Source: Methylocapsa palsarum
Lineage (GTDB): Bacteria > Pseudomonadota > Alphaproteobacteria > Rhizobiales > Beijerinckiaceae
Direction of reading: 5' to 3'
Length of the DNA: 64,000 nucleotides
NCBI RefSeq assembly: GCF_900114285.1
Contig: NZ_FOSN01000001.1
Location: 186,001-250,000, forward strand
Shown here one piece after another: positions 1 to 64,000 of this stretch. The stretch's first letter is position 1. Each line of letters begins with the position of its first letter. The notes under the pieces are model-generated. The model searched no databases, had not been told where the DNA came from, and saw nothing but the letters and a program-made list of their open reading frames with translations. The translations under genes were made by a program, and so were the position numbers.

Positions 1-184
1 GGTTGAAACGTCGATCGAGACCCTGGGCGGCGCCTCGGTCGAGATGAGCCAGGCCATTCTGCGCGACGCCGAACCGCCCTTGATCAAGGCCAAGGTCAGG
101 ATCGGCATGGCCTCGCAGGGAAAGGCGAGGCGGATTCCGCCGCTGATCCTCAACAAGCTGAAGGGCGAAGCTTCGCCGCCTTGA
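1..184 (+). CDS. ybgC: Tol-Pal-associated acyl-CoA thioesterase YbgC, C-terminal fragment
   Basis: The reading frame open from base 2 encodes 60 residues and stops at 182-184; the gene begins before the window. The visible part holds the tail of a hotdog-fold thioesterase: a stretch like LGGASVEMSQAILR, then a beta-strand (IKAKVRIGMA) and a closing RRIPPLIL segment, which match the C-terminus of YbgC proteins. YbgC hydrolyses short acyl-CoA thioesters in the cytoplasm and is the usual first gene of tol-pal operons, and tolQ follows 240 bp later. The catalytic Asp lies outside the window, so the assignment rests on the tail motifs and on synteny. Confidence 0.72.
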   Translation, partial: VETSIETLGGASVEMSQAILRDAEPPLIKAKVRIGMASQGKARRIPPLILNKLKGEASPP

Positions 185-425
185 TCGCTTTCGTGATCAG
201 GCGCGGTAACGCAAAATTAATCGTGATCGCGCCTAGATCAGGCGCAGTCAGCACGGTCCGCTCTTGCGGCTTCGCCCGCCAAGCCCCAGAAATGACCGAT
301 TTTTCGATCAGGGTCGGGCCGCGTCGCAGGCCGCCGCCTTTTGTTGTTGCGGCCCCGTCTTGTGTTGTTGCAGGCCGCCGCCTTGTGTTGAACCCAGCGT
401 CTTTCGCGTTCAGAGGATGGTCACG

Positions 426-1160
426 ATGAATCCAGCCGACATCGCCGCAACGGCTTCAGGATTGCCCCCGGTGGCGGAAATGTCACTTCTCGGCATGTTC
501 TGGTCGGCGCATCTCGTGGTCAAGCTCGTGATGATCGGGCTGCTTTGCGCCTCCGTGTGGTGTTGGGCCATCATCATCAACAAGGTTCTGCTCCTGCGCC
601 GCGCCCAGCGCGCGATGGCGCAATTCGAGGAGGTCTTTTGGTCGGGCGCCTCGCTCGACGAGCTTTACGCGACCCTGTCGTCCCGGCCGACGACCGGCAT
701 GGCGAGCCTGTTCGTCGCGGCGATGCGCGAATGGCGGCGCTCGCTGCAGGGCGTCGGATCGTCCTTCATGGGATTGCAGGCGCGCATCGAAAAAGTGCTG
801 GACGTCTCGATCGCGCGGGAAGTCGAAAAGCTCGAATCCAATCTTCTCGTCCTCGCGACGGTGGCGTCGGCGAGCCCCTTCATCGGCCTTTTCGGGACGG
901 TCTGGGGCATCATGTCGTCGTTCCGTTCGATCGCGGCCTCGCGCAATACCTCGCTCGCGGTCGTCGCGCCCGGCATCGCCGAAGCGCTTTTTGCGACGGC
1001 GATCGGGCTTTTCGCCGCGATCCCGGCCTTGATCGCCTATAACAAACTGCAGGGTGACGTCGCCAAGAAACAGGCGCAGCTCGAAGCCTTCGCCGACGAG
1101 TTTTCCTCCATTCTGTCGCGTCAGATCGACCAGCGTTCCGGCCACGATCAGGCGGCCTGA
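426..1160 (+). CDS. tolQ: TolQ, inner-membrane proton channel subunit of Tol-Pal
   Basis: TolQ forms with TolR the proton-driven motor that energises TolA during outer-membrane constriction at division. The 244-residue product has three predicted membrane segments, the first near residues 20-42, and the diagnostic FIGLFGTVWGIMSSF motif of the TolQ/ExbB/MotA family, followed by a GIAEALFATAIGL helix. The ATG at 426 is preferred because AGAGG at 412-416 sits about 9 nt upstream; an in-frame ATG at 417 lies too close to it. tolR follows after 104 bp. The ExbB encoded at 30071 is a paralogue with the same central motif. Confidence 0.95.
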   Translation: MNPADIAATASGLPPVAEMSLLGMFWSAHLVVKLVMIGLLCASVWCWAIIINKVLLLRRAQRAMAQFEEVFWSGASLDELYATLSSRPTTGMASLFVAAMREWRRSLQGVGSSFMGLQARIEKVLDVSIAREVEKLESNLLVLATVASASPFIGLFGTVWGIMSSFRSIAASRNTSLAVVAPGIAEALFATAIGLFAAIPALIAYNKLQGDVAKKQAQLEAFADEFSSILSRQIDQRSGHDQAA

Positions 1161-1264
1161 GTCCGGGCGGAGCCCGCGCCCCGCCCTCTCACGTGAAAAG
1201 GTGATTTCGAAGGTCCGCAGTTCTTGGGGATCGCGTTCAGGATTCTCCCCGGAGATTTTGCATC

Positions 1265-1711
1265 ATGGCTATGTCAGGAATGGCGGCCCGCAGGGGCGGA
1301 CGGAGGCGGCGCGGCGTGCCCCGCTACGGCGCGATGGCCGAAATCAACATGACCCCGTTCATCGACGTCATGCTCGTCCTTCTGATCATCTTCATGGTCG
1401 CCGCTCCCCTGCTTGCGACCGGGGTGCCAATCGATCTGCCGCAGACCAAGGCGTCGGCGCTGAACATCGATCAGAAGCCGCTGTCCGTCGCCGTCGACGA
1501 CAAGGGCCTCGTCTTTGTCATGGATCAGCCCGTGCCGGTCGAGCAGCTCGCCGACAAGCTCAAGGAAGTGGCCAAAAGCGGCTTCGATGAACGGATTTAC
1601 GTGCGCGGCGCCAATCAGGTGAACTACGGCAAGATCGCCGAGGTGATGTCGATCATCACGACGGCGGGCTACAAGAAGGTCGCATTGGTCACCGATCCCA
1701 GCAAGAACTGA
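1265..1711 (+). CDS. tolR: TolR, Tol-Pal motor subunit
   Basis: TolR is the single-pass partner of TolQ; its membrane aspartate carries protons and its periplasmic domain contacts peptidoglycan. The 148-residue product has a basic N-terminus (GGRRRR), then NMTPFIDVMLVLLIIF, where Asp34 is the conserved channel residue, and a periplasmic ExbD/TolR domain ending in ITTAGYKKVALVTD. GGAG at 1248-1251 supports the ATG at 1265. The stop is 6 bp before tolA, so the two are probably translated together. Confidence 0.95.
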   Translation: MAMSGMAARRGGRRRRGVPRYGAMAEINMTPFIDVMLVLLIIFMVAAPLLATGVPIDLPQTKASALNIDQKPLSVAVDDKGLVFVMDQPVPVEQLADKLKEVAKSGFDERIYVRGANQVNYGKIAEVMSIITTAGYKKVALVTDPSKN

Positions 1712-1717
1712 ACGAAT

Positions 1718-2833
1718 ATGCGGCTGCCGCAAAATCCTGGCTTCGCGATCTCCGGAGGCGCGCACGCCCTCCTCCTCGCCGCGATCCTTTTGTCCTTCTC
1801 GTACGCCGCCCAGTTCGAGGATGCGCAGGAGAGCATTCCGGTCGAGATGCTGACCAATCAGGAATTCAACCAGATCATGCAAGGCGAGAAGACCGCGCCG
1901 GCGCGGCCCAAACCGGTGCGGCGGGCGGAAAAGATCGCCGAACTCGTGGAGTCAAAGCCGCATCCGGCGACGCCCGAGGCCAAGGCCGACATTCCCGCGC
2001 CGCCTGTCAAGCTGAAGTCTGATCCGGCTGAAGAGGCCTCTCCGCCGCCGCCGCCTCCGCCCGCGTCAGCCGAGCGGGCCGCACCCGCGCCTCCTGCGCA
2101 CCCGGCCCCGCCTTCAGCCAAACCGATAGAAAATGAAAACGCCGAGGCGATCGAGCCTAAACCCGCAGAAAAGCCCCAAGAAAAGCCCCAAGAAAAGCCC
2201 AAGGTCGAAGCGAAGGTCGAGCCCAAGGTCGTCCCGAAACCGGTCGAGAAGCCGAAGCCGAAATTCAAGCCGGACCAGGTCGCAAAGCTGCTCGATCAGG
2301 AAAATCAGAAAGATCTGACCAAGCAGATCGAAAAAGCGATCGCCAAACCGAAAGCGGAGCCGAAATCCACGCCCGAAGCCGAAGAGACGCCGCAGAAGTT
2401 CGATCCAGGCGACATCAGCAGGTTTTTGACGAAAGAGGCTCCGCAGCGTAAAGCCTCGACGGGCCGCGAATTGCAGCAGGAGGCCTCGCTCGGCTCGCCG
2501 ACCGCGAGCGCGGCGAAAATGTCGCCCTCGCTTTGGGGGCAACTGGACGGTTTGCTGCAGGAGCAATATAAACGGTGCTGGAATTTCGTGGGGCTCGGCG
2601 GTCAAAAGAAATATGTGCCCGAAATTCACGTTCAATATGCGCAGAACGGCTCGCTGATCGGCCAGCCTTCGCTTCTCAACCCGCCGTCGGATCCCAATCT
2701 GCGTACGCTGGCGGACAGCGCGCTGCGGGCGGTGCGGCGCTGCGATCCGTTGCATATCCCCGCGCAATATCAACCCTACTATGACCAGTGGAAAGGCCGG
2801 ATCGTTCGCTTCGACCCGGAAGATATGCTTTGA
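1718..2833 (+). CDS. tolA: TolA, energy-transducing envelope-spanning protein
   Basis: TolA links the TolQR motor in the inner membrane to Pal and TolB at the outer membrane. The 371-residue product has one N-terminal membrane helix (about residues 10-30), a long extended linker rich in Pro, Lys and Glu (about 55-230) with EKPQ/EKPK repeats, and a C-terminal domain (about 265-371) with a CW pair and VQYAQNGSL, which fits alphaproteobacterial TolA domain III. The linker is compositionally biased, so only the ends carry family signal. The stop overlaps the proposed TTG start of tolB (TTGA). Confidence 0.92.
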
Positions 2834-4170
2834 ACATCAGCTATTTAACAAAGAGCCGCCGTGATTTTCTGTCGAGCCTGATCGTTGGCTGCGGCGTCGC
2901 CGCCAGCGGGCTCGGGGTCGCCCCTGCATGGGCGCAGGACCGCTACCTCGACGTGCGCCGCGGCGCCGATTTCAAACCGATCCCGATCGCGGTGACGCCA
3001 TTCGCCGGCGATGCGGCGGCGGCCGGTCAGGTATCCGGCATCATCACCAACAATTTCAAACGTTCGGTGTTCATTACACCGATCGACCCCAAGACCTTCG
3101 TCGCGACGATCGACAATCCCGACGTCGCGCCGCAAATGGACGGCTGGCGCGCGGTCAACGCCCAGTTCGTGCTTACGGGCCGCGCGGCCCGCAATCCCGA
3201 CGGACGGCTGCAGACCGAATTCCGGCTCTGGGACGTTACGACCGGCGCGCAGGTCGCCGGGCAGCAATATGTCACCGATCCGAACAATTCGCGCCGCGTG
3301 GCGCATATCATTTCAGACGCGATTTTCACCCGCATCACCGGGGAGGGCGGCTTTTTCGACACGAGAATCGTCTTTGTCGATGAAACAGGGCCTAAGGAGC
3401 GCCGCCGCAAGCGCCTCGCGATCATGGACCAGGACGGCGCCAACGTTCGCTATCTGACCCGCGGCGACGACCTTGTCGTGACGCCGCGGTTTTCGCCATC
3501 GTCCCAGGACGTGACCTATATGTCCTTCGGAGCCTCGGATCCGAAGGTTCTTCTGCTCAACATCGAGACAGGCCAGCGCGAGGTTGTCGGCAATTTTCCG
3601 GGCATGACCTTCGCGCCCCGGTTTTCGCCGGATGGCCAGAAAATCGTCATGTCCCTTGCGCAGGGCTCGGCCTCGAACCTGTTCACGATGGACGTGCGCT
3701 CGCGGACGACGACGAGGCTCTCCGACTCGACGGCGATCGACACTTCGCCTTCCTATTCCCCGGACGGAACCCAGATCGCCTTCGAATCGGACCGGGGCGG
3801 CGCGCAGCAGATCTATGTCATGTCGTCGAGCGGCGGTTCGCCGCGGCGGATCTCGTTCGGCGAAGGGCGCTATTCGACCCCGGTCTGGTCGCCGAAAGGC
3901 GATTACATCGCGTTCACCAAGCAAAAGGGCGGAACCTTCGCCATCGGCGTGATGCGTCCCGACGGGAGCGGCGAGCGCATCCTGACCGAAGGCTATCATA
4001 ACGAAGGGCCGACCTGGGCGCCGAACGGGCTCTACCTGATGTTCTTCCGGGACCCCGGCGGCGAGGGCGGACCGAAAATCTTCATGGTCGACGTCTTTGG
4101 CCGCGCCGAATTTCCGGTCCCGACGCCCGCCTTCGGGTCCGACCCGGCTTGGAGCCCGCTCCTGAACTGA
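2830..4170 (+). CDS. tolB: TolB, periplasmic beta-propeller of Tol-Pal, with Tat-type signal
   Basis: TolB is a periplasmic propeller that shuttles between Pal and TolA. The 446-residue product has an N-terminal TolB domain and WD40-like PD40 repeats ([30 protein letters not shown]) filling its second half. I choose the TTG at 2830, which overlaps the tolA stop as TTGA and leaves a clean signal peptide ending AWA-QD near residue 35; a GTG at 2788 would add 14 residues read inside tolA. The signal contains SRRDFL at residues 9-14, a good twin-arginine motif, which implies Tat export instead of the Sec export used by well-studied TolB proteins. A Sec signal with fortuitous arginines cannot be excluded. 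Confidence 0.94.
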
Positions 4171-4569
4171 CAGGGCGCGGCGCGTTTTCGCTCCGGCTCC
4201 CTCTAATCCTCAGGAAATTCTCAGAAATCCCCAAGAAAAACAGACCGGCTGGAAATCGGCCGATCCTGCACGATTTCGGTCGAATCTGACGCATTTCCAC
4301 TGACGAAACCGGACAACAGTTCGGAGCAAGGCGAATTTTGTATGAATAATCCACCGAATCGGTCCGGCCCTGATCGTGACGCTCAAGCCAATTGCGGCGG
4401 CTTGGCGGGGCCTGGCCCTATTCCGGCCATTAACCAGAGGTTAACCATTTCTTTTGATTGCTCAAATGCAACGCTTCGGGGGAAGCTTGGATCAAGGTTG
4501 ACGGAACCTTCCATTAACCGCGGGGAGATAGGACAGATTACGCCCTGGGGTTCAGTCAAGGAGCAAAGG
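4171..4569. other. tolB-pal intergenic region without a gene
   Basis: This 399-bp gap has no convincing reading frame on either strand. It is locally AT-richer than its flanks and carries a perfect CtrA-type box (4430-4445), an extra TTAAC half site near 4514, and the pal ribosome binding site. I read it as a promoter region that lets pal be transcribed apart from tolQRAB. Confidence 0.6.
4430..4445 (+). promoter_or_regulatory. CtrA-type binding box upstream of pal
   Basis: TTAACCAGAGGTTAAC is a perfect match to TTAA-N7-TTAAC, the site bound by the alphaproteobacterial cell-cycle regulator CtrA. It lies 125 bp before the pal start codon. A further TTAAC half site follows near 4514. Binding is inferred from sequence only. 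Confidence 0.6.
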
Positions 4570-5091
4570 ATGAGCATTCTTAAACGGACAGGCGGAATGA
4601 AATTCGCCGCCGTGCTCGGCGCCGCCCTCGCGATCGGCGCCTGCGCCAAAACTCCGTCGGAAGATCCGGCCGCTCTCGCGAATGCGGGGGCCAATATGGG
4701 CGCCAGTGCGGGAGCCGCGACGCCCGGCAGTCCTCGCGATTTCGCGGTCAATGTCGGCGACCGCGTCTTTTTCGACAGCGACATGAGCGAATTGAGCTCC
4801 ACAGCGCAGGCGACGCTCGACAAGCAGGCGACCTGGCTTCAGCAATATAATCGTTACGTTATCACCCTCGAAGGCCACGCCGACGAGCGTGGAACCCGCG
4901 AATACAATTTCGCGCTCGGGGCCCGGCGCGCGGAGGCCGCCAAAGCCTATCTCGTCGCGCGCGGCATCCCGGCGGCCCGCATCCACACGATCAGCTACGG
5001 CAAGGAACATCCGGTGGCCGTCTGCAACGACATTTCCTGCTGGTCGCAGAACCGCCGCGCGGTCACGGTCCTTGGCGGCGCGCAATCCTGA
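4570..5091 (+). CDS. pal: Pal, peptidoglycan-associated outer-membrane lipoprotein
   Basis: Pal is an outer-membrane lipoprotein that grips diaminopimelate in peptidoglycan through an OmpA-like domain. The 173-residue product starts at an ATG with AAGGAG at 4558-4563, has a short signal with lipobox AIGAC, an Ala/Gly linker to about residue 55, and an OmpA-C domain with VFFDSDMSEL, GHADERGTREYN and the closing SQNRRAVTV. Two cysteines near the C-terminus (VCNDISCW) match alphaproteobacterial Pal. In-frame sequence upstream of 4570 is rejected because the lipobox then falls far from the N-terminus. Confidence 0.96.
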   Translation: MSILKRTGGMKFAAVLGAALAIGACAKTPSEDPAALANAGANMGASAGAATPGSPRDFAVNVGDRVFFDSDMSELSSTAQATLDKQATWLQQYNRYVITLEGHADERGTREYNFALGARRAEAAKAYLVARGIPAARIHTISYGKEHPVAVCNDISCWSQNRRAVTVLGGAQS

Positions 5092-5445
5092 TTGGGAGGC
5101 GCAAGTCTTGCGCCCTTCGGCTGAGCCGCTGCGAGCATCTGGCCCCGCTTAAGCAAACGGTTCGAGGCTGCCGGTACGACCGGTCTGATCCCGATCAGCG
5201 ATGAACTGGCGAAGCTTGGTCAGAGAAAGCGGCGAGTGGGTTCGAGCTGATCCTGGCACTGCCCTCTTTAGGCGCGGCGTCGATGACATCCGCAACGGTT
5301 GAAGGCGCTCGGCGTCGCTGCGCAGTACGCGGCTTCGCCCCGAGCCCCTTTCGAGGGCCTTCCTCCCCCCGTCCCCCATGCGATCGCCGGCCCGCCGAGA
5401 GCGTGTCGCGCCCTTGTTGCGCGCACCGGCTCGTGACTCGCTCGC
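5092..5445. other. pal-ftsH convergent intergenic region, no gene
   Basis: I see no supportable gene here. Just after the pal stop an almost loopless inverted repeat (GGCGCAAG-T-CTTGCGCC, 5098-5114) may end the tol-pal transcript, though no T-run follows. The remainder has no recognisable motif and, if the cpoB-tilS-ftsH block was inverted, contains or borders one rearrangement junction. Confidence 0.4.
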
Positions 5446-5482
5446 AAAAAAAGAGCGCGACTCCCAATCCGGAAGTCGCGCG
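5446..5482 (-). terminator. Rho-independent terminator after ftsH
   Basis: On the minus strand GCGCGACT (5481-5474) pairs with AGTCGCGC (5462-5455) around an 11-nt loop, and seven T residues (5452-5446) follow shortly after. It lies 80 bp past the ftsH stop, in the right orientation to end the cpoB-tilS-ftsH transcripts. Confidence 0.75.
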
Positions 5483-5561
5483 CCCTTTCGATTTGGATCG
5501 ATCAGCGGGGCGAGGACCTATCTGAAGCCATCGCCGCGCGCTGCGTCTTTGAGGGGCCGGC

Positions 5562-7490
5562 CTAGACCTGGGGCTGCGGCTCGAGGCCGCCCGCCTCCGG
5601 GCCTGCCTTGGGGCGAGGCGCGGCGCCTGTCGTCGGCACGGGCGAGCCCCGCGTCGTAGACGAATCGTCGCCGGTGTCGCGAACCGGACGGCGTCCTTGC
5701 AGGAGGCCGAGGATCTCGTCGCCCGAAAGCGTCTCGTATTCGAGGAGGCCCTTCGCGAGGGTCTCGAGATCGCCGCGCTTTTCGGTGATGATGCGCCTTG
5801 CCTCGGCGAGGCCCATTTCGACGAGTCTGCGAACCTCGGAATCGATCTTCCGCGCCGTTTCCTCCGAAATGGTCTGCTGCTTGCCCATCGAATAGCCGAG
5901 GAAGACCTCCTGCTGGTTTTCGCCATACATGACCGTTCCGAGTTCCTCGGAGAAGCCCCAGCGGGTCACCATCGCGCGGGCGAGATTGGTCGCCTGCTCG
6001 ATATCCGACTGGGCGCCGGAGGTGATCTGGTCCTTGCCGAAAATCTGCTCTTCGGCCACGCGGCCGCCCATGCAGACGGCGAGGCGCGAGGTCATCTGTT
6101 CGTAGCTCGTCGACAGTTTGTCGCGTTCGGGAAGCTGCATGACCATGCCGAGGGCGCGGCCGCGCGGGATGATCGTCGCCTTGTGAACCGGGTCGGTCGC
6201 CGGAACATTCAGCGCGACGATCGCATGACCGCCTTCGTGATAGGCGGTCAGCGCCTTTTCCTGCTCGGTCATCACCATGGTGCGGCGTTCCGCGCCCATC
6301 ATGATTTTGTCCTTCGAATCCTCGAACTCGGCCATGGTGACGACGCGCTTACCGCGGCGCGCCGCCAGAAGCGCGGCCTCGTTGACGAGGTTCATGAGGT
6401 CGGCGCCCGAGAAGCCCGGCGTTCCGCGAGCGACGGTGCGAAGCTCGACGTCAGGGGCGAGCGGCACCTTGCGGACATGGACCTTCAGGATGCGCTCGCG
6501 GCCGACGACGTCGGGATTCGGCACCGTGATCTGACGATCGAAACGGCCTGGACGCAGCAGGGCGGGGTCGAGAACGTCGGGACGGTTGGTCGCGGCGATG
6601 AGGATGATGCTTTCGTTGGCCTCGAACCCGTCCATCTCGACGAGCAACTGGTTCAATGTCTGCTCGCGCTCGTCGTTGCCGCCGCCGAGTCCGGCGCCGC
6701 GATGACGGCCGACAGCGTCGATTTCATCGATGAAGATGATGCAGGGCGAGTTTTTCTTGGCCTGCTCGAACATATCCCGGACGCGGCTCGCGCCGACGCC
6801 GACGAACATTTCGACGAAATCTGAACCCGAGATCGTGAAGAAAGGCACATTGGCTTCGCCGGCGATGGCGCGCGCCAGCAAGGTCTTGCCGGTGCCAGGA
6901 GGTCCGATCAGAAGAACGCCGCGCGGGATCCGGCCGCCGAGCCGCTGAAACCTCTGCGGATCGCGCAGAAATTCGACGATTTCCTGCAGGTCTTCCTTCG
7001 CTTCGTCGACGCCGGCGACGTCCTCGAACGTCACTCGTCCATGCGCCTCGGTCAGGAGTTTTGCTTTCGACTTGCCAAATCCCATGGCGCGGCCGCCCGC
7101 GCCCTGCATCTGACGGGAGAGGAAAATCCAGACGCCGATGATCGCGATGAGCGGAAGCCCGTTGACGAGCAGGGTCAAGAGCCAGCTGTTTCCATCGGAC
7201 GGAGGCCGCGCGGAAATCGACACGTTCTTCTTATAAAGGCTCTGGACAAGCGTCGGATCGTTCGGCGCGTAGGTCGTAAAGGCCCTGTTGTCGGTGAAAT
7301 GACCCGTAATCTCGTTTCCGGAGATCGTGACCTCGCGGACGTGGCCCTGGTCGACTTCGTTCAAGAGCTGGCTGAACGCGATGTCCTGGGCCGGAGCGCG
7401 CTGTCCAGGATTCTGAAACAGCATAACGAGCGCGACGACGAGTAGAATGATGATTACCCAAAGGGCAAAATTTCGGAAATTAGGGTTCAT
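5562..7490 (-). CDS. ftsH: FtsH, membrane-anchored ATP-dependent zinc metalloprotease
   Basis: FtsH degrades misfolded membrane proteins and short-lived cytosolic regulators. The 642-residue product has membrane helices at about 6-25 and 100-122, the AAA+ module with Walker A GPPGTGKT, Walker [13 protein letters not shown] and the second region of homology [20 protein letters not shown], and the zinc site HEGGH (HEAGH in many other phyla). The ATG at 7490 gives the usual [11 protein letters not shown] start; the frame runs 63 nt further upstream without a better start. tilS lies 136 bp upstream on the same strand. Confidence 0.97.
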
Positions 7491-7626
7491 TGTCGTTCCC
7501 GCTACGGGCCTTCGGGCCACAAGATCGGCCACCCGTGAATGATTACCGCCCATTGTCGGCCAGGCGTTTTAGGTAATGTAGGCGTGGACTTCAGTCTTGC
7601 CAAGTGCAGGGCGAGAGCGGAGCTTT

Positions 7627-8688
7627 TTACTTCCTGCACTCATTCCCGGGGGGTGTTTCCGGCGGGCGGCGGCGCAAAGCCTCCGCGCGAATGGTCAGGA
7701 CAGCGTCCGCGCTCAACCGCAGCGCGGCGCCGCCCAATGTCGCCGCGAAAGGCGTCTCGAGTCGGATCGCCCGCAGCAGTCCGTCCGTCAGCGCTTCCAG
7801 CCTGTCGAGCCGCAGCGGCCGCGCCCCGCCGGCGGCGGCGCGAATCTCAAGAGCGAGCAGGCGCAGGACGATTTCCTCGGGCTCCCTCGCAAGACTCGAT
7901 GCGTCGGCGTGAAACAGCCCAGGTTCGCGTCGGGCGGGCAAGGCCGCCCGGACCTCTCCGGTCCGACCGGCGAGGGCCTGCTCGGCCCGCGCGGCGCGAC
8001 GGCCAAGGCGCAGCAACGCGGTCCGGTCGAGACCTTCTGGCGCGAGGCGTTCGGCGAGCATGCGAAGGCCGGTCCTGGCGAAGGCGGGGTTCTGATTCGA
8101 CGGATCGCTGATGAAAGGATGCGATTTGCTTTCGCAGACCGCGAGGAGATCCGCCTTGGCGAGGCCGAGAAGGGGCCGCGAGAGGATGAATCCGCCGCGC
8201 TCGCGGGCGATCGCCATGCCGGCGAGCCCGGAGAGTCCGCTCCCGCGCAACAGCCGGAACAGGATCGTCTCGGCCTGATCGTCGGCGTGGTGCCCTGTCG
8301 CGACAACGTCGGCGCCGATCCTCGCGGCGTGGGAAAACAGCAAGCCGTAGCGGGCCTCGCGCGCCAGCTCCTGAAGTCGCGCGGCCGGCTTGGCGTCCTC
8401 CCAAACCAGAATCTCGTGCGGCAGCCCGAGCGCGCCGGCCCAGCGCGCCGCCGTTTCGGCCTCGACGCGCGACGCCGGCCGCAGGGCGTGATCGACCGTC
8501 GCGACTTCGAGCGCCGGAAGGGCGCCCGCGCGAGCGCGCGCCCAATCCGCGGCGAGCAGCATCAACGCCACGGAATCAGGCCCGCCGGACACTGCGAGAA
8601 GGATTTTGCGTGCCCGCTCCCAATCCTGAAAGAGCCGCCCGGCCAGAGCTTCGCCGCCCTTGTGGATTTTGGCCAGCGCATTCAGCAT
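7627..8688 (-). CDS. tilS: TilS, tRNA(Ile)-lysidine synthetase
   Basis: TilS attaches lysine to C34 of the CAU-anticodon tRNA-Ile so that it reads AUA. The 353-residue product has the PP-loop SGGPDS near residues 34-39, the VDHALRP segment and the GHHADDQAET motif that defines the family. It starts 7 nt inside the end of cpoB (overlap 8682-8688), which implies translational coupling. It lacks much of the C-terminal domain of the E. coli enzyme, which is usual for shorter alphaproteobacterial forms. Confidence 0.93.
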   Translation of the reverse strand: MLNALAKIHKGGEALAGRLFQDWERARKILLAVSGGPDSVALMLLAADWARARAGALPALEVATVDHALRPASRVEAETAARWAGALGLPHEILVWEDAKPAARLQELAREARYGLLFSHAARIGADVVATGHHADDQAETILFRLLRGSGLSGLAGMAIARERGGFILSRPLLGLAKADLLAVCESKSHPFISDPSNQNPAFARTGLRMLAERLAPEGLDRTALLRLGRRAARAEQALAGRTGEVRAALPARREPGLFHADASSLAREPEEIVLRLLALEIRAAAGGARPLRLDRLEALTDGLLRAIRLETPFAATLGGAALRLSADAVLTIRAEALRRRPPETPPGNECRK

Positions 8689-9827
8689 TGAGCCCGTTTC
8701 GCCTCCCGCTCAGCTCCAGCCTTGATCGCCGCGGAGGCGGCGGGATATTTCCGGTTGATTTCGCCGAAGGTCGCGCAGGCCTGTTCCTTGGCGCCGAGCG
8801 AATAAAGCGATTGACCGAGGCGGAGCATGGCCTCTGGCGCGCGCGGCGCGTTGGCGTATTGGGTTGAAAACTTCAGATATTGCTCCGCCGCTTCGCGCTG
8901 ACGGCCGCGCTGAAAAAATGTTTCACCCAGATAATAGACCGCGTCGGGCGCCATTTTGGATTTGGCGTTTTTCTGGAGAAAGGCGGCGAAGCCTTTTTCG
9001 GCGTTTTCATATTGCTTCTGCCGATAAAAGCCGATCGCGGCGTCGAATTCCGCCTTGACCGGATTTGGCGGCGCGGTCACGTCGCCCGGCCCGCCCGGGG
9101 CGGTCAACGCCGCAATCGGATCCGCGCTGGCCGCCGCCCGTCCCGTCGATGATGAGGAGGCCCCCGGCGTGGAAGCCTCGCGCGAGAGCCGGCCGCCGGT
9201 CAGGTCGAGCGGCGCGTCGGCGTCGCCCGTGAGGGCCGACCCCGTTCCGAGGGCGCGGGGCGCGCCAGGCGCGGCCGGTTCTTTCGAGGGATCGAACGCA
9301 TCGCTGCGGCGCGTGCGCACAGGCGGCGCGGCGTCCGGCTCGACCGAATCCTCGCCGAGGTCCGTGCGTTTCGGCAACGGTTTGGACGCGGGCGCTGCGG
9401 GCGCCGCCCCCCGCGCGCCGCCATCCTGAAAGCGGAAATCGACATCTTCCTGGAATTTCCGCAGCTGTTCCTCGATCCGGCGGGCGCCGAACTGAAGCTG
9501 CTCGATTTGCCCGTTGATCTGACGCATTTGATTTTCGAGCCGGTCGATGCGCACCAGCAGGCCGGCCGAATCCTGCTGCGGTCGTTGAGAGGGCGTCTCG
9601 CGATAAGGCGTCTCGGTCCCGACGTCCGCGGGGGGATAGCCGTAGTTTTGCGCAAGGCTCTGGTTGGCTTGCGCCAATTTCGCGAGCGCCGCGTCGGTCT
9701 CGACCGTCAGCCGGTCGAGACGGGCCGCGGGGAAGTCCGCAGACTGCCCGCGCGCGCCGGCGAAGCCCGATCCGAACAAGAGAATCGCAGCCAAGGCGGC
9801 GCGCAAAGGATCTCGAAGAAGCGTCAT
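8682..9827 (-). CDS. cpoB: CpoB (YbgF), periplasmic Tol-Pal coordinator with TPR repeats
   Basis: CpoB coordinates Tol-Pal with peptidoglycan synthesis at the septum. The 381-residue product has a Sec signal ending near GARGQS, an N-terminal coiled coil (LVRIDRLENQMRQINGQIEQ region), a disordered Pro/Ala linker of about 130 residues and three C-terminal TPR units (FYRQKQYENAEKGF, ETFFQRGRQREAAEQY, SLYSLGAKEQACATF). The ATG at 9827 gives the cleanest signal peptide. cpoB normally follows pal directly on the same strand; here it is reversed and separated from pal by ftsH and tilS. Confidence 0.9.
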   Translation of the reverse strand: MTLLRDPLRAALAAILLFGSGFAGARGQSADFPAARLDRLTVETDAALAKLAQANQSLAQNYGYPPADVGTETPYRETPSQRPQQDSAGLLVRIDRLENQMRQINGQIEQLQFGARRIEEQLRKFQEDVDFRFQDGGARGAAPAAPASKPLPKRTDLGEDSVEPDAAPPVRTRRSDAFDPSKEPAAPGAPRALGTGSALTGDADAPLDLTGGRLSREASTPGASSSSTGRAAASADPIAALTAPGGPGDVTAPPNPVKAEFDAAIGFYRQKQYENAEKGFAAFLQKNAKSKMAPDAVYYLGETFFQRGRQREAAEQYLKFSTQYANAPRAPEAMLRLGQSLYSLGAKEQACATFGEINRKYPAASAAIKAGAEREAKRAQC

Positions 9828-10167
9828 GGCGAACAATCCTGGAGGTCTGCTCAAAATACGGGGAACCATAAATGAAAGATCCAAAATGAACGATTTATGC
9901 GGCGGAATTCATAAGGGTTTAGGACGCTTTTTTGAGGGCTGAAAGCCCGGGCGCCGCCCCGGACCGTTCATTGGTTCGAGAACCTCGTCCGGAATCTCGA
10001 CGAGGACCGCGCGGTCCTCGGGGGGCGCCAATCCGCCCAAGCTGGGCGAATCCGGCGCGGGCGGCCTTTCAATTTTCACAATTGCGCCGTTCATCATACA
10101 TAAATGCAGCGGGTAGATTTTTGCAGGTTGTTATTGCTATACTCTTGGCTGCAAGGATAATCGATTT
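9828..10167. other. cpoB-glmM divergent intergenic region
   Basis: The region should contain divergent promoters for cpoB (minus) and glmM (plus). A TATACT hexamer lies about 28 bp before the glmM start without a good -35 partner. A 62-codon minus-strand frame (10097-9909) is described separately. If the neighbouring block was inverted, the second junction falls here. Confidence 0.4.
9909..10097 (-). CDS. Possible small proline-rich protein, unrecognised
   Basis: This is a 62-codon frame with two adjacent ATG codons at its start and no visible ribosome binding site. The product would be Pro-rich (16% or so) with a basic C-terminus (SKKRPKPL), no signal peptide and no membrane helix. I do not recognise it. 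It sits upstream of cpoB on the same strand and could equally be a chance frame in GC-rich DNA, which I think more likely. Confidence 0.2.
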   Translation of the reverse strand: MMNGAIVKIERPPAPDSPSLGGLAPPEDRAVLVEIPDEVLEPMNGPGRRPGFQPSKKRPKPL

Positions 10168-11517
10168 ATGGTTCGCAAGCATTTCGGAACGGATGGAATA
10201 AGAGGCCTCGCCAATGTGGCGATCACGCCTGAACTCGCTTTGAAGGTCGCCCAGGCCGCCGGCGTGGTTTTCCAGCGGGGCGAACATCGCCACCGCGTCG
10301 TGATCGGAAAAGACACGCGGCTTTCGAGCTATATGATCGAAAATGCGATGGTGGCGGGGTTCACGTCGGTCGGAACCGACGCGCTTTTGCTCGGCCCGAT
10401 GCCGACTCCGGCGGTGGCGATGCTGACGCATTCCATGCGGGCCGATCTCGGCGTCATGATCTCGGCGTCCCACAACCGGTTCGAGGACAACGGCATCAAG
10501 CTGTTCGGGCCCGACGGCTTCAAGCTGTCCGACGAAATCGAAGCGCAGATCGAGACCATGCTGGCCAAGGATTTCGCGCTGAAACTGGCGAAGCCCGCCG
10601 ACCTCGGGCGGGCGATGAGGGTCGAGGGCGACCGCGCCCGCTACATCGAATTCGCCAAGCGCACGCTGACGCGCAATCTGACCCTCGACGGACTTCGCGT
10701 GGTGGTGGATTGCGCCAATGGCGCCGCCTACAAGGTCGCGCCCGAAGCCCTTTGGGAGCTGGGCGCGGAAGTGTTTTCGATCGGCGTCGAGCCCGATGGG
10801 TTCAATATCAATCGGGACGTGGGCTCGACCTCGCCGCAGGCCCTCGTCAAAAAGGTCCGCGAAATGCGCGCGGACATCGGCATCGCCCTCGACGGAGACG
10901 CGGACAGGGTTCTGATCGTTGACGAAATGGGCAAGATCATCGACGGCGATCAATTGATGGCGGCGGTGGCCCAGCGCTGGAAGGAAGAGGGCCGGCTCGC
11001 AAAGCCGGGCATCGTCGCGACGGTGATGTCGAATCTCGGGCTCGAGCGCTACCTTGAGGGGATCAACCTGTCGCTCGCCCGAACGGCGGTCGGCGACCGC
11101 TACGTGCTCGAACATATGCGCCAGCACGGCTACAATCTGGGCGGCGAGCAATCCGGGCATCTGATCTTGTCGGATTATTGCACGACCGGCGACGGTCTCG
11201 TCGCGGCCCTGCAATTGCTGGCGATCGTGAAGCACGAATCGAAGCCGGTGAGCCAGGTCTGCCGCAAGTTCGAGGCGCTGCCTCAGGTGCTGAAGAATGT
11301 GAAGGTCACGACCGGCAAACCGCTGGAGGACGCCCGCGTCGCCCGCGCCATTGAATCCGGCGCAGCCCGGCTCGGCAATTCCGGACGCCTTGTGATCCGC
11401 GCCTCCGGAACCGAGCCGGTGATCCGGGTGATGGGCGAGGGCGATAATCTCGATCTCGTCGAACGGGTCGTCGATGACGTTTGCGACGCGCTCGCCGAAT
11501 CGGCGCAGGCGGCTTAA
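10168..11517 (+). CDS. glmM: GlmM, phosphoglucosamine mutase
   Basis: GlmM converts glucosamine-6-phosphate to glucosamine-1-phosphate on the way to UDP-GlcNAc for peptidoglycan and lipopolysaccharide. The 449-residue product has the [10 protein letters not shown] start, the phosphoserine loop ISASHN, the metal-binding DGDADR loop, the sugar-binding GGEQSGH loop and the phosphate-binding [12 protein letters not shown] segment. All four domains of the alpha-D-phosphohexomutase family are complete and the length is normal. In related genomes it follows ftsH on the same strand; here the preceding block is reversed. Confidence 0.97.
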
Positions 11518-11559
11518 AGCGCCGTCCCGCATTATTGGTCGAGAGCTAGGCGGTCTGGA

Positions 11560-11811
11560 CTAGCTTTTGTGGTGATGGTGATGTTTGCTGGCGTGCGAGG
11601 AGCTGGGCGCGACGACCGCGCGGCACGCCGGGCTGATATTGGCCTTGTAGGTGACCAGACACGCATGGATTTTCCCGTGATCGGGAATATAGGGGCCGCA
11701 AAGACGCATGGCGTCGTCCTGGCAGGCGGCCTGCTCCTTTTGATAACTGGCGCAAAGCGCGCCCGAGGTCATCAGCAGCGAGGCGAGAACGGCGGTCACA
11801 GCGCGCTTCAT
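11560..11811 (-). CDS. Small secreted Cys-rich protein with His tail
   Basis: The 83-residue product has a signal peptide (first 20 residues or so, ending ALCAS) and one compact Cys-rich unit: QAACQDDAMRLCGPYIPD, CL and SPACRAV. The spacing matches the Cys-rich repeat known from eukaryotic GLG1, which also occurs in small secreted alphaproteobacterial proteins. The C-terminus is HASKHHHHHKS, a plausible metal-binding tail. A paralogue is encoded 130 bp upstream on the same strand. Four cysteines suggest two disulfides in the periplasm. The function is unknown. Confidence 0.7.
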   Translation of the reverse strand: MKRAVTAVLASLLMTSGALCASYQKEQAACQDDAMRLCGPYIPDHGKIHACLVTYKANISPACRAVVAPSSSHASKHHHHHKS

Positions 11812-11940
11812 TGGCGTTTTCCCTTATAATTCCAATATCGATTCTGATCGACGCAAGCCTGAGAACACGCGCCGGAATCGTGACCGTGAAGCGGAATTCG
11901 GCGAGGGTGTCAAGTCGCGCGCTGTCGTCCCGCCATGAAC

Positions 11941-12177
11941 TCAAGGGTTCTTGCGAACGCGGACCGGCCGGAACATCGCGCGGCATTGCGGGCTGAGCGC
12001 CTTGATCTGCCGTTCAAGACAAGCCTGCACCTGCGCTTCATCGGGTATGGCGTCGCTGCAAAGACGATAGGCGTCTTCCTGGCAGGCGGCTTGCCGGTCG
12101 GCGTGGAGATCGGCGAACGCGGAGCCGCAAAACGGCAGCGAGGCGACAACGAGAGCGAACCAAAATTTTCCGGGCAT
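11941..12177 (-). CDS. Small secreted Cys-rich protein, paralogue of the 11560 gene
   Basis: The 78-residue product has a signal peptide (about 22 residues) and the same Cys-rich unit as its neighbour: QAACQEDAYRLCSDAIPD, ACL and SPQCRAM. The residues between the cysteines differ, and the C-terminus is basic (RPVRVRKNP) with no His run. The two genes are tandem on the minus strand and look like an old duplication with divergent tails. Function unknown; periplasmic location is inferred from the signal. Confidence 0.68.
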   Translation of the reverse strand: MPGKFWFALVVASLPFCGSAFADLHADRQAACQEDAYRLCSDAIPDEAQVQACLERQIKALSPQCRAMFRPVRVRKNP

Positions 12178-12302
12178 CTTTATTCAGTTTCCTTGTTGCG
12201 GCGAGAGTTTCGTTGCGGCGATGGCGTCGCGGCCATGATTTAGCTCAAACGGGGACCGGACGCCAATCGAAGGACGCAGCAAAGCCCGAGCCGGACGCTT
12301 GA

Positions 12303-14504
12303 TTATTCTCCCGGCCCTCCGGCCTTCACGCGCGCGGCGGCGGCCATCCCGGACTCGGCGTCAAGCACACGACGAAGCTTCGCCGCAAGGCGGTCGAGAG
12401 TGTAGGGCTTGCTGATGAGTTCGACCCCCGGATCGAGCCGGCCATTGTGAACGATTGCGTTCTCGGTGTACCCGGAGGTGAACAGAACCTTCAGTCCGGG
12501 GATCATCGCGCGGGCGAGTTCGGCGAGCTTCCGGCCGCCGATCGGCCCCGGCATGACGACGTCGGTGAACAGAAGGTCGATTTTCGTCCCCTCCTCCAGG
12601 ATTTTCAGGGCTTCCGACCCTCCCGCCGCCGTCAGCACGTTATAGCCAAGGCTTTCGAGCATGGCGGCGACGGTGGCGCGGACGATTTCATCGTCGTCCG
12701 CGAGCAGCACCGTTTCGGCGGCGCTTGAAGCGAAGGCGCCGGGCTCGATTGGACGCGCCACGGCCTGTCCGTCGCTGCGGGGCAGGTACAGCTTCACGGT
12801 CGTGCCTTCCCCCGCTTCGCTGTAAATCTTGATGTGGCCGCCCGACTGCTTGACGAAACCGTAGACCTGAGGGAGGCCAAGTCCGGTGCCTTCGCCGACC
12901 GGCTTTGTCGTAAAGAAAGGGTCCAGAGCGCGGGACTTGGTCGCTTCGTCCATGCCAAGGCCGGTGTCGGTGATCGCGAACATCACATATTGACCAGGTT
13001 CGACCTCGGCGTGGCGCGCGGCGTAGGAATCGTCGAGCGAAGCGTTAACGGCTTCGATCGTCAGCTTACCCCCATCGGGCATCGCGTCGCGGGCGTTGAT
13101 CGCGAGGTTCAGGACGGCGGACTGAAACTGGGCTGGATCGACGATCGTGTTCCACAACCCACCCGAGGAGATGCATTCGACCTCGATCGTTTCTCCGACA
13201 GCGCGCAGAACAAGAGGCAAAATCTCGGTCATCAACGGGCCGACCGCGACGACCTCCGGCTGCAAGGGTTGACGCCGGGCGAACGCGAGAAGCTGTTTCG
13301 TCAGCCTTGCGCCGCGCTCCGCCGCGAGCATCGTCATCTCGATGCGTTCCAGCGCCTTGGAATTGCCGCCGACCGCCTCGCGCAGCATGCCGACGCAGCC
13401 GATCACGATCGTCAGCAGATTGTTGAAATCATGCGCGACGCCGCCGGTCATCTGGCCCAGCGCCTGGAGCTTGCCGGTCTGAAGAAGCATTTCGTCGGCG
13501 CGCCGCCGTTCGGTGACGTCGAGCAAGGTGGTGATGGAGCTGTCGCCCGCGAGAGGATTATGGAAAATTTCCAGGCGCCGGGCGTCCGTGGTCTTGCGCT
13601 CGACGAGAACCGCGCGCGCGGCGCGGCGCCCCTCCTCGCGAAGACTGACGATTTTTGCGCCGACCTCCGCCGCGGCCGGATGCGTTATCGGGTCGAACAC
13701 CAGATTCGCTCCACGGGCGAGCGCGTCTGGAGCGATTCCCAGAATTCGCGTAAACGCCGCGTTCCAGGCGAGCAAGCGATCGTCCGCGTCGAAGGTCGCG
13801 ACGCCCTCCCTGACGCTGTCGAGGGTGGCGAGCAGAATACGTTCGGATGACGCCGCCTTGCGATAGGCGTGCGACAAAAACCATGCGCCGGCGAGGAGAG
13901 CGAGGGCGGCGACCACGCCGCCCTCGATCGACGTCGCGGTGATCTGACGTTCAGCGGCTTCTGATCTCTCCAGCCCTTTTTGAAGCCGCCCGGCGGCGGC
14001 CTCCTGAATTTGCTTGAGGAGGGTCTCGATCTCGATCATCGTCTCGCGTCCGACATCCGTTTCGACGATAGCCTTGGCCGCCTCGTATCCCTGCTCGCGT
14101 CGCGCTTTGATCGTCGCCACGAGTTCGTCCACTTTGGCCTCAGTCGTCGTTTGCAGCTCGGCGAGCCGCCGTTGCTGGCCCGGTTTGTCGAGCGTTTCGC
14201 GGCGCAGTTCGGCGAAGAGTCGGGGGATCGCTTGTCTCGCCCGCTCATAGGGTTCGAGATATTTGTCGCTTCCGGTGATCAAAAAACCCCGCTGGCCGCT
14301 CTCGGCGTCACGGACCGCGCTATCGATCGCGTCGGTGAGCTCCATCACCTTCAGCCGCTGCGCCATCTCGGTCCGCGCGGCTTTCGCCTCCGGCGCGTTG
14401 CGGCACACTTGCAAGAACCCGATCAGGGCCAGGAAGGCGAGCGGCACGAGCATCAGCGCGAGCGCAATGGAGGCCTCGACGCGCCCGCTTAATCGCCTGT
14501 TCAT
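12303..14504 (-). CDS. Hybrid sensor histidine kinase: CHASE3, PAS, HisKA, HATPase, receiver
   Basis: The 733-residue membrane sensor has a first helix at about 13-32, a periplasmic CHASE3 domain (GQRGFLITGSDKYLEPY is typical), a second helix near 187-207, a PAS domain, a HisKA domain with GGVAHDFNNLLT carrying the phospho-His, an HATPase domain with DTGLGMDE and GTGLGLPQVYG, and a C-terminal receiver with VLLADDDEI and the phosphoacceptor in LLFTDVVMPG. CAGGAG 9 nt upstream supports the ATG at 14504. No separate response regulator is adjacent, so the output partner is unknown. The signal sensed is not evident. Confidence 0.9.
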   Translation of the reverse strand: MNRRLSGRVEASIALALMLVPLAFLALIGFLQVCRNAPEAKAARTEMAQRLKVMELTDAIDSAVRDAESGQRGFLITGSDKYLEPYERARQAIPRLFAELRRETLDKPGQQRRLAELQTTTEAKVDELVATIKARREQGYEAAKAIVETDVGRETMIEIETLLKQIQEAAAGRLQKGLERSEAAERQITATSIEGGVVAALALLAGAWFLSHAYRKAASSERILLATLDSVREGVATFDADDRLLAWNAAFTRILGIAPDALARGANLVFDPITHPAAAEVGAKIVSLREEGRRAARAVLVERKTTDARRLEIFHNPLAGDSSITTLLDVTERRRADEMLLQTGKLQALGQMTGGVAHDFNNLLTIVIGCVGMLREAVGGNSKALERIEMTMLAAERGARLTKQLLAFARRQPLQPEVVAVGPLMTEILPLVLRAVGETIEVECISSGGLWNTIVDPAQFQSAVLNLAINARDAMPDGGKLTIEAVNASLDDSYAARHAEVEPGQYVMFAITDTGLGMDEATKSRALDPFFTTKPVGEGTGLGLPQVYGFVKQSGGHIKIYSEAGEGTTVKLYLPRSDGQAVARPIEPGAFASSAAETVLLADDDEIVRATVAAMLESLGYNVLTAAGGSEALKILEEGTKIDLLFTDVVMPGPIGGRKLAELARAMIPGLKVLFTSGYTENAIVHNGRLDPGVELISKPYTLDRLAAKLRRVLDAESGMAAAARVKAGGPGE

Positions 14505-14730
14505 GCGGGCAGACTCCTGCGCGGCGGCGGGCCTCGCCATCCTCGCCTGGGGCAGGTTTTCGCCGCACGGTTTTTGCAGGTTGATTGTTGTGGCAAACTC
14601 TTGATCCCGGCGTCCGCACGCAGCGGCGGTTTTTTTCTCGCAGAGAGGCCCCCTCGCCGGTAAACAGGCAATCGCGGCCACGCCACGCAAGATATACATA
14701 CGCAAATCGCGCCATGAAGGATCAAAATTC

Positions 14731-15522
14731 TTGTTCTCCCAAGGCGAAATAGAACGCTACGCGCGCCATATCGTGCTGCATGGCGTGGGCGGTCCCGGCC
14801 AGCAAAAGCTCAACCGCGCCCGGGTTCTCGTCGTCGGCGCGGGCGGGCTCGGCTCGCCGCTGATCCAGTATCTGGCCGCGGCCGGCGTCGGCGAGATCGG
14901 CGTCGCCGACGATGACAGCGTCTCGTTGTCCAATCTGCAGCGCCAGGTCCTGCACGGGACGGGCGACATCGGTCGAAGCAAGGTGGAGAGCGCCGCCGCG
15001 GCGGTGGAGCGGCTCAATCCCCATGTCAAGGTCACGCCGCACTTTATGAGGCTCACGGCCGGCAACGCGCGCGGTCTCGTCGAAGCCTATGACGTCATCG
15101 CCGACGGGTCAGACAATTTTGCGACGCGCTATCTCGTCTCCGACGCCTGCTTTCACGCTAGACGTCCGCTCGTCACCGCCGCGGTCGGCGCGTTCGACGG
15201 ATCGCTGACGGTTCTGCGGCCCTATGAGGCGGGCGCCGATGGCCGGCCTAATCCGACCTATCGCTGTCTGTTTCCCGAAACGCCGCCCGAGGGCGCGTCG
15301 CCGCCCTGTTCCGAGGCCGGTGTGCTCGGCGCCCTGACCGGTGTGCTCGGCTCGCTGATGGCCCTCGAAGTGATGCGCGAAATCGTCGGCTTCGGTGAAA
15401 GCCAGGTCGGCAAGCTGCTTCTCGTCGACGCGCTCCTGATGCGGTTCGAAACGCTGCGCTATGGCTGGGACCCGAACAATCCCCTGAACGGCGATAAGAC
15501 GGAAGTTGGCCCAATCACTTAG
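14731..15522 (+). CDS. moeB: HesA/MoeB/ThiF family E1-like adenylyltransferase
   Basis: Such enzymes adenylate the C-terminus of a ubiquitin-like sulfur carrier, MoaD for molybdopterin or ThiS for thiamine. The 263-residue product has the nucleotide loop VVGAGGLGSP, the NLQRQVLH segment with the conserved arginine and ADGSDNFATRY with the metal-binding Asp. The CxxC zinc pairs of E. coli MoeB are absent: PTYRC has one cysteine and the C-terminus is WDPNNPLNG, a form I associate with alphaproteobacterial MoeB-like proteins. The start is a TTG with GAAGG 10 nt upstream; no in-frame ATG fits. Carrier specificity cannot be told from this window. Confidence 0.82.
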   Translation: MFSQGEIERYARHIVLHGVGGPGQQKLNRARVLVVGAGGLGSPLIQYLAAAGVGEIGVADDDSVSLSNLQRQVLHGTGDIGRSKVESAAAAVERLNPHVKVTPHFMRLTAGNARGLVEAYDVIADGSDNFATRYLVSDACFHARRPLVTAAVGAFDGSLTVLRPYEAGADGRPNPTYRCLFPETPPEGASPPCSEAGVLGALTGVLGSLMALEVMREIVGFGESQVGKLLLVDALLMRFETLRYGWDPNNPLNGDKTEVGPIT

Positions 15523-15661
15523 TTAACGGGCTTTTGGCGGTGTCTTGAGCGCTTGATTTCATTATTGGACGACCTTAGGTTTCGTCGTAATTTTCAATAG
15601 AATCATGGGACCGAAAGTGAGATAAGGTCGGACGCGGTCATGGCCGCGATCGAGGCTTTCC

Positions 15662-16728
15662 GTGACTACCCTTTTTAAGACCATCGAAGATCCGGGTACG
15701 CTTGCGCAAGCGATCGTGGACACGATTCGCGAGCCGTTGCTTGTGCTTGGAGACGACCTGTGCGTGCTCGCCGTCAGCCGCTCCTATTGTCTCATGTTCG
15801 AGGTCGCGAGTTCTAACGTTCTGGGTCAGTCGCTTTACGCCCTGGGCGACGGTCAGTGGCGCATTCCTGATCTTGGCGCGCTTTTGGAAAAAGTCCTCCG
15901 GGAACATATCCCCGCAGAGTGTTTTGAGGTCGAGCACGAGTTTCCGAGGATTGGCCGTCGCACGATGCTGCTGAATGCGCGCGAGGTGTTCTACGACCAT
16001 TCCGCGCGCACCACTCTTTTGCTGGCGTTCGAGGATGTCACCGCACTGCGGGCCGCCGATCGTGAGAAAGATGAGTTTTTGCGACGCACGGAAGAATTGA
16101 TCCAGCAAAAAGACGTGTTGCTCCGCGAAATGGAGCACCGCGTCGGAAACAGCCTTCAGATCATCGCCAGCATCCTAATGTTGAAAGCGCGTACCGTACC
16201 TCAGACGAGACCCGTCTGCATCTTCAGGACGTGCATCGACGCGTAATGGCGGTGGCGGCGGTACAGCAGCATCTGCACATTTCCGAGCGTCATGATCAGA
16301 TCGACATCAAGCCTTATCTTTCGGGGCTTTGCGAAAGCTTGGCGGCGTCTATGATCGGCGCAAGCCGGTCGGTCTCGCTGCAGGTTCGGATCAACGGCGG
16401 AAAAGCCGAGTACTCAAAGGCGGTCAGCCTTGGTCTTGTCGTCACAGAGCTTGTGATTAATGCATTGAAGCACGCTTTTCCGAAGGAAAAGCCGGACTGT
16501 CAAGTTGTCGTCAGTTATCAGACCCATAATGAGAATTGGACTCTCGTCGTTTCTGACAACGGGGCCGGAAAGCAGGAAGTCGTTGCAGATCTTGCGAAGG
16601 GCGGCCTCGGCACGTCCCTGGTCAAAGCGCTCGCGCAGCAGCTTGACGCAAAGGTCGAGGTCTTGAGCGGCCCAGGCGGCGTGAAGGCATCACTCACGCA
16701 TGTCTCGCAAGCGTCCCTGCCCGCATAG
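15662..16728 (+). pseudogene. PAS-HWE-type histidine kinase, split by a one-base frameshift
   Basis: The first frame (GTG 15662, stop 16246) encodes a PAS domain and the dimerisation motif EMEHRVGNSLQIIAS of HWE/HisKA_2 kinases, then loses homology after LKARTV. The frame that continues the family pattern (SDETRLHLQDVHRRVM) begins at 16201 and runs to 16728, with the ATPase motifs LVVTELVINALKHAF and GGLGTSLVKAL. One base appears missing at about 16196-16201. The repaired protein would be about 355 residues, normal for the family. Both halves are otherwise intact, so the lesion is recent or an assembly error. The second part has a GTG at 16231 and might be made separately. Confidence 0.85.
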
Positions 16729-16755
16729 CCGATCTGTTTGCCGCCGACGCTCGAT

Positions 16756-16776
16756 CGCCAGAGCGATTCTCTGGCG
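16756..16776. repeat. Perfect hairpin between kinase remnant and cydA
   Basis: CGCCAGAG and CTCTGGCG form an 8-bp stem around a 5-nt loop, 28 bp past the kinase stop. No T-run follows on either strand, so it may be a weak terminator or a structured part of the cydA leader. Confidence 0.45.
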
Positions 16777-16790
16777 GGTCATCCGGGCGT

Positions 16791-16820
16791 CTTCCGGGAC
16801 AGGTCCTTCCGGGATAGGTC
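16791..16820. repeat. 15-bp direct repeat in the cydA leader
   Basis: Two adjacent copies of CTTCCGGGAYAGGTC differ at one base. They lie 30 bp before the cydA start codon. A regulatory role is possible but not shown. Confidence 0.45.
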
Positions 16821-16849
16821 ATTGGGGCTGGGCGCACTGAGGGAAAGCC

Positions 16850-18244
16850 ATGGATCTCGACGCCACCTTGCTCAGCCGGATTCAGTTCGGTTTCACGATC
16901 ACGTTCCACATTATCTTTCCCGCCTTCACCATCGGCCTCTCGGCGTTCATCGCCGTCTTGCTCGCGCGATGGATGATCACCAGGGACGACCGCTTCCGCG
17001 ATCTCGCCTCGTTCTGGACCAAGATTTTCGCCGTCTCCTTCGCGATGGGCGTGGTGTCGGGTCTTGTCCTCTCCTATGAATTCGGGACCAACTGGAGCGG
17101 CTTCTCACGGGTCGTCGGCAATGTCCTTGGGCCCCTGCTTGCCTATGAAGTGCTGACCGCGTTTTTTCTCGAGGCCAGCTTTCTCGGCATCATGCTGTTT
17201 GGCCGGAACCGCGTCCCGCCCTGGCTGCATCTGACCGCCGCGATCATCGTTTCGATCGGCACCGCGACGTCGGCCTTCTGGATTCTGTCGGCCAATTCCT
17301 GGATGCAATATCCGGCCGGGTACGAATTGAGGAACGGGATCGCCTTCCCGCTCGATTGGAAGGACGTCGTGTTCAACCCGACGTTTCCGTTGCGTTTCGC
17401 CCATATGCTGACGGCCGCCTATCTCACGACGTCGATCGTCGTGCTCGCCGTCGGCGCGCGCTTCGCGCTCGCCGGTAAATTCCCCGATCATTCGAAAACG
17501 ATGCTGCGGATGGGCCTCGGACTCGCCGTGATTCTCGCGCCGCTGCAAATCTTCATCGGTGATCAGCACGGTCTCGTCACGGCGAAATACCAGCCGGCGA
17601 AGCTTGCGGCGATCGAAGGTCACTGGGAGGTGGAAAAAGGCGCGCCGCTGGTGCTCTTCGGCTGGCCTGACGAGAAGACCCAATCCAATCTCTACCAGGT
17701 CGCGATCCCGCATCTTGGCAGTCTGATCATCACCCACAGCTGGGACGGCGCCTATCCGGGACTGAAGCAGTTCGCCCGCGCCGACCGGCCGCCGGTTCCG
17801 CAGGTCTTTTTCGCCTTCCGCATCATGGTCGGCGTCGGCTTTGCGCTCCTTGCGCTCGTCATCTGGGGCGGCGTCCTTGCGTTGAGGGGCGAACTGACGA
17901 CGAATCGCCTGTTCCTCAAGGTCGCGGCGGTCAGCTGGCCCCTGGGGTTTGTCGCCATCATCTCCGGCTGGATGGTGACCGAGATCGGCCGTCAGCCCTG
18001 GATTGCGACCGGGGTGCTGCGCACCGCCGACGCCGCCTCGCCGGTGATCGCGCAAGCGGTGCTGGGATCCCTGATCGGGTTTGTTCTCGTCTATGGAATC
18101 GTGTTTTCGACCGGCATCTACGCCATGAACCGGCTGATCAACAAAGGTCCGACGCCCTCGGTCGTCGCGGCGCGGACGGGGACGCCGTCCCGGCCTCTGG
18201 CCGCGGGAACAGGCGCGCTTGGCGATTCCGCGGGAGAGGAATGA
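16850..18244 (+). CDS. cydA: Cytochrome bd-type (cyanide-insensitive) quinol oxidase subunit I
   Basis: Subunit I binds quinol and the hemes of a cytochrome bd-family oxidase in the inner membrane. The 464-residue product has FTITFHIIFPAF with the N-terminal heme His, FAHMLTAAYL with the second heme His, GDQHGLV at the quinol site, and the GWMVTEIGRQPW motif with the Met and Arg ligand region. The Q-loop is short, as in CioA-type enzymes, and the length is under the 520 or so of E. coli CydA. GAGGGA precedes the ATG. The stop overlaps the subunit II start by 4 nt. No CydX-like small frame is evident downstream. Confidence 0.93.
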   Translation: MDLDATLLSRIQFGFTITFHIIFPAFTIGLSAFIAVLLARWMITRDDRFRDLASFWTKIFAVSFAMGVVSGLVLSYEFGTNWSGFSRVVGNVLGPLLAYEVLTAFFLEASFLGIMLFGRNRVPPWLHLTAAIIVSIGTATSAFWILSANSWMQYPAGYELRNGIAFPLDWKDVVFNPTFPLRFAHMLTAAYLTTSIVVLAVGARFALAGKFPDHSKTMLRMGLGLAVILAPLQIFIGDQHGLVTAKYQPAKLAAIEGHWEVEKGAPLVLFGWPDEKTQSNLYQVAIPHLGSLIITHSWDGAYPGLKQFARADRPPVPQVFFAFRIMVGVGFALLALVIWGGVLALRGELTTNRLFLKVAAVSWPLGFVAIISGWMVTEIGRQPWIATGVLRTADAASPVIAQAVLGSLIGFVLVYGIVFSTGIYAMNRLINKGPTPSVVAARTGTPSRPLAAGTGALGDSAGEE

Positions 18245-19257
18245 TGACGAACATCGACGACGTTCTGCCGGTGATCTGGACCGGCGTCATCGCGACCGCC
18301 GTCGCGATGTATGTGTTTCTCGACGGTTTTGATCTCGGTCTCGGCATCCTGTTCCAGACGACGCGGAGCGAGAGGGCGCGCGACGTCATGATGACTTCGG
18401 TCGCGCCGTTCTGGGACGGCAACCAGACCTGGCTCGTGCTCGGCGGCGGCGGCCTGCTGGCGGCGTTTCCGCTCGCCTATTCGATCATCATGCCGGCGCT
18501 CTACATCCCGGTGATCATGATGCTGCTCGCCCTGATCCTGCGCGGCGTGTCGTTCGAATTCCGCTGGACCAGCAAACCCAACCACAGCCGCTGGGATTGG
18601 GGCTTCTCGATCGGCTCCATCGTCGCGGCTTTTTCGCAGGGGCTGATTTTGGGCGGCCTCCTGAAAGGGATCAAGGTCCAGAACAACATCTTCGCCGGCG
18701 GCCCGTTCGACTGGTTTTCGGCCTTCTCGCTGATGTGCGGCTTCGGCCTCATCGCCGGCTACGGCCTGCTCGGCGCCTGCTGGCTGATCATGAAGACCGG
18801 AGGCGACGTCCAGCGTCACGCCCGCGCGATGGCGCCCAAATTTCTGATCGCCGTCGCGATCTTCGCCGCGCTGGTCAGCCTCTGGACCCCCCTGCGCTAC
18901 GCCCATATCGGAGCGCGGTGGTTCTCCACTCCCAATATCTATCTCCTCTGGCCGCTGCCGCTCGCCACGGCGACGCTGATGGTTTCCGTCTGGCGCTGGA
19001 TCGCGCGCGAGGACGAGTTCAAGCCCTTTTTCGGGGTGATCGGCATTTTTCTCCTCTGCTTTCTCGGGCTGGCGATTTCCTCCTATCCCAATCTCGTTCC
19101 GCCCTCGGTCAGTCTGTGGCAGGCCGCGGCCGCGCCGGCCTCTTTGAAAATCATGCTGATCGGCGTCGCGATCATGCTGCCCCTGGTGCTCAGCTACACG
19201 GCGTTTTTATACTGGACGTTCCGCGCCAAGGTTCAGGAGGGCGAAACCTACCATTGA
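18241..19257 (+). CDS. cydB: Cytochrome bd-type quinol oxidase subunit II
   Basis: Subunit II is the membrane partner that stabilises the heme subunit. The 338-residue product has about eight or nine membrane helices and the family signature FLDGFDLGLGIL near the N-terminus, followed by APFWDGNQTWLVLGGGGLLAAF and SFEFRW. It starts in an ATGA overlap with subunit I, so translation is coupled. The pair gives the cell a high-affinity or stress-resistant terminal oxidase beside its heme-copper oxidases, which are not in this window. Confidence 0.94.
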   Translation: MMTNIDDVLPVIWTGVIATAVAMYVFLDGFDLGLGILFQTTRSERARDVMMTSVAPFWDGNQTWLVLGGGGLLAAFPLAYSIIMPALYIPVIMMLLALILRGVSFEFRWTSKPNHSRWDWGFSIGSIVAAFSQGLILGGLLKGIKVQNNIFAGGPFDWFSAFSLMCGFGLIAGYGLLGACWLIMKTGGDVQRHARAMAPKFLIAVAIFAALVSLWTPLRYAHIGARWFSTPNIYLLWPLPLATATLMVSVWRWIAREDEFKPFFGVIGIFLLCFLGLAISSYPNLVPPSVSLWQAAAAPASLKIMLIGVAIMLPLVLSYTAFLYWTFRAKVQEGETYH

Positions 19258-19282
19258 GCCGGCAGGCGATTGGGCACGCGAG

Positions 19283-19307
19283 CGCGCATGCGCGACCCGC
19301 ATGCGCG
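19283..19307 (+). terminator. Strong hairpin after cydB
   Basis: CGCGCATGCG and CGCATGCGCG form a perfect 10-bp stem with a 5-nt loop 25 bp past the cydB stop. Only TT follows, so it is a strong stem without a proper T-run. It insulates cydAB from the tRNA promoter that starts at the next base. Confidence 0.5.
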
Positions 19308-19336
19308 TTGACACCGGCGGCGCGAGTATCTAGACC
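19308..19336 (+). promoter_or_regulatory. Likely sigma-70-type promoter of tRNA-Gln
   Basis: TTGACA (19308-19313) is separated by exactly 17 bp from TAGACC (19331-19336). The consensus -35 and correct spacing 65 bp before the tRNA make a promoter likely; the -10 matches only in part. Confidence 0.55.
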
Positions 19337-19400
19337 ACGCTCGCACGGGACGCGTCGGAGCGGCGCGCCCTGCCCATGGGGCCGCTTGATTCATGCGCCT

Positions 19401-19474
19401 TGGGGGATAGTTCAACGGTAGAACAGCGGACTCTGACTCCGTCAATCTTGGTTCGAATCCAGGTCCCCCAGCCA
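19401..19474 (+). tRNA. tRNA-Gln, anticodon CUG, CCA encoded
   Basis: The 74-nt gene folds as a standard cloverleaf: acceptor TGGGGGA/TCCCCCA, D arm with AGTTCAACGGTAGAAC, anticodon stem GCGGA/TCCGT around CTCTGAC giving anticodon CTG, and T arm GGTTCGAATCC. The UGGGG start is typical of tRNA-Gln. CCA is encoded at 19472-19474. No integrase or attachment-site duplication is visible downstream. Confidence 0.95.
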
Positions 19475-19837
19475 AATCACACTTTTAGCCGTTTTGGCGC
19501 TCTCGTCCGCCGCGCTGCGGATGTTTCCGCAAGACTGTCAATCGGTTGGAGGGGAGCCGCGGCCGCTTCGCCAAACTTTCGAGCGCGGGCGATTTGTCGC
19601 ACGATCCGCTGACGCAGAGCGGCGGCCTCGCTTCTACGGCTTCGAATGTTTCGATGACGATTCGCCCGGGGATAGGGTGGGCAGGGGCCGGCCGGGTCAC
19701 CCTGAACCATTTACGCGAAACATCAGCTGCGCCCGCGCCTCGGCGGACTCAACGCTCCGGGGCGCGGACTGAGGCTTTGGTCGCCGGATACGGGATGGAT
19801 CCGGCATGAGCGGCGCAATGATTGATAGACATTTATT
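19475..19837. other. tRNA-lrp intergenic region, nothing recognised
   Basis: Several overlapping frames of 70-90 codons exist on both strands, but none has a start signal, a family motif or a credible composition. I find no integrase fragment, repeat or attachment site after the tRNA. The last 40 bp grade into the AT-rich lrp promoter. Confidence 0.4.
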
Positions 19838-19852
19838 CTATAAAGTTTATAG
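19838..19852. promoter_or_regulatory. Palindromic operator/promoter in front of the Lrp-family gene
   Basis: CTATAAA-G-TTTATAG is a perfect 15-bp palindrome inside an AT-rich stretch 30 bp before the chosen lrp start. TATAAA and TATAGT within it could serve as a -10. A palindrome overlapping its own promoter fits the autoregulation common in Lrp/AsnC regulators. Confidence 0.5.
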
Positions 19853-19881
19853 TTTGAATGGATATCGGTTTGGACCTTGCC

Positions 19882-20349
19882 ATGAACCACCTGAAACCTC
19901 TCGATTCCATGGACAGACGGATCCTGCGCATCGTTCAGCGGGACGCCTCCCTGACGATTTCCGAAATCGCGGCGCAAATCGGCCTGTCTCAAACGCCATG
20001 CTGGAAAAGATTGCAGCGGCTCGAGGCTTTGGGCGTCATCAAGAGACGCATCGCCGTGCTCGATCCGAAGAAGCTCGGGCTGGGGCTGACGGTCTTCGTG
20101 TCGATTGAGGTCGGGCAGCATTCGGGCGAGGAACTGACCCGATTTGTCGACTGCGTCTCATCCATGGAGGAAATCATGGATGTTTATCGCGTCGCCGGCG
20201 ATGTCGACTTCGTTCTGCGCGTCGTCGTTCCCGACACCGCGGCCTTCGACGTCGTTTACGGAAAATTGCGCGACCTCATTCCGCTCAAGAACGTGACGTC
20301 CCACATCGCGCTCGAAAACATCAAGTCCGAAACCGCTTTCCCGGTTTGA
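19882..20349 (+). CDS. Lrp/AsnC-family transcriptional regulator
   Basis: These regulators bind amino acids through a C-terminal RAM domain and DNA through an N-terminal helix-turn-helix. The 155-residue product has LDSMDRRILRIVQRDA at the start, the DNA-recognition helix in LSQTPCWKRLQRLEALGVI, and a RAM domain from about residue 70 with YRVAGDVDFVLRVVVPD and a closing SETAFPV. An in-frame ATG at 19858 would add 8 residues but falls within the likely transcription start region, so I prefer 19882. It converges with the encapsulin cargo gene. Its effector is unknown; a sulfur amino acid would suit the neighbourhood, but that is a guess. Confidence 0.9.
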   Translation: MNHLKPLDSMDRRILRIVQRDASLTISEIAAQIGLSQTPCWKRLQRLEALGVIKRRIAVLDPKKLGLGLTVFVSIEVGQHSGEELTRFVDCVSSMEEIMDVYRVAGDVDFVLRVVVPDTAAFDVVYGKLRDLIPLKNVTSHIALENIKSETAFPV

Positions 20350-20381
20350 GCGGGCTTCCGCAGTCCATTACGCGGGCGGAG

Positions 20382-20400
20382 CGCGCTAGAGCGCGTTTTT
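20382..20400 (+). terminator. Short Rho-independent terminator after lrp
   Basis: CGCGC-TAGA-GCGCG is followed directly by TTTTT, 33 bp past the lrp stop. The stem is only 5 bp but GC-only. Confidence 0.5.
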
Positions 20401-20485
20401 CACGCAGACGGGACGCGTCAAGCCGGCTGACCGCTGACCTTTGGAACGCGCGCGATCAGGACCGCGCGCGATAGGATTTCTGGAT

Positions 20486-22840
20486 CTAGATCCGGTGAAG
20501 GGCGGCGACGAGGCAGTCGATATCGTCGTAGGTATTGTACAGCGCCAGAGACGGCCTCACCGTGGTCTCGAGCCCGAAACGGCGCAGGATCGGCTGCGCG
20601 CAATGATGTCCCGCCCGCACGGCGACGCCTTCCCGGTCGAGCGCGGCGCCGACGTCCTCGCTGCGGCAGCCGTCGAGGACAAACGAAACGAGGCCCGCCT
20701 TTTCTTTCGCCGTGCCGATGATGCTGAGACCCGGCACGCCAAGGAGGCCGTGGGTGAGGTAGCCGAGCAGTTCATGCTCGTAGGCGGCGATATTGCCCAT
20801 GCCGATGCGGTCGAGATAGTCGATCGCGGCGCCGAGGCCGACCGCGTCGGCGATATTGCCAGTGCCGGCCTCGAACCGGCCTGGCGGCGGCTGATAGATG
20901 GTCTTTTCGAACGTGACGTCGGCGATCATGTTGCCGCCGCCTTGCCAGGGCGGCATCGCGGCGAGAACCTCGGGCTTGCCGTAAAGCGCCCCGATGCCTG
21001 TGGGGCCGAAAACCTTGTGGCCCGAAAAAACATAGAAGTCGCAGTCCAGCGCCTGAACGTCGACAGGCATGTGCGACACCGCCTGGGCGCCGTCGACAAG
21101 CACGCAGGCGCCATGCCGATGCGCGATCGCGACCATCTCCTGAGCCGGCGTGATCGTTCCCAGCGCGTTGGAGACCTGGGGAAGGGAGACGAGACGCGTC
21201 CTTGGTCCGAGCAGCGCGGTGTATTCGTCGAGCAGGATTTGGCCGCTGTCATCCACCGGCGCGACGCGCAGCACGGCGCCGGTTTCGGCGCACAACATCT
21301 GCCAGGGCACGATATTGGCGTGATGTTCGAGCCAGGTGACGACGATCTCGTCGCCTTCGCGGATGTTGCGCCTGCCCCAGGTCTTGGCGACGAGATTGAT
21401 CGCTTCGGTGGCGCCGCGCGTGAAGACGATCTCGTTGGACGATCCGGCGCCGAGAAACCGCCGGACCTTCTCGCGCGAGGCCTCGTAGGCGTCGGTCGAG
21501 CGGGCGGCGAGCGCGTGAGCGGCGCGATGGATGTTCGAGTTCTCGGTTTTGTAGAACAGCGCGAGCCGATCGATCACCGCCTGCGGTTTTTGCGTGGTCG
21601 CGGCGTTGTCGAGCCAGACGAGGGGCTTGCCGTGAACCTTTTCGCGCAGGATCGGGAAATCGCGCTTGATCGCATGGGCGTCGAAGGCGCGCGCGCCGGA
21701 AATGAGTTCGGAGGAAAGCAGCGCGCGCGTTTGCGGAGCCGCCGCGCCGTCAGCGTGGGCGGGCGCCGAGGCGGTCTGCGCGTCGTTGAGGAAATAGAGC
21801 GTTTCGCCAGGAACCTGAGAAGGGACGAGGGGAAGCGCGTCGTGCGAAAATCCGGCCGGTCCTGATCGCGAACCAAACGAGGCCGTCTCGCCGAGATCCT
21901 GCGGCCTAAGATCGCTTTCGGTTGGGAAATTGTCGCCAAAGGCGGGGCTCTGCTCGAACGAGGGCGCAAGAGCAGGAACTGGCGTAAGAGGAGCTGGCGC
22001 AAGAGCAGGAGCAAGTGTGTGAGGCGCGCCAGATTGCGGCGCCTCGTAGGGAAACGAAGGCGCGAAGCCGGCGCCGGATGGCGGCGCGGGAACCGGGCTG
22101 AACTGCCCGGGAACCGCAATCGGCGGAAGCGGCGCGGGAGCCGTAGCGCCCTGGCCGAGAAAATAAAGCGCGTCGCCGCCCTGGCCGGACGCAAGATTCA
22201 AAGGGATCGACGGTGAAAGCCCTCCCGGAAACCCCGAGGGCCGCGTTGTGGGAACGAAGGATGTGACAGCGCCGAGAGAGTGTGGGATCGCCGCGAGACT
22301 GGCTTCGTTCGGGAAGTCCGACGCGGGCGAACCTTTCGACGCAAAGCCTCCCGACCCAAAACCTTGCGGAGAGCCTTGCGGAGAGGCCTGGCCTTTTTCA
22401 ATGGACGGCCCGGAAAAACCCGCGAGCGGAAGCGGCGATTCGACAGCGCCCGCCGGAAGACCAGTCGCGCCGGTGGCGAGGCCCGCGGCCGGAACATGCT
22501 GTGCGGGCGCCTGCGCGGATAGCGTCGGATGACCCGGAAGTTCGGTGACAAAGGGGAGCGATTGCGCACCCGGCGCGCTGGTTGCGGGCGCGGCGGCGGC
22601 GGCGCCGATCGCGCCCGGCAGCGACGTCGGCGGCGCCGGGGCGCGCTCCGCCGTCACGATATGATTTGCGAGCGCCTGCGGATCGACGGCCTGCCCAGGC
22701 GAACCGTTGAAAAACGCGTTGGCCAGATGCGCGATCAATCCCGGATCAACGACGCCCGGACCCTGGCCGCCCCATTGCGGGGCGGGGGGAGTCGCCACCG
22801 GCGCGGTCGCGGCGGCGTGGCGGGGATCAGGTATATTCAT
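20486..22840 (-). CDS. Encapsulin-associated cysteine desulfurase with long N-terminal cargo-loading region
   Basis: The C-terminal 400 residues are a complete SufS-type (class II) cysteine desulfurase: AFDAHAIKRDFPIL start, WLDNAATTQKP, PLP lysine in FSGHKVFGPTG (about residue 608) and catalytic cysteine in RAGHHCAQPI (about 746). It takes sulfur from cysteine, giving alanine and a persulfide. The first 375 residues are a disordered Ala/Pro/Gly region with hydrophobic islands: LIAHLANAFFNG near 34-45 and two LYFL motifs near 224 and 347. Cargo enzymes of family 2A encapsulins have such a region, but usually nearer 200-230 residues. The ATG at 22840 lies 14 nt inside the shell gene, so the two are translationally coupled. 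Confidence 0.93.
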   Translation of the reverse strand: MNIPDPRHAAATAPVATPPAPQWGGQGPGVVDPGLIAHLANAFFNGSPGQAVDPQALANHIVTAERAPAPPTSLPGAIGAAAAAPATSAPGAQSLPFVTELPGHPTLSAQAPAQHVPAAGLATGATGLPAGAVESPLPLAGFSGPSIEKGQASPQGSPQGFGSGGFASKGSPASDFPNEASLAAIPHSLGAVTSFVPTTRPSGFPGGLSPSIPLNLASGQGGDALYFLGQGATAPAPLPPIAVPGQFSPVPAPPSGAGFAPSFPYEAPQSGAPHTLAPALAPAPLTPVPALAPSFEQSPAFGDNFPTESDLRPQDLGETASFGSRSGPAGFSHDALPLVPSQVPGETLYFLNDAQTASAPAHADGAAAPQTRALLSSELISGARAFDAHAIKRDFPILREKVHGKPLVWLDNAATTQKPQAVIDRLALFYKTENSNIHRAAHALAARSTDAYEASREKVRRFLGAGSSNEIVFTRGATEAINLVAKTWGRRNIREGDEIVVTWLEHHANIVPWQMLCAETGAVLRVAPVDDSGQILLDEYTALLGPRTRLVSLPQVSNALGTITPAQEMVAIAHRHGACVLVDGAQAVSHMPVDVQALDCDFYVFSGHKVFGPTGIGALYGKPEVLAAMPPWQGGGNMIADVTFEKTIYQPPPGRFEAGTGNIADAVGLGAAIDYLDRIGMGNIAAYEHELLGYLTHGLLGVPGLSIIGTAKEKAGLVSFVLDGCRSEDVGAALDREGVAVRAGHHCAQPILRRFGLETTVRPSLALYNTYDDIDCLVAALHRI

Positions 22841-23768
22841 GATAGTGACCGACCTCCACGTTCTCCAGCACGCCGAGCGCATCCGGGGTCAGGATAGCCG
22901 AAGAGCAGTAGAGCGAGATCAGGTAGGAGGCGATCGCCTTGCGGTTGATGCCCATGAACCGGACCGAGAGGCTGGGGGTCACTTCGCCCGGAACGCCCGG
23001 CTGGAACAGGCCGACGACGCCCTGCTTCTTTTCGCCCGTGCGCAGCAGGAGAATGGTCGACGTGCCGCCGCCGTCTGCCGATTCCGCGATCTTGAGTTTG
23101 TCGCTGGGAACGAGCGGAATGCCCCGCCAGGTCAGGAAGGGCGTGCCGAACAGGTTGATGGTTGGCGGCGGGACGCCGCGGCGCGTGCACTCGCGTCCGA
23201 AGGCCGCGATCGCGCGGGGATGGGAAAGAAAGAAGGCCGGCTCTTTCCAGACGCGCGCGATCAACTCGTCCATATCGTCCGGCGTCGGCGGTCCGCGGCG
23301 GGTGGAGATTTTCATGAACGGAGCGGCGTTGGTCAGGATGCCGTAGTCGCCGTTGTAGATGAGTTCGCTTTCCTGACGCTCCTTGACCTTCTCGATCAAC
23401 AGCCGAAGCTGTTCCTGAATTTGATCATAAGGTTGATTGTAGAGGTCGGACACGCGGGTCTGGACGTCGAGCACCGTCGTCACGGCGTTCAGAAAATACT
23501 CCCGCGGCGCAGTCTCATAATCGACGAAGGTTTCCGGCAGGTCGCTGTCGCGGTCCCGGCTGGGACTGCATTCGACGTCGCTGACGCCCTCCGTGTCCTT
23601 GACCCGGTTCAGGCGGTAGATGCCGGCCTCGACGGGAACCCAGGGCAGGAACGACACGAGCCAGCGCGGCGTGATGCCGGACCATTGAGCGCGCGTCTTG
23701 GTGGCGTTGGCGAGTTGGCGGGCGGCCGGCTCACTCAGCGTGCGGCGAACCTCGACGTCATCAGGCAT
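22827..23768 (-). CDS. Family 2A encapsulin shell protein (SrpI-like)
   Basis: The 313-residue product has the HK97-fold shell pattern of family 2A: an N-terminal arm with LSEPAARQLANATKT, then GITPRWLVSFLPWVPVEAGIY, a helical P-domain with VSDLYNQPYDQIQEQLRLL, and a C-terminal A-domain region with KLKIAE and SLSVRFMGINRKAIASYL. It lacks the inserted cyclic-nucleotide-like domain of family 2B. Sixty copies would form a compartment of about 25 nm. The start has AAGGAG 9 nt upstream. It is the first gene of a two-gene operon, with its desulfurase cargo second. Homologues such as Synechococcus SrpI are induced by sulfur limitation and package cysteine desulfurase. Confidence 0.9.
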   Translation of the reverse strand: MPDDVEVRRTLSEPAARQLANATKTRAQWSGITPRWLVSFLPWVPVEAGIYRLNRVKDTEGVSDVECSPSRDRDSDLPETFVDYETAPREYFLNAVTTVLDVQTRVSDLYNQPYDQIQEQLRLLIEKVKERQESELIYNGDYGILTNAAPFMKISTRRGPPTPDDMDELIARVWKEPAFFLSHPRAIAAFGRECTRRGVPPPTINLFGTPFLTWRGIPLVPSDKLKIAESADGGGTSTILLLRTGEKKQGVVGLFQPGVPGEVTPSLSVRFMGINRKAIASYLISLYCSSAILTPDALGVLENVEVGHYHEYT

Positions 23769-24007
23769 TGAGAAGACACTCCTTTTCGCGGGCGGATCGG
23801 ATCAACGCGAACAGGACGCTCTGTAGCATCGGTCGTAGAGAAAATTATTCTTTATTGGTCTATTGAATGATTTTTCAATGCGAGCCAAAATATATACTTT
23901 GTAAAATCAACCAATTTAGTCAGGAAGACGTGCGGTCGCCTGTGACACCTTATCTCTCAACAGGGAGGCCTCGGACAATTCCAGGCGATCATTGGGCCAA
24001 GCGAGCC
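23769..24007 (-). promoter_or_regulatory. AT-rich control region of the encapsulin operon with palindrome
   Basis: Between the shell start and the hairpin after the outer-membrane gene lies a sharply AT-rich stretch (about 23840-23925). It contains ATTGAA-TGATTT-TTCAAT (23862-23879), a perfect 6-6-6 inverted repeat. Its TTGAAA (minus strand) could be a -35, with TAAAGA 18 bp on as a weak -10, which would place a repressor or LysR-type site over the promoter. No open frame is credible here. Confidence 0.5.
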
Positions 24008-24031
24008 CTGGCGGACCCGGAAATCCGCCAG
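24008..24031 (-). terminator. Hairpin after the outer-membrane barrel gene
   Basis: CTGGCGGA and TCCGCCAG form a perfect 8-bp stem around an 8-nt loop, 25 bp past the stop of the minus-strand gene at 24057. There is no T-run, so termination efficiency is uncertain. Confidence 0.45.
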
Positions 24032-24056
24032 GAAAAGCGCCTCACGGCGCGGCCTG

Positions 24057-24788
24057 TCAATATTTCGCGACGACGGTGGGCGCGGGCGCGCCGAACTTGT
24101 AGCTGAAGCCAACCTGCACCTGGTTTTGCGAGAATTGATGGCTCTGGAAGACATTAGGGAACACGATGGGTCCATCATAATAATAATGGAAATGGGTGTA
24201 GCGATATTCGGCGCGCACCGACCAGTTGGCGTCTATGGCGTATTCGACGCCGCCGCCGACGGTCCAGCCGGTGTTCGTCGTTGAAAAGCTGTTGGCGCCG
24301 CCAAGGATGTTGTACTGGTTGTGAATCCAGCCGAAATTCACGCCTCCGGTCGCGTAGAGCAGGGTTCGGTCGATGGCGTAGCCGACACGGCCCCGAATCG
24401 AGCCCTGGACAGGCGTGTTGATGTTCGAATTGACGTAGGGAACCGGATTAATCGACTGGTGCAGGCTCGTGCCGTTGACGTCGCCTTCGAGACCGAGCAC
24501 GAATTGATTGATCTGCCAATTATACCCGACATGAGCGCCGCCGATGACGCCCGCAGGCGAGACCGTGCTCGACGCGTTGTTGACCGGGGCGACCGTTACG
24601 GAGCCAAGCGGGCCTTGCAACCATAGATTTCCATAGTCCTGCCCCCATCCGTAGCCAATCTGGCCGCCGATGTAGAACCCTGCCCATGTGAAGGCTGGCG
24701 GGGGCGGCGCGACCGCGAGGTCCGCCGCGGTGGCGGCGCCGGTCAGCGCAACGGCCGACACGGCGGACAATACAAGTCTTCTCATCAT
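24057..24788 (-). CDS. Outer-membrane beta-barrel protein, Omp25/Omp31-like
   Basis: The 243-residue product has a signal peptide ending TGAATAAD, a PPPPAFTWAGFYIGGQIGYGW segment typical of rhizobial porin-like proteins of the Omp25/Omp31 group, alternating beta-strands such as GSIRGRVGYAI, LLYATGGVNFGWI, WSVRAEYRYTHF, and a terminal strand ending FSYKFG with an unusual extension APAPTVVAKY. Eight strands are likely. An ATG pair gives starts at 24788 or 24785. It lies 68 bp after the TonB-dependent receptor on the same strand and could be cotranscribed with it. Ligand unknown. Confidence 0.85.
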   Translation of the reverse strand: MMRRLVLSAVSAVALTGAATAADLAVAPPPPAFTWAGFYIGGQIGYGWGQDYGNLWLQGPLGSVTVAPVNNASSTVSPAGVIGGAHVGYNWQINQFVLGLEGDVNGTSLHQSINPVPYVNSNINTPVQGSIRGRVGYAIDRTLLYATGGVNFGWIHNQYNILGGANSFSTTNTGWTVGGGVEYAIDANWSVRAEYRYTHFHYYYDGPIVFPNVFQSHQFSQNQVQVGFSYKFGAPAPTVVAKY

Positions 24789-24856
24789 GATCTATCCACT
24801 TTCAGATTGTGTGTTGAACAAATCGCCAGGTCTTTTCAGTCAATGCCAGAGCTTGG

Positions 24857-27301
24857 TCAGAGTTTGGCTCTCAGCGTAAATCCGACCATGAGCGGGTCGC
24901 CGACGAGGCCGCCGATGGCGCCGCCAGGGAGCGCCGTCGCCGACACGTTGAGCCAATAACGCTTGTTGAGCGCATTGTGGGCCCAGGCCTGCAAGTCCCA
25001 GCTTCCGTCTTCGAACCGGACGCCCGCATGAATGTTCAGCAAACCGTACCCGGGAATCCTGCTGTAGATCGAATCGTCGGCGAGCGAGTAGATTTGAGTC
25101 TGATAGGTCCAGTCAACGCCGCCATAACCGACGAGCGGTTTTTGGAACGCCTCGATCACCTGCCCGAGATTCTTGGCGTATTCGAAGCCTGTCGCCATCG
25201 CGAATTTTGGCGTGATCGGCAATGGCTTTCCGGTCAGGTTGCAAGAGCCGACGGTGTTGCTCAATTCGAACGGGCAGGCGGCGTTCTTGTAGTCCGAATA
25301 GAACGCATCATCATACGTAAACGACGCGTAAGTGTTTAATTCCTCGATGGGCCTGTAGCGGACGTCGAATTCGACGCCGCGCGAAACGGCGCCGCCAGCG
25401 TTAGCAAGATAAGTCACTGTGTTGCCGCCAACGATAGCCGACGCGTTGGTGATATAGCCATGATTATACATCACGAAGCCGGCGAGGTTGGTCAGCAGCT
25501 TCTGATCGAGAAAGCTTCCCTTGAGGCCGGCTTCGTAATTTTGAACGATCTCCGGATTTACGGTCACCGGCACGCCGGCGGGGAGATTGGCGACCGGGTT
25601 GGGACCGCCGCCTCGCCCGCCCTGGGAGACGGTCACATAGCCAAGAATGTCGGGCGTGAATTTATAGGAAGCGGACCCGAGGAACGACAGGATACCCTGA
25701 TGGGTGTTCGCCGTGTATTGCTTGTCCGCGCCGAAGAAAGCGATAGACGTGGCCTTGGCGAGCGCAGCCTGCGCCGGCGTCAGCCCGGAATAATCCTGCT
25801 GAGTAAAAATATACTGCCGGAAGATGCTCTCTTTAGCATAATAGGAATAACGCACGCCTCCCGTGATGTCCAACTCCGGCGTTGCGTGCCAGACGCCCTG
25901 AGCGTAGGGAGCGATCTGGTTGGTTAGAGGATTATCGTAAGTCTGACGCCCGAGGTAATTATAGGCGGCGTTGGCGACCTTGATGGGAAGAGCTGGGGAT
26001 TTGTAGTAAAGCGCCGCATCGCTCCCGTTGGTCGTCAGGCCGAAATCGTAGAGCTGTTCATACAGATAAAACAGACCTGCGAAGCCCTCGACGGGCAATC
26101 CCTTGGGCGAGGAAATCTTGATGTCCTCAACCACCGAACGCGACGGCGAGACGTGGCCGTTGGTATTTGTCACCAATTGAGGCGCGATCAGCGCGTTCTC
26201 ACGGTTGTTCGGATGGAACTCCCAATCCTGAAACGACGAAATGGAACTCAGTGTGAACCCGTTGAAGCGATAATCGATGCTTGCAGAGGCGCCGTAGTTT
26301 TCCTGAGCCGTTTGGAGGTAGCCGTTGATCGAAGCGATATAATTCTGCGGCGCGCCGCTGGTGGGGACGTTGTAATTGAGCCGCCCGATGCGCGTGTAGA
26401 AATTATTCGGCACCGCCGCCCCGTTCGCGTAATTCGTCACGGCTCCAGCGAAAAGATTGACGCAGCACGCCTGATTCACATGAGCATAGCTGAGCGTGAA
26501 CCGGGCGGTGAGATCCTCGGTCGGCGTATAGAGAAATTGCAGCCGTGCGCCCTTGTCATGCCAGTCGCTGAAGTTTTGTCCCGGCCCGTTATAGTTCGAG
26601 ATATAGCCCTGACGGTCGGTGTCGAACACCGACAGACGGAACGCGGCTTTGTCGCTGTCGGCGATCGCCCCTGTGGCCGACGCCTTGAGCTGCACGAAAT
26701 TGTAGTTGCCATAGGAGATTTCTCCGGTCTCCTGGGCGACAAAACTTGGCAGAGCGGTTGATATGTTGACGATGCCGCCGGTGCTGTCCTGGCCGCCCGA
26801 GGTTCCTTGCGGGCCCTTGAGAACCTGAACGCCGATGAGATCAGGGATATCGAACACCGCCTGGCCGGGGCGTGGCTGGTAGACCCCGTCGATATAGATC
26901 GGCACGCCGCCATAGATGCCGTCGGTGGCGTTCGAAGACGAAGCGCCGAAGCCGCGGATGTTGAATGTCAGGTTGCGGACGTTGCCGTAGCGGAACTGGA
27001 GACTGGGCTCCAGCTTTTGCGCTTGAGCGAGGTTGGTGATGTTGAGGGATTGAATCTGCTCTTGTGTAATGACGGTCGCGGAGACCGCCTTTTCCTGATA
27101 CGCCGTCGCCTGTTTTTGCGAGACGGCCTGCACGCTGGTCGGATTTGCATCCTCCGGCCCAGCGCTAACCACCACGTCTTCGACATGGCCTTCCGCGGGC
27201 GGCGCCGCGTCCTGAGCGAAGGCTGCGGTGGTCATCGTGAGGCCAAGGCAGAGCGGCAGGCCGACTCGTCGCCCGATACGGTGTTGCTTTCTCTTTTTCA
27301 T
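24857..27301 (-). CDS. TonB-dependent outer-membrane receptor
   Basis: This class imports scarce ligands across the outer membrane with energy from TonB. The 814-residue product has a signal peptide (KKRKQ start, cleavage at about AFA-QD), a TonB box VEDVVVSA, a plug domain with LEPSLQFRYGNVRNLTFNIRG and VQVLKGPQGT, and a 22-strand barrel ending LMVGFTLRAKL with a terminal basic Leu instead of Phe. The ATG at 27301 gives the signal peptide at the N-terminus; the frame stays open 216 nt upstream without a better start. tonB-exbB-exbD lies 2 kb away. The closest match by eye is the siderophore/sugar receptor type with an STGGIVNI plug motif, but the substrate cannot be read from sequence. Confidence 0.93.
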   Translation of the reverse strand: MKKRKQHRIGRRVGLPLCLGLTMTTAAFAQDAAPPAEGHVEDVVVSAGPEDANPTSVQAVSQKQATAYQEKAVSATVITQEQIQSLNITNLAQAQKLEPSLQFRYGNVRNLTFNIRGFGASSSNATDGIYGGVPIYIDGVYQPRPGQAVFDIPDLIGVQVLKGPQGTSGGQDSTGGIVNISTALPSFVAQETGEISYGNYNFVQLKASATGAIADSDKAAFRLSVFDTDRQGYISNYNGPGQNFSDWHDKGARLQFLYTPTEDLTARFTLSYAHVNQACCVNLFAGAVTNYANGAAVPNNFYTRIGRLNYNVPTSGAPQNYIASINGYLQTAQENYGASASIDYRFNGFTLSSISSFQDWEFHPNNRENALIAPQLVTNTNGHVSPSRSVVEDIKISSPKGLPVEGFAGLFYLYEQLYDFGLTTNGSDAALYYKSPALPIKVANAAYNYLGRQTYDNPLTNQIAPYAQGVWHATPELDITGGVRYSYYAKESIFRQYIFTQQDYSGLTPAQAALAKATSIAFFGADKQYTANTHQGILSFLGSASYKFTPDILGYVTVSQGGRGGGPNPVANLPAGVPVTVNPEIVQNYEAGLKGSFLDQKLLTNLAGFVMYNHGYITNASAIVGGNTVTYLANAGGAVSRGVEFDVRYRPIEELNTYASFTYDDAFYSDYKNAACPFELSNTVGSCNLTGKPLPITPKFAMATGFEYAKNLGQVIEAFQKPLVGYGGVDWTYQTQIYSLADDSIYSRIPGYGLLNIHAGVRFEDGSWDLQAWAHNALNKRYWLNVSATALPGGAIGGLVGDPLMVGFTLRAKL

Positions 27302-27671
27302 GGTCGTGATCCGTTTGAGGGCGGCCGGCGAAACGGCGCCGCCGGCGCAATGGGTTGGGGTGCGCTTGTTGGACGCACACCCGACCAAAAAGCTAGGATT
27401 TAAATATCCAGTAGATTTGTAGAGAATATCAAATGGAAACTTGGCCGTACAACCAAACTCGCGGCTGCTATTGCAGAAATACAACAGTGGGAAGAGTCGG
27501 TTGGTCGACAGAAGCATGTCTGTCGCAGGCGAATCACAATCGGGTTTATGGTTGGCGCGCGCCGCGTCCGCGCGCTCACGGCGGGCGCCACGCTCGCGGT
27601 TGACGCCGCGGGATTCTGCCGATGAAACTCTGAACTGGCAGACTCTGGTCCTTGCGAACCACGATCGCGCG
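27302..27671. other. Receptor-regulator intergenic region
   Basis: There is no supportable gene here. It should hold the receptor promoter on the minus strand. An AT-rich part (27395-27440) contains GGATTTAAATATCC, a near palindrome, and at 27409-27423 CAGTAGATTTGTAGA, which matches 12 of 15 bases of the element at 46929-46943 but in the opposite orientation relative to the gene. Confidence 0.4.
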
Positions 27672-28298
27672 TCAGGCGTCGGCCACGTTCACATAGGATA
27701 TGACGAGGTAGAGAAGCGCCGCCACGGAGCCGAGATTGCGGTAGGTATGCGGAACATCGGCCTCGAAGACGATGGCGTCTCCCTCGCCGAGCGTTTGGGC
27801 CGGCTCTTTCCCGGACGTGACCTCGACGCATCCGCGCACGACAACGAGGCTTTCAAGCGTGCCGGGCGTATGCGCCTCGCAATATTCTTCGTGGCCTGGC
27901 GCGACGTTGAGCTCATAGAATTCCACGAGTCTCTTGCTGTCGTGCGGGAACAGGGCCCGGCTGGTGAAATGCCCGTCGCTCGACGAGATGACGCTTTTGC
28001 TTTCGTTTCTCAAGACAAAGGTGCCGCGCCTTCGGCGGTCCGAGATCAGGCTGCCGACGGGCACGCCAAGCGCGTTGGCGATCTTCCAGAGAACGCTGAG
28101 GGACGGCGTGATCTCGCCGTCCGCGAGCTTTCCGATGCTCGCCTCGCCAAGCCCCGAAGCCGCGGCGAGCCGTTCGAGCGAACGGCCCTGATGCGCCAGC
28201 AAAAGGCGCAGCCGATTGCCGACGCCCAATCTAAAATCATTGGAAGAGCGTGCATAATCAAGCTCTTCTGTGGCCGGGCGAGTATCGTGGTCTGGCAT
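27672..28298 (-). CDS. XRE-family regulator with C-terminal cupin domain
   Basis: The 208-residue product has an XRE helix-turn-helix at about residues 25-85 (LAAASGLGEASIGKLADGEITPSLSVLWKIANAL) and a cupin sensor domain from about 115 (HTPGTLESLVVVRGCVEV, GEGDAIVFEADVPHTYRN). Proteins of this build often control amino-acid, polyamine or sulfur-compound genes and sense small ligands through the cupin. Its stop lies 370 bp from the TonB receptor gene on the same strand, so it may regulate it, but nothing in the sequence proves this. The 184 bp before it contain an AT-rich stretch around 28310-28345. Confidence 0.88.
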   Translation of the reverse strand: MPDHDTRPATEELDYARSSNDFRLGVGNRLRLLLAHQGRSLERLAAASGLGEASIGKLADGEITPSLSVLWKIANALGVPVGSLISDRRRRGTFVLRNESKSVISSSDGHFTSRALFPHDSKRLVEFYELNVAPGHEEYCEAHTPGTLESLVVVRGCVEVTSGKEPAQTLGEGDAIVFEADVPHTYRNLGSVAALLYLVISYVNVADA

Positions 28299-28482
28299 AG
28301 GCGCGGTTTCACTATTAAGTCCATAAATAATATGATCTATTCAGGATCAAGGAATTTCATGGCTGCGTCAAGCGTATGGACGCCTCGCTGCGGATTTCTT
28401 TTGCCCTTGTGCTGCGCGTAGGCGGAGCGGCTCGCTATTCCCGGTTCTCGATTGGAGTGATTCAATCTGATCGGAATATGCT

Positions 28483-28917
28483 CTAGCGAAGCGCGAGTTG
28501 GTCTCGAACTCCGCGCGTGCTCAACGCGGCGATGCTGGTGCGATCGAGGATGAGCGCCATCGAATCGCGCACGTCGAGCATCAGGTCGCGCACGGCGCAG
28601 GCGTCTTCATCCGGACAATCCGCGCATTTGCGATAGGCCGTGCGGCTGGCGCAGGCGATCGGCGCGAGGGGGCCGTCGAGGATGCGAATGATCTGGCCGG
28701 CGGTGATCTTCTCCGCGGGCCTCGCCAGATGATAGCCGCCGCCCTTGCCCTTCTTGCTCGTCAGGATCCCGGCGTTCTTGAGTTCGAGCAAAATAGCGTC
28801 AAGGAACTTGCGCGGGATCTGGTTTTGCGAAGCAATGTCGGCGGCGAGGCACGGGCCCTCGAACGTCGCGAGATGAATGAGCGCCTTGAGCCCGTATTTT
28901 CCCTTGTTTGACAGCAT
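28483..28917 (-). CDS. Rrf2-family transcriptional regulator with Cys cluster
   Basis: Rrf2 regulators sense iron-sulfur clusters, nitric oxide or cysteine status through a helix-turn-helix and nearby cysteines. The 144-residue product has MLSNKGKYGLKALIHLA, the DNA-binding helix in QIPRKFLDAILLELKNAGIL and GKGGGYHLARP, and a cluster C-x8-C-x2-C-x5-C (within IACASRTAYRKCADCPDEDAC) where IscR-like proteins bind Fe-S. The ATG at 28917 matches family starts; 66 upstream codons in frame are rejected. It is divergent from tonB, whose promoter carries the TAGTAG-N4-ATAGA element, so it is the best local candidate for the factor that binds that element. Confidence 0.88.
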   Translation of the reverse strand: MLSNKGKYGLKALIHLATFEGPCLAADIASQNQIPRKFLDAILLELKNAGILTSKKGKGGGYHLARPAEKITAGQIIRILDGPLAPIACASRTAYRKCADCPDEDACAVRDLMLDVRDSMALILDRTSIAALSTRGVRDQLALR

Positions 28918-29122
28918 CCGGCACCATTGAAGGGGAAGGCGCCGAGGACTGCTCCCGCGCGCGCCAGCGATCGCGCCGCCAATCGATAATCGCGTTCGCG
29001 CGTCGCCGCAATGTCGGAAGAGTGTTTCTTCTCGCCGATGCAAGCCGTCGTTCCGCCCCGCGAAGCTTCGCCCCCGCCAGATCAGCCAGAACATTTCATT
29101 TGCGTCGCACCGCAAAAAGCAG

Positions 29123-29151
29123 TTGACACATTAATCTAGTAGTTTGATAGA
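29123..29151 (+). promoter_or_regulatory. tonB promoter with shared 15-bp element (site 1)
   Basis: TTGACA (29123-29128) is followed after 17 bp by GATAGA (29146-29151). The element TAGTAGTTTGATAGA (29137-29151) fills the second half of the spacer and the -10, where a bound protein would block or recruit polymerase. Related elements occur at 37521-37537 and 46929-46945. Confidence 0.6.
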
Positions 29152-29197
29152 TTGTTATGAAACGCCCAAGGCGCGAATTTCCCACAAGAGGTGGACC

Positions 29198-29968
29198 ATG
29201 ACCTCAGCCGTCGCTCTTATCGGTTCAAATCTCGACGATTTTGAGCAATCGCCCCAGCAGCTGGAGGGCGGATCTCAATCGCTCCTCGCCCTTCAACGCG
29301 CTAGGCCATCCTACTTAACCCAGGGTCTTGCAGTCGGGGTTTACGCCCTCGCGCTCGCCGCCGCCGTCACCCACACGGCCGCCCCAAAACCTCCCGTCGA
29401 GGAAGAGGCGCTGGAACTGGTTATGCTGCCCCCCGCTGTTCCCGAACAGCCGATCGAGGAGCCGCCGCCGCCAGTCGCCGAGGAAACGCCTCCCGAGGAG
29501 GCCCAGGACCTGACACCTCCGGTCGTGGAAGAGCCGCCTGTCGCCCCGGTCATCGCCAAACCGCAGCCCAAACCCAAACCGAAGCCTACCCCAAAACCCG
29601 TCGAACATGCAAAGCCCGCCGACAAACCCCAACCCTCGCGGCAGGCCGAGGCGCCACGCAGCGCTCCGGCGGTGAAAGTTCCGCCGAACGCGATTCCTTC
29701 CGGCTATTTCAACCAGGTTTCGTCACGCGTCGCCCACGCCGCTCAAAGCACCCGCCCGGCCGCGGCGCTCGCGCGCCACGAATTCGGACGGGTTGGTTAT
29801 CGCATCGTCATTTCGCCATCGGGATCGGTGGTTTCCGTTAGCGTCTCTTCGTCGGGTCACGCCGATCTCGACGCCGCCGCGCGGCAGGCTCTCGCGCGAG
29901 CGGCGCCGTTCCCCGCCTTTGGAGGCGCGCATCCGGTCGCGGTGTCCGGCGGTATCCAATACCGGTAG
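29198..29968 (+). CDS. tonB: TonB, energy transducer
   Basis: TonB carries the ExbBD proton-motive energy to outer-membrane receptors. The 256-residue product has a cytoplasmic N-terminus of about 40 residues, one membrane helix (GLAVGVYALALAAAV), a long Pro/Glu then Pro/Lys linker (KPQPKPKPKPTPKP) and a C-terminal domain from about 175 (GYFNQVSSRV, GYRIVISPSGSVVSVSVSSSGH, FPAFGG). The ATG at 29198 has AGAGGTGG upstream and lies after the predicted transcription start, so an in-frame start at 29144 is excluded. It is distinct from tolA at 1718. exbB follows 102 bp later. Confidence 0.9.
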   Translation: MTSAVALIGSNLDDFEQSPQQLEGGSQSLLALQRARPSYLTQGLAVGVYALALAAAVTHTAAPKPPVEEEALELVMLPPAVPEQPIEEPPPPVAEETPPEEAQDLTPPVVEEPPVAPVIAKPQPKPKPKPTPKPVEHAKPADKPQPSRQAEAPRSAPAVKVPPNAIPSGYFNQVSSRVAHAAQSTRPAAALARHEFGRVGYRIVISPSGSVVSVSVSSSGHADLDAAARQALARAAPFPAFGGAHPVAVSGGIQYR

Positions 29969-30070
29969 AATCGCAACATCACAGATCAACGTGAACACGC
30001 TCCCCTCAACTAGTCCACATTCCCCAAATTCACCTTCCCCCCAAATTCACCCGCAAAGGAGATTCACACG

Positions 30071-30814
30071 ATGGCGGACCCTGTAGACGCCGCAACTGCG
30101 GCGGTGGCGCAACCTGGCTTGTCACCGGTCGAACTTTTTCTTCAGGCCGATTCCGTCGTCAAGGCGGCGATGATCATCCTGATCCTCGCATCCGCCTGGG
30201 GATGGGCCGTCATTCTGGAGAAACTCCTCCGCCTGCATCTGCTCCAGAAACGGGCGGGTCAGCTCATCGCCAGCGTTCAAACCGGACTGCCCGTCTCGAC
30301 GCTCGCAGAGAGTTTCGAAAAGGCGCTTCAAACCGATCCGCTGGTCAGCGTGTACCGTGCGATGGTTGAAGAACACAGCCGCTCCGCCGACCTCGTTGCT
30401 TCGGAAGCGCAGCGCGAAAGCCTCCTTGAGCGGATCCACCGGGTTGGTCAATTGGCGAGCTCCGACGCGCTTGAGCATTTGCAGAGCCGGTTGCCGGGCC
30501 TCGCCACAATAGGCGCCGTCGCGCCGTTTATCGGCCTGTTCGGAACCGTCTGGGGCATCATGACCTCGTTCCAGGGCATAGCCGCCTCCAACAATACGAG
30601 CCTCGCGGTCGTCGCGCCGGGAATCGCGGAAGCGCTGTTCGCAACGGCGCTGGGTCTTGTCGCGGCGATCCCGGCGGTCGTGTTCTACAACAGGATCGGC
30701 AACGACATCGGGCGCTACGGCAAGCGGCTGAACGCGTTCATCGGCGTCTTCGAAATCGAATTGTCCCGTCAGCTTTCAAGGAAAGGAGAACGCAATGGCC
30801 TTCGCGTTGCGTAA
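30071..30814 (+). CDS. exbB: ExbB, TonB-motor channel subunit
   Basis: ExbB forms the pentameric proton channel that drives TonB. The 247-residue product has three membrane helices (first at about 30-50) and APFIGLFGTVWGIMTSFQGI with AEALFATALGLVAAIPAVVF, closely resembling TolQ at 426. Genomic pairing with tonB and exbD separates it from tolQ. AAGGAG at 30056-30061 precedes the ATG. A near-duplicate CCCAAATTCACC occurs twice in the leader (30023-30050). The stop lies 20 nt inside exbD. Confidence 0.92.
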   Translation: MADPVDAATAAVAQPGLSPVELFLQADSVVKAAMIILILASAWGWAVILEKLLRLHLLQKRAGQLIASVQTGLPVSTLAESFEKALQTDPLVSVYRAMVEEHSRSADLVASEAQRESLLERIHRVGQLASSDALEHLQSRLPGLATIGAVAPFIGLFGTVWGIMTSFQGIAASNNTSLAVVAPGIAEALFATALGLVAAIPAVVFYNRIGNDIGRYGKRLNAFIGVFEIELSRQLSRKGERNGLRVA

Positions 30815-31250
30815 ACACGACAGCGAGTTTGACTCCGCTCCGATGAGCGACATGAACGTCACTCCGCTCGTGGACGTGATGCTGGTCCTCTTGATTGTCT
30901 TCATGGTGGCGGCGCCGTTGATGGCGGCCGGCGTCCCTGTCGATCTGCCAAAGGCCCAGGCCAAACCGCTGATCGACCAGAAACAGCCTATCGCGGTCAG
31001 CATCAATTCTGACGGAAAATATTATGTCGATCAACGCGAGGTCGCCTCGGACGACCTCATCATGGTTCTGGGGGAGAACGCCGACAGCAAAGACCGCCGG
31101 ATCCATGTGCGGGGCGACAAGACCATCGCCTACGGCAAAGTGATCGAAATCATGGGCCTCATCAATTCGGCCGGTTACACGAAAGTGGCGCTGGTTTCGG
31201 AATCGCCCGGAGCATCTTCCCAACCGGCGGCGCGCGCCGCCAAGCCCTGA
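30795..31250 (+). CDS. exbD: ExbD, TonB-motor subunit
   Basis: ExbD lines the ExbB pore with a protonatable aspartate. The 151-residue product has NVTPLVDVMLVLLIVFMV with Asp27, the PVDLPKA segment that begins the periplasmic domain, and ends in INSAGYTKVALVSE followed by an Ala/Pro tail. It begins 20 nt before the exbB stop. It is about as close to TolR here as ExbB is to TolQ. Confidence 0.93.
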   Translation: MAFALRKHDSEFDSAPMSDMNVTPLVDVMLVLLIVFMVAAPLMAAGVPVDLPKAQAKPLIDQKQPIAVSINSDGKYYVDQREVASDDLIMVLGENADSKDRRIHVRGDKTIAYGKVIEIMGLINSAGYTKVALVSESPGASSQPAARAAKP

Positions 31251-31390
31251 ATGGCCCGCCTGGCGAAGGGCCGGCGCGCGATCGCGTTACAACGCCTCGA
31301 GATCCCGGCCGGCCATTGGCGAAACGCCGCCCGACCGGGGCCACGAACACGATCTTTCCTGACGTTTCCCTCGATTGGAGAATGGTTTTT

Positions 31391-31924
31391 ATGAAGAGGA
31401 CGATGATTGCCGCCCGCCTTATGATCGTCGCGGGTTGCGCAGCGCCCGCAACCGTCGGCGCTGTTTGGGCGGCGGACGCGCAAACCCCTCCGCCGGCCGC
31501 TGCGGCGGCGCCTGCCCCGAGCGGCGCGTCAGCTCCCGGACGAGCGGCTGTCGATGTGAGAAAGGCCGCCTACACCCTGGTCGGCGCCAATTTCAAGCCG
31601 CTCGGCAATGTGCTGAAAGGGACCGCTCCCTACGACGCCGCCGAAGCGCAAAAGAATATCGCCCGAATCGCGTTTCTCGCGGAATTGCTGAATGACGCCT
31701 TCCCGGACGTTTCGAATATCGGAGAACCGGATTCGAAAGCGAAAGCCGAAATCTGGAGCAATCGCGCGGACTTCGACAAAAAGCTGAAACAGTTTCAGAC
31801 CGACGCCATCGCGTTGGTGCAGGTGAACGCGACCGAGCAGGGCGCGGCCGAAGCCTTCAAGGCCGCCGTGACCGCATTGGGTCAGGACTGCAAGGCCTGT
31901 CACGATCTCTACAAGGCGAAATGA
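31391..31924 (+). CDS. Cytochrome c'-like (class II) periplasmic protein
   Basis: Class II cytochromes c are four-helix bundles with heme near the C-terminus; cytochrome c' binds NO or serves in electron transfer. The 177-residue product has a signal peptide (cleaved about AVWA-AD), an Ala/Pro linker, the helices AAYTLVGANFKPLGNVLKG and FKAAVTALGQDCKACH, with the heme motif CKACH close to the end, as expected. GGAGA at 31376-31380 supports the ATG at 31391. It follows exbD by 140 bp and precedes the b-type cytochrome by 87 bp, which suggests one transcript. Confidence 0.88.
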   Translation: MKRTMIAARLMIVAGCAAPATVGAVWAADAQTPPPAAAAAPAPSGASAPGRAAVDVRKAAYTLVGANFKPLGNVLKGTAPYDAAEAQKNIARIAFLAELLNDAFPDVSNIGEPDSKAKAEIWSNRADFDKKLKQFQTDAIALVQVNATEQGAAEAFKAAVTALGQDCKACHDLYKAK

Positions 31925-32011
31925 CGGTTCCCGGAACCCAGCCGCGTAGCGCGGGGACATGGGGCCCTTCCTGGCCTTTCGCGACGCGATCCTAAAGCGA
32001 AGAGTTGATTC

Positions 32012-32764
32012 ATGACGACAATCGAGGACCTTTCCGAGTCTCAGTCCGTCGCGGAGCGGGAGGAAGCGCAGGCCGAGGACCATCGCGTCTGGGATCTTCC
32101 GGTTCGCCTCTTTCATTGGACCCTGGTTGCGGCGATCGTCGCGGCCTATATCACCAACAGGTTGGGCGTCAGCTACTTTCGCTATCACGTCTGGTGCGGT
32201 TACGCGGTGATAGTTCTGGTGTCGTTCCGGATCATCTGGGGCCTTGTCGGAACGCGCCACGCGCTGTTTCGCAATTTTGTGCGCGGACCCGTCGAGACGT
32301 TCCGGTACGGAACCCGGCTCATTGGCGGCCGGCCGGCGCATTACGTCGGCCACAATCCCCTCGGGGCCTGGATGGTTCTGGCGTTTCTCGCGGCGCTTGG
32401 ACTACAGGCCGCGACGGGTCTGTTCGGCAACGACGAGATTTTCAATTCCGGTCCATTATATGGCTACGTCAGCAAGCAGGCGAGCCTCGCGTTGACCTCG
32501 CTGCATAAAAAGCTGTTCTACTGGATCGCCGCTTTTATCGCGGTCCATGTCGCCGCGGTGCTGGCCCATCATTTTCTTTGGCGGGAAAAGCTTGTGCATG
32601 CGATGATCACCGGCCGGAAAACCATCAATGGTTCGTTGGCGGCCGAATCCATCAGGTCGTCACGGTCATGGTTGGCCGCGATCCTTGTCCTGGCGCTCGC
32701 CGGCGGCCTTTCCTATGTCGTGACTCATGCGCCGCCCGCTGAGGATGAGTCGACGTTCCAGTAA
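32012..32764 (+). CDS. Cytochrome b561-type membrane protein
   Basis: The 250-residue product belongs to the prokaryotic b561/hydrogenase-type cytochrome b group, which moves electrons from the quinone pool to periplasmic acceptors. It opens with VWDLPVRLFHWTLVAAIVAA, where the His is a heme ligand, continues with YHVWCGYAVIVLVSFRIIWG, and has LHKKLFYWIAAFIAVHVAAVLAHH with further heme His residues. Four core helices and a C-terminal fifth helix anchor are likely. The adjacent cytochrome c' is the natural electron partner. A strong terminator ends the operon. Confidence 0.9.
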   Translation: MTTIEDLSESQSVAEREEAQAEDHRVWDLPVRLFHWTLVAAIVAAYITNRLGVSYFRYHVWCGYAVIVLVSFRIIWGLVGTRHALFRNFVRGPVETFRYGTRLIGGRPAHYVGHNPLGAWMVLAFLAALGLQAATGLFGNDEIFNSGPLYGYVSKQASLALTSLHKKLFYWIAAFIAVHVAAVLAHHFLWREKLVHAMITGRKTINGSLAAESIRSSRSWLAAILVLALAGGLSYVVTHAPPAEDESTFQ

Positions 32765-32833
32765 GGGGCGCGCTTCGAAACGGGCCTTCCCAAGGCGATC
32801 GGGCCGAGAATTTTATTTTTCATTGAAAAAGAG

Positions 32834-32865
32834 CGGGCCTGCTGAAAATGCCAGGCCCGTTTTTT
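32834..32865 (+). terminator. Rho-independent terminator of the tonB-exbBD-cytochrome operon
   Basis: CGGGCCTG (32834-32841) pairs with CAGGCCCG (32852-32859) around a 10-nt loop and is followed by TTTTTT. It ends the plus-strand operon that starts at 29123. Confidence 0.9.
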
Positions 32866-32977
32866 CGCCTGATTGATTGCGCCCGAGGGAAGAAGAACTG
32901 GCCGCCGGTCGCCGAATCCCTGCCCTTAAGTCCCGTAAAGTCGTCCGAGCCATGCCGGGATCGTTCGACGGAACGGT

Positions 32978-33397
32978 TCACTTGGTCAGAGGCTTGTAGA
33001 TATCGTGGCAGCTGCGGCAGGTTTGCGCGGTTTGGCGGGCCGCGGCGGCGGCGCCTTCGAAATTGCTGTCAGCCACCAATTTGACGGCCGCGGCCAGAGC
33101 TTCCTGACCCTGGCGTGAAATAGTGACGGCGTCATCGGCGCCGCCCTTCTTGGCGAAGTAATCTTCGGTATATTTGAATCCGTCCTGAAGCACGGCGGCG
33201 TCGTCGAGCGCGCTTTGCGCATTGCCCGCGGTGATGTCAGGCTCGAAATATTTGATCGTTTTGTCGAGGTCGCGCATCAGATCGTCATCATAATCATGCA
33301 GGTCGATCGTCTTTCGCTCGGCATACAGCGGCGTGTTCAGCATCGTGGCGGCGACAAAGGCGATCAAGATAGATTTTCGCATTCCAAAATGTTCCAT
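32978..33397 (-). CDS. Second cytochrome c'-like periplasmic protein
   Basis: The 139-residue product has a signal peptide (cleaved about LYA-ER) and a C-terminal heme motif CRSCH preceded by AAAAARQTAQT, the usual place in class II cytochromes. The rest is helical and acidic (LHDYDDDLMRDLDKTIKYF). The ATG at 33397 has GAGG close upstream; an internal ATG at 33382 is also possible and would shorten the signal. It lies on the minus strand 120 bp after DUF1501, so it may be the last gene of that operon. It is only distantly similar to the protein encoded at 31391. Confidence 0.85.
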   Translation of the reverse strand: MEHFGMRKSILIAFVAATMLNTPLYAERKTIDLHDYDDDLMRDLDKTIKYFEPDITAGNAQSALDDAAVLQDGFKYTEDYFAKKGGADDAVTISRQGQEALAAAVKLVADSNFEGAAAAARQTAQTCRSCHDIYKPLTK

Positions 33398-33518
33398 ATT
33401 CCTCGAAGATTCGCGCCGCGGCGGCGCCTATGCGGCTCCGCCGCGCTCTCAAAACGGCAACGCCCGGAAGCGAGCTTCCAAGCGTTCCAATCTCTACGTC
33501 CACGAAGGCGCTGTTTTT

Positions 33519-34967
33519 TTACGCTAGCAGTTCCTTGATCACTTCGCCGTAGACCACGGTCGGGCGTTCAGACCTGCCCGCCCGAAGGTAGATGGTTTTC
33601 AGGTGATCGAGGCCGAGCAGCTGCAGCACCGTGGCGTGAAGGTCGTAGGTGTCAACCTTCCGGCCAACCGACTGAAGTCCGATTTCGTCGGTTTCGCCAA
33701 AGGTCGTGCCGGCCTTGACTCCGCCTCCGGCGAGCCATTGCGTGTATCCCCATGGGTTGTGGTCGCGCCCATTGCCGCTTTGGCCATATGAGGTGCGTCC
33801 GAATTCCGACGTCCACACAACAAGCGTCGTGTCCAGAAGGCCGCGCTCCTTGAGATCCGTGAGCAAGCCGGCGATCGGCTGATCGACAATCCTGGCGTGA
33901 GCGCCATGGTTGCTTTCAAGATGCTCGTGCGCGTCCCAGTTCACGGCGATCTCGTTGCCCGGAAGCTCCACGGCGCCGGAAACGACCTGAATGAAGCGGA
34001 CGTTGCGCTCGACGAGGCGACGGGCGCGCAGCAAGGTCGTGCCATATTCCTTGGTCGCCTCATTATCGAGGCCATAAAGAGCCTTCGTCGCGTCGGATTC
34101 CTTGGAAAGATCCACAGCCTCCGGCGCCGTCGCCTCCATCTTGTAGGCAAGTTCATAGGACCGCAGGCGAGCCTGAAGTTCGGAATCTTCGGGATGAACA
34201 GACGCGCTATGTTCGTTGAGGCTCTTCAGCAGATCGAGATCGTCCCGTTGCTCCTTCAGAGCGATCAGCTCCGGGCGATCGAGGTGAAGAATGGGCGAGG
34301 GGCCAGGCCGGAAGGCGGTGCCTTGATAAACTGCGGGAAGGAAACCCGAGCTCCAGTTGACTGACCCACCCGAGGGCTCTTTCTTTCCGCTGTACAAAAC
34401 GACATAGGCGGGCAAGTCGGGGTTCGCGGAGCCGAGCGCGTAGTGAACCCAGGCGCCGAGCGAGGGCCGTCCGGGGCTCGTGTCGCCGGTGTTGAGCTTC
34501 AGGATCGAAATGTCATGGGTGGCGCCGATGGTTGTGCTCGACTTGATGAAGTTGATCTTGTCGGCGTGCTGCGCAAGGTTCGGCAAAAGATCCGAGAACC
34601 ACGCGCCGCTCTGGCCGTATCGCTTCCAGGTCCGATTGGAGGCGAAGAGTTTGCCGACGCCGCCCTGCGTGCTTGTCTTGATCCCATTGAGAAAGGAGGG
34701 GGGCGCTTCCTGCCCGGCGAGCTTGATGAGGTCGGGCTTGTAATCGTAGAGGTCGAGCGTGCTCGGCGCCCCATCCATGTGCAGCCAGATGACGGATTTG
34801 ACCTTGGGCGGGAAGTGCGGCTGTTTAGGCGCAAGCGGATCCGCAAGCGATTCGGCGAGCGCCGGCGTCGCGAAGACGCCGCCTCCTGGCATATACGCGG
34901 CGAGGGTCAGTCCGCCCACCCCGTAGATCGATTTAAACAATAATTCGCGGCGTGACGCCTTGCTCAT
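33519..34967 (-). CDS. DUF1501 family protein with Tat signal
   Basis: DUF1501 proteins have an alkaline-phosphatase/sulfatase-like fold; the biochemical role is not established. The 482-residue product starts with SRRELLF, a twin-arginine signal, then VKSVIWLHMDGAPSTLDLYDYKP, SSTTIGATHDIS, HEHLESNHGAHARIVD and VVWTSEFGRT, HNPWGYTQWLAGGGVK, all typical of the family, with clustered Asp/His residues that would bind metal. It follows the DUF1549/DUF1553 gene by 36 bp on the same strand; this pair is a hallmark of Planctomycetes, where it occurs in many copies, and is less common in Proteobacteria. Confidence 0.88.
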   Translation of the reverse strand: MSKASRRELLFKSIYGVGGLTLAAYMPGGGVFATPALAESLADPLAPKQPHFPPKVKSVIWLHMDGAPSTLDLYDYKPDLIKLAGQEAPPSFLNGIKTSTQGGVGKLFASNRTWKRYGQSGAWFSDLLPNLAQHADKINFIKSSTTIGATHDISILKLNTGDTSPGRPSLGAWVHYALGSANPDLPAYVVLYSGKKEPSGGSVNWSSGFLPAVYQGTAFRPGPSPILHLDRPELIALKEQRDDLDLLKSLNEHSASVHPEDSELQARLRSYELAYKMEATAPEAVDLSKESDATKALYGLDNEATKEYGTTLLRARRLVERNVRFIQVVSGAVELPGNEIAVNWDAHEHLESNHGAHARIVDQPIAGLLTDLKERGLLDTTLVVWTSEFGRTSYGQSGNGRDHNPWGYTQWLAGGGVKAGTTFGETDEIGLQSVGRKVDTYDLHATVLQLLGLDHLKTIYLRAGRSERPTVVYGEVIKELLA

Positions 34968-35003
34968 GATCTATTCCTTTATCTCGGCTGCTAGTGTTGG
35001 GGA

Positions 35004-37349
35004 TCAGAAACGATAGGTGAAGTCGTTCGAGTTCACGACGACATGGACGAGGTCTACAAACACGGCGGCGCGGATCGGATCGAGGGAGTGCGTGTCCTTC
35101 AGGCCAACCGGGATCGCGACGGACAATTTTCCGTCCGTGGCTTTTTCCGTGATCGTCTTTTCATGATCGACGAGGAACGATTTGAGAATCGCCTTTTCGG
35201 ACTCGTCGGGATTGCGCGCAAAGAGGATCTGATAGAGCCGGTCGATCTGACTCGACTCGTCATTGCCCGCCTCGCTGATCACACGCCCGGCCAGAGCCTG
35301 AGACCAGGAAAACACAATGTCGCTGTTGAACAGCGTCAGCGCTTGCAGCGGCGTTGTGGTCACGTCGCGCTTGCTGTGAACCTGCTGGGCGGACGCCATA
35401 TCGAACGATGCTAGAAGCGGATAGGGGACGCTGCGGCGCGTGAAGATGTAAAGGCTGCGCCGGTTGTGGTCGGCTGGATCCTTGGAGACCTCCCACAAGG
35501 GCCCGGCGTTGAGGTTCGAGGGCACCGGGGGAAACACGCTCGGGCCGCCGATCTTGTCGTTCAGTTTTCCGGAGGCGACCAGCAAAGCGTCGCGAATCTC
35601 CTCGGCGTCGAGCCGCTTGCGCGGAAACACGGCGAGGAGCTTGTTCTCGGGATCGGCCGCCTGCACGTCGTCGCGATGCGAGGACGACTGGCGGTAGACG
35701 CTCGAGAGCAGAATGTCGCGATGAAGACTCTTCACGCTCCAGCCGTTCTTGATGAAATTGCTGGCGAGATAGTCCAGAAGCTCCGGATTTGTCGGCTTAT
35801 CGCCGGCCTTGCCGAAATCGCTGACCGTACTGACGATCCCCTTGCCGAAATATTCGTTCCAGACCCGATTGACGTAGACCCGCGCCGTTAGCGGATTTTC
35901 GGGACTGACGAGCCAGTTGGCGAGGGCGGTCCGCCTGCCGGACGAGACGGTGGTGGGCGTGATGATGGGTTTGGCGTCAGTCAGCGCGGCGGGAAACGCC
36001 GGCTGAACTTCGTCGAGCGGCTTTTCATGATTGCCGCCCGCCAAAATGAAGCTCGGCGGCGCGTCGGGATGACCAAGCTCCGTTGCGGCGGTGAAGGTGT
36101 TCGATCCGCTCGCGGGCTTCAGCTTGTCGAGCTTTTTCAGACCGTCCTTGATTTTCTTGTATTGCTCCCAGCGTTCGACGTTCTCGGCGCTGTAGTCGGG
36201 AAAGTCCTTATCTTCGCCGGTGACCCGGAGGTAGACTTCGAGATCGGCGTCCGTGGAGACGTTTTCAAGCCGGTGGTTGATCCATCTGTCTTTCGGGGTC
36301 CACTCGCTTTCCGGTTTGAAGATGGCTTCCCGGCTGTCAGTGAGATAGCGCTCCTTGTGGTGTTTGAGCGCCGCCTCCTTGATCGGGGCGATCAGCGCGG
36401 CCTGCTTGTCGCGCAGATCTTTGGAAGCCTCCTCCCATTTGGCCCATTGCCTGTCGTATTCACGCTCGACCTGCCCCTTGGCGGCCGGATTTTTGAAATT
36501 CTCGCTCGTGTTCGCGAAAAACGCCTGAAGCGAATAATAGTCCTTCTGAGTGAATTTATCCGTCTTGTGATCGTGGCATCTCGCGCATCCGACCGTCGTG
36601 CCGAGGATCGCCTGGCCGACCGTGTCGGTGATGTCGGTTGTGATCTGAAACTTTCTCTGAACAAGATCGCGGGAATTGTAGTTGTCGGGATATCCGACCA
36701 GGAAGCCCGTGGCGACCAAGACGTCCTGATTGCCCGGAACCAGTTCGTCGCCGGCGATCTGCTCCTGGACGAAACGGGAATACGGCTTGTCCTCGTTGAA
36801 CGCGTTGATCACATAATCGCGGTAACGCCACATGTTGGCGCGCGTCTGGTCGGTCTGGAAACCGGCGCTGTCGGCGTAGCGGGCGAGATCCAGCCACCTG
36901 CGCGCCTGCCGCTCTCCGTAATGCGGCGACGCGAGTAGCCGGTCGACCAGCTTTTCATAGGCGTCGGGCGACGTATCCGCGACGAACGCCGAGACTTCCT
37001 CCGGCGTCGGAATCAGGCCCCATGCGTCGAGGGTCGCGCGCCGGATAAAGGCGCCGCGGTCTGCATCCGGGGACGGCTTCAGTCCTTTGGCTTCAATTCT
37101 GGCGAGAACAAAGGCGTCGATCGGCGTGCGCACCCATTCCTTTTGGCTGACTTGCGGAGGAGCCGAAGCCGACAAAGGCAGCCATCCATAAGGGAGCCGG
37201 GAGGGAGCGGGCGCCGGCTTCGCCGCGGGGGCGGCGTCAGCCGGTTTGGCCGCGTTGTCAGCCGGCTTCTCGTCGGCGGCGCCTGCTACGCCGGACGCGG
37301 CGAACACCACAAGTGCGGCCAGACGCGTCCTTTTAAAAGTTTTCTTCAT
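35004..37349 (-). CDS. DUF1549-DUF1553 protein with one heme-c motif
   Basis: The 781-residue product has a Sec signal, an Ala/Pro linker to about residue 55, a DUF1549 domain (about 75-290) with PIDAFVLARIE, ASPHYGERQARRWLDLARYADS and the heme-binding GCARCHDHK, and a C-terminal DUF1553 domain (about 490-760) with RTALANWLVSPENPLTARVYVNRVW and RKRLDAEEIRDALL. In Planctomycetes such proteins often carry an extra N-terminal cytochrome domain; it is absent here. No enzymatic function is proven for the family. A copy of the 15-bp element lies 170 bp upstream. It is likely cotranscribed with DUF1501. Confidence 0.88.
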   Translation of the reverse strand: MKKTFKRTRLAALVVFAASGVAGAADEKPADNAAKPADAAPAAKPAPAPSRLPYGWLPLSASAPPQVSQKEWVRTPIDAFVLARIEAKGLKPSPDADRGAFIRRATLDAWGLIPTPEEVSAFVADTSPDAYEKLVDRLLASPHYGERQARRWLDLARYADSAGFQTDQTRANMWRYRDYVINAFNEDKPYSRFVQEQIAGDELVPGNQDVLVATGFLVGYPDNYNSRDLVQRKFQITTDITDTVGQAILGTTVGCARCHDHKTDKFTQKDYYSLQAFFANTSENFKNPAAKGQVEREYDRQWAKWEEASKDLRDKQAALIAPIKEAALKHHKERYLTDSREAIFKPESEWTPKDRWINHRLENVSTDADLEVYLRVTGEDKDFPDYSAENVERWEQYKKIKDGLKKLDKLKPASGSNTFTAATELGHPDAPPSFILAGGNHEKPLDEVQPAFPAALTDAKPIITPTTVSSGRRTALANWLVSPENPLTARVYVNRVWNEYFGKGIVSTVSDFGKAGDKPTNPELLDYLASNFIKNGWSVKSLHRDILLSSVYRQSSSHRDDVQAADPENKLLAVFPRKRLDAEEIRDALLVASGKLNDKIGGPSVFPPVPSNLNAGPLWEVSKDPADHNRRSLYIFTRRSVPYPLLASFDMASAQQVHSKRDVTTTPLQALTLFNSDIVFSWSQALAGRVISEAGNDESSQIDRLYQILFARNPDESEKAILKSFLVDHEKTITEKATDGKLSVAIPVGLKDTHSLDPIRAAVFVDLVHVVVNSNDFTYRF

Positions 37350-37520
37350 TGCCTAACCTCAAAGGTGATTTTTGAACTGACTTGAGTCCTGGCCGCCGCG
37401 ATGGGTGAGTTCGAGCCTTTCGAACCTTTCCAAGTCTCGAGCTTTGGAAGCCGAGTCAGCGTCCTTGCGATTGACGCAGCGTCCGCGCGGCTTGAGAGCC
37501 GGCGTCTCCTGACTCTTATA

Positions 37521-37537
37521 TCTATAATCCTACTAGA
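37521..37537 (-). promoter_or_regulatory. Shared 15-bp element, site 3
   Basis: TCTATAATCCTACTAGA reads TAGTAGGATTATAGA on the minus strand (core), 12 of 15 identical to site 1 at tonB and 13 of 15 to site 2. TTGACT lies 20 bp upstream on the minus strand, so spacing to a -10 at TATAGA is loose. It faces the DUF1553 gene. Confidence 0.5.
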
Positions 37538-37552
37538 AAGATATAAAGTCAA

Positions 37553-37581
37553 TTGACGGCATGCAGGAATTGACGTAAAAA
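37553..37581 (+). promoter_or_regulatory. Likely promoter of the exported-enzyme operon
   Basis: TTGACG (37553-37558) and TAAAAA (37576-37581) are 17 bp apart, upstream of the hydrolase gene with a leader of about 145 nt. The shared element lies 16 bp upstream of the -35. Confidence 0.5.
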
Positions 37582-37733
37582 GCAGCCCACTTCAGGCGCC
37601 GATCAAACCCGCGCCGTCGCCGCATCCCTCCGCGGCGGACGGCGCGCCGCGAGGTTGCGTCGGCCGATTTTCGGGGCCCTTGCTCGGTCCGCGCCCGGCG
37701 TCTGAAGTGTCCTTTCTGAAGGAGTGAAATCTC

Positions 37734-38624
37734 TTGATCCGCAAATCCGCCGGCGCCTACAGCCCTGAAGTCTTGAAGCTTTTCGACCTCTACGTTCACG
37801 GGGATCTGAGCCGGAGGGGCTTTCTGGACGGGGCCGCGAAATTCGCCGTCGGCGGCGCGACCGCCCTTGGACTGTTGGAGTCGCTCTCACCCCGCTTCGC
37901 CGAGGCGCAACAGGTTCCTTCAAATGATCCGCGCATCAAGGCGCGCTATGTCGAAACCGCCTCGCCGGATGGTTACGGAACGCTGCGCGGCTATCTCGTT
38001 GAGCCAGCTCGCGCCGAAGGAAAGCTTCCGACGGTGCTGGTTGTGCATGAAAATCGCGGCCTCAATCCTCATATCGAGGACATCACGCGACGGCTGGCGC
38101 TCGACAATTTCATCGCATTCGCTCCAGACGCGCTTTTCACCTTGGGCGGATACCCCGGCGATGAAGACAAGGCGCGCGAGCTTTTCCAGAAACTGGATCA
38201 GACGAAAACGCACAATGACTTCATCGCCGCCGCTTTGTTCTTGAAGAACCTTCCAGAAGGCAACGGCAAAGTCGGCGCGGTTGGATTCTGTTATGGCGGC
38301 GGAATCGCGAATTTTCTCGCCACGCGTGTTCCCGATCTCGCCGCCGCGGTTCCATTCTATGGCGCGCAGCCAACCGCCGAGGAAACCGCTCACATCAAGG
38401 CTCCCTTGTTGATTCACTACGCCGGCGCCGATGACCGCATCAACGCGGGCTGGCCGGCCTTCGAGGCCGCCCTGAAGGCGAATGGAGTCAATTATCAAGC
38501 CTATGTTTATCCCGGCGTTCAGCATGGTTTCAACAATGACACCACGCCGCGCTATGATTCCGCCGCGGCGAAACTCGCCTGGCAGCGCACCGTCGAATTC
38601 CTGAATGCGCATCTGTCTGGCTGA
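37734..38624 (+). CDS. Dienelactone hydrolase-family protein, Tat-exported
   Basis: The 296-residue alpha/beta hydrolase has the triad typical of dienelactone hydrolases: Cys in GFCYGGG, Asp in GADDRIN and His in QHGFNN, plus VLVVHENRGLNPHIEDITRRL. The N-terminus carries LSRRGFLDG followed by a hydrophobic stretch, a twin-arginine signal, so it acts in the periplasm. The start is TTG at 37734 with AAGGAG 9 nt upstream. Exported members of this family are annotated as carboxymethylenebutenolidases, but their natural substrates are mostly unknown. It heads a run of four exported proteins. Confidence 0.88.
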   Translation: MIRKSAGAYSPEVLKLFDLYVHGDLSRRGFLDGAAKFAVGGATALGLLESLSPRFAEAQQVPSNDPRIKARYVETASPDGYGTLRGYLVEPARAEGKLPTVLVVHENRGLNPHIEDITRRLALDNFIAFAPDALFTLGGYPGDEDKARELFQKLDQTKTHNDFIAAALFLKNLPEGNGKVGAVGFCYGGGIANFLATRVPDLAAAVPFYGAQPTAEETAHIKAPLLIHYAGADDRINAGWPAFEAALKANGVNYQAYVYPGVQHGFNNDTTPRYDSAAAKLAWQRTVEFLNAHLSG

Positions 38625-38712
38625 AAATCCGCGCGGCGCCCGAGGTGGGCGCGACGGCGTCCGTATCCTTCCAAAACGATCCGACGAACGATCTGGAAAA
38701 GGCAATCAACCC

Positions 38713-39177
38713 ATGTATGGAAAACATCTATTCATCGCTGCTGCTGCGGCGGCGGCGATCTCGGCTTCGTTCGCATGGGCGGCGGAACAGGCGGCGCCTG
38801 CGCCCGCCGCCGAGTACAAGTACAAGTCTCCGCAACTCAAGCGGGCGGAACTCGACGCTCTGCTGGCCAAGCCGGAAAGTCTCCTCGTGATCGACGTGCG
38901 CCGGCCCGACGAACTGACCGCGATCGGCGGACTGCCTGTCTATCTCAGCATTCAGGCCAAAGATCTCGAAAGCAATCTCGCCTACATCCCCCGGGAGCGC
39001 GTCATCGTGACCGTATCGAACCACGCCGGGCGCGCGGGCGCCGCGGCGGATCTCCTCGTCAGCCGCGGCTTCAATGTGGCGGGCGCCGTCGGGGCGCAAA
39101 ATTACGAGGCTGAAGGCGGGGCGCTCACCAAAGTCGCGCCGCCCGCTCCGGCCCCAAAATCCGCTGACGCCAAATAG
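38713..39177 (+). CDS. Exported rhodanese-like protein lacking the catalytic cysteine
   Basis: The 154-residue product has a signal peptide (ASFAWA-AEQ), a linker and one rhodanese domain with LLVIDVRRPDELTAIGGLPVYL. At the active-site loop, where active enzymes have C-x-x-G-x-R, it reads VSNHAGRAG, so the persulfide cysteine is replaced, probably by Ser. It cannot be a sulfurtransferase of the usual kind and may be a binding module. The C-terminal APPAPAPKSADAK is disordered. GGAAAAGG lies upstream of the ATG. Confidence 0.8.
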   Translation: MYGKHLFIAAAAAAAISASFAWAAEQAAPAPAAEYKYKSPQLKRAELDALLAKPESLLVIDVRRPDELTAIGGLPVYLSIQAKDLESNLAYIPRERVIVTVSNHAGRAGAAADLLVSRGFNVAGAVGAQNYEAEGGALTKVAPPAPAPKSADAK

Positions 39178-39241
39178 GCTTTGACCTGCGCGGCCTCGAA
39201 CCCGCGCGAGTCTTTAAAATTGTTGGAGAGGAAACGCATTT

Positions 39242-39802
39242 ATGCAGATGAAGCGCATGGCGGTCTCTATGACTTTGCTCGGCGGCCTCGCCGCCACGCC
39301 GGCCTTGGCGGCTCTGAAGCCGGGCGACCCCGCGCCGGATTTCACGTCTGAAGCGTCGGTCGGCGGAAAAGACTTCAGCTTTTCGTTGGCGGACGCGTTG
39401 AAGCGCGGCCCCGTGGTGCTTTACTTCTATCCGAAGTCTTTCACCAAAGGCTGCACCATAGAGGCGCACGAGTTCGCCGAAGCGGCCGACAGTTTCGCTG
39501 CGGCGGGCGCGACCCTTATCGGCATGTCGAAAGACACGATCGAAACCCAGCGCAAGTTTTCCTCCGAGGAATGCCGGGATAAATTCCCTGTCGCCGCTGA
39601 TCCTGCGCTCTCGGTCATCCGATCCTATGACGCCGTCCGCATCGCCCCGACAGCTTCGGGAGAAATTGTCTCGGACAGGATTTCCTATGTGATCGGGCCG
39701 GACGGCAAGGTGCTCTACTCCTATGTCGATCCCGCGCCCGACAAGCATATCGAAAATACGCTCGCGGTCGTGAAACAGTGGCGCGAGCAGCACAAGAACT
39801 AG
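39242..39802 (+). CDS. Exported peroxiredoxin, Bcp/PrxQ type
   Basis: The 186-residue thioredoxin-fold protein has a signal peptide (PALA-AL), LKPGDPAPDFTSEASVGG, and the peroxidatic cysteine in KGCTIEAHEF, where TPGCT is more usual. A second cysteine in SEECRDKFPV could be the resolving residue. It reduces hydroperoxides in the periplasm, but the electron donor is not evident. GAGAGGAAA supports the ATG at 39242; an in-frame ATG at 39248 is possible. Confidence 0.86.
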   Translation: MQMKRMAVSMTLLGGLAATPALAALKPGDPAPDFTSEASVGGKDFSFSLADALKRGPVVLYFYPKSFTKGCTIEAHEFAEAADSFAAAGATLIGMSKDTIETQRKFSSEECRDKFPVAADPALSVIRSYDAVRIAPTASGEIVSDRISYVIGPDGKVLYSYVDPAPDKHIENTLAVVKQWREQHKN

Positions 39803-39837
39803 ACTTCCCAATCTTCCCGCAAACGAGAATGAGACTC

Positions 39838-40329
39838 ATGTCGTCACGCCATTTGAAATTCGTCGCCGCCAGCCTCGCCTGCGCTCTCGCCACGTCGGCG
39901 AACGCGCAGCTCCTCACCGAGAAAAGCCTCTCCGCCGCGACGGCCCTCGCCATCGCCCAGACGGCCTATGACGTCTGCGTGCAGCAGGGCTACCATGTGT
40001 CGGTCAATGTGGTCGGCCGGGAAGGGCAGGTGCTGGTGTCGATCCGGGGCGACGGATCGTCGCCGCATACGCTGGAGAATAGCCTTCGCAAGGCCTATAC
40101 GGCGCGGACCTTCCGCGTTTCGTCGGGCGAATTCGCGCAACGCGTCAAGGACAATCCGACTCTCGGCGTGGTGCATCTTCCCGGCGTCATCGCCTTGCAG
40201 GGCGCCTTGCCGATCAAGATTGGCGAAGACGTCATCGGCGCGGTCGGCGTTTCCGGCGCTCCCGGCGGCGACAAGGACGAGGCCTGCTCCAAGGCGGGAA
40301 TCGACAAGGTGTCGGCGCAGCTGATTTGA
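39838..40329 (+). CDS. Exported GlcG/HbpS-family protein
   Basis: The 163-residue product has a signal peptide (SANA-QL) and the GlcG/HbpS domain (LTEKSLSAATALAIAQTAYDVC, VSVNVVGREGQVL, SLRKAYTARTF, PGVIALQGALPI, GAVGVSGAPGGDKDEACSKAGID). HbpS of Streptomyces binds heme and senses redox stress; many exported members have no known ligand. With nearby cytochromes and TonB parts a heme or small-ligand role is plausible. Two in-frame ATGs (39829, 39838) compete; the second gives the more compact signal. Last gene of the exported-enzyme run. Confidence 0.85.
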   Translation: MSSRHLKFVAASLACALATSANAQLLTEKSLSAATALAIAQTAYDVCVQQGYHVSVNVVGREGQVLVSIRGDGSSPHTLENSLRKAYTARTFRVSSGEFAQRVKDNPTLGVVHLPGVIALQGALPIKIGEDVIGAVGVSGAPGGDKDEACSKAGIDKVSAQLI

Positions 40330-40414
40330 CGCAACAGCCGCCGCGCAGGGCGCAGGGACCGTCCGTCCTTGCATAAATCACTTCGTAGTCCGAGCGGGGG
40401 TGCGTCGGTCATTC

Positions 40415-40440
40415 CGAATGCTCAGTCGGAGACGCATTCG
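40415..40440. repeat. Inverted repeat abutting the efflux adaptor start
   Basis: CGAATGC and GCATTCG (7 bp each, 12-nt loop) end on the first base of the GTG at 40440. A hairpin here could affect initiation, or it may be an operator for the RND operon. Confidence 0.4.
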
Positions 40441-41609
40441 TGACCGCTTGCTGGATCGACAAGATGCGCAAAGACCAATTCGGCCTGCTGTTGATCCTGG
40501 CGGCGGCCACGGTCGCGGGGCTGCGGTACAGCGCGGTTTCCTCGCCCGCGGCAAGCCCGGCGCCGGCCGCCCCCATTCCGGTCGGCGTCAGCGCCGCGGC
40601 GCGCCGCGACGTTCCGGTTCATCTCCTTGGTCTTGGCAATGTGCAGGCCTACAATTCGGTGACGGTGCGGGCGCAGATCGACGGCCAGATCACGCAGGTG
40701 GCTTTCAAGGAAGGACAGGAGCTCAAGGCCGGCGACGTTCTGGTGAGCATCGATCCGCGCGCCTATCAGGCGAATCTCGATCAGGCTTTGGCCAAAAAAG
40801 CGCAGGATCAGGCTCAGCTTGACAATGCGCGCCGCGATCTCTAGCGCCATGCCGTGCTGGTCGAAAAAAATCTCGTCGCCCGTCAACAGTTCGATACGAC
40901 GACTTCGCAGGTGGCGCAGCTGGAGGCGGCGGTCAAGGGCGACGAAGCCCTGATCGGATATGCGGAGGTCAACCTTGGTTACGCCACGATCAGGTCGCCG
41001 CTCAATGGGCGCGCCGGAATGCGGCGCATCGACAGCGGCAATATCGTTCGCGCGAATGATGCGAACGGCATTGTCACGATCGCGCAGATCCGTCCGATCA
41101 GCCTCGTTTTCACCCTGCCCGAAGGCGCGCTGCAGGACATTGTGAAGGCGATGTCCGCGGGCCCCCTGGCTGTTGCTGCGGTGAGTCAGGACGGCGGCCA
41201 GGAATTCGACGTTGGGGAGCTCTCCCTGATCGACAACGTGATCGATCAGGCGACCGGGACGATTCGCCTCAAGGCGACGCTCCCCAATGAGTCGGAACGG
41301 CTCTGGCCCGGGCAATTCGTCACCGCGCGGCTGCGCCTTTCGACGCTGAAGGGCGCTTTGACGATCCCCTCCGCGGCGGTCCAGAACGGTCCGGAGGGCC
41401 GCTTCGCTTATCTTGTGAAAGACGGCTTGGCTGAAGTGCGCAAATTGAAGCTGGGACGGGTCGATTCCGAAACCGCCGTGGTCGAGGCGGGACTCGAGGC
41501 TGGGGATGTTGTCGTGACAAGCGGGCACTATCGGCTTCAGCCCGGGTCAAGGGTTTCGGTCGAATCGAGCGCCCCGACTCCGCCGGTCGTCGCGAGCCGG
41601 CGGGACTGA
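40440..41609 (+). pseudogene. RND efflux periplasmic adaptor (MdtA-like) with in-frame stop
   Basis: The frame encodes a membrane-fusion protein: N-terminal helix, barrel-sandwich half (VTVRAQIDGQITQVAFKEGQ), start of the coiled coil (QAQLDNARRDL), then TAG at 40842-40844. The same frame continues at once with RHAVLVEKNLVARQQFDTTTSQ and the remaining lipoyl, beta-barrel and proximal domains to 41609. A single base change from CAG or GAG would explain it. The rest shows no decay. Unless the stop is read through or restart occurs, no full adaptor is made. The start (GTG 40440) is uncertain; an ATG at 40464 is an alternative. Confidence 0.87.
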
Positions 41610-41613
41610 CGCT

Positions 41614-44600
41614 TTGAGCTTTTCGACTCCGTTCATTGAGAGGCCTGTCGCCACGACGCTGCTGATGGTCGCGGTCACGTTGCTTGGCCTCGTCAGCGTG
41701 CCGCAATTGCCGATCGCGCCGCTTCCACAGATCGATTTTCCGACGCTTCAGGTGACGGCGAACCTGCCGGGCGCGGATCCTGTCACCGTCGCCTCCTCGG
41801 TGACGAGCCCGCTCGAGCGGCAATTTTCGCAGATCTCGGGTCTGACCCAGCTGACCTCCACGAGCACGTTGGGATCATCGTCGATCGTCCTGCAGTTCGA
41901 CCTTGACCGATCGTTCGACGGCGCCGCCCAGGACGTTCAGGCGGCGATCAACGCCGCCGCCGGGACGCTTCCGAAAAACCTCCCCGCGCCGCCTGTCTAC
42001 CGGCGATCAAATCCCGCCGATTTCCCGATCCTGGTGTTGAGCGTCACGTCCGATACGCTGCCCCTCGAGGTTGTCGACGACTACGCCGACAACGTGATCG
42101 CGCAGCAGCTCAGCCGCATTCTTGGCGTCGGTCAGGTGATGATCCAGGGCGAGCGCAAGCCGGCGGTCCGGGTCCAGGTCGATCCGTTGAAGCTCGCAGC
42201 CACCGGCCTTAGTCTTGAGGATGTGCGCGGCTCGATCGTCAACGCCACGGCCGACGCGCCGAAGGGAAGCATCGAGACCGATCGCCGCAGCTTCGCCGTT
42301 TACGCCAACGACCAGCTCACCGACGCGGCCAAGTGGAATGACGTCATCATCGCCTATCGCAACGGCGCGCCGGTGCGAATCCGGGACATCGGAGCCGCGA
42401 TCGACAGCGTCGAGAACGTGAGAAGCATGGCGTGGGCGAACGGCCGTCAGGCGATCGTCCTTCCCATCTTCAAGCTGCCGGGCGCGAATGTCATCGACAC
42501 GGTCGCTCGGATCAAGGCGGCGCTGCCGCTCCTGCAGGCCTCGGGGCCTCCGGCGATGAAGCTCGCCGTCGTCGTCGACAGGACCATCACGATCCACGCC
42601 GCCGTGGCCGATATCGTGAAGACGCTGTTTATCACGATCGCTCTGGTCGTGTTGGTCATTTTCGTTTTTCTAGGCAATATCCGGGCGACGCTCATCCCGA
42701 GCGTCGCGGTGCCGCTCTCTCTGCTTGGCGCCTGCGCGTTGATGTATGTCTGCGGCTTCAGCCTCGACAATCTCTCGTTGATGGCGCTCACCATTTCGGT
42801 CGGCTTCGTCGTCGACGACGCCATCGTCATGCTGGAGAATATCTATCGCCATATCGAAGCCGGCATGAGCCCGAAACAGGCAGCGCTGAAAGGCGCCGCC
42901 GAGATCAGCTTCACGATCATTTCGATCAGCCTGTCCCTGGTTGCGATATTCATTCCCATTCTCATGATGTCCGGAATCGTCGGCCGGCTCCTGCGGGGAT
43001 TCTCGATCACCGTCGCCCTGACGATCTTTGTTTCGGCGGTCGTTTCGCTGACCCTGACGCCGATGATGTGCGCCCGTACGCTCGATCGCAAGAGTCTGAA
43101 AAGCTCCGGCGGCGTCTTGCGCGCTTTTGAAGCCGCCTTTAGCGCGCTGCATGCGGGATATGCGAAAGGCCTCGACTTCGTGCTGATGCGTCAGCGGACC
43201 GCCCTTCTCGTCTTTTTCGCCACGGTCGCCGTCACCGGCTCCCTCTACGTCGTCATTCCAAAAGGGTTTCTTCCACAGCAGGACACCGGCGTCATCTACG
43301 GGACGATCGAATCTGCGGAAGACGTCTCATTCTCCGAAATGACGAAGCGCGAACTGGCCGTCACCGATATCATTTCGAACGACCCGGACGTCACCGGTTG
43401 GACATCGTCCCTCGGCAGCATCGGCTCAAGCTCCGCAAACAACGGTTTTATCCGCATCGGGCTGAAGCCGCACGGCGAGCGCCGCGCGAGCGCGGACGAG
43501 ATCATGGCGCGGCTGCGCCAAAAAATAGCGGGGCTGCAGGGCGTCGCGTTGTTCATGCAATCGCCCCAGGAGCTGAATGTCGGCGGTCGGACGAGCCGGA
43601 CGCAATATCAATATACGATTGAGCACGCGGACATCGACGAGTTGAATCATTGGGCGCCGCTGATCTTGGGCAGACTGAAGTCGCTGCCGGAATTGCGCGA
43701 CGTGACGAGCGACCAGCAATCGCACGGCGCCGCGATCGACGTCGTGATCGATCGCGATCGGGCCTCTCGCTTCGGCATTCTCCCGCAGGTCATCGACGAT
43801 ACGCTTTATGACGCGTTCGGGCAGCGCCAGGTGACGCAATTTTTCACCCAGCTCAACAATTATCACGTGATCGAGGAAGTGCTGCCGGACCTGCAGGGCC
43901 GGCTCGATACGTTCGAAAAGATCTACATCACCTCGCCCTCGACTGGCCGGCAGGCGCCGCTCTCGACATTCGCGCATGTGTCGTCGGACCGGATCGGCTT
44001 TTTATCGGTCAATCACCAGGGCCAGTTCCCTGCGGTGACCATCTCCTTCAATCTGGCGCCCGGAGTCGCGCTCGGTCAGGCTGTGGATGCGATCAACGCC
44101 GCAGAAGCCGCAATCGGCGCGCCGGAGGCGCTCATTCGAGGTTTTCAAGGCTCGGCCCAGGCGTTTCAGAAGGCCGTCGCCTCACAGCCCTATCTGATTC
44201 TGGCCGCGCTTGTCGCCGCCTATATCATTCTTGGCGTTCTGTATGAGAGTTTCATCCATCCGCTCACGATTCTCTCGACCCTGCCTTCCGCCGGCGCCGG
44301 CGCCCTGATCTTCCTGATGGTGTTGGGCTACGACATGTCGCTCATCGCCTTGATCGGGATCCTCCTGCTGATCGGGATCGTCAAGAAGAACGGAATCATG
44401 ATGGTTGATTTCGCGATCGTCGCCCAGCGCGATCGAGGCCTCTCGCCACAGGAGGCGATCCGCGAAGCCTGTCTGCTTCGGTTCCGGCCGATCATGATGA
44501 CCACCCTGGCCGCGATCCTCGGCGCCGTTCCGCTGATGTTCGGTTCAGGAGCGGGGTCCGAACTTCGCCAGCCCCTCGGCGCCGCGATGGTCGGCGGTTT

Positions 44601-44739
44601 GCTGATCAGTCAGATGCTGACTTTGTTCACGACGCCTGTCATCTACCTCGCCTTCGAATCTCTTCGCAGCGGGCGCCGGCCCGCGCCCGCAAAACCGCGT
44701 GCGGGCCAGGCAAAAACCCAACCCGCCGCCGCCGAATAG
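41614..44739 (+). CDS. RND multidrug efflux transporter, MdtB/MdtC-like
   Basis: The 1041-residue inner-membrane proton antiporter has the typical TPFIERPVATTLLM start, 12 membrane helices with large periplasmic loops after the first and seventh, and the paired aspartates of the proton relay in GFVVDDAIVMLENIYRH. PLPQIDFPTLQV and GKxNGIMMVDFAI-like sequence (KKNGIMMVDFAIVAQ) place it with MdtB/MdtC/MuxB pumps. The start is TTG, 4 bp past the adaptor. No second RND gene or outer-membrane channel gene follows, so the system is a reduced one, and its adaptor carries a stop. Confidence 0.93.
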   Translation: MSFSTPFIERPVATTLLMVAVTLLGLVSVPQLPIAPLPQIDFPTLQVTANLPGADPVTVASSVTSPLERQFSQISGLTQLTSTSTLGSSSIVLQFDLDRSFDGAAQDVQAAINAAAGTLPKNLPAPPVYRRSNPADFPILVLSVTSDTLPLEVVDDYADNVIAQQLSRILGVGQVMIQGERKPAVRVQVDPLKLAATGLSLEDVRGSIVNATADAPKGSIETDRRSFAVYANDQLTDAAKWNDVIIAYRNGAPVRIRDIGAAIDSVENVRSMAWANGRQAIVLPIFKLPGANVIDTVARIKAALPLLQASGPPAMKLAVVVDRTITIHAAVADIVKTLFITIALVVLVIFVFLGNIRATLIPSVAVPLSLLGACALMYVCGFSLDNLSLMALTISVGFVVDDAIVMLENIYRHIEAGMSPKQAALKGAAEISFTIISISLSLVAIFIPILMMSGIVGRLLRGFSITVALTIFVSAVVSLTLTPMMCARTLDRKSLKSSGGVLRAFEAAFSALHAGYAKGLDFVLMRQRTALLVFFATVAVTGSLYVVIPKGFLPQQDTGVIYGTIESAEDVSFSEMTKRELAVTDIISNDPDVTGWTSSLGSIGSSSANNGFIRIGLKPHGERRASADEIMARLRQKIAGLQGVALFMQSPQELNVGGRTSRTQYQYTIEHADIDELNHWAPLILGRLKSLPELRDVTSDQQSHGAAIDVVIDRDRASRFGILPQVIDDTLYDAFGQRQVTQFFTQLNNYHVIEEVLPDLQGRLDTFEKIYITSPSTGRQAPLSTFAHVSSDRIGFLSVNHQGQFPAVTISFNLAPGVALGQAVDAINAAEAAIGAPEALIRGFQGSAQAFQKAVASQPYLILAALVAAYIILGVLYESFIHPLTILSTLPSAGAGALIFLMVLGYDMSLIALIGILLLIGIVKKNGIMMVDFAIVAQRDRGLSPQEAIREACLLRFRPIMMTTLAAILGAVPLMFGSGAGSELRQPLGAAMVGGLLISQMLTLFTTPVIYLAFESLRSGRRPAPAKPRAGQAKTQPAAAE

Positions 44740-44751
44740 AAGAGAGCCGCC

Positions 44752-44800
44752 GGAGGGAGAACAGTCTCAGAGGCGTTCACGACGCGGCGCCTCTCCCTCC
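44752..44800. terminator. Inverted repeat between converging RND and DUF3455 genes
   Basis: GGAGGGAGA and TCTCCCTCC pair across 31 nt, with an alternative inner GAGGCG/CGCCTC stem. There are no T-runs. It lies exactly between the two converging genes. Confidence 0.4.
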
Positions 44801-44807
44801 ATCCGCT

Positions 44808-45320
44808 TCAGGTTCCGTAGAACTGATAGGTCGCCGAATAACGGACGCGGGCGACCTGCCCGATGTGGGCGGCGTCGCAACTCTCGGCGGGCTCCGCGCC
44901 GCCCTTGGTGTCGATCCGGCGGACGGCTACGGCGTTGGCGAAACGACCGCCCCCTTGATGCGATGTGACGCGCAAGAGCAGCCAGGGGATCGCCCCTTTC
45001 TGCGGCGCGGACTGTTTCGCGACGACTTCGCCCTTGATCGCCGAGCCGTCGCCGAGGGTCCAGGTTGGTCCTGCGCCATGCGCGCCGATCTGCTGTCCAT
45101 GGACGTCGAACAAGGTCGCCTGCGGGGCGGAAATCGTCCAGGCGTAGGAAGGGTCTTTGCCGGAAACGTCTTTGGGCAGGCAGGAGTAGATCTGGACGCC
45201 GTCCGCTTCCGCGGAGAAGAGAAGCGTCGTTCCCGTGGGCGGCGTCAGCGCTTCCCCGGCATGGCCCGCCGCGACCAGGCTGCAAAAGGCGGCGGACCAG
45301 ACAAAAAGCCTCATATTCAT
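44808..45320 (-). CDS. DUF3455 family exported protein
   Basis: The 170-residue product has a signal peptide (GHA-GEA), then the DUF3455 pattern: ADGVQIYSCLP, YAWTISAPQATLFD, QIGAHGAGPTW, SAIKGEVVAKQSAP, IPWLLLRVTSHQGGGRFANA and VRRIDTKGGAEPAESCDAAH. Two cysteines may pair. Members occur in bacteria and fungi with no established function. It stands alone on the minus strand, 128 bp before the metallo-hydrolase gene's stop. Confidence 0.85.
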   Translation of the reverse strand: MNMRLFVWSAAFCSLVAAGHAGEALTPPTGTTLLFSAEADGVQIYSCLPKDVSGKDPSYAWTISAPQATLFDVHGQQIGAHGAGPTWTLGDGSAIKGEVVAKQSAPQKGAIPWLLLRVTSHQGGGRFANAVAVRRIDTKGGAEPAESCDAAHIGQVARVRYSATYQFYGT

Positions 45321-45448
45321 TCCTCCAGAGCCAGGCTTTGCGATTTCGCCGTTGTGACGAAATCGCCGATGTTTTGGTGTAAGGCGGTTACAAAAACTGG
45401 ACGGAATCGCGTTGCGAGTCCGCCCAGGGTTTCCTCGGCCGTCCGGCG

Positions 45449-46915
45449 CTAGTTTGTCGCAGGACCGATGAATGCGCGCAGATCGGCGAGCGTGACCACG
45501 CCCGGACCATGCAGGGCCGCAATCTGGTTGACGTCCAATTTGAGCTTCTGGATCGTCTCGTAAAGATTGACCGAATAAGGGTTCACCGACGGCGGCGGCG
45601 GAGCATTCGGAGGAAGCGGCGTGTAGGCGTCAGCCTCGATCAGGATTTTCTCCGCAGGGAGGTAGACGAGGGCGAGGTCGTCGCTGTGTCCGTTGCCGGC
45701 GATCCGGTGGATCTGGATGGTCCGCGACCCGTCGAACAGAAAATCCTTGTCGGCGTAGGTCTCGAATTTGGCGGTTTTTTGCGACTTCGCGAGCCGGTCC
45801 GGGTTGAGCGTGCGGGGCGCGGCCCAAGCCTTTTCGAAATAGGGTTTATCGAGCTCATGCGCAACGATGATTGCGTCCGCGTCGACGAAGGTGCGCAATC
45901 CGCCCGAATGGTCGAAATGAACATGGCTCGCGACGACGAACTTGACGGGCTTGTTGGGAATGATCTCCTTGATCTTGTCGATCACGGCGAGCGAGCGCTC
46001 CTCGTTGAGCGGAGCTTCGATCAGAACGACATGATCGCGCTGCTCGATCGCGACGCTGTGGTGAGTTCCGCCGGTGAGGTAGTAGACGCCGTCGGCCAGC
46101 TTGTTGGAGACGACATTCGTCTGCGGCGCGCTCACAAGAGCCTGCGGGACGGGAATGTCGACCGGAGGGTTCAGTTTCACCGCGGCGACATTCAGGTCGA
46201 GCACCGGATGGCCGCCCTCGATACGGGCGATATGAGCGGGAAACGAAACCCCGGCGAAATCCTTGTAGTCGCGGAAACTCGTCTCCACCAGGGTGTCGCC
46301 GAGCACAGGGTTGTCAATCCAGGTGCGGACCGTCTCGAGCTGGTTCTTGTCGTTGATCGTCCCTGAGTAGCGGTATTTTCCCCCGGCGGTGAACGAGACT
46401 TCCACGTTCGCGCCCGAAGGCTCCGACTTTGCGTTGGCGGCGAGCGCCGCTTTCAGAAATCCCTGAGGCGTCGCCCAGATTTCCGCAATGCGCTCCTCGA
46501 CCGCGGCAGGTTGCGCCGTCGCGACCGGAGCCGTTCCCGGCGGCGAGTTCGGCGGCGGCGCGAGGGTCCAGGCCTGCGCGCCGTTGACATAAAGATCGGG
46601 CTTCTGTTCGACCGGGGCCGGCCGCTGGCGGCCAGGCTCGATCGTTTGCCTGCGGACGATCTGCACCCGGGCGCTTGGCGCGTCGTAATTGATGCTGGCG
46701 GTATAGCTGCTGACGTCGAACTGCGGCCAGGGCAGGGTTGGATTAGGAGCCTGCCCGAACTGGAACCATCGCCCCGAGCCGGAAAACTCGATGGCTTTTG
46801 CATTGGCGGCGCCGACCGCGGCGGCCGCCTCCTGCAACGAGGCGGCGTTCGAGGGCGACGCCGCAAGTGTTATGGCGAGCGCCAGCCCGCCAATCGGGAA
46901 GAGGGCCTTTTGCAT
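45449..46915 (-). CDS. Exported metallo-beta-lactamase-fold hydrolase with long N-terminal domain
   Basis: The 488-residue product has a signal peptide (SNA-ASL), a region of about 220 residues without a motif I know, rich in beta-strand (YTASINYDAPSARVQIVRRQ, RTWIDNPVLGDTLVETSF), and a C-terminal metallo-beta-lactamase domain with HVHFDHSGG, GNGHSDD and LHGPG as metal ligands. The build recalls exported MBL proteins beside quinoprotein or cytochrome systems, but the substrate is unknown. AAGGAG lies 5 nt before the ATG. The shared 15-bp element is directly upstream of that site. Confidence 0.88.
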   Translation of the reverse strand: MQKALFPIGGLALAITLAASPSNAASLQEAAAAVGAANAKAIEFSGSGRWFQFGQAPNPTLPWPQFDVSSYTASINYDAPSARVQIVRRQTIEPGRQRPAPVEQKPDLYVNGAQAWTLAPPPNSPPGTAPVATAQPAAVEERIAEIWATPQGFLKAALAANAKSEPSGANVEVSFTAGGKYRYSGTINDKNQLETVRTWIDNPVLGDTLVETSFRDYKDFAGVSFPAHIARIEGGHPVLDLNVAAVKLNPPVDIPVPQALVSAPQTNVVSNKLADGVYYLTGGTHHSVAIEQRDHVVLIEAPLNEERSLAVIDKIKEIIPNKPVKFVVASHVHFDHSGGLRTFVDADAIIVAHELDKPYFEKAWAAPRTLNPDRLAKSQKTAKFETYADKDFLFDGSRTIQIHRIAGNGHSDDLALVYLPAEKILIEADAYTPLPPNAPPPPSVNPYSVNLYETIQKLKLDVNQIAALHGPGVVTLADLRAFIGPATN

Positions 46916-47287
46916 CGAAACTCCTTTGTCTATAAAACTACTAAACTAGTAGACAAAAGCATCGCGAGCGGAGTGCGTCAAGCGGGACATGAAAGGGAAG
47001 ACACTTATTTCGACGATCGAAGGCGGGCCTTCTCAGATTGGATGCGGGAGGCGCCTGCGACGGCTTGCGTCCAGTGAGCTCTTGCGCTCACGATCCAAAG
47101 AGCGTTCGTCTTGAAGGGGCCTACGCTATAAGCGGAGAGAAGGCTTCGCTGCATTTAAATCAAAAAGAGAGAATTTCAGATCAGGATCTACCGCCCGACA
47201 GACCGAGGCGAGGCCGCGTCAGGCCGCGGCGCTCGAGGCGGGTGCCCTGCGCGCGTAATTCGTCCCTGCAATGAGTGAGGTTTCCTG
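46916..47287. other. Divergent region between metallo-hydrolase and carbonic anhydrase genes
   Basis: The first 45 bp hold site 2 of the shared element. The rest has no gene I can support; a 78-codon plus-strand frame over 47038-47274 has no start signal and no family pattern. The carbonic anhydrase promoter should lie here, but I cannot place it. Confidence 0.4.
46929..46956 (-). promoter_or_regulatory. Shared 15-bp element, site 2, within a palindrome
   Basis: On the minus strand TTGTCT (46956-46951) is 16 bp from TATAGA (46934-46929), and TAGTAGTTTTATAGA matches site 1 at 14 of 15 bases. CTACTA-AAC-TAGTAG (46938-46952) is a perfect inverted repeat. The TATAGA is very close to the ribosome binding site (46926-46921), so the true -10 may lie elsewhere and this may be an operator only. 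Confidence 0.55.
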
Positions 47288-48049
47288 ATGTGCCGTGACT
47301 GCGTCTCTTATGTGAATCAGGGCGGCTTTTTGCCGAGGCGGGACGTTCTGAAGCTGGCTGGAGGGTTTGCCGCCAGCCTGGCCTTGTCCGGCCTCGTCGC
47401 GCCAGGCGTCGCGGCCGCAAAAGAAAAAAAAGAGAAGAAAGCGCCGCCCAAGCCCGAAAACATCGTCTCTCCGGACGCCGCGCTCGAACGGCTGCTAAAG
47501 GGCAACGGGCGCTATGTCGACGGCGTCTCAAAACGGCATGATTTCAAACATGAGCGCGAAGCCCTCGCAAAGGGCCAGAACCCTTTCGCAGGCATCCTGA
47601 GCTGCGCGGATTCCCGGATCGCTCCGGAATACGCCTTCGACACCGGCCGGGGCGATCTGTTCGTGTGTCGGGTGGCCGGCAATTTCGCCAACGAAGACAC
47701 GATCGCTAGCTTCGAATACGCCATTCATGTTCTGAAAACGCCGCTTCTGATGGTGCTTGGGCACGCGGCCTGCGGCGCCGTGGACGCCGCGATCACCTCA
47801 ATCAGAGACAATTCGACGCTTCCGGGACATCTCCCTTCGCTGGTCGAGGCCCTTGCTCCGGCGGTGCGCGGCGCGATGAACCAATCCGGCTCCCAGCTCG
47901 ACAACACGATCAGGCAAAACGTCGTTCTCAACGTGGAGAAACTGAAAACGGCGACCCCGATCATCAGCAAGGCGGTTGATGAGGGGAAGGTTAAGATCGT
48001 CGGAGGAATTTACAATCTGGAGAATGGGAAGGTGGCGCTCGTAGGCTGA
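47288..48049 (+). CDS. Beta-carbonic anhydrase with Tat signal
   Basis: The enzyme interconverts CO2 and bicarbonate. The 253-residue product has zinc ligands in SCADSR and GHAACGAVDAA with the Asp-Arg dyad, and FVCRVAGNF. The N-terminus contains LPRRDVLKLAGG and a hydrophobic stretch to about residue 45, a twin-arginine signal, so it should act in the periplasm; a Lys-rich linker (KEKKEKKAPPKP) follows. Two cysteines (MCRDCV) at the very start are unusual for a Tat signal. Start ATG at 47288 has GTGAGG about 9 nt upstream. Confidence 0.9.
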   Translation: MCRDCVSYVNQGGFLPRRDVLKLAGGFAASLALSGLVAPGVAAAKEKKEKKAPPKPENIVSPDAALERLLKGNGRYVDGVSKRHDFKHEREALAKGQNPFAGILSCADSRIAPEYAFDTGRGDLFVCRVAGNFANEDTIASFEYAIHVLKTPLLMVLGHAACGAVDAAITSIRDNSTLPGHLPSLVEALAPAVRGAMNQSGSQLDNTIRQNVVLNVEKLKTATPIISKAVDEGKVKIVGGIYNLENGKVALVG

Positions 48050-48086
48050 TCGCGGGTTCGCTTCGTCCTCGCTGCGACGTCCTTTC

Positions 48087-48422
48087 CTATTCGTCCTCGC
48101 CGAAGCGGTCTCCGACCAGCGCTTCGATCGCGTCGAGAACCTCGGCCGCCTGAGGTCCGGCGGCGGTGACGGTGATCGTCATGCCGGGTCCGGCGCCGAG
48201 CGTCAGAATGCCCATGATCGAGGTGCCGCCCACGGTTTCGCCGCAACGGCCGACCGTGACGGCGGCCTCGAACCGGTCGACGCATTGCACGAATTTCGCG
48301 GTCGCACGGGCATGAAGTCCCTTGCGGTTGATGATTTTTATGGCGCGGACGAGCGCGCCCTCGGGAGGATCGAAATCCGGGTGGCTGTCTTCTTCGGCTC
48401 TGGCTGCGTCGTCCGGATTCAT
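48087..48422 (-). CDS. ptsH: HPr phosphocarrier protein
   Basis: HPr relays phosphate from enzyme I to EIIA proteins and is a regulatory target of HPr kinase. The 111-residue product has the phosphorylated His37 in NRKGLHARA and the regulatory Ser68 in GGTSIMGIL, with an acidic N-terminal extension of about 22 residues compared with E. coli HPr. It begins in an ATGA overlap with the EIIA gene. No enzyme I, EIIB or EIIC is in the window, so the system is probably regulatory and not a sugar transporter. Confidence 0.95.
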   Translation of the reverse strand: MNPDDAARAEEDSHPDFDPPEGALVRAIKIINRKGLHARATAKFVQCVDRFEAAVTVGRCGETVGGTSIMGILTLGAGPGMTITVTAAGPQAAEVLDAIEALVGDRFGEDE

Positions 48423-48820
48423 TGACCGCTCAGGAATTTGCTCGCGACATAAATATATTTGCGGCCTGCATCCTGAGCCTGAACGACAGCCTGCTCCAGC
48501 GTCGCCCCTTCCCGGACCGAGGCCAGCTTGATCAGCATAGGCAAATTGATGCCGGCGACAACCTCGATATGCGCGCCGTTCATCACCGAGATCGCGAGAT
48601 TCGAGGGCGTCCCGCCGAACATATCGGTCAGCACCACCACGCCGCAGCCGCTGTCGACCTGACCGACCGCGGCGACGATGTCCTTGCGTCGCTGTTCGAT
48701 GTCGTCGTCGGGGCCGATCGAGATGGTTTCAACCTGCTTCTGCGGACCGACCACATGCTCCATCGCGGCGCGGAACTCGGTCGCGAGGTGGCCATGGGTC
48801 ACGAGGACCATACCTATCAT
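48419..48820 (-). CDS. PTS EIIA component, mannose type
   Basis: The 133-residue product accepts phosphate from HPr on His9 (VTHGHLA) and has the DMFGGTPSNL motif of mannose-family EIIA. It matches the ManX/EIIA-Man homologue linked to hprK and chvGI in rhizobia. The ATG at 48820 matches family starts; 52 upstream codons in frame are discarded. The stop overlaps ptsH by 4 nt. The 248 bp to hprK contain the hprK terminator. Confidence 0.92.
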   Translation of the reverse strand: MIGMVLVTHGHLATEFRAAMEHVVGPQKQVETISIGPDDDIEQRRKDIVAAVGQVDSGCGVVVLTDMFGGTPSNLAISVMNGAHIEVVAGINLPMLIKLASVREGATLEQAVVQAQDAGRKYIYVASKFLSGQ

Positions 48821-49029
48821 CGGATGCGCCCGTTCATCGGAGTTTTGGTTGATGAGCCGTGAGGGAGGTGCGGCAAGGAAAAGACCACGCTTTTGAATAG
48901 GCCAGGACGACGGGGATTCCGTTGGAAAGAAAATCTGGCGGGCGGCGAAGGTCCTGTTAAATGGACCTCTTTTCAACCTCTTGAAAGCGAAGAAATTCTA
49001 TTTTGTGCGTTGCGGGCGTCTTGGCAAGC

Positions 49030-49057
49030 AAAAAAACGCCAAGTTCCCGATAGGCGT
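49030..49057 (-). terminator. Rho-independent terminator after hprK
   Basis: On the minus strand ACGCC (49057-49053) pairs with GGCGT (49040-49036) across a 12-nt loop and runs into seven T residues (49036-49030), 12 bp past the hprK stop. It would separate chvI-chvG-hprK from EIIA-ptsH. The stem is short. Confidence 0.55.
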
Positions 49058-49068
49058 GCTCAGACGTG

Positions 49069-49587
49069 TCACTCATGGATCAGGCATGTGACGCAGGAAT
49101 GATTTAACCAGCCAAGACGACGCAGGACCGTCGCAGCGCAGTCGCTCCAGGAGGTCTCCTGCCGCATGCTGAGATGTTCCAGTTCAACGCCTTCAAGGCT
49201 GGCGCGGTCGTCATCGGGCTCCGGGTAACGCGGCGGCCCTTGTTGCGCCGGAACAAGATCGATCAAGAGCCGGACGACGGCCGCCGTCAAGACCGGAACG
49301 CGCAATATCCCCTCTCCGCGCCGTTCGATTTTGCCCTCGATGCGCGAATGTCCTCTGGCGATCAGCCGGGCGCCGCGTTTTCGAAGCTCGATCCGGTCAT
49401 CGCCGACAAGCCGGGCGAACAATCCGGCGGTTTCCGCCGCGCCGATTAAAGCGAGGGCGAGACTGCTTTTTCCGGCGCCGGACGCGCCGCGGATCAGAAC
49501 GCCCGCCTCGGCGATGACGACGGCGGTGGCGTGAATGAAACCCCGCTCCGGCGCCTGCCGGGGGGAGGATTGGGGCACGTCGCTCAT
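49069..49587 (-). CDS. hprK: HPr kinase/phosphorylase, short alphaproteobacterial form
   Basis: HprK phosphorylates HPr on its regulatory serine. The 172-residue product contains only the catalytic domain: Walker A GASGAGKSS (about residues 34-42), the VGDDRIEL segment and RGHSRIEGKIE. The N-terminal half of Gram-positive HprK is absent, as usual in Hyphomicrobiales. Start and chvG stop overlap by 4 nt. The C-terminus (WLNHSCVTCLIHE) has two cysteines. Confidence 0.92.
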   Translation of the reverse strand: MSDVPQSSPRQAPERGFIHATAVVIAEAGVLIRGASGAGKSSLALALIGAAETAGLFARLVGDDRIELRKRGARLIARGHSRIEGKIERRGEGILRVPVLTAAVVRLLIDLVPAQQGPPRYPEPDDDRASLEGVELEHLSMRQETSWSDCAATVLRRLGWLNHSCVTCLIHE

Positions 49588-51422
49588 CGGGCCTCTGGCA
49601 GCCAGATCATGAACCGCGCTCCAAGGACCGGACGCTCGCCGTCGGCGCCCTTGGGCCCGATGCGGTTGATCGCGGTCACCCGGCCGCCGTGGGCCTCGAT
49701 GATCTGGCGGGAAATCGACAAGCCAAGGCCCGAGTTCTGACCAAATCCCTGTTCCGGCCTGTCGGTGTAGAACCGCTCGAATATTCGCTCGAAGGCGTCG
49801 GCCGGTATGCCGGGTCCGTCATCGTCGATGATCACCTCGAAACCGTCCCGGGATTCGCCGTTGGGCGCGTAATCCTTGGCCGCGCGCACGACCACCCGGA
49901 CGCTGCCGCCCCGGTTCGAGAACGACCGCGCGTTGTCGATCAGGTTGTTGAACACCTGGCCGATGCGAGAATCATGGCCAAGCACCCGGAATGTCATCTG
50001 CCGGCCCGCGTCGAAGGGCGCGTGCCGGATGACGGCGAGGCTGACCCTGACGCCATCGTCGGAGCCGACCTGATTCGCCATGGAGACGACCGCATCGAGG
50101 ACGCGGTCGAGATCGACCGGCTCCATATCGGCCCGCGCGAGTTCGGCGTCGAGCCGGGACGCATCGGAAATATCGCTGATGAGACGGTCGAGCCGGCGCA
50201 CGTCGTGGTGGATCACGTCGAGCAGGCGCTGGCGCGATTCTTCCTTGCGGGCGATGGGCAGGGTCTCGACGGCGCTGCGCAGCGAGGTCAGCGGGTTCTT
50301 CAATTCATGGGCGACGTCGGCGGCGAAGCTCTCGATCGCCTCGATACGGTCGTAAAGCGCCTTGGTCATGTCGCGCAGGGCGCCGGACAGATGACCGATT
50401 TCGTCCGAACGGTCGGTAAAGTCGGGAATTTCGCGGCGCGACTTGGTGCCGCGCCGGACCCGTTCCGCCGCTTCGGCGAGGCGACGAATCGGCTCGGCGA
50501 TGGTTCCGGCGATGAACAGCGACAGCATGAACATGATGATCGCCGACACGGCGAAAACCCGGACGAGCGCCCATCGCTCCGAGGTGATGATCTCATCGAT
50601 GTCGCCGCCCTGGGTCGACAGCAAAAGCGCGCCGCGGACCACGCGGAACCGCTGAATCGGCGCCGCCACCGAGACGATCGTCTCGCCCTTGGCGTTGACC
50701 CGGACAATCGACCGCGCCGTACCGCCGAGGGCGCTCGCGACTTCGAGGTAGCTTTTGCCGTTTGCGGCGCCGGCGTCGTCATAGAGCGGCAGCTGAGGAC
50801 GCCCGGCGAGGGCCTTGAGTTTGTTCCAGAGCAGGTCGATCAGCGTCTCGGCCTGCTGATCGGCCGCGGCGGGCAGGTCAAACCGCAAAATATTGGAGCG
50901 GCTGGTGAGCGACCGCGAATCGAGCAGCATGTAGCCGTCGCGATCATAAAGACGCGCTCGCGTCTTTGTCGGCGAGGCGAGCCGGTGCAGAACGGGACCG
51001 ACGCGTTCAGGATTGATCGAAAATTCGAGCGAGGGCACGATTTCGTCGGCGAGGGCGTAGCTTTCGCCCGGCGCGAGCTGAAGCAGTTTTTCCGGATCGA
51101 TGGTGATCGAGTCGGTTTCGACCGTCGCGGAGGCGGCGATCGCAGCCGCGATAATCTCGCCCTGGGTTTGCAGACTCTGGACCCTGGCGTCGATCAGGCC
51201 TTCGCGGAACTGGTTGAGATAAAGAAAGCCCAGGAGCAGGGCGACGAGGCCGCCGAGATTCAAGACGACGATGCGGCGGGTCAGCGACGAGGAAAATCGC
51301 GAACTCAGCGCGCGCAGAAACCCACGAAAGCGAAACGCGGCGCTCCTCCGCATACGCTTCGCGCGCTGGGCGGAGGTGAGCGTCCTGTCGAAGCTGATCT
51401 CGTCGCGCGCCTCAAGCGTCAT
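49584..51422 (-). CDS. chvG: ChvG (ExoS-type) envelope sensor histidine kinase
   Basis: ChvG senses acid or envelope stress and phosphorylates ChvI. The 612-residue product has helices at about 50-70 and 285-305 flanking a periplasmic sensor domain, a HAMP linker (AEPIRRLAEAAERVRRG), HisKA motif SFAADVAHELKNPLTSLRSA with the phospho-His, and an HATPase with NLIDNARSFS, DDGPGIP and GLGLSISRQIIEAHGG. It lies 33 bp after chvI and overlaps hprK. The arrangement chvI-chvG-hprK-EIIA-ptsH is the conserved rhizobial one. Confidence 0.95.
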   Translation of the reverse strand: MTLEARDEISFDRTLTSAQRAKRMRRSAAFRFRGFLRALSSRFSSSLTRRIVVLNLGGLVALLLGFLYLNQFREGLIDARVQSLQTQGEIIAAAIAASATVETDSITIDPEKLLQLAPGESYALADEIVPSLEFSINPERVGPVLHRLASPTKTRARLYDRDGYMLLDSRSLTSRSNILRFDLPAAADQQAETLIDLLWNKLKALAGRPQLPLYDDAGAANGKSYLEVASALGGTARSIVRVNAKGETIVSVAAPIQRFRVVRGALLLSTQGGDIDEIITSERWALVRVFAVSAIIMFMLSLFIAGTIAEPIRRLAEAAERVRRGTKSRREIPDFTDRSDEIGHLSGALRDMTKALYDRIEAIESFAADVAHELKNPLTSLRSAVETLPIARKEESRQRLLDVIHHDVRRLDRLISDISDASRLDAELARADMEPVDLDRVLDAVVSMANQVGSDDGVRVSLAVIRHAPFDAGRQMTFRVLGHDSRIGQVFNNLIDNARSFSNRGGSVRVVVRAAKDYAPNGESRDGFEVIIDDDGPGIPADAFERIFERFYTDRPEQGFGQNSGLGLSISRQIIEAHGGRVTAINRIGPKGADGERPVLGARFMIWLPEAR

Positions 51423-51454
51423 CTACACCGTGATCCTGGCCCAGGCCGGAGATT

Positions 51455-52150
51455 CTACTCCTTGAAACGGTAACCGACGCCGTAGAGGGTTTCAATCATC
51501 TCGAAGTCATCGTCAACGGCCTTGAATTTCTTGCGCAGCCGCTTGATGTGGCTGTCGATCGTGCGGTCGTCGACATAGACCTGATCGTCGTAGGCGGCGT
51601 CCATAAGCGCGTTGCGGCTCTTGACGACGCCCGGCCTTGTCGCCAGCGCCTGAAGAATGAGGAACTCGGTGACGGTGAGGGTCACCGCATCGTTCTTCCA
51701 GGTGCAGGCGTGGCGTTCCGGGTCCATCTTCAAAAGCCCGCGCTCGAGTATTTTCGCGTCCGCCTCTTTTTGAGCGGTGGGGTCTTTCGGATTGGCGCGG
51801 CGCAGGATCGCCTTGACCCGTTCGACCAGCAGGCGCTGGGAAAACGGCTTGCGGATAAAGTCGTCGGCGCCCATTTTAAGACCGAACAATTCGTCGATCT
51901 CTTCGTCTTTCGAGGTGAGGAAGATGACCGGCAGGTCCGACTTCTGACGCAGACGCCGGAGCAGCTCCATTCCGTCCATCCGGGGCATCTTGATATCGAA
52001 AATCGCCAGATCGGGCGGGTCGCTTCTCAGCCCGTCGAGGGCGGAGGATCCATCGGTATAGGTCTGGACGCGATAGCCTTCGCCTTCAAGAGCGATCGAG
52101 ATGGTGGTCAGGATATTGCGGTCGTCGTCGACCAGTGCAATCATCGGCAT
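51455..52150 (-). CDS. chvI: ChvI response regulator, OmpR type
   Basis: The 231-residue product has a receiver with acidic pocket DDD at 8-10, phosphoacceptor Asp52 in [12 protein letters not shown] and Lys in [11 protein letters not shown], then a winged-helix DNA-binding domain ending [14 protein letters not shown] and [12 protein letters not shown]. The ATG at 52150 gives the family start [13 protein letters not shown]; the frame continues 54 nt upstream without need. It controls envelope, motility and exopolysaccharide genes in rhizobia. Confidence 0.95.
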
Positions 52151-52570
52151 AAGCGATCCTAACTTTAAAAATCGAGCGCCCGAGAGAGCGATATCTTCGC
52201 TCATAGGGAAGGATCCTGCGCCTCTTCCCTACGGCTTACGGCGTCGCTCGTCTTCAGTTCCGGCAGCGACTCGATGTGCGGCGCGCGCTCAGACCGGAGG
52301 CTCGCCTGACCACAATCGCGCGACGCCAATCGACCCTTATACACGTCGCTCGGTTTGAAATCCATGATGATAATGGAATCCTGCCCAAAAGTTAGGCGCG
52401 CCGCCCGCCTTTTTCAGCCCACCCCTCTCGAATATAAAAGGTAATGACCCTTACACATGAAAAGTAAAATGCTAGGCCGAAATAAGGCGGATTTATAACT
52501 TTTCAATGTAGATTCGGCAGAAATTGCACTTTGATGAACCTGCCAAAGTTATTATCGCAGCGTATAGTTA
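52151..52570. other. chvI upstream region
   Basis: This 420-bp stretch separates the ligase stop from the chvI start, both on the minus strand. The part from 52430 to 52560 is AT-rich and probably holds the chvI promoter. I find no convincing gene or terminator. Confidence 0.4.
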
Positions 52571-54241
52571 TCAGACGCCAGATTTTATCAGCGCCGAGAG
52601 AGTTTCAAGGCTGTCTGCTTCGCCGGCCGGCTTGTCCCACCTGATTCGCGCCACTCTTGGAAAGCGCATCGCGACGCCGGATTTGTGCCGGCTCGACCGA
52701 TTCAGTCCCTCGAAGGCGATTTCGAGAACAAGCCCCTGCGATTCGTCGTGGCCGACCTCGTGGACGGGGCCAAAACGGTTGATCGTATGGGCGCGGACAT
52801 AACGGTCGATCTGGGCGAGCTCGGCGTCGGTGAAGCCGAAATAGGCCTTGCCGACCGGCACAAGCCGCCGCGCCCCGTCTTCCTCGCGCCAGACGCCGAA
52901 CGTGTAATCGGAATAAAGCGAGGAGCGCTTGCCGTGCCCGCGCTGGGCGTACATGAGAACCGCGTCGATCCGGAAGGGATCGCGTTTCCATTTGTGCCAG
53001 AGACCCTTCGGGCGTCCGGGCGTATAGATCGAATCGGCGCGTTTCAGCATCACGCCCTCGATGGCCTGCGCGTCTGCTCCGGCTCCGAACTGATCCGGCT
53101 CCAGCCTCGCCTTCGCCAGTTCCGCCCATGTCCCGAACGCCACCACAGGCGAAAGATCAAGACGCGGGCTCGCGCCCGCCGCGACGAAGGACTCCAGCCG
53201 GCGGCGCCGTTCGGCGAATGGCAGGGAGCGAAGATCCTCGCCGTCGAGCCGCAGAAGATCATAGGCCCGGATATGGGCGGGAAATTCGGCGATGAGCCGC
53301 GCAGATACCGTCTTGCGGTTGAGCCGCTGCTGCAGGACGTTGAAGGACTGGGTCCGGCCCTCTCGCAAGATCAGCAATTCGCCGTCGAGGGCGAAGCCTG
53401 ACGCGCGGATCTGCTCCAGACTCTCGATCAGATCAGGAAAGGCGGCGGAAATGTCCTCCCCCGTCCGGGAAAACAGCCGGGTCGCCCGGACGCCTTGGTG
53501 ATCCTGGCCGCTGACGGCCTGGACCCTGACTCCGTCCCATTTCCATTCCGCGATGAATTCGGCGGGGTCGAGGCCCTCGAAATCCGCTTCCGTGATCGCA
53601 TGAGCGAGCATGGCGAGGCAGAACGGAGCCGGATCGGAGGGATCCGGCCGGTCTTCGCGTCCCTCCATCCAGGCGAACAGATCGAGGTAGGGCGGGGCCA
53701 GACCATGCCAGACTTCCTCGATCTCGTTCGCGGTCTTGCCGCCAAGGCCCGCGACGGCGGTTTTGGCGAGGCGCGCCGATACGCCAATGCGGAGCGAGCC
53801 GGTGATGAGTTTCAGCAGCGCCCAGCGTCCGGTTTCGTCGAGCGCGTCGAGCCAGCGGGCCAGTTTCCCCGGCAAATCGCTTTTTGACGAGTCGCCAAGC
53901 GCGTGAACGATCTCGGACAGGGTCGGTTCGGGAGGGTTGATTTCGCCGCCCACTCCAATGCTTTCGTTCGGAGCCGGCCAGAGCAGCGCGGCGGTTTCTG
54001 AAAGATCGCCGACGAAATCATAGGACAAAGCGAACAGAACCGGATCGACGCGTTCCGCGATCAGGGCGCGAACCAGCCCCGATTTGGCGTGCCGGAACGA
54101 CAGCGTCCCGGTCAGGGCCGCAAGCGCATAGCCGCGATCGGGGTCGGCGGTCTCGCGGAAGAACTCCGTCATCAGCCGCAATTTGTTCGTGCGCGAAGGT
54201 TCAAAGCCCAGCCGGTCGAGGAGCCGCGCGAAAGCGTTCAT
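52571..54241 (-). CDS. ATP-dependent DNA ligase of the Lhr/ligase/exonuclease/phosphoesterase set
   Basis: The 556-residue product has an N-terminal alpha-helical DNA-binding domain (about 1-205), the adenylation domain with nucleotidyl Lys234 in EWKWDGVRVQ, DGELLI and EGVMLKR motifs, and a C-terminal OB domain (HKWKRDPFRIDAVLMYAQ, FAFEGLNRSS-like AFEGLNRSSRHKSGVAMRFP). This is the bacterial ligase that travels with an MBL exonuclease, an Lhr-like helicase and a phosphoesterase, separate from LigA. It overlaps the exonuclease start gene by 4 nt. Confidence 0.92.
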   Translation of the reverse strand: MNAFARLLDRLGFEPSRTNKLRLMTEFFRETADPDRGYALAALTGTLSFRHAKSGLVRALIAERVDPVLFALSYDFVGDLSETAALLWPAPNESIGVGGEINPPEPTLSEIVHALGDSSKSDLPGKLARWLDALDETGRWALLKLITGSLRIGVSARLAKTAVAGLGGKTANEIEEVWHGLAPPYLDLFAWMEGREDRPDPSDPAPFCLAMLAHAITEADFEGLDPAEFIAEWKWDGVRVQAVSGQDHQGVRATRLFSRTGEDISAAFPDLIESLEQIRASGFALDGELLILREGRTQSFNVLQQRLNRKTVSARLIAEFPAHIRAYDLLRLDGEDLRSLPFAERRRRLESFVAAGASPRLDLSPVVAFGTWAELAKARLEPDQFGAGADAQAIEGVMLKRADSIYTPGRPKGLWHKWKRDPFRIDAVLMYAQRGHGKRSSLYSDYTFGVWREEDGARRLVPVGKAYFGFTDAELAQIDRYVRAHTINRFGPVHEVGHDESQGLVLEIAFEGLNRSSRHKSGVAMRFPRVARIRWDKPAGEADSLETLSALIKSGV

Positions 54242-55263
54242 ACATTCTCCGCGAGGGCGGTTTCACCCTCATCGCCATAGCCCGCGAGGCGCAAAGGCTC
54301 CGCCTCAAGCCCGTCGCCGCGCGCCCAGTGCACGAGGGCGTCCGCTTCGCCATGGGTCACAAGGAGCCGGGAGCAGCCGGTTTCGCGGATGGTCTGGGTG
54401 AGAGCGTCCCAGTCGGCGTGATCAGAGATGACGAGCGGAAGCTCCACGCCGCGCTGGCGCGCCCTCCCGCGAACGCGCATCCAGCCGGAGGCGAAGGCCA
54501 GAACGGGATCGGGAAATTTGCGGGACCAGGCATCCTGCAACGCGCTCGGGGGGCAGATCACGATTTCCCCGCCAAGCGTCGCGCGATCGGCTTCCGCGGT
54601 CTTGCGGATTTCGCCGAGTTCGACGCCAGCCTTGATGTAGTAATCCGTGATCTTCTCCATGGCGCCATGAATATAGATCGGCCGCGCGTATCCCGCCGCC
54701 CGGAGCATCGCCATGACGCGCTGCGCCTTGCCAAGCGAATAGGCGCCGACGAGGTGCGCCCGCTCGGGGAACAGCTGCGCCGAGGCGAGAAGCTTTTCGA
54801 TTTCCACGCGAGCCCGCCAGCGCGAAAACACCGGAAGGCCGAAGGTGGCCTCCGAAATGAACACGTCGCAGGGGACGGCTTCAAACGGAGCGCATGTCGG
54901 ATCGGCCTCGCGCTTGTAATCGCCCGAGACGATCCATGTTCCCCGTTTGCCCGAGAGCCGGATCTGACAGGAGCCCAGAACATGGCCGGCGGGATGAAAA
55001 CTGACCTCGATCGGGCCGAGGACCAGTTTTTCGCGCGGTTCGATCGGCTGGACGACGCGGGCAAAACCCGGACCGTGCCGGATCGCCATCAAATCCAGGG
55101 TTTCGCGGGTGGCGAGAACCTCGCCATGGCCCGCCCGCGCATGGTCCGAATGCGCATGGGTGATCAGGGCCCGGGGCGATGGTCGAAGCGGATCGATAAA
55201 AAAATCGCCCGCGGGACAATAAAGACCGGCGGGCGTTAATGAGAGGAGATCACCTGGCGTCAT
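54238..55263 (-). CDS. Ligase-associated DNA exonuclease, MBL/beta-CASP fold
   Basis: The 341-residue product is a metallo-beta-lactamase-fold nuclease: metal ligands in ITHAHSDHAR, HPAGHVLGS, and SGDYKREADPT, with a beta-CASP region following (VGAYSLGKAQRVMAML) and ISDHADWD near the end. It resembles SNM1-type nucleases. It is first in a two-gene operon with the ligase. Its helicase and phosphoesterase partners are on the plus strand from 57852. Confidence 0.92.
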   Translation of the reverse strand: MTPGDLLSLTPAGLYCPAGDFFIDPLRPSPRALITHAHSDHARAGHGEVLATRETLDLMAIRHGPGFARVVQPIEPREKLVLGPIEVSFHPAGHVLGSCQIRLSGKRGTWIVSGDYKREADPTCAPFEAVPCDVFISEATFGLPVFSRWRARVEIEKLLASAQLFPERAHLVGAYSLGKAQRVMAMLRAAGYARPIYIHGAMEKITDYYIKAGVELGEIRKTAEADRATLGGEIVICPPSALQDAWSRKFPDPVLAFASGWMRVRGRARQRGVELPLVISDHADWDALTQTIRETGCSRLLVTHGEADALVHWARGDGLEAEPLRLAGYGDEGETALAENV

Positions 55264-55296
55264 ACTCAGAGACGTTGCTTGCGCAAAGCCAAAGTT

Positions 55297-55587
55297 TTAG
55301 TCGGCGCAGACCAGTCCGCGGGTGACATAAACCCGTCCATCAGGGCCCGTCATGCGCAGAACCCGCACGCAATCTTCGTCCTCGCCGCGTCCCGCCCGGC
55401 CAAGCTGAAAAGCGGGGCCGCTTGCGAGGGGGGCGAACGAAGCCTTCTGCGAAACCGGTTTTTCCATCGAGCTCTTGGGGGCTACGGGCATCGGAGAAGC
55501 GAAAACAGCCGCTCCCAGGCAGGAAATCGCGATTCCCGCCATCGAGGCCTTCAAAGCTTGCGTCCCAAAAGTCCTGCTCGTGCTCAT
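55297..55587 (-). CDS. Small exported protein, unrecognised
   Basis: The 96-residue product has a signal peptide ending about VFA-SP, a low-complexity middle and a compact C-terminal motif EDCVRVLRMTGPDGRVYVTRGLVCAD, with two cysteines that could pair. I do not recognise a family. The ATG at 55587 has GGAGGG nearby on the minus strand. It lies between the repair genes and two secreted Gly/His-rich proteins, some of which also end in short Cys-bearing tails. Confidence 0.55.
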   Translation of the reverse strand: MSTSRTFGTQALKASMAGIAISCLGAAVFASPMPVAPKSSMEKPVSQKASFAPLASGPAFQLGRAGRGEDEDCVRVLRMTGPDGRVYVTRGLVCAD

Positions 55588-55758
55588 GACCACTACTCCC
55601 TCCACCCGCGTTCCATGGGTGGATCATGGCGAAATCTGCTGCGTATTCTGTGCGGCAACACACCATAAACGCAGCAGGCCAAGAAAAAGTTGCGGCTCCC
55701 CATAAAAAAATTGTGAAAATAAGGCAGGCCTGTTAACGCCCGCCCCGCATTCCCCAAA

Positions 55759-56229
55759 TCAGCGGCACACCCGCACAGGCTGATAGGCGACGACATTGCC
55801 CCGGCCGTCATAAGTCGGCTGATTTTGAACATAACAGCGGCCAGACCCTGCCGCGGCGGCGCCAAGCGCCAATCCGCCTATGGCGGCGGCTGCGCCGCCA
55901 TAATAGCCTCCTCCGCCATAATAGCCTCCACCGTAATGTCCGCCTCCGTGATAATAGCCGCCACGGTAGACGCCGCCATGACGCCAGCCGCCATGATGCC
56001 CGCCATGCCAGCCTCCATGATGCCAGCCTCCATGATGGCCGCCATGCCATCCGCCGTGATGCCCGCCATGCCATCCGCCGTGATGACCGCCATGGTGTCC
56101 TCCGTGATGACCGCCGCCATGATGGCCGCCCCTCGCCTCGGCCATTGGGGTCGCCGCGAGGGTGAAGGCCAGTCCAAGAGCGAGGGCGGCAAAGGCGGCG
56201 CCGGAGGACCTTTCCAAATTGTTCGTCAT
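55759..56229 (-). CDS. Secreted Gly/His-rich repeat protein
   Basis: The 156-residue product has a signal peptide (AEA-RGG), then about 60 residues of GGHHGG/HGGWHGG repeats with over 25 histidines, a GGYYGGG stretch, a hydrophobic segment (AAAAIGGLALGAAAAG) and a C-terminal cap SGRCYVQNQPTYDGRGNVVAYQPVRVC. The His density suggests metal binding. The cap is shared with the protein encoded at 56289, so the two are paralogues with different middle regions. Envelope location is likely; no function is known. Confidence 0.75.
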   Translation of the reverse strand: MTNNLERSSGAAFAALALGLAFTLAATPMAEARGGHHGGGHHGGHHGGHHGGWHGGHHGGWHGGHHGGWHHGGWHGGHHGGWRHGGVYRGGYYHGGGHYGGGYYGGGGYYGGAAAAIGGLALGAAAAGSGRCYVQNQPTYDGRGNVVAYQPVRVCR

Positions 56230-56254
56230 GGCAAATCCTTTTTTGTCGATGATT

Positions 56255-56287
56255 AAAAAAAAAGGCGAGCTCTACGCTCGCCTTTTT
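56255..56287 (-). terminator. Strong terminator between the two Gly-rich genes
   Basis: GGCGAGC and GCTCGCC pair around TCTAC. On the minus strand nine T residues follow (56263-56255), and on the plus strand five (56283-56287). It terminates the minus-strand gene at 56289 just after its stop. Confidence 0.9.
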
Positions 56288-56288
56288 A

Positions 56289-56714
56289 TCAATAACACAC
56301 GCGGACCTGCCTATAGCCTACGAAATTTCCCCAGCCGTCATAGGCGGGTTGATTTTGCAAAGAGCAGCCGCCGTAGGCGGGCGCATAGCCATAGCCATAG
56401 CCAGGCGCGTATCCGTAAGGATTAGCGGCGCCGGCGGCGAGAGCGCCCAGCGCCAGACCGCCGATCACCCCGGCTGCGACCGGAGCGCCCCAATTGTATC
56501 CGCCGCCGCCATACCAGCGCCCGCCGCGCCAATACCCGCCGCCGCCCTGCCATCCACGGCCATGCCAACCGCCGCCGCCGCCGTGCCACCCTCCCGCATA
56601 GACCCCGCGTCGGCCGTATCGGGCTTGCGCGTCGGCCGGCGTCGGCAGGGCGGCGCTCCCGATCGCCAAAGCCGCCAGCGCCGCGGCGGCGAATCTTGAT
56701 CTCGTTGTGGTCAT
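56289..56714 (-). CDS. Secreted Gly/Tyr-rich protein, paralogue of the 55759 gene
   Basis: The 141-residue product has a signal peptide (ADA-QAR), a Gly/Trp/His-rich middle (GGGGGWHGRGWQGGGG), a hydrophobic Gly/Ala segment, a PYGYAPGYGYGYAP tract and the C-terminal cap CSLQNQPAYDGWGNFVGYRQVRVC. The cap has the same two cysteines as in its neighbour. The frame is open much further upstream (to 58337), but that part is the complement of the methyltransferase and helicase genes and is not coding. Start ATG 56714. Confidence 0.75.
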   Translation of the reverse strand: MTTTRSRFAAAALAALAIGSAALPTPADAQARYGRRGVYAGGWHGGGGGWHGRGWQGGGGYWRGGRWYGGGGYNWGAPVAAGVIGGLALGALAAGAANPYGYAPGYGYGYAPAYGGCSLQNQPAYDGWGNFVGYRQVRVCY

Positions 56715-56818
56715 TGAAAAATCTCCCGCATCGTTCCGCGCAACCCTCGCGAGCCCGCGCCTGTTCCAACGTGGCCGTGCGAACCTGAACTTGCAATGAA
56801 TGTCGCCTTGGAAGTTTA

Positions 56819-56850
56819 ACTTGGAATGTTGACTTGGAATGTTGACTTGG
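56819..56850. repeat. 13-bp tandem repeat before the methyltransferase gene
   Basis: ACTTGGAATGTTG occurs twice in tandem and a third copy is begun; more degraded copies precede it from about 56788. Each unit creates a TTGAC when joined to the next. It lies 27 bp before the start codon. Confidence 0.55.
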
Positions 56851-56876
56851 CGGCGGGGCGGGCGGAAGGAAAGCGG

Positions 56877-57836
56877 ATGGAGACGCCGTCGCGAAGCGAA
56901 GAAAATAAGGCCGCCGGCGATCCTTGGAGCGTTGCGCGCTCGTCGGGAAATCTCGCCGCCGACCGCCGCTATCTTTACGCGCGCGCCGCCTCCGCCGAGG
57001 GCGATTACGCCGCCTCCGCCGAACTCCTCGAACAGACCACGGATCTCGCCGCCGATTGGGCGCCGCTCTGGCTGGCTCTGGCCGAGGCGCATGAAAAGCT
57101 CGGTGACCTGAACAAAGCGAAAACCGCCTTGGCCCGCGTTCGCGCGCTGGATCCCCAAGGCGAATTCGGGGCCGATCTTCATCTGGCGCGCCTTGGCGCG
57201 GCGCCGGCTCCCGCAGCCGCGCCGGGCGCCTATGTCCAGGGCCTGTTCGACCAATACGCGGATCGGTTCGACGATCATATCGTCGAGACGCTCGCCTATC
57301 GCGGACCGGCGCTGCTGTCCGACGCCCTGACAGGGCTCGGTCTTCGCCATTTCGGTCATGTGCTCGACCTTGGCTGCGGCACTGGCCTTTGCGGCGCCGC
57401 CTTCCGGCGTCGCAGCGGACGGCTGACGGGCGTCGACCTGTCCCCCCGCATGGTCGCGCTGGCGCGCCGCAAGCAGATCTACGACCGGCTCGAAATATGT
57501 TCCATCGACGATTTCCTTGCGCGCGAGCCCGCGGACAGCGCGTCTCTCGTTCTGGCCGCCGACGTGTTCGTTTACTTTGGCGATCTCCGGCCAGTCCTTT
57601 CCGCCGCGCGCCGCGTTCTCGAGCCCCGCGGCCATCTGGCGTTCACGCTTCAGAATGGCGCTTTCGCGGAGACCTACCGGGTGGGCTCCGATCTGCGTTA
57701 CGCCCACAGCGAAGCCTTTGTCCGCGCCGCCACCGGGGATGCCGGGTTGCGGATCGCCGCGATAGAACAGGCCGCGCTGCGGCGGGACGTCGGCGCCGAT
57801 GTCCCCGGACTGATCGTCGCCGCCGCGCGGATCTAG
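56877..57836 (+). CDS. TPR-containing class I SAM-dependent methyltransferase
   Basis: The 319-residue product has N-terminal TPR-like helices (about 25-105, with DYAASAELLEQTTDL and LGDLNKAKTALARVRALDP) and a C-terminal methyltransferase domain with HVLDLGCGTGLCG (SAM site), TGVDLSPRMVALARRK, VLAADVFVYFGDL and a terminal LIVAAARI. It matches the predicted TPR-methyltransferase group common in alphaproteobacteria; substrate unknown. GGAAGG upstream supports the ATG at 56877; an in-frame start at 56826 lies in the tandem repeat. It may be cotranscribed with the helicase 15 bp downstream. Confidence 0.87.
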   Translation: METPSRSEENKAAGDPWSVARSSGNLAADRRYLYARAASAEGDYAASAELLEQTTDLAADWAPLWLALAEAHEKLGDLNKAKTALARVRALDPQGEFGADLHLARLGAAPAPAAAPGAYVQGLFDQYADRFDDHIVETLAYRGPALLSDALTGLGLRHFGHVLDLGCGTGLCGAAFRRRSGRLTGVDLSPRMVALARRKQIYDRLEICSIDDFLAREPADSASLVLAADVFVYFGDLRPVLSAARRVLEPRGHLAFTLQNGAFAETYRVGSDLRYAHSEAFVRAATGDAGLRIAAIEQAALRRDVGADVPGLIVAAARI

Positions 57837-57851
57837 CAGACGGCCTCGCTC

Positions 57852-60338
57852 GTGAAAAAAGGCCAGCCAGGTCCGGTCGAGGCGCTTCCGCAACGGTTCT
57901 CGGCCTGGTTCTCGGTGCGGGGCTGGACCCCCAGGGCGCATCAGATCGAACTTCTGCGCTCCGCGCGCGAAGGGCGGAACACCTTGCTCATCGCGCCGAC
58001 CGGCGGCGGCAAGACCCTGGCCGGGTTTCTGCCGGCCCTTGTCGATTTCGAGCGCCCTCCCGTCCAGCGTCCGCTCCACACGCTTTACATTTCGCCGCTG
58101 AAGGCTCTCGCGGTCGACGTGCGGCGCAATCTCGAAATTCCCATCGCGGAGATCGGCCTTCGCGTGCGCGTCGAGACGAGAACGGGAGACACCTCCGCCT
58201 CGAAGCGCCAGCGCCAGCGCCGCGATCCGCCCGATCTTCTGCTGACGACCCCGGAGCAGCTCGCGCTCCTCCTCGCAAGCGCCGACTCGCGGACCCTGTT
58301 CGCCGATCTTCGCTATGTCGTCATCGACGAACTCCACGCGATTTCGGCGTCGAAACGCGGCGATCTCCTGAGTCTCGGACTTACCCGGCTGCGAGCGATC
58401 GCCCCCGGACTGACCGCCATCGGGCTTTCCGCGACGGTGCGCGATCCGCCTGAGCTACAAAGCTGGCTGGCGCCGCAATTTCCGCGTCACGAGTCCGCTG
58501 CGCTCGTCGTCGCTCCGCCGGGGGCGCCCGCCGATCTTTCGATCCTCGACACGCGCGAGATTTTGCCTTGGGCCGGTCACAGCGCGCGTCACGCGCTCGG
58601 CGAAATCTACGCCCGGATCAGGGCGGCGCGGATGTCGCTCGTCTTCGTCAACACAAGGGCGCAGGCGGAATATATCTTTCAGGAGCTCTGGCGGCGCAAC
58701 GAGGATAATCTGCCGATCGCGCTGCATCACGGTTCGCTCGACGTCGCGCAGCGCCGCCGGGTCGAGGAGGCAATGGCGCAGGGGCGGCTGAAGGCCGTCG
58801 TCTGCACGTCGACGCTCGATCTTGGAATCGACTGGGGAGACGTCGATCTTGTCGTCAACGTCGGCGCGCCGAAGGGGGCGAGCCGCCTCGCCCAGCGGAT
58901 CGGCCGGGCCAACCACCGGCTGGACGAGCCTTCGAGGGCCATCCTCGTGCCCGCCAACCGATTCGAGGTTCTGGAGTGCCGCGCGGCCGTCGATGCGGCG
59001 CGTGAAGGCGCCCAGGACACCGCCATCGCCAGGGCCGGGGCGCTTGACGTCCTGTGCCAGCACATTTTGGGAATGGCCTGCGCCGGCCCGTTCGGCGCCG
59101 ACGACCTCTATTTCGAGATCGTCTCCGCGGCGCCCTACGCCCGGCTCCCGCGCGCAATGTTCGATGCGGCGCTCGGCTTCGTTTCGACCGGCGGCTATGC
59201 GCTGAAGTCGTACGAGCGCTTCGCCAAGATCAAACAAATGAAGGACGGCCGGTGGCGCGTCGCCAATCGCGCAATCGTCCAGGCCTACCGGATGAATGTC
59301 GGGACGATCGTCGAGGCCGACATGCTGAAAGTCCGACTCGTGCGCGGCGGCGGCGGAACCGGCGCCTACACCGGGCCGCTGCGCCGGGGCGGCCGGGCTC
59401 TGGGCGAGATCGAGGAGTCCTTCATCGAGATGCTGGCGCCGCGCGACACGTTTCTCTTTGGCGGAGAGATCCTGGCGCTTCAGGGGATCGTCGAGGACGA
59501 AGCCCTGGTGACGCGGGCGAGTTCCGACGCACCGAAAATTCCCTCCTACGCCGGGGGTAAGTTTCCGCTCTCGACCTATCTCGCGATGCGGGTGCGGCGG
59601 CTTTTGTCCGATCCGCGCGAATGGAGCGCTCTTCCGGAACAGGTCTCGGACTGGCTCAGGCTGCAGCAGCTCCGTTCGGAGCTGCCGGGGCGGGACAATC
59701 TTCTCGTTGAGAGCTTTCCGCGCGGCGGGCGGTTCTATCTGGCGCTCTACCCGTTCGAGGGCCGGCTTGCGCACAACACCCTTGGCATGCTGCTGACCCG
59801 CCGGATGGAGCGGGCCGGTTTGAAGCCGCTCGGGTTCGTCGCCAACGATTACGCTCTCTGCGTCTGGTCGCTGGCCGATTCCGGCGCCGCCCATCCCGAT
59901 GCTCTTCTGGCGCAGGACATGCTCGGCGACGACCTCGAGGAATGGCTCGAAGAAGCCTCGCTGATGAAGCGGACGTTCAGGAATTGCGCCATCGTCGCCG
60001 GAATGATAGAGCGCAACTTCATAGGACGCAATAAATCATCGCGCCAGGTAAGAATGTCGACGGACCTTATCTACGACGTGCTGCGCCGGCACGAACCGGA
60101 CCATATCCTGCTCCAGGCCGCGCGCGCCGATGCGGCGTCTGGTCTCCTCGATCTCGACCGTCTCGCCGGGATGCTGGCGCGGGTCAAAGGCAAGATTGTC
60201 CACAGGGTGCTCGATCGCGTCTCGCCTCTCGCGGTGACGATCATGCTCGAAATCGGCCGCGAATCGGTCTATGGCGAGGCTCAGGACGCCATTCTCGCCG
60301 ATGCCGCCGAGGCGCTGATCGAGGAGGCGCAGGCGTAA
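57852..60338 (+). CDS. Ligase-associated Lhr-like DEXH-box helicase
   Basis: The 828-residue superfamily 2 helicase has Walker A APTGGGKT, the DEXH box VIDELHA, motif III GLSATVRD, motif IV-VI residues in VFVNTRAQAEYIFQELW, TSTLDLGIDWG and QRIGRANHR, and then the Lhr winged-helix and beta-barrel core with a C-terminal region. It is the short Lhr form linked to the ligase and exonuclease at 52571-55263, thought to act in DNA damage repair. The start is GTG 15 bp after the methyltransferase gene. Confidence 0.93.
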   Translation: MKKGQPGPVEALPQRFSAWFSVRGWTPRAHQIELLRSAREGRNTLLIAPTGGGKTLAGFLPALVDFERPPVQRPLHTLYISPLKALAVDVRRNLEIPIAEIGLRVRVETRTGDTSASKRQRQRRDPPDLLLTTPEQLALLLASADSRTLFADLRYVVIDELHAISASKRGDLLSLGLTRLRAIAPGLTAIGLSATVRDPPELQSWLAPQFPRHESAALVVAPPGAPADLSILDTREILPWAGHSARHALGEIYARIRAARMSLVFVNTRAQAEYIFQELWRRNEDNLPIALHHGSLDVAQRRRVEEAMAQGRLKAVVCTSTLDLGIDWGDVDLVVNVGAPKGASRLAQRIGRANHRLDEPSRAILVPANRFEVLECRAAVDAAREGAQDTAIARAGALDVLCQHILGMACAGPFGADDLYFEIVSAAPYARLPRAMFDAALGFVSTGGYALKSYERFAKIKQMKDGRWRVANRAIVQAYRMNVGTIVEADMLKVRLVRGGGGTGAYTGPLRRGGRALGEIEESFIEMLAPRDTFLFGGEILALQGIVEDEALVTRASSDAPKIPSYAGGKFPLSTYLAMRVRRLLSDPREWSALPEQVSDWLRLQQLRSELPGRDNLLVESFPRGGRFYLALYPFEGRLAHNTLGMLLTRRMERAGLKPLGFVANDYALCVWSLADSGAAHPDALLAQDMLGDDLEEWLEEASLMKRTFRNCAIVAGMIERNFIGRNKSSRQVRMSTDLIYDVLRRHEPDHILLQAARADAASGLLDLDRLAGMLARVKGKIVHRVLDRVSPLAVTIMLEIGRESVYGEAQDAILADAAEALIEEAQA

Positions 60339-60370
60339 GGGCTTCGGCTGCGATCGAGTCTGCGCCGGCG

Positions 60371-60407
60371 AGAATTGCGGCAAGAATCGCGGGCAAGAAT
60401 TGCGGCA
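60371..60407. repeat. Triple 12-13-bp direct repeat before the phosphoesterase gene
   Basis: AGAATTGCGGCA, AGAATCGCGGGCA and AGAATTGCGGCA follow each other, and a fourth unit begins. They lie just before the GAGGAAGG ribosome binding site. Replication slippage is the likely origin. Confidence 0.5.
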
Positions 60408-60429
60408 AGAGTCGAGGAAGGCATCAATT

Positions 60430-61137
60430 GTGACGACGCCACCGCCGATGCCGCGTCAGCCCGCGGTCCTCAAAATCATGACGGTCGATTTCATCGCCGA
60501 TCCGGCTGGCGCGCTTTACTGGCTCGACGAGCGGATGCTGATCGTGGCCGACCTTCATTTCGAGAAGGGGTCGGCCTTCGCGGCGAAAAAGATCTTCCTG
60601 CCCCCCTACGATACGGCGGCGGCTCTGGCGGCTCTGGCGGCGCTGGTCGCCATCTATAATCCCAAGGTGGTGCTGGCGCTCGGCGATTCCTTTCATGACG
60701 GCCGCGCGGGCGAACGGATCGCCGCGGCGGATGTTCGCGCACTCAGGCGGCTTCAGGCCGGACGCGACTGGATCTGGATCGCCGGCAATCACGACCGGAT
60801 TTTGCCGTCAGGCCTCGAGGGCGAACGGCGCGAGACCCTCTCCGTCGGCGAGATCGCCTTTCGTCACGAACCGGGCGAAGGACCCTCGCGCGGCGAAATC
60901 GCAGGTCATCTTCATCCCGTCGCCAAGGTCGTCGGCCGCGGCGGCCGCGTCCGCCGCCGCTGTTTCGTCAGCGACGGCTCGCGCTGCGTGATGCCGGCTT
61001 TCGGAGCCTATGCCGGCGGCCTCAACCTGCACGATGCGGCTTTTGCGGTCCTGTTCCGCAACAACGATCATTCGGCGCATGTCCTTGGCCGCGAGAAGGT
61101 CTATTCCATTCCCCTGCGGCGGTGTCTGCCCGATTGA
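60430..61137 (+). CDS. pdeM: Ligase-associated metallophosphoesterase PdeM
   Basis: The 235-residue calcineurin-like phosphoesterase has all metal motifs: DLHFEKG, GDSFHDGR, GNHDR and GHLHP. It completes the four-gene set with ligase, exonuclease and helicase, and probably cleans DNA ends during repair. I choose the GTG at 60430 because GAGGAAGG lies 9 nt before it; a TTG at 60400 is in frame. It ends 19 bp from the converging PodJ-like gene. Confidence 0.91.
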   Translation: MTTPPPMPRQPAVLKIMTVDFIADPAGALYWLDERMLIVADLHFEKGSAFAAKKIFLPPYDTAAALAALAALVAIYNPKVVLALGDSFHDGRAGERIAAADVRALRRLQAGRDWIWIAGNHDRILPSGLEGERRETLSVGEIAFRHEPGEGPSRGEIAGHLHPVAKVVGRGGRVRRRCFVSDGSRCVMPAFGAYAGGLNLHDAAFAVLFRNNDHSAHVLGREKVYSIPLRRCLPD

Positions 61138-61156
61138 GCCGTCTTTGCGAGCGCCG

Positions 61157-63862
61157 TCAAAGCCCCGAGAATTTTGGCTTCGCCTGCGGCGCCGGGGCGG
61201 GAGTCGCGGCGGTTTCGTTCGCCGCCTCATCGACAGGCTGCGGCCGGAACGCGTTGGCCGCGGCCTTGGCGGCGGTGAGTTCCGCATTGGTCAGGAGCCT
61301 GGCCAGTTCGTCGCGCCGCCGTCCTGCCTCGGCGTCGCCCTCGTTCGCAAGAATCGTGAACCAGCTATAGGCCTGCGCCGGATCGCGCGGAACGCCGAGA
61401 CCGCGCGCGAGCAGGACGGCCATATTGAACTGGCTGTCGCGGACGCCGGATTGCGCCGCCTTGCCGAACCAGAGAGCGGCGCCGGCGTAATCGGGCCGTG
61501 CGTCAGCGCCCTCGGCGGCGAGAACGCCAAGATTATGCATCGCCTTCAGGTTGCCCTTTTCTGCTGCGGCGAGGTACAGCGCCCTGGCCTGGGCCGTGTC
61601 GCGAGGAACGCCGAGGCCCTTTTCGAACAGCGCCGCGAGCCGGTATTGCGCGGTCGCCAGACCCTGCCGCGCCGCAGTTTCATAATATTGAGCGGCAAGC
61701 TTCATATCCCGCGAATTCTGCGCGATCCTGGCGCCGATCTCGAACTGAGCCCGGGAGTCAGCGTCCGACGCCCGCTCGTCAAGGCGCGGCGCGGCAGCTG
61801 GATCAGGAGCAGGATCAGGAGATGGCTTCGTTCGTTTCTGAGGCTGCGGATCGCTGCTTGCGGCGCCGGCGTCTTCGAAGGCGCCGGGGAACCTTGCAAA
61901 CGCGCCGGCCACTCCGGGTTTTGAAAAGGCGGAGTTTTCCGGCGCCGCGAGACTCCACGGTTCGACGAAACGAGGATCGAGAAGGCTGCGAGCCGCGTCC
62001 TTCAAACGGCCCGAATCCGTCCCTGTCTCGGGGCGTCCTTCGTGCGACGGCGCGGAACGCGTCAAACGCAGCTTTTTCGCGACATCGTCGAGAATCGTCG
62101 AGGAAAGGGGCGGTTCCGAACGTTTCGCGGCGACGTTCGCCAGAATATAGGCGCCGAGGATCGAAAGCGCGGCGGCGAGCGCAAGAACAGCCGGGCGCCT
62201 TGGGAAGGCGGAGGAATTCGGCTCTTGCGGCGACGGCCGGGGAGCTGAATCATCGTCCGGATCCAGATCGGGACTAGCCGAGGACGGCGCCGCTCCGGGT
62301 TCGATTTGACCCAGTCGCGCCGCGCCGCGCCCACCGGAATTGGCGCGCATGGACGCCCCGCGACTCGTCGCGGAGCGACGCTCGCGCTGAGGCCAGCCGA
62401 AAGGAACCCCGGCGCCTGGCTCGATCAGGATGTCTTCGGCGCCCTTCGGGGGCGGCCGAGAGAGCCCCGGAGCGTCGCTGCGCCCTTGTCCGTCGGTGTT
62501 GAGGGCCTCGATCTGATTTTGAGGCTCCCCGGGGGCGGCGGGGCTCGACCCAAGCAGAAAGCCGATCTGTTCCCGGCTCATCAGGGCCTCGGCGGGGCGG
62601 GTCTCGAGCTTGGCTGGTTTTTCGGCGGCGTCCGCGCCGCCGTTCTCATTCAGCCGTGCGCCGAGGCGCGCGCGCAGCGCGGGTTCCTCCTGAAAGACGC
62701 GAAGTCCGGCAATCTCCTTGGCGAGCCTTGGCTCCAAATTCTCCAAGAGCCCGGGCAATCGTGTCTCGGCTCCGGTTCCAGCCTCGACTTTGGCCTCGGC
62801 GCCTTTGGGCGCACCAGCGGAGGCTGTCTCTTGATTTTCGTCGACCGGCCCCGCCAGGCTGGTCGCCGACGGACCCGCCAGCGGCGTCGCGACGCCGGCG
62901 TCTGACCGGTCGAGACGATCGCAAACCCGGGCCATTTCGCGCTCGAGCGCATTCATCGCCGCATGAGCGGACCGTGGGCCGTCCTGCCCCAGACGCGAAC
63001 GGATGAGAGTTGTCAGTTCGTCGGTCTGCCGCGAGGCGGCGGCGCGACTTTCGTCGAGTCGGTCGGTAATCTCGCGCCGGAGCGCCTCCAATTGTCCAAA
63101 GAGCGCGTCGCCGGGACGAATTTCGCCGGCGGATTTGATCGATTGTTCGATCCTTTCGGCCAGAATGCCCAGCCTGTCCTCGATCCGTCGAAGGGCGGAA
63201 GGCTCGGACAAGAACCGATCATCCGCCCCCTTTCGCGGCGCTTGCGATCCGCTGTCCGAGGTCTTTGGCTCCACGTCCCGAAGATCATCCCGCCTCTGCA
63301 GGCCTTGCGCTTCGTCTGGAGCAGGCGGGTCCTGCGGCCAAAGCCCGCGCGAGGACGTTTCGGGTGGAGCGTCCTCGCGCGTCCCGGTAAGGCGCGTGTT
63401 TTCGCCCGACGCCCGAAACGAGGGCGCCGCCCCCCGGCACATCTCGTCGAGCTGGCGCGCGAGTTCCGCGATCTTGTTCTGCATCTCAGACAGGCCGGCT
63501 CCTGGCGGCCAGACCGGAGCGTTGAATTCAGCTTGGTCGATCTGCCGGCGAAACGCCGCCTCGAGTCGCGGAAGCGCAAGATCGAGGAGCGCCGAGGACG
63601 GCCCGGTCGCGCGCCTTGGCTCAGGATGAGGACCGGACGCCGCTGGGCCTTGCGGCCGCCGCTCGCGCGCAAGCGCGCGCAAGCGGGCTTCGATCTTGGC
63701 AAGAGCCTCGATGACGACGCGATCGCTGCCGCTCTCGCGAAGGGCGCCCTCCAGGGCGTCGAGTTTTTGGCCGAGACTGGCGAACGGCTCGTCGCGGCGC
63801 TTGCCCGCAATCCGGGGGCCATCGTCTCCGGAGCGATCAAGGGGGCCATTGAACGTGCTCAT
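61157..63862 (-). CDS. PodJ-like polar localization protein with SEL1 repeats
   Basis: The 901-residue product has an acidic/basic cytoplasmic part with coiled-coil segments (LRRIEDRLGILAERIEQS, ALRREITDRLDESRAA), a single membrane helix at about 555-577, and a periplasmic tail with four SEL1-type repeats (about 704-845, such as AQYRLAALFEKGLGVPRDTAQARALY and AMHNLGVLAAEG). This order matches PodJ-like polarity proteins. The ATG at 63862 gives MSTFNGPLD; a TTG 24 nt upstream is less likely. A perfect CtrA box lies 100 bp upstream. Confidence 0.82.
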   Translation of the reverse strand: MSTFNGPLDRSGDDGPRIAGKRRDEPFASLGQKLDALEGALRESGSDRVVIEALAKIEARLRALARERRPQGPAASGPHPEPRRATGPSSALLDLALPRLEAAFRRQIDQAEFNAPVWPPGAGLSEMQNKIAELARQLDEMCRGAAPSFRASGENTRLTGTREDAPPETSSRGLWPQDPPAPDEAQGLQRRDDLRDVEPKTSDSGSQAPRKGADDRFLSEPSALRRIEDRLGILAERIEQSIKSAGEIRPGDALFGQLEALRREITDRLDESRAAASRQTDELTTLIRSRLGQDGPRSAHAAMNALEREMARVCDRLDRSDAGVATPLAGPSATSLAGPVDENQETASAGAPKGAEAKVEAGTGAETRLPGLLENLEPRLAKEIAGLRVFQEEPALRARLGARLNENGGADAAEKPAKLETRPAEALMSREQIGFLLGSSPAAPGEPQNQIEALNTDGQGRSDAPGLSRPPPKGAEDILIEPGAGVPFGWPQRERRSATSRGASMRANSGGRGAARLGQIEPGAAPSSASPDLDPDDDSAPRPSPQEPNSSAFPRRPAVLALAAALSILGAYILANVAAKRSEPPLSSTILDDVAKKLRLTRSAPSHEGRPETGTDSGRLKDAARSLLDPRFVEPWSLAAPENSAFSKPGVAGAFARFPGAFEDAGAASSDPQPQKRTKPSPDPAPDPAAAPRLDERASDADSRAQFEIGARIAQNSRDMKLAAQYYETAARQGLATAQYRLAALFEKGLGVPRDTAQARALYLAAAEKGNLKAMHNLGVLAAEGADARPDYAGAALWFGKAAQSGVRDSQFNMAVLLARGLGVPRDPAQAYSWFTILANEGDAEAGRRRDELARLLTNAELTAAKAAANAFRPQPVDEAANETAATPAPAPQAKPKFSGL

Positions 63863-63962
63863 GATCTTGTCCGGGGCATTGTCCAAGGCGTCGTCTCAAA
63901 AACTTGAACCGGCGAAGGGCGGATGAATGCGGCCCTCTCCCGCCTGATTTTCAAAGTCTTGG

Positions 63963-63978
63963 GTTAACACAGCCTTAA
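63963..63978 (-). promoter_or_regulatory. CtrA-type binding box upstream of the PodJ-like gene
   Basis: On the minus strand the sequence reads TTAAGGCTGTGTTAAC, a perfect TTAA-N7-TTAAC match, 100 bp before the start codon. CtrA control would fit a cell-polarity gene. Confidence 0.6.
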
Positions 63979-64000
63979 AGGTCCAAGCCGACGCGGCCCT

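What the first reader, a model, noticed from the sequence alone, without database searches (positions are those of the whole stretch)
20486..23768. Two-gene family 2A encapsulin system: shell plus cysteine desulfurase cargo
The shell gene has the family 2A pattern and lacks the cyclic-nucleotide-like insertion; the cargo gene starts 14 nt inside it and encodes an intact class II cysteine desulfurase behind a disordered leader. Known relatives (SrpI of Synechococcus) are sulfur-responsive compartments. In many genomes a serine acetyltransferase or other sulfur genes flank the pair; here the neighbours are an Lrp regulator and an outer-membrane barrel gene, so this is a minimal version in an alphaproteobacterium.
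Basis: partly seen in the sequence, partly recalled or inferred. Interest (0 to 1): 0.85.

Follow-up and report, generated by a model that had tools for sequence, protein, structure and literature searches.

The report
Sulfur-handling encapsulin compartment gene pair
The two genes encode a known kind of virus-like protein shell and the cysteine-splitting enzyme packed inside it; the less expected part is a short DNA signal in front of them that, in the related genomes searched, was found before such shell genes and before a cysteine-synthesis gene.

Summary
The shell (22827-23768, minus) matches the family 2A encapsulin model NF041162 at 505 bits (cut-off 380) and is 67% identical to SrpI over 296 residues. 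The cargo (20486-22840, minus) matches the family 2A cargo model NF041166 at 849 bits (cut-off 800), with PLP lysine and catalytic cysteine in place. The genes overlap by 14 nt. It is a new member of a well-described family. The Lrp and outer-membrane neighbours look incidental. 'Minimal' is fair: four of seven assessable shell-bearing sister species carry a serine O-acetyltransferase (SAT) downstream; here it is absent, though an unlinked SAT paralogue exists.

Two additions. (1) The cargo leader carries a roughly 70-residue module twice, each copy ending in the reported YFL motif. (2) A 30-bp box 55 nt before the shell gene is conserved before all nine shell operons of the genus while flanking DNA is at random identity. 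At up to one mismatch it occurs in the 15 genus genomes only at these shells and before two linked SAT genes; another genus has exact copies before a shell and two SAT genes not beside a shell. It is probably a shared promoter or operator; its reader is unknown.

The parts
22827..23768 (-). family 2A encapsulin shell protein, 313 aa (HK97-fold)
   Evidence: NF041162 505 bits, cut-off 380, E 4e-152; PF19307 SrpI-like E 9e-107; PDB 8t6r and 6x8m best hits; 67% identity to SrpI over 296 residues
20486..22840 (-). cargo cysteine desulfurase (class II, SufS-like), 784 aa, start codon inside the shell gene
   Evidence: NF041166 f2_encap_cargo1 849 bits, cut-off 800; PDB 8kg1 best hit
21689..22840 (-). 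cargo leader, residues 1-384, predicted largely disordered
   Evidence: pLDDT below 50 in most of residues 1-30 and 66-383
22703..22747 (-). loading-associated motif 1, DPGLIAHLANAFFNG (residues 32-46), counterpart of the published LARLANEFFS
   Evidence: 31.8 bits with a matrix trained on leaders outside the test set, 1% shuffled threshold 1.4; predicted helix 33-45
22148..22366 (-). leader module, copy A (residues 159-231), ends in GGDALYFLGQG
   Evidence: hhalign of copy A against copy B profiles E 5e-17; in the window 0 of 500 shuffles reach the A/B score, also 0 of 500 without the YFL end
21779..21997 (-). leader module, copy B (residues 282-354), ends in PGETLYFLNDA, counterpart of the published AASPYYFLDG
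   Evidence: YFL motif 23.1 bits, 1% threshold 9.4
20486..21688 (-). cysteine desulfurase domain; PLP lysine K609 (21014-21016) and catalytic cysteine C747 (20600-20602)
   Evidence: both invariant in 37 aligned cargo proteins; equal-length match to E. coli SufS chain 1i29, residues 386-784 to 3-401
23824..23853 (-). 30-bp conserved upstream box, AAAGAATAATTTTCTCTACGACCGATGCTA, 55 nt before the shell start codon; candidate promoter or operator

Best explanation
The pair makes a family 2A encapsulin. Sixty shell subunits are expected to form a T=1 particle of about 25 nm. The cargo desulfurase is drawn in by its long disordered leader, through one LANxFF helix and two YFL-ending modules that would dock near the shell's threefold sites. 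Cysteine enters through the fivefold pore and the enzyme removes its sulfur, most likely so that sulfur is held inside the shell as a store or sink. In this genus the operon is switched by a 30-bp promoter box that is also placed before a serine acetyltransferase gene in several relatives, which ties the compartment to cysteine supply. Shown here: both gene identities, conservation of pore, threefold and catalytic residues, the doubled leader module, and the box and its placement. Inferred: assembly, packaging, sulfur storage, and what the box does.
For: Curated models for shell and cargo; PDB sequence neighbours 8t6r, 6x8m, 8wol for the shell and 8kg1 for the cargo. SrpI pore residues R192, G194, P196 and threefold residues F262, Y273 (named in PMC8049743) map to R196, G198, P200, F271, Y282; G198, P200, F271 and Y282 are invariant in the 47 of 94 shells that were aligned. 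Published leader motifs found. Module duplication. Two further full-length class II desulfurases (51-52% identical) exist in the genome, one among ORFs that by eye resemble SufB and SufC, so this is an extra copy. SAT in 49 of 94 loci. Box: 9 of 9 shell-bearing and 0 of 6 shell-less genus genomes, and before SAT genes in two genera.
Against: Nothing tested here shows assembly, loading or sulfur deposition in this organism. S. elongatus knockouts showed no growth defect (PMC8049743), so the physiological gain is unproven. The SAT partner is missing beside this operon, and the SAT paralogue in the genome has no box. The box has no known reader, and its shell hits are partly circular because the pattern was drawn from them. 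The YFL segment alone was not sufficient for loading in S. elongatus. The shell model is weak and its best Foldseek matches have TM-scores near 0.5 and rmsd above 20 A, so the fold rests mainly on sequence identity to SrpI.
Confidence: 0.87

Rival explanations
1. The shell confines a desulfurase so that sulfur is handed to a chosen acceptor (rhodanese or SufE-like protein) rather than stored.
For: Rhodaneses are named among enriched accessory genes of family 2A operons (PMC8346489 passage); an ORF cluster whose one scanned representative matches MBL-fold and rhodanese models recurs in 15 of 94 loci, 9 of them Acidobacteriota.
Against: No rhodanese model matched the seven neighbours scanned here; genes further out were not scanned. 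An introduction passage in PMC12407261 gives sulfur storage as the role of desulfurase encapsulins.
Confidence: 0.25
2. The shell gene is a stray or degenerate phage capsid.
For: HK97 fold is shared with tailed-phage capsids; weak phage capsid matches appear in the fold search (E 0.027 and worse).
Against: Family 2A equivalog model passed by 125 bits; no phage capsid among the PDB sequence hits; the seven neighbours scanned are cydA, cydB, Lrp, barrel protein, TonB receptor, HTH-cupin and Rrf2; a cargo ORF is found in 88 of the 94 shell loci.
Confidence: 0.01
3. The conserved box is not regulatory but a leftover of the ancestral DNA carried along with the genes.
For: Most box-bearing genomes belong to one genus, so shell copies share descent; no sigma-70-type consensus is recognised there.
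Against: Flanking DNA has fallen to 28-40% identity, about random, while the two halves of the box stand at 87% and 65% over 45 pairs; the box recurs before a different gene, SAT, including SAT genes not beside a shell in another genus, one of them in a genome without a family 2A shell.
Confidence: 0.08
4. The box acts as RNA (transcribed leader) rather than as a DNA promoter or operator.
For: It lies 48-77 nt before the shell start codons, a distance that allows a 5' leader; transcription start unknown.
Against: No Rfam family matches the region except a chance hit at E 1; all 10 training sites fit a pattern with a fixed 8-nt gap between the conserved halves, which suits protein-DNA contact.
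Confidence: 0.15

Closest known systems
SrpI-CyD encapsulin of Synechococcus elongatus PCC 7942 (PDB 6x8m; PMC8049743)
   Same: Shell 67% identical over 296 residues with the named pore and threefold residues kept; adjacent class II desulfurase with disordered leader bearing both reported motifs.
   Different: Leader about 384 instead of 225 residues, YFL module doubled; lies on a 586-kb contig and not on a sulfur-gene plasmid; no SAT within the flanks; own upstream box.
Acinetobacter baumannii family 2A encapsulin (PDB 8t6r)
   Same: Best PDB match of the shell by sequence (E 3e-132) and by Foldseek.
   Different: The functional paper on it (recalled as describing stored elemental sulfur) was not in the library, so cargo details were not compared.
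Cysteine desulfurase 8kg1
   Same: Best PDB match of the cargo domain, residues 385-784, E 3e-184.
   Different: The deposited chain has only 13 residues before the match, so no leader is in it; source organism not shown in the call.
Family 2B encapsulins (PDB 9bje, 9bix, 9bhu)
   Same: Homologous HK97 domain; the 2B model's cut-off is also passed, 430 against 400 bits.
   Different: 2B shells carry a cyclic-nucleotide-binding domain; absent here, and the 2A model scores 75 bits higher.

Membership tests
Family 2A encapsulin shell | Score above the curated cut-off of NF041162 | tested here: met
   505.4 bits against 380, all 295 positions
Family 2A encapsulin shell | No cyclic-nucleotide-binding domain in the E-loop | tested here: met
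   313 aa; only PF19307 matched in Pfam at E up to 0.01
Family 2A encapsulin shell | HK97 fold | tested here: met
   67% identity to SrpI, whose fold is solved. Own model is weak (pLDDT 61.5, pTM 0.53); Foldseek still ranks three 2A shells first, E 5e-28 to 3e-26, but with TM 0.47-0.53 and rmsd 23-28 A
Family 2A encapsulin shell | Assembles into closed T=1 particles | not testable with these tools
   needs expression and microscopy
Family 2B encapsulin shell | Cyclic-nucleotide-binding domain present | tested here: not met
   absent; the 2B model's cut-off is nevertheless passed through the shared HK97 part, best stretch positions 205-450
Family 2A cargo cysteine desulfurase | Score above the curated cut-off of NF041166 | tested here: met
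   849.0 bits against 800
Family 2A cargo cysteine desulfurase | PLP lysine and catalytic cysteine present | tested here: met
   K609 and C747, invariant in 37 proteins; their SufS numbering K226/C364 is recalled, register
Family 2A cargo cysteine desulfurase | Disordered N-terminal domain with the two reported motifs | tested here: met
   motifs as printed in PMC8049743
Family 2A cargo cysteine desulfurase | Packaged in the shell and active there | not testable with these tools
   needs co-purification and assay
Sulfur-starvation-responsive compartment | Expression rises under sulfur limitation | not testable with these tools
   shown for S. elongatus (PMC8049743)
Tailed-phage capsid | Better match to phage capsids than to encapsulins, or phage genes nearby | tested here: not met

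The most novel reading that the evidence does not exclude
In this genus and another genus of the family, the encapsulin operon and a serine O-acetyltransferase gene form a private regulon defined by one 30-bp box, of which no exact copy was found at any other gene in the genomes searched. The compartment and the enzyme that opens cysteine synthesis are therefore switched together even when their genes are not neighbours, by a regulator or sigma factor not yet known. The cargo leader meanwhile evolved a doubled docking module that loads the enzyme by avidity.
Probability: 0.6. Interest if true: 0.55.

Novelty: new member of a known kind. Interest (0 to 1): 0.38.

Why it matters
Family 2A desulfurase encapsulins are abundant (1281 operons, PMC8346489 passage), but what controls them and what they are for in most hosts is open. 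A short DNA box found before the shell operon and one cysteine-synthesis gene gives a concrete bait for finding the regulator and hence the signal. The doubled leader module gives a natural experiment on how cargo is docked. The gene pair itself is an ordinary new member of its family.

Tried and rejected
Lrp regulator as a partner: orthologues (E up to 1e-30) exist in 9 other genus genomes, 8 of which have a shell. In 5 of these 8 both genes are on one contig, 57 kb (G001) or more apart; in 3 (G004, G005, G007) they are on different contigs. Rejected.

TonB receptor and Rrf2 regulator as partners: in G004, G005, G009 and G011 these two sit beside each other but not beside the shell (nearest G004, about 21-23 kb; in G005 on another contig). 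The Rrf2 gene (best specific model CymR, 78 bits against a cut-off of 195) has an 88-91% orthologue in only 4 of the 8 other shell-bearing genomes, so it does not track the box. Rejected as its reader on present evidence.

Lost SAT remnant between cargo and Lrp: the gap is 136 nt, too short for a gene. The own-genome SAT at C29 groups with SATs of G002, G007, G008, G009 and G014, of which G002 and G014 lack a shell, and not with the linked SATs of the genus; support for its place is moderate (94/76), and the wider group also holds linked SATs from other taxa such as L088.

Wider reach of the box: in the loci fetched by then the best site outside this genus and the other box-bearing genus was a half-match upstream of the shell of G017, 12.7 bits. 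An exact order-wide search over 397 genomes hit only this genome; that draw held no other member of either genus. Against: the linked SAT of G004 and the SATs of this genome, G002, G007, G008, G009, G011, G014 and the second of G004 carry no box. Four one-mismatch hits in 149 family genomes show neither shell nor SAT in their 3-kb loci (by eye), and the reversed control gave 5 hits, so one-mismatch hits at that scale are chance-like.

A third leader motif (E.DLR.LP) was tried; its matrix drifted in training and it is not claimed. Two or more YFL copies also occur in 21 of 76 leaders outside the test set, so a repeated motif as such is not unique.

Structure prediction of the shell was weak. 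Rfam and sigma-70 scans of the upstream region gave nothing useful. Library searches for encapsulin with Methylocella, and encapsulin with serine acetyltransferase and promoter, returned no papers; most subscription papers are not in that library. No literature search was made for leader duplication.
Full report
WHAT IS THERE. Two overlapping genes on the minus strand: a 313-aa shell protein at 22827-23768 and a 784-aa cargo at 20486-22840. The shell passes NCBIfam NF041162 (family 2A shell) with 505 bits against a cut-off of 380, and Pfam SrpI-like with E 9e-107. It also passes the family 2B model (430 against 400) through the shared domain, but lacks the 2B-specific part. Of nine PDB sequence matches at E up to 1, eight are family 2 shell chains by entry title or name and one is a chance hit at E 0.94. 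The cargo passes NF041166 (family 2A cargo desulfurase) with 849 bits against 800.

RESIDUES. SrpI pore residues R192, G194 and P196 and threefold residues F262 and Y273, as named in PMC8049743 (Results section read), align to R196, G198, P200, F271 and Y282 here. G198, P200, F271 and Y282 are invariant in an alignment of 47 shells, a selection from 94. The PLP lysine K609 and catalytic cysteine C747 of the cargo are invariant in 37 aligned cargo proteins.

FOLD. The predicted shell model is weak (pLDDT 61.5, pTM 0.53). Foldseek places three solved family 2A shells first (E 5e-28 to 3e-26), then a partial 2A complex and family 2B shells; the first phage capsid is at E 0.027. For the first three the TM-scores are only 0.47-0.53 and the rmsd 23-28 A, so the overall arrangement is not reproduced and the match draws on sequence. 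The cargo model has a mostly confident desulfurase domain and a low-confidence leader with a better-predicted helix at residues 33-45, the LANxFF motif.

GENOME AND DISTRIBUTION. The genome holds one such shell. Among 99 genomes, own included, 17 have a match above the cut-off, including 9 of 15 of the genus; two of the 17 (G019, G022) are longer proteins with split matches, 2B-like by size. The genus is probably Methylocella: one member's length, 4,305,430 bp, is recalled as that of M. silvestris BL2; no call names it. The genome has two further full-length class II desulfurases (52% and 51% identical, C37 and C46) and weaker relatives; the C46 copy lies among ORFs that by eye resemble SufC and SufB. 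A search of named genomes returned 80 loci, a capped list, from Alphaproteobacteria, Acidobacteria and others.

NEIGHBOURHOOD. In 94 related loci (window included, three duplicates removed), a serine O-acetyltransferase-like ORF (E up to 1e-15) lies in the flank of 49: 17 downstream on the same strand, 16 upstream divergent, 12 upstream on the same strand, 4 elsewhere; 27 have none in full flanks and 18 none in cut flanks. Thirty-five of the 49 score 300 bits or more, the other 14 score 85-161; one representative was checked against NCBIfam and passes the EpsC-type SAT cut-off. The loci are not independent. In the window's genus L024, L030, L031 and L032 have it downstream of the cargo, within about 0.6 kb; L028, L029, L034 and the window do not, and L033 is cut by a contig end. 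In the window 136 nt separate the cargo from a convergent Lrp gene. A full-length SAT at C29 of this genome (65% identical to the query) groups with unlinked SATs of genus members, shell-less ones included, and not with the linked SATs of the genus. Lrp, TonB-receptor and cydB orthologues lie away from the shell in the sister genomes where they were found.

LEADER. A matrix trained on 76 leaders finds the LANxFF motif once in the window (31.8 bits, 1% shuffled threshold 1.4) and the YFL motif twice (19.4 and 23.1, threshold 9.4). The held-out test set was eight leaders of the window's genus plus L038, which a later call showed to belong to another genus of the family. Eight of these nine have two YFL motifs above threshold (one of L029's narrowly, 9.9); L034 has one. 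Cutting 73 residues ending at each YFL motif in those eight and comparing the two profiles gives hhalign E 5e-17 and probability 98.8; a control segment of the same leaders gives probability 0.1-0.2. Since both cuts were anchored on the motif, the motif was also removed: 0 of 500 shuffles then reach the window's score, and 0 to 13 of 500 in the other seven. The leader therefore holds a duplicated module. Two or more YFL copies also occur in 21 of 76 other leaders. Whether two copies load better is not known; in S. elongatus the YFL segment alone was not sufficient (PMC8049743).

UPSTREAM BOX. Aligning 300 bp before ten shell genes (nine of the genus, and L038) showed one strongly conserved block. 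Anchored on it, 15-bp windows outside have 28-40% pairwise identity, inside 87% and 65%, over 45 pairs. Its consensus is close to AAAAAAGAAAAATATTCTCC, six variable bases, then CGATGCTACA; the window copy is at 23824-23853, 55 nt before the start codon. A 30-letter pattern drawn from these sites, allowing one mismatch, was searched in the 15 genomes of the genus: 11 matches, 9 exact at the 9 shell operons and 2 with one mismatch upstream of the linked SAT of G005 and G001; none in the 6 shell-less genomes; 0 for the reversed control. The shell hits are circular, because the pattern came from them; the SAT hits are not. A third SAT copy, in G013, scores 23.7 bits by matrix, where the best site not at a box-bearing shell or SAT scores 12.7. 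In 149 family genomes a 29-letter version gave 8 exact matches: 5 shells of the genus, and in another genus one shell (G103, the genome of L038, so also a training site) and two SAT genes (G103 on another contig, and G023, which has no family 2A shell). Four one-mismatch hits lie beside neither gene as far as their 3-kb loci show, and the reversed control gave 5. In the window's own genome a stricter consensus is unique even at 3 mismatches, and an exact search in 397 genomes of the order, with no other member of the two genera in the draw, hits only this genome. The linked SAT of G004, the SAT of this genome and seven other unlinked SATs of the genus have no box.

HOW IT MOST LIKELY WORKS. 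From the family: the shell forms a T=1 cage, the leader pulls the desulfurase in, cysteine passes the pore and its sulfur is removed (PMC8049743). A later paper gives sulfur storage as the role of desulfurase encapsulins (PMC12407261, introduction passage); the primary storage paper (Benisch et al., recalled) was not available. The shared box suggests that cells which keep the partner SAT make cysteine and compartment together, so sulfur entering cysteine could be parked in the shell. In this species the box now serves the shell operon alone. The steps shown here are identities, residue conservation, the doubled module and the box; the rest is inference.

PRINT STATUS. Two main family papers were checked for control regions by word search: PMC8049743 has 'promoter' once, for an expression vector, and CysR once, in a reference; PMC8346489 has no 'promoter' or 'operator'. 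Searches for encapsulin with Methylocella, and for encapsulin with serine acetyltransferase and promoter, found no paper in the library. I did not see the box or the doubled module in the sections and passages read; subscription papers were not visible and no search was made for leader duplication.

VERDICT. A clear, intact new member of the family 2A desulfurase encapsulins; ordinary in itself, with two details worth a test.

Noticed in passing
window 15662-16246 and 16231-16728, plus strand: Two overlapping ORFs read like the halves of one sensor histidine kinase of the HWE/HisKA_2 type split by a frameshift near 16230 (judged by eye, no family search).
   Followed up: no
window 24857-29115, minus strand: TonB-dependent receptor, HTH-cupin regulator and Rrf2 regulator; the receptor and an 88-91% identical Rrf2 lie together in four sister genomes away from the encapsulin, so they form a separate block.
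   Followed up: partly
L031 (G005:C353) cargo gene, locus 4009-6413: The cargo ORF of this relative, from a fragmented assembly, is in two frames, either a frameshift mutation or an assembly error; SAT and shell beside it are open.
   Followed up: no
L044, L045, L047, L057, L058 about 2.2-2.5 kb after the shell stop: In five loci, Methylocystis and Methylosinus among them, an Rrf2-family-like regulator ORF follows the cargo gene, a possible local regulator in those taxa.
   Followed up: no
window about 32975-33400 and 33519-34967, minus strand; also L038, L057, L058: A pair of ORFs (a 482-aa protein starting MSKASRRELLFKSIYGVGG and a small one starting MEHFGMRKSILIAFV) has relatives near the encapsulin in three other loci (clusters 33 and 34); may be chance.
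   Followed up: no
window 19401-19474, plus strand: tRNA-Gln (CTG) between cydAB and the Lrp gene, the only tRNA found in the window.
   Followed up: no
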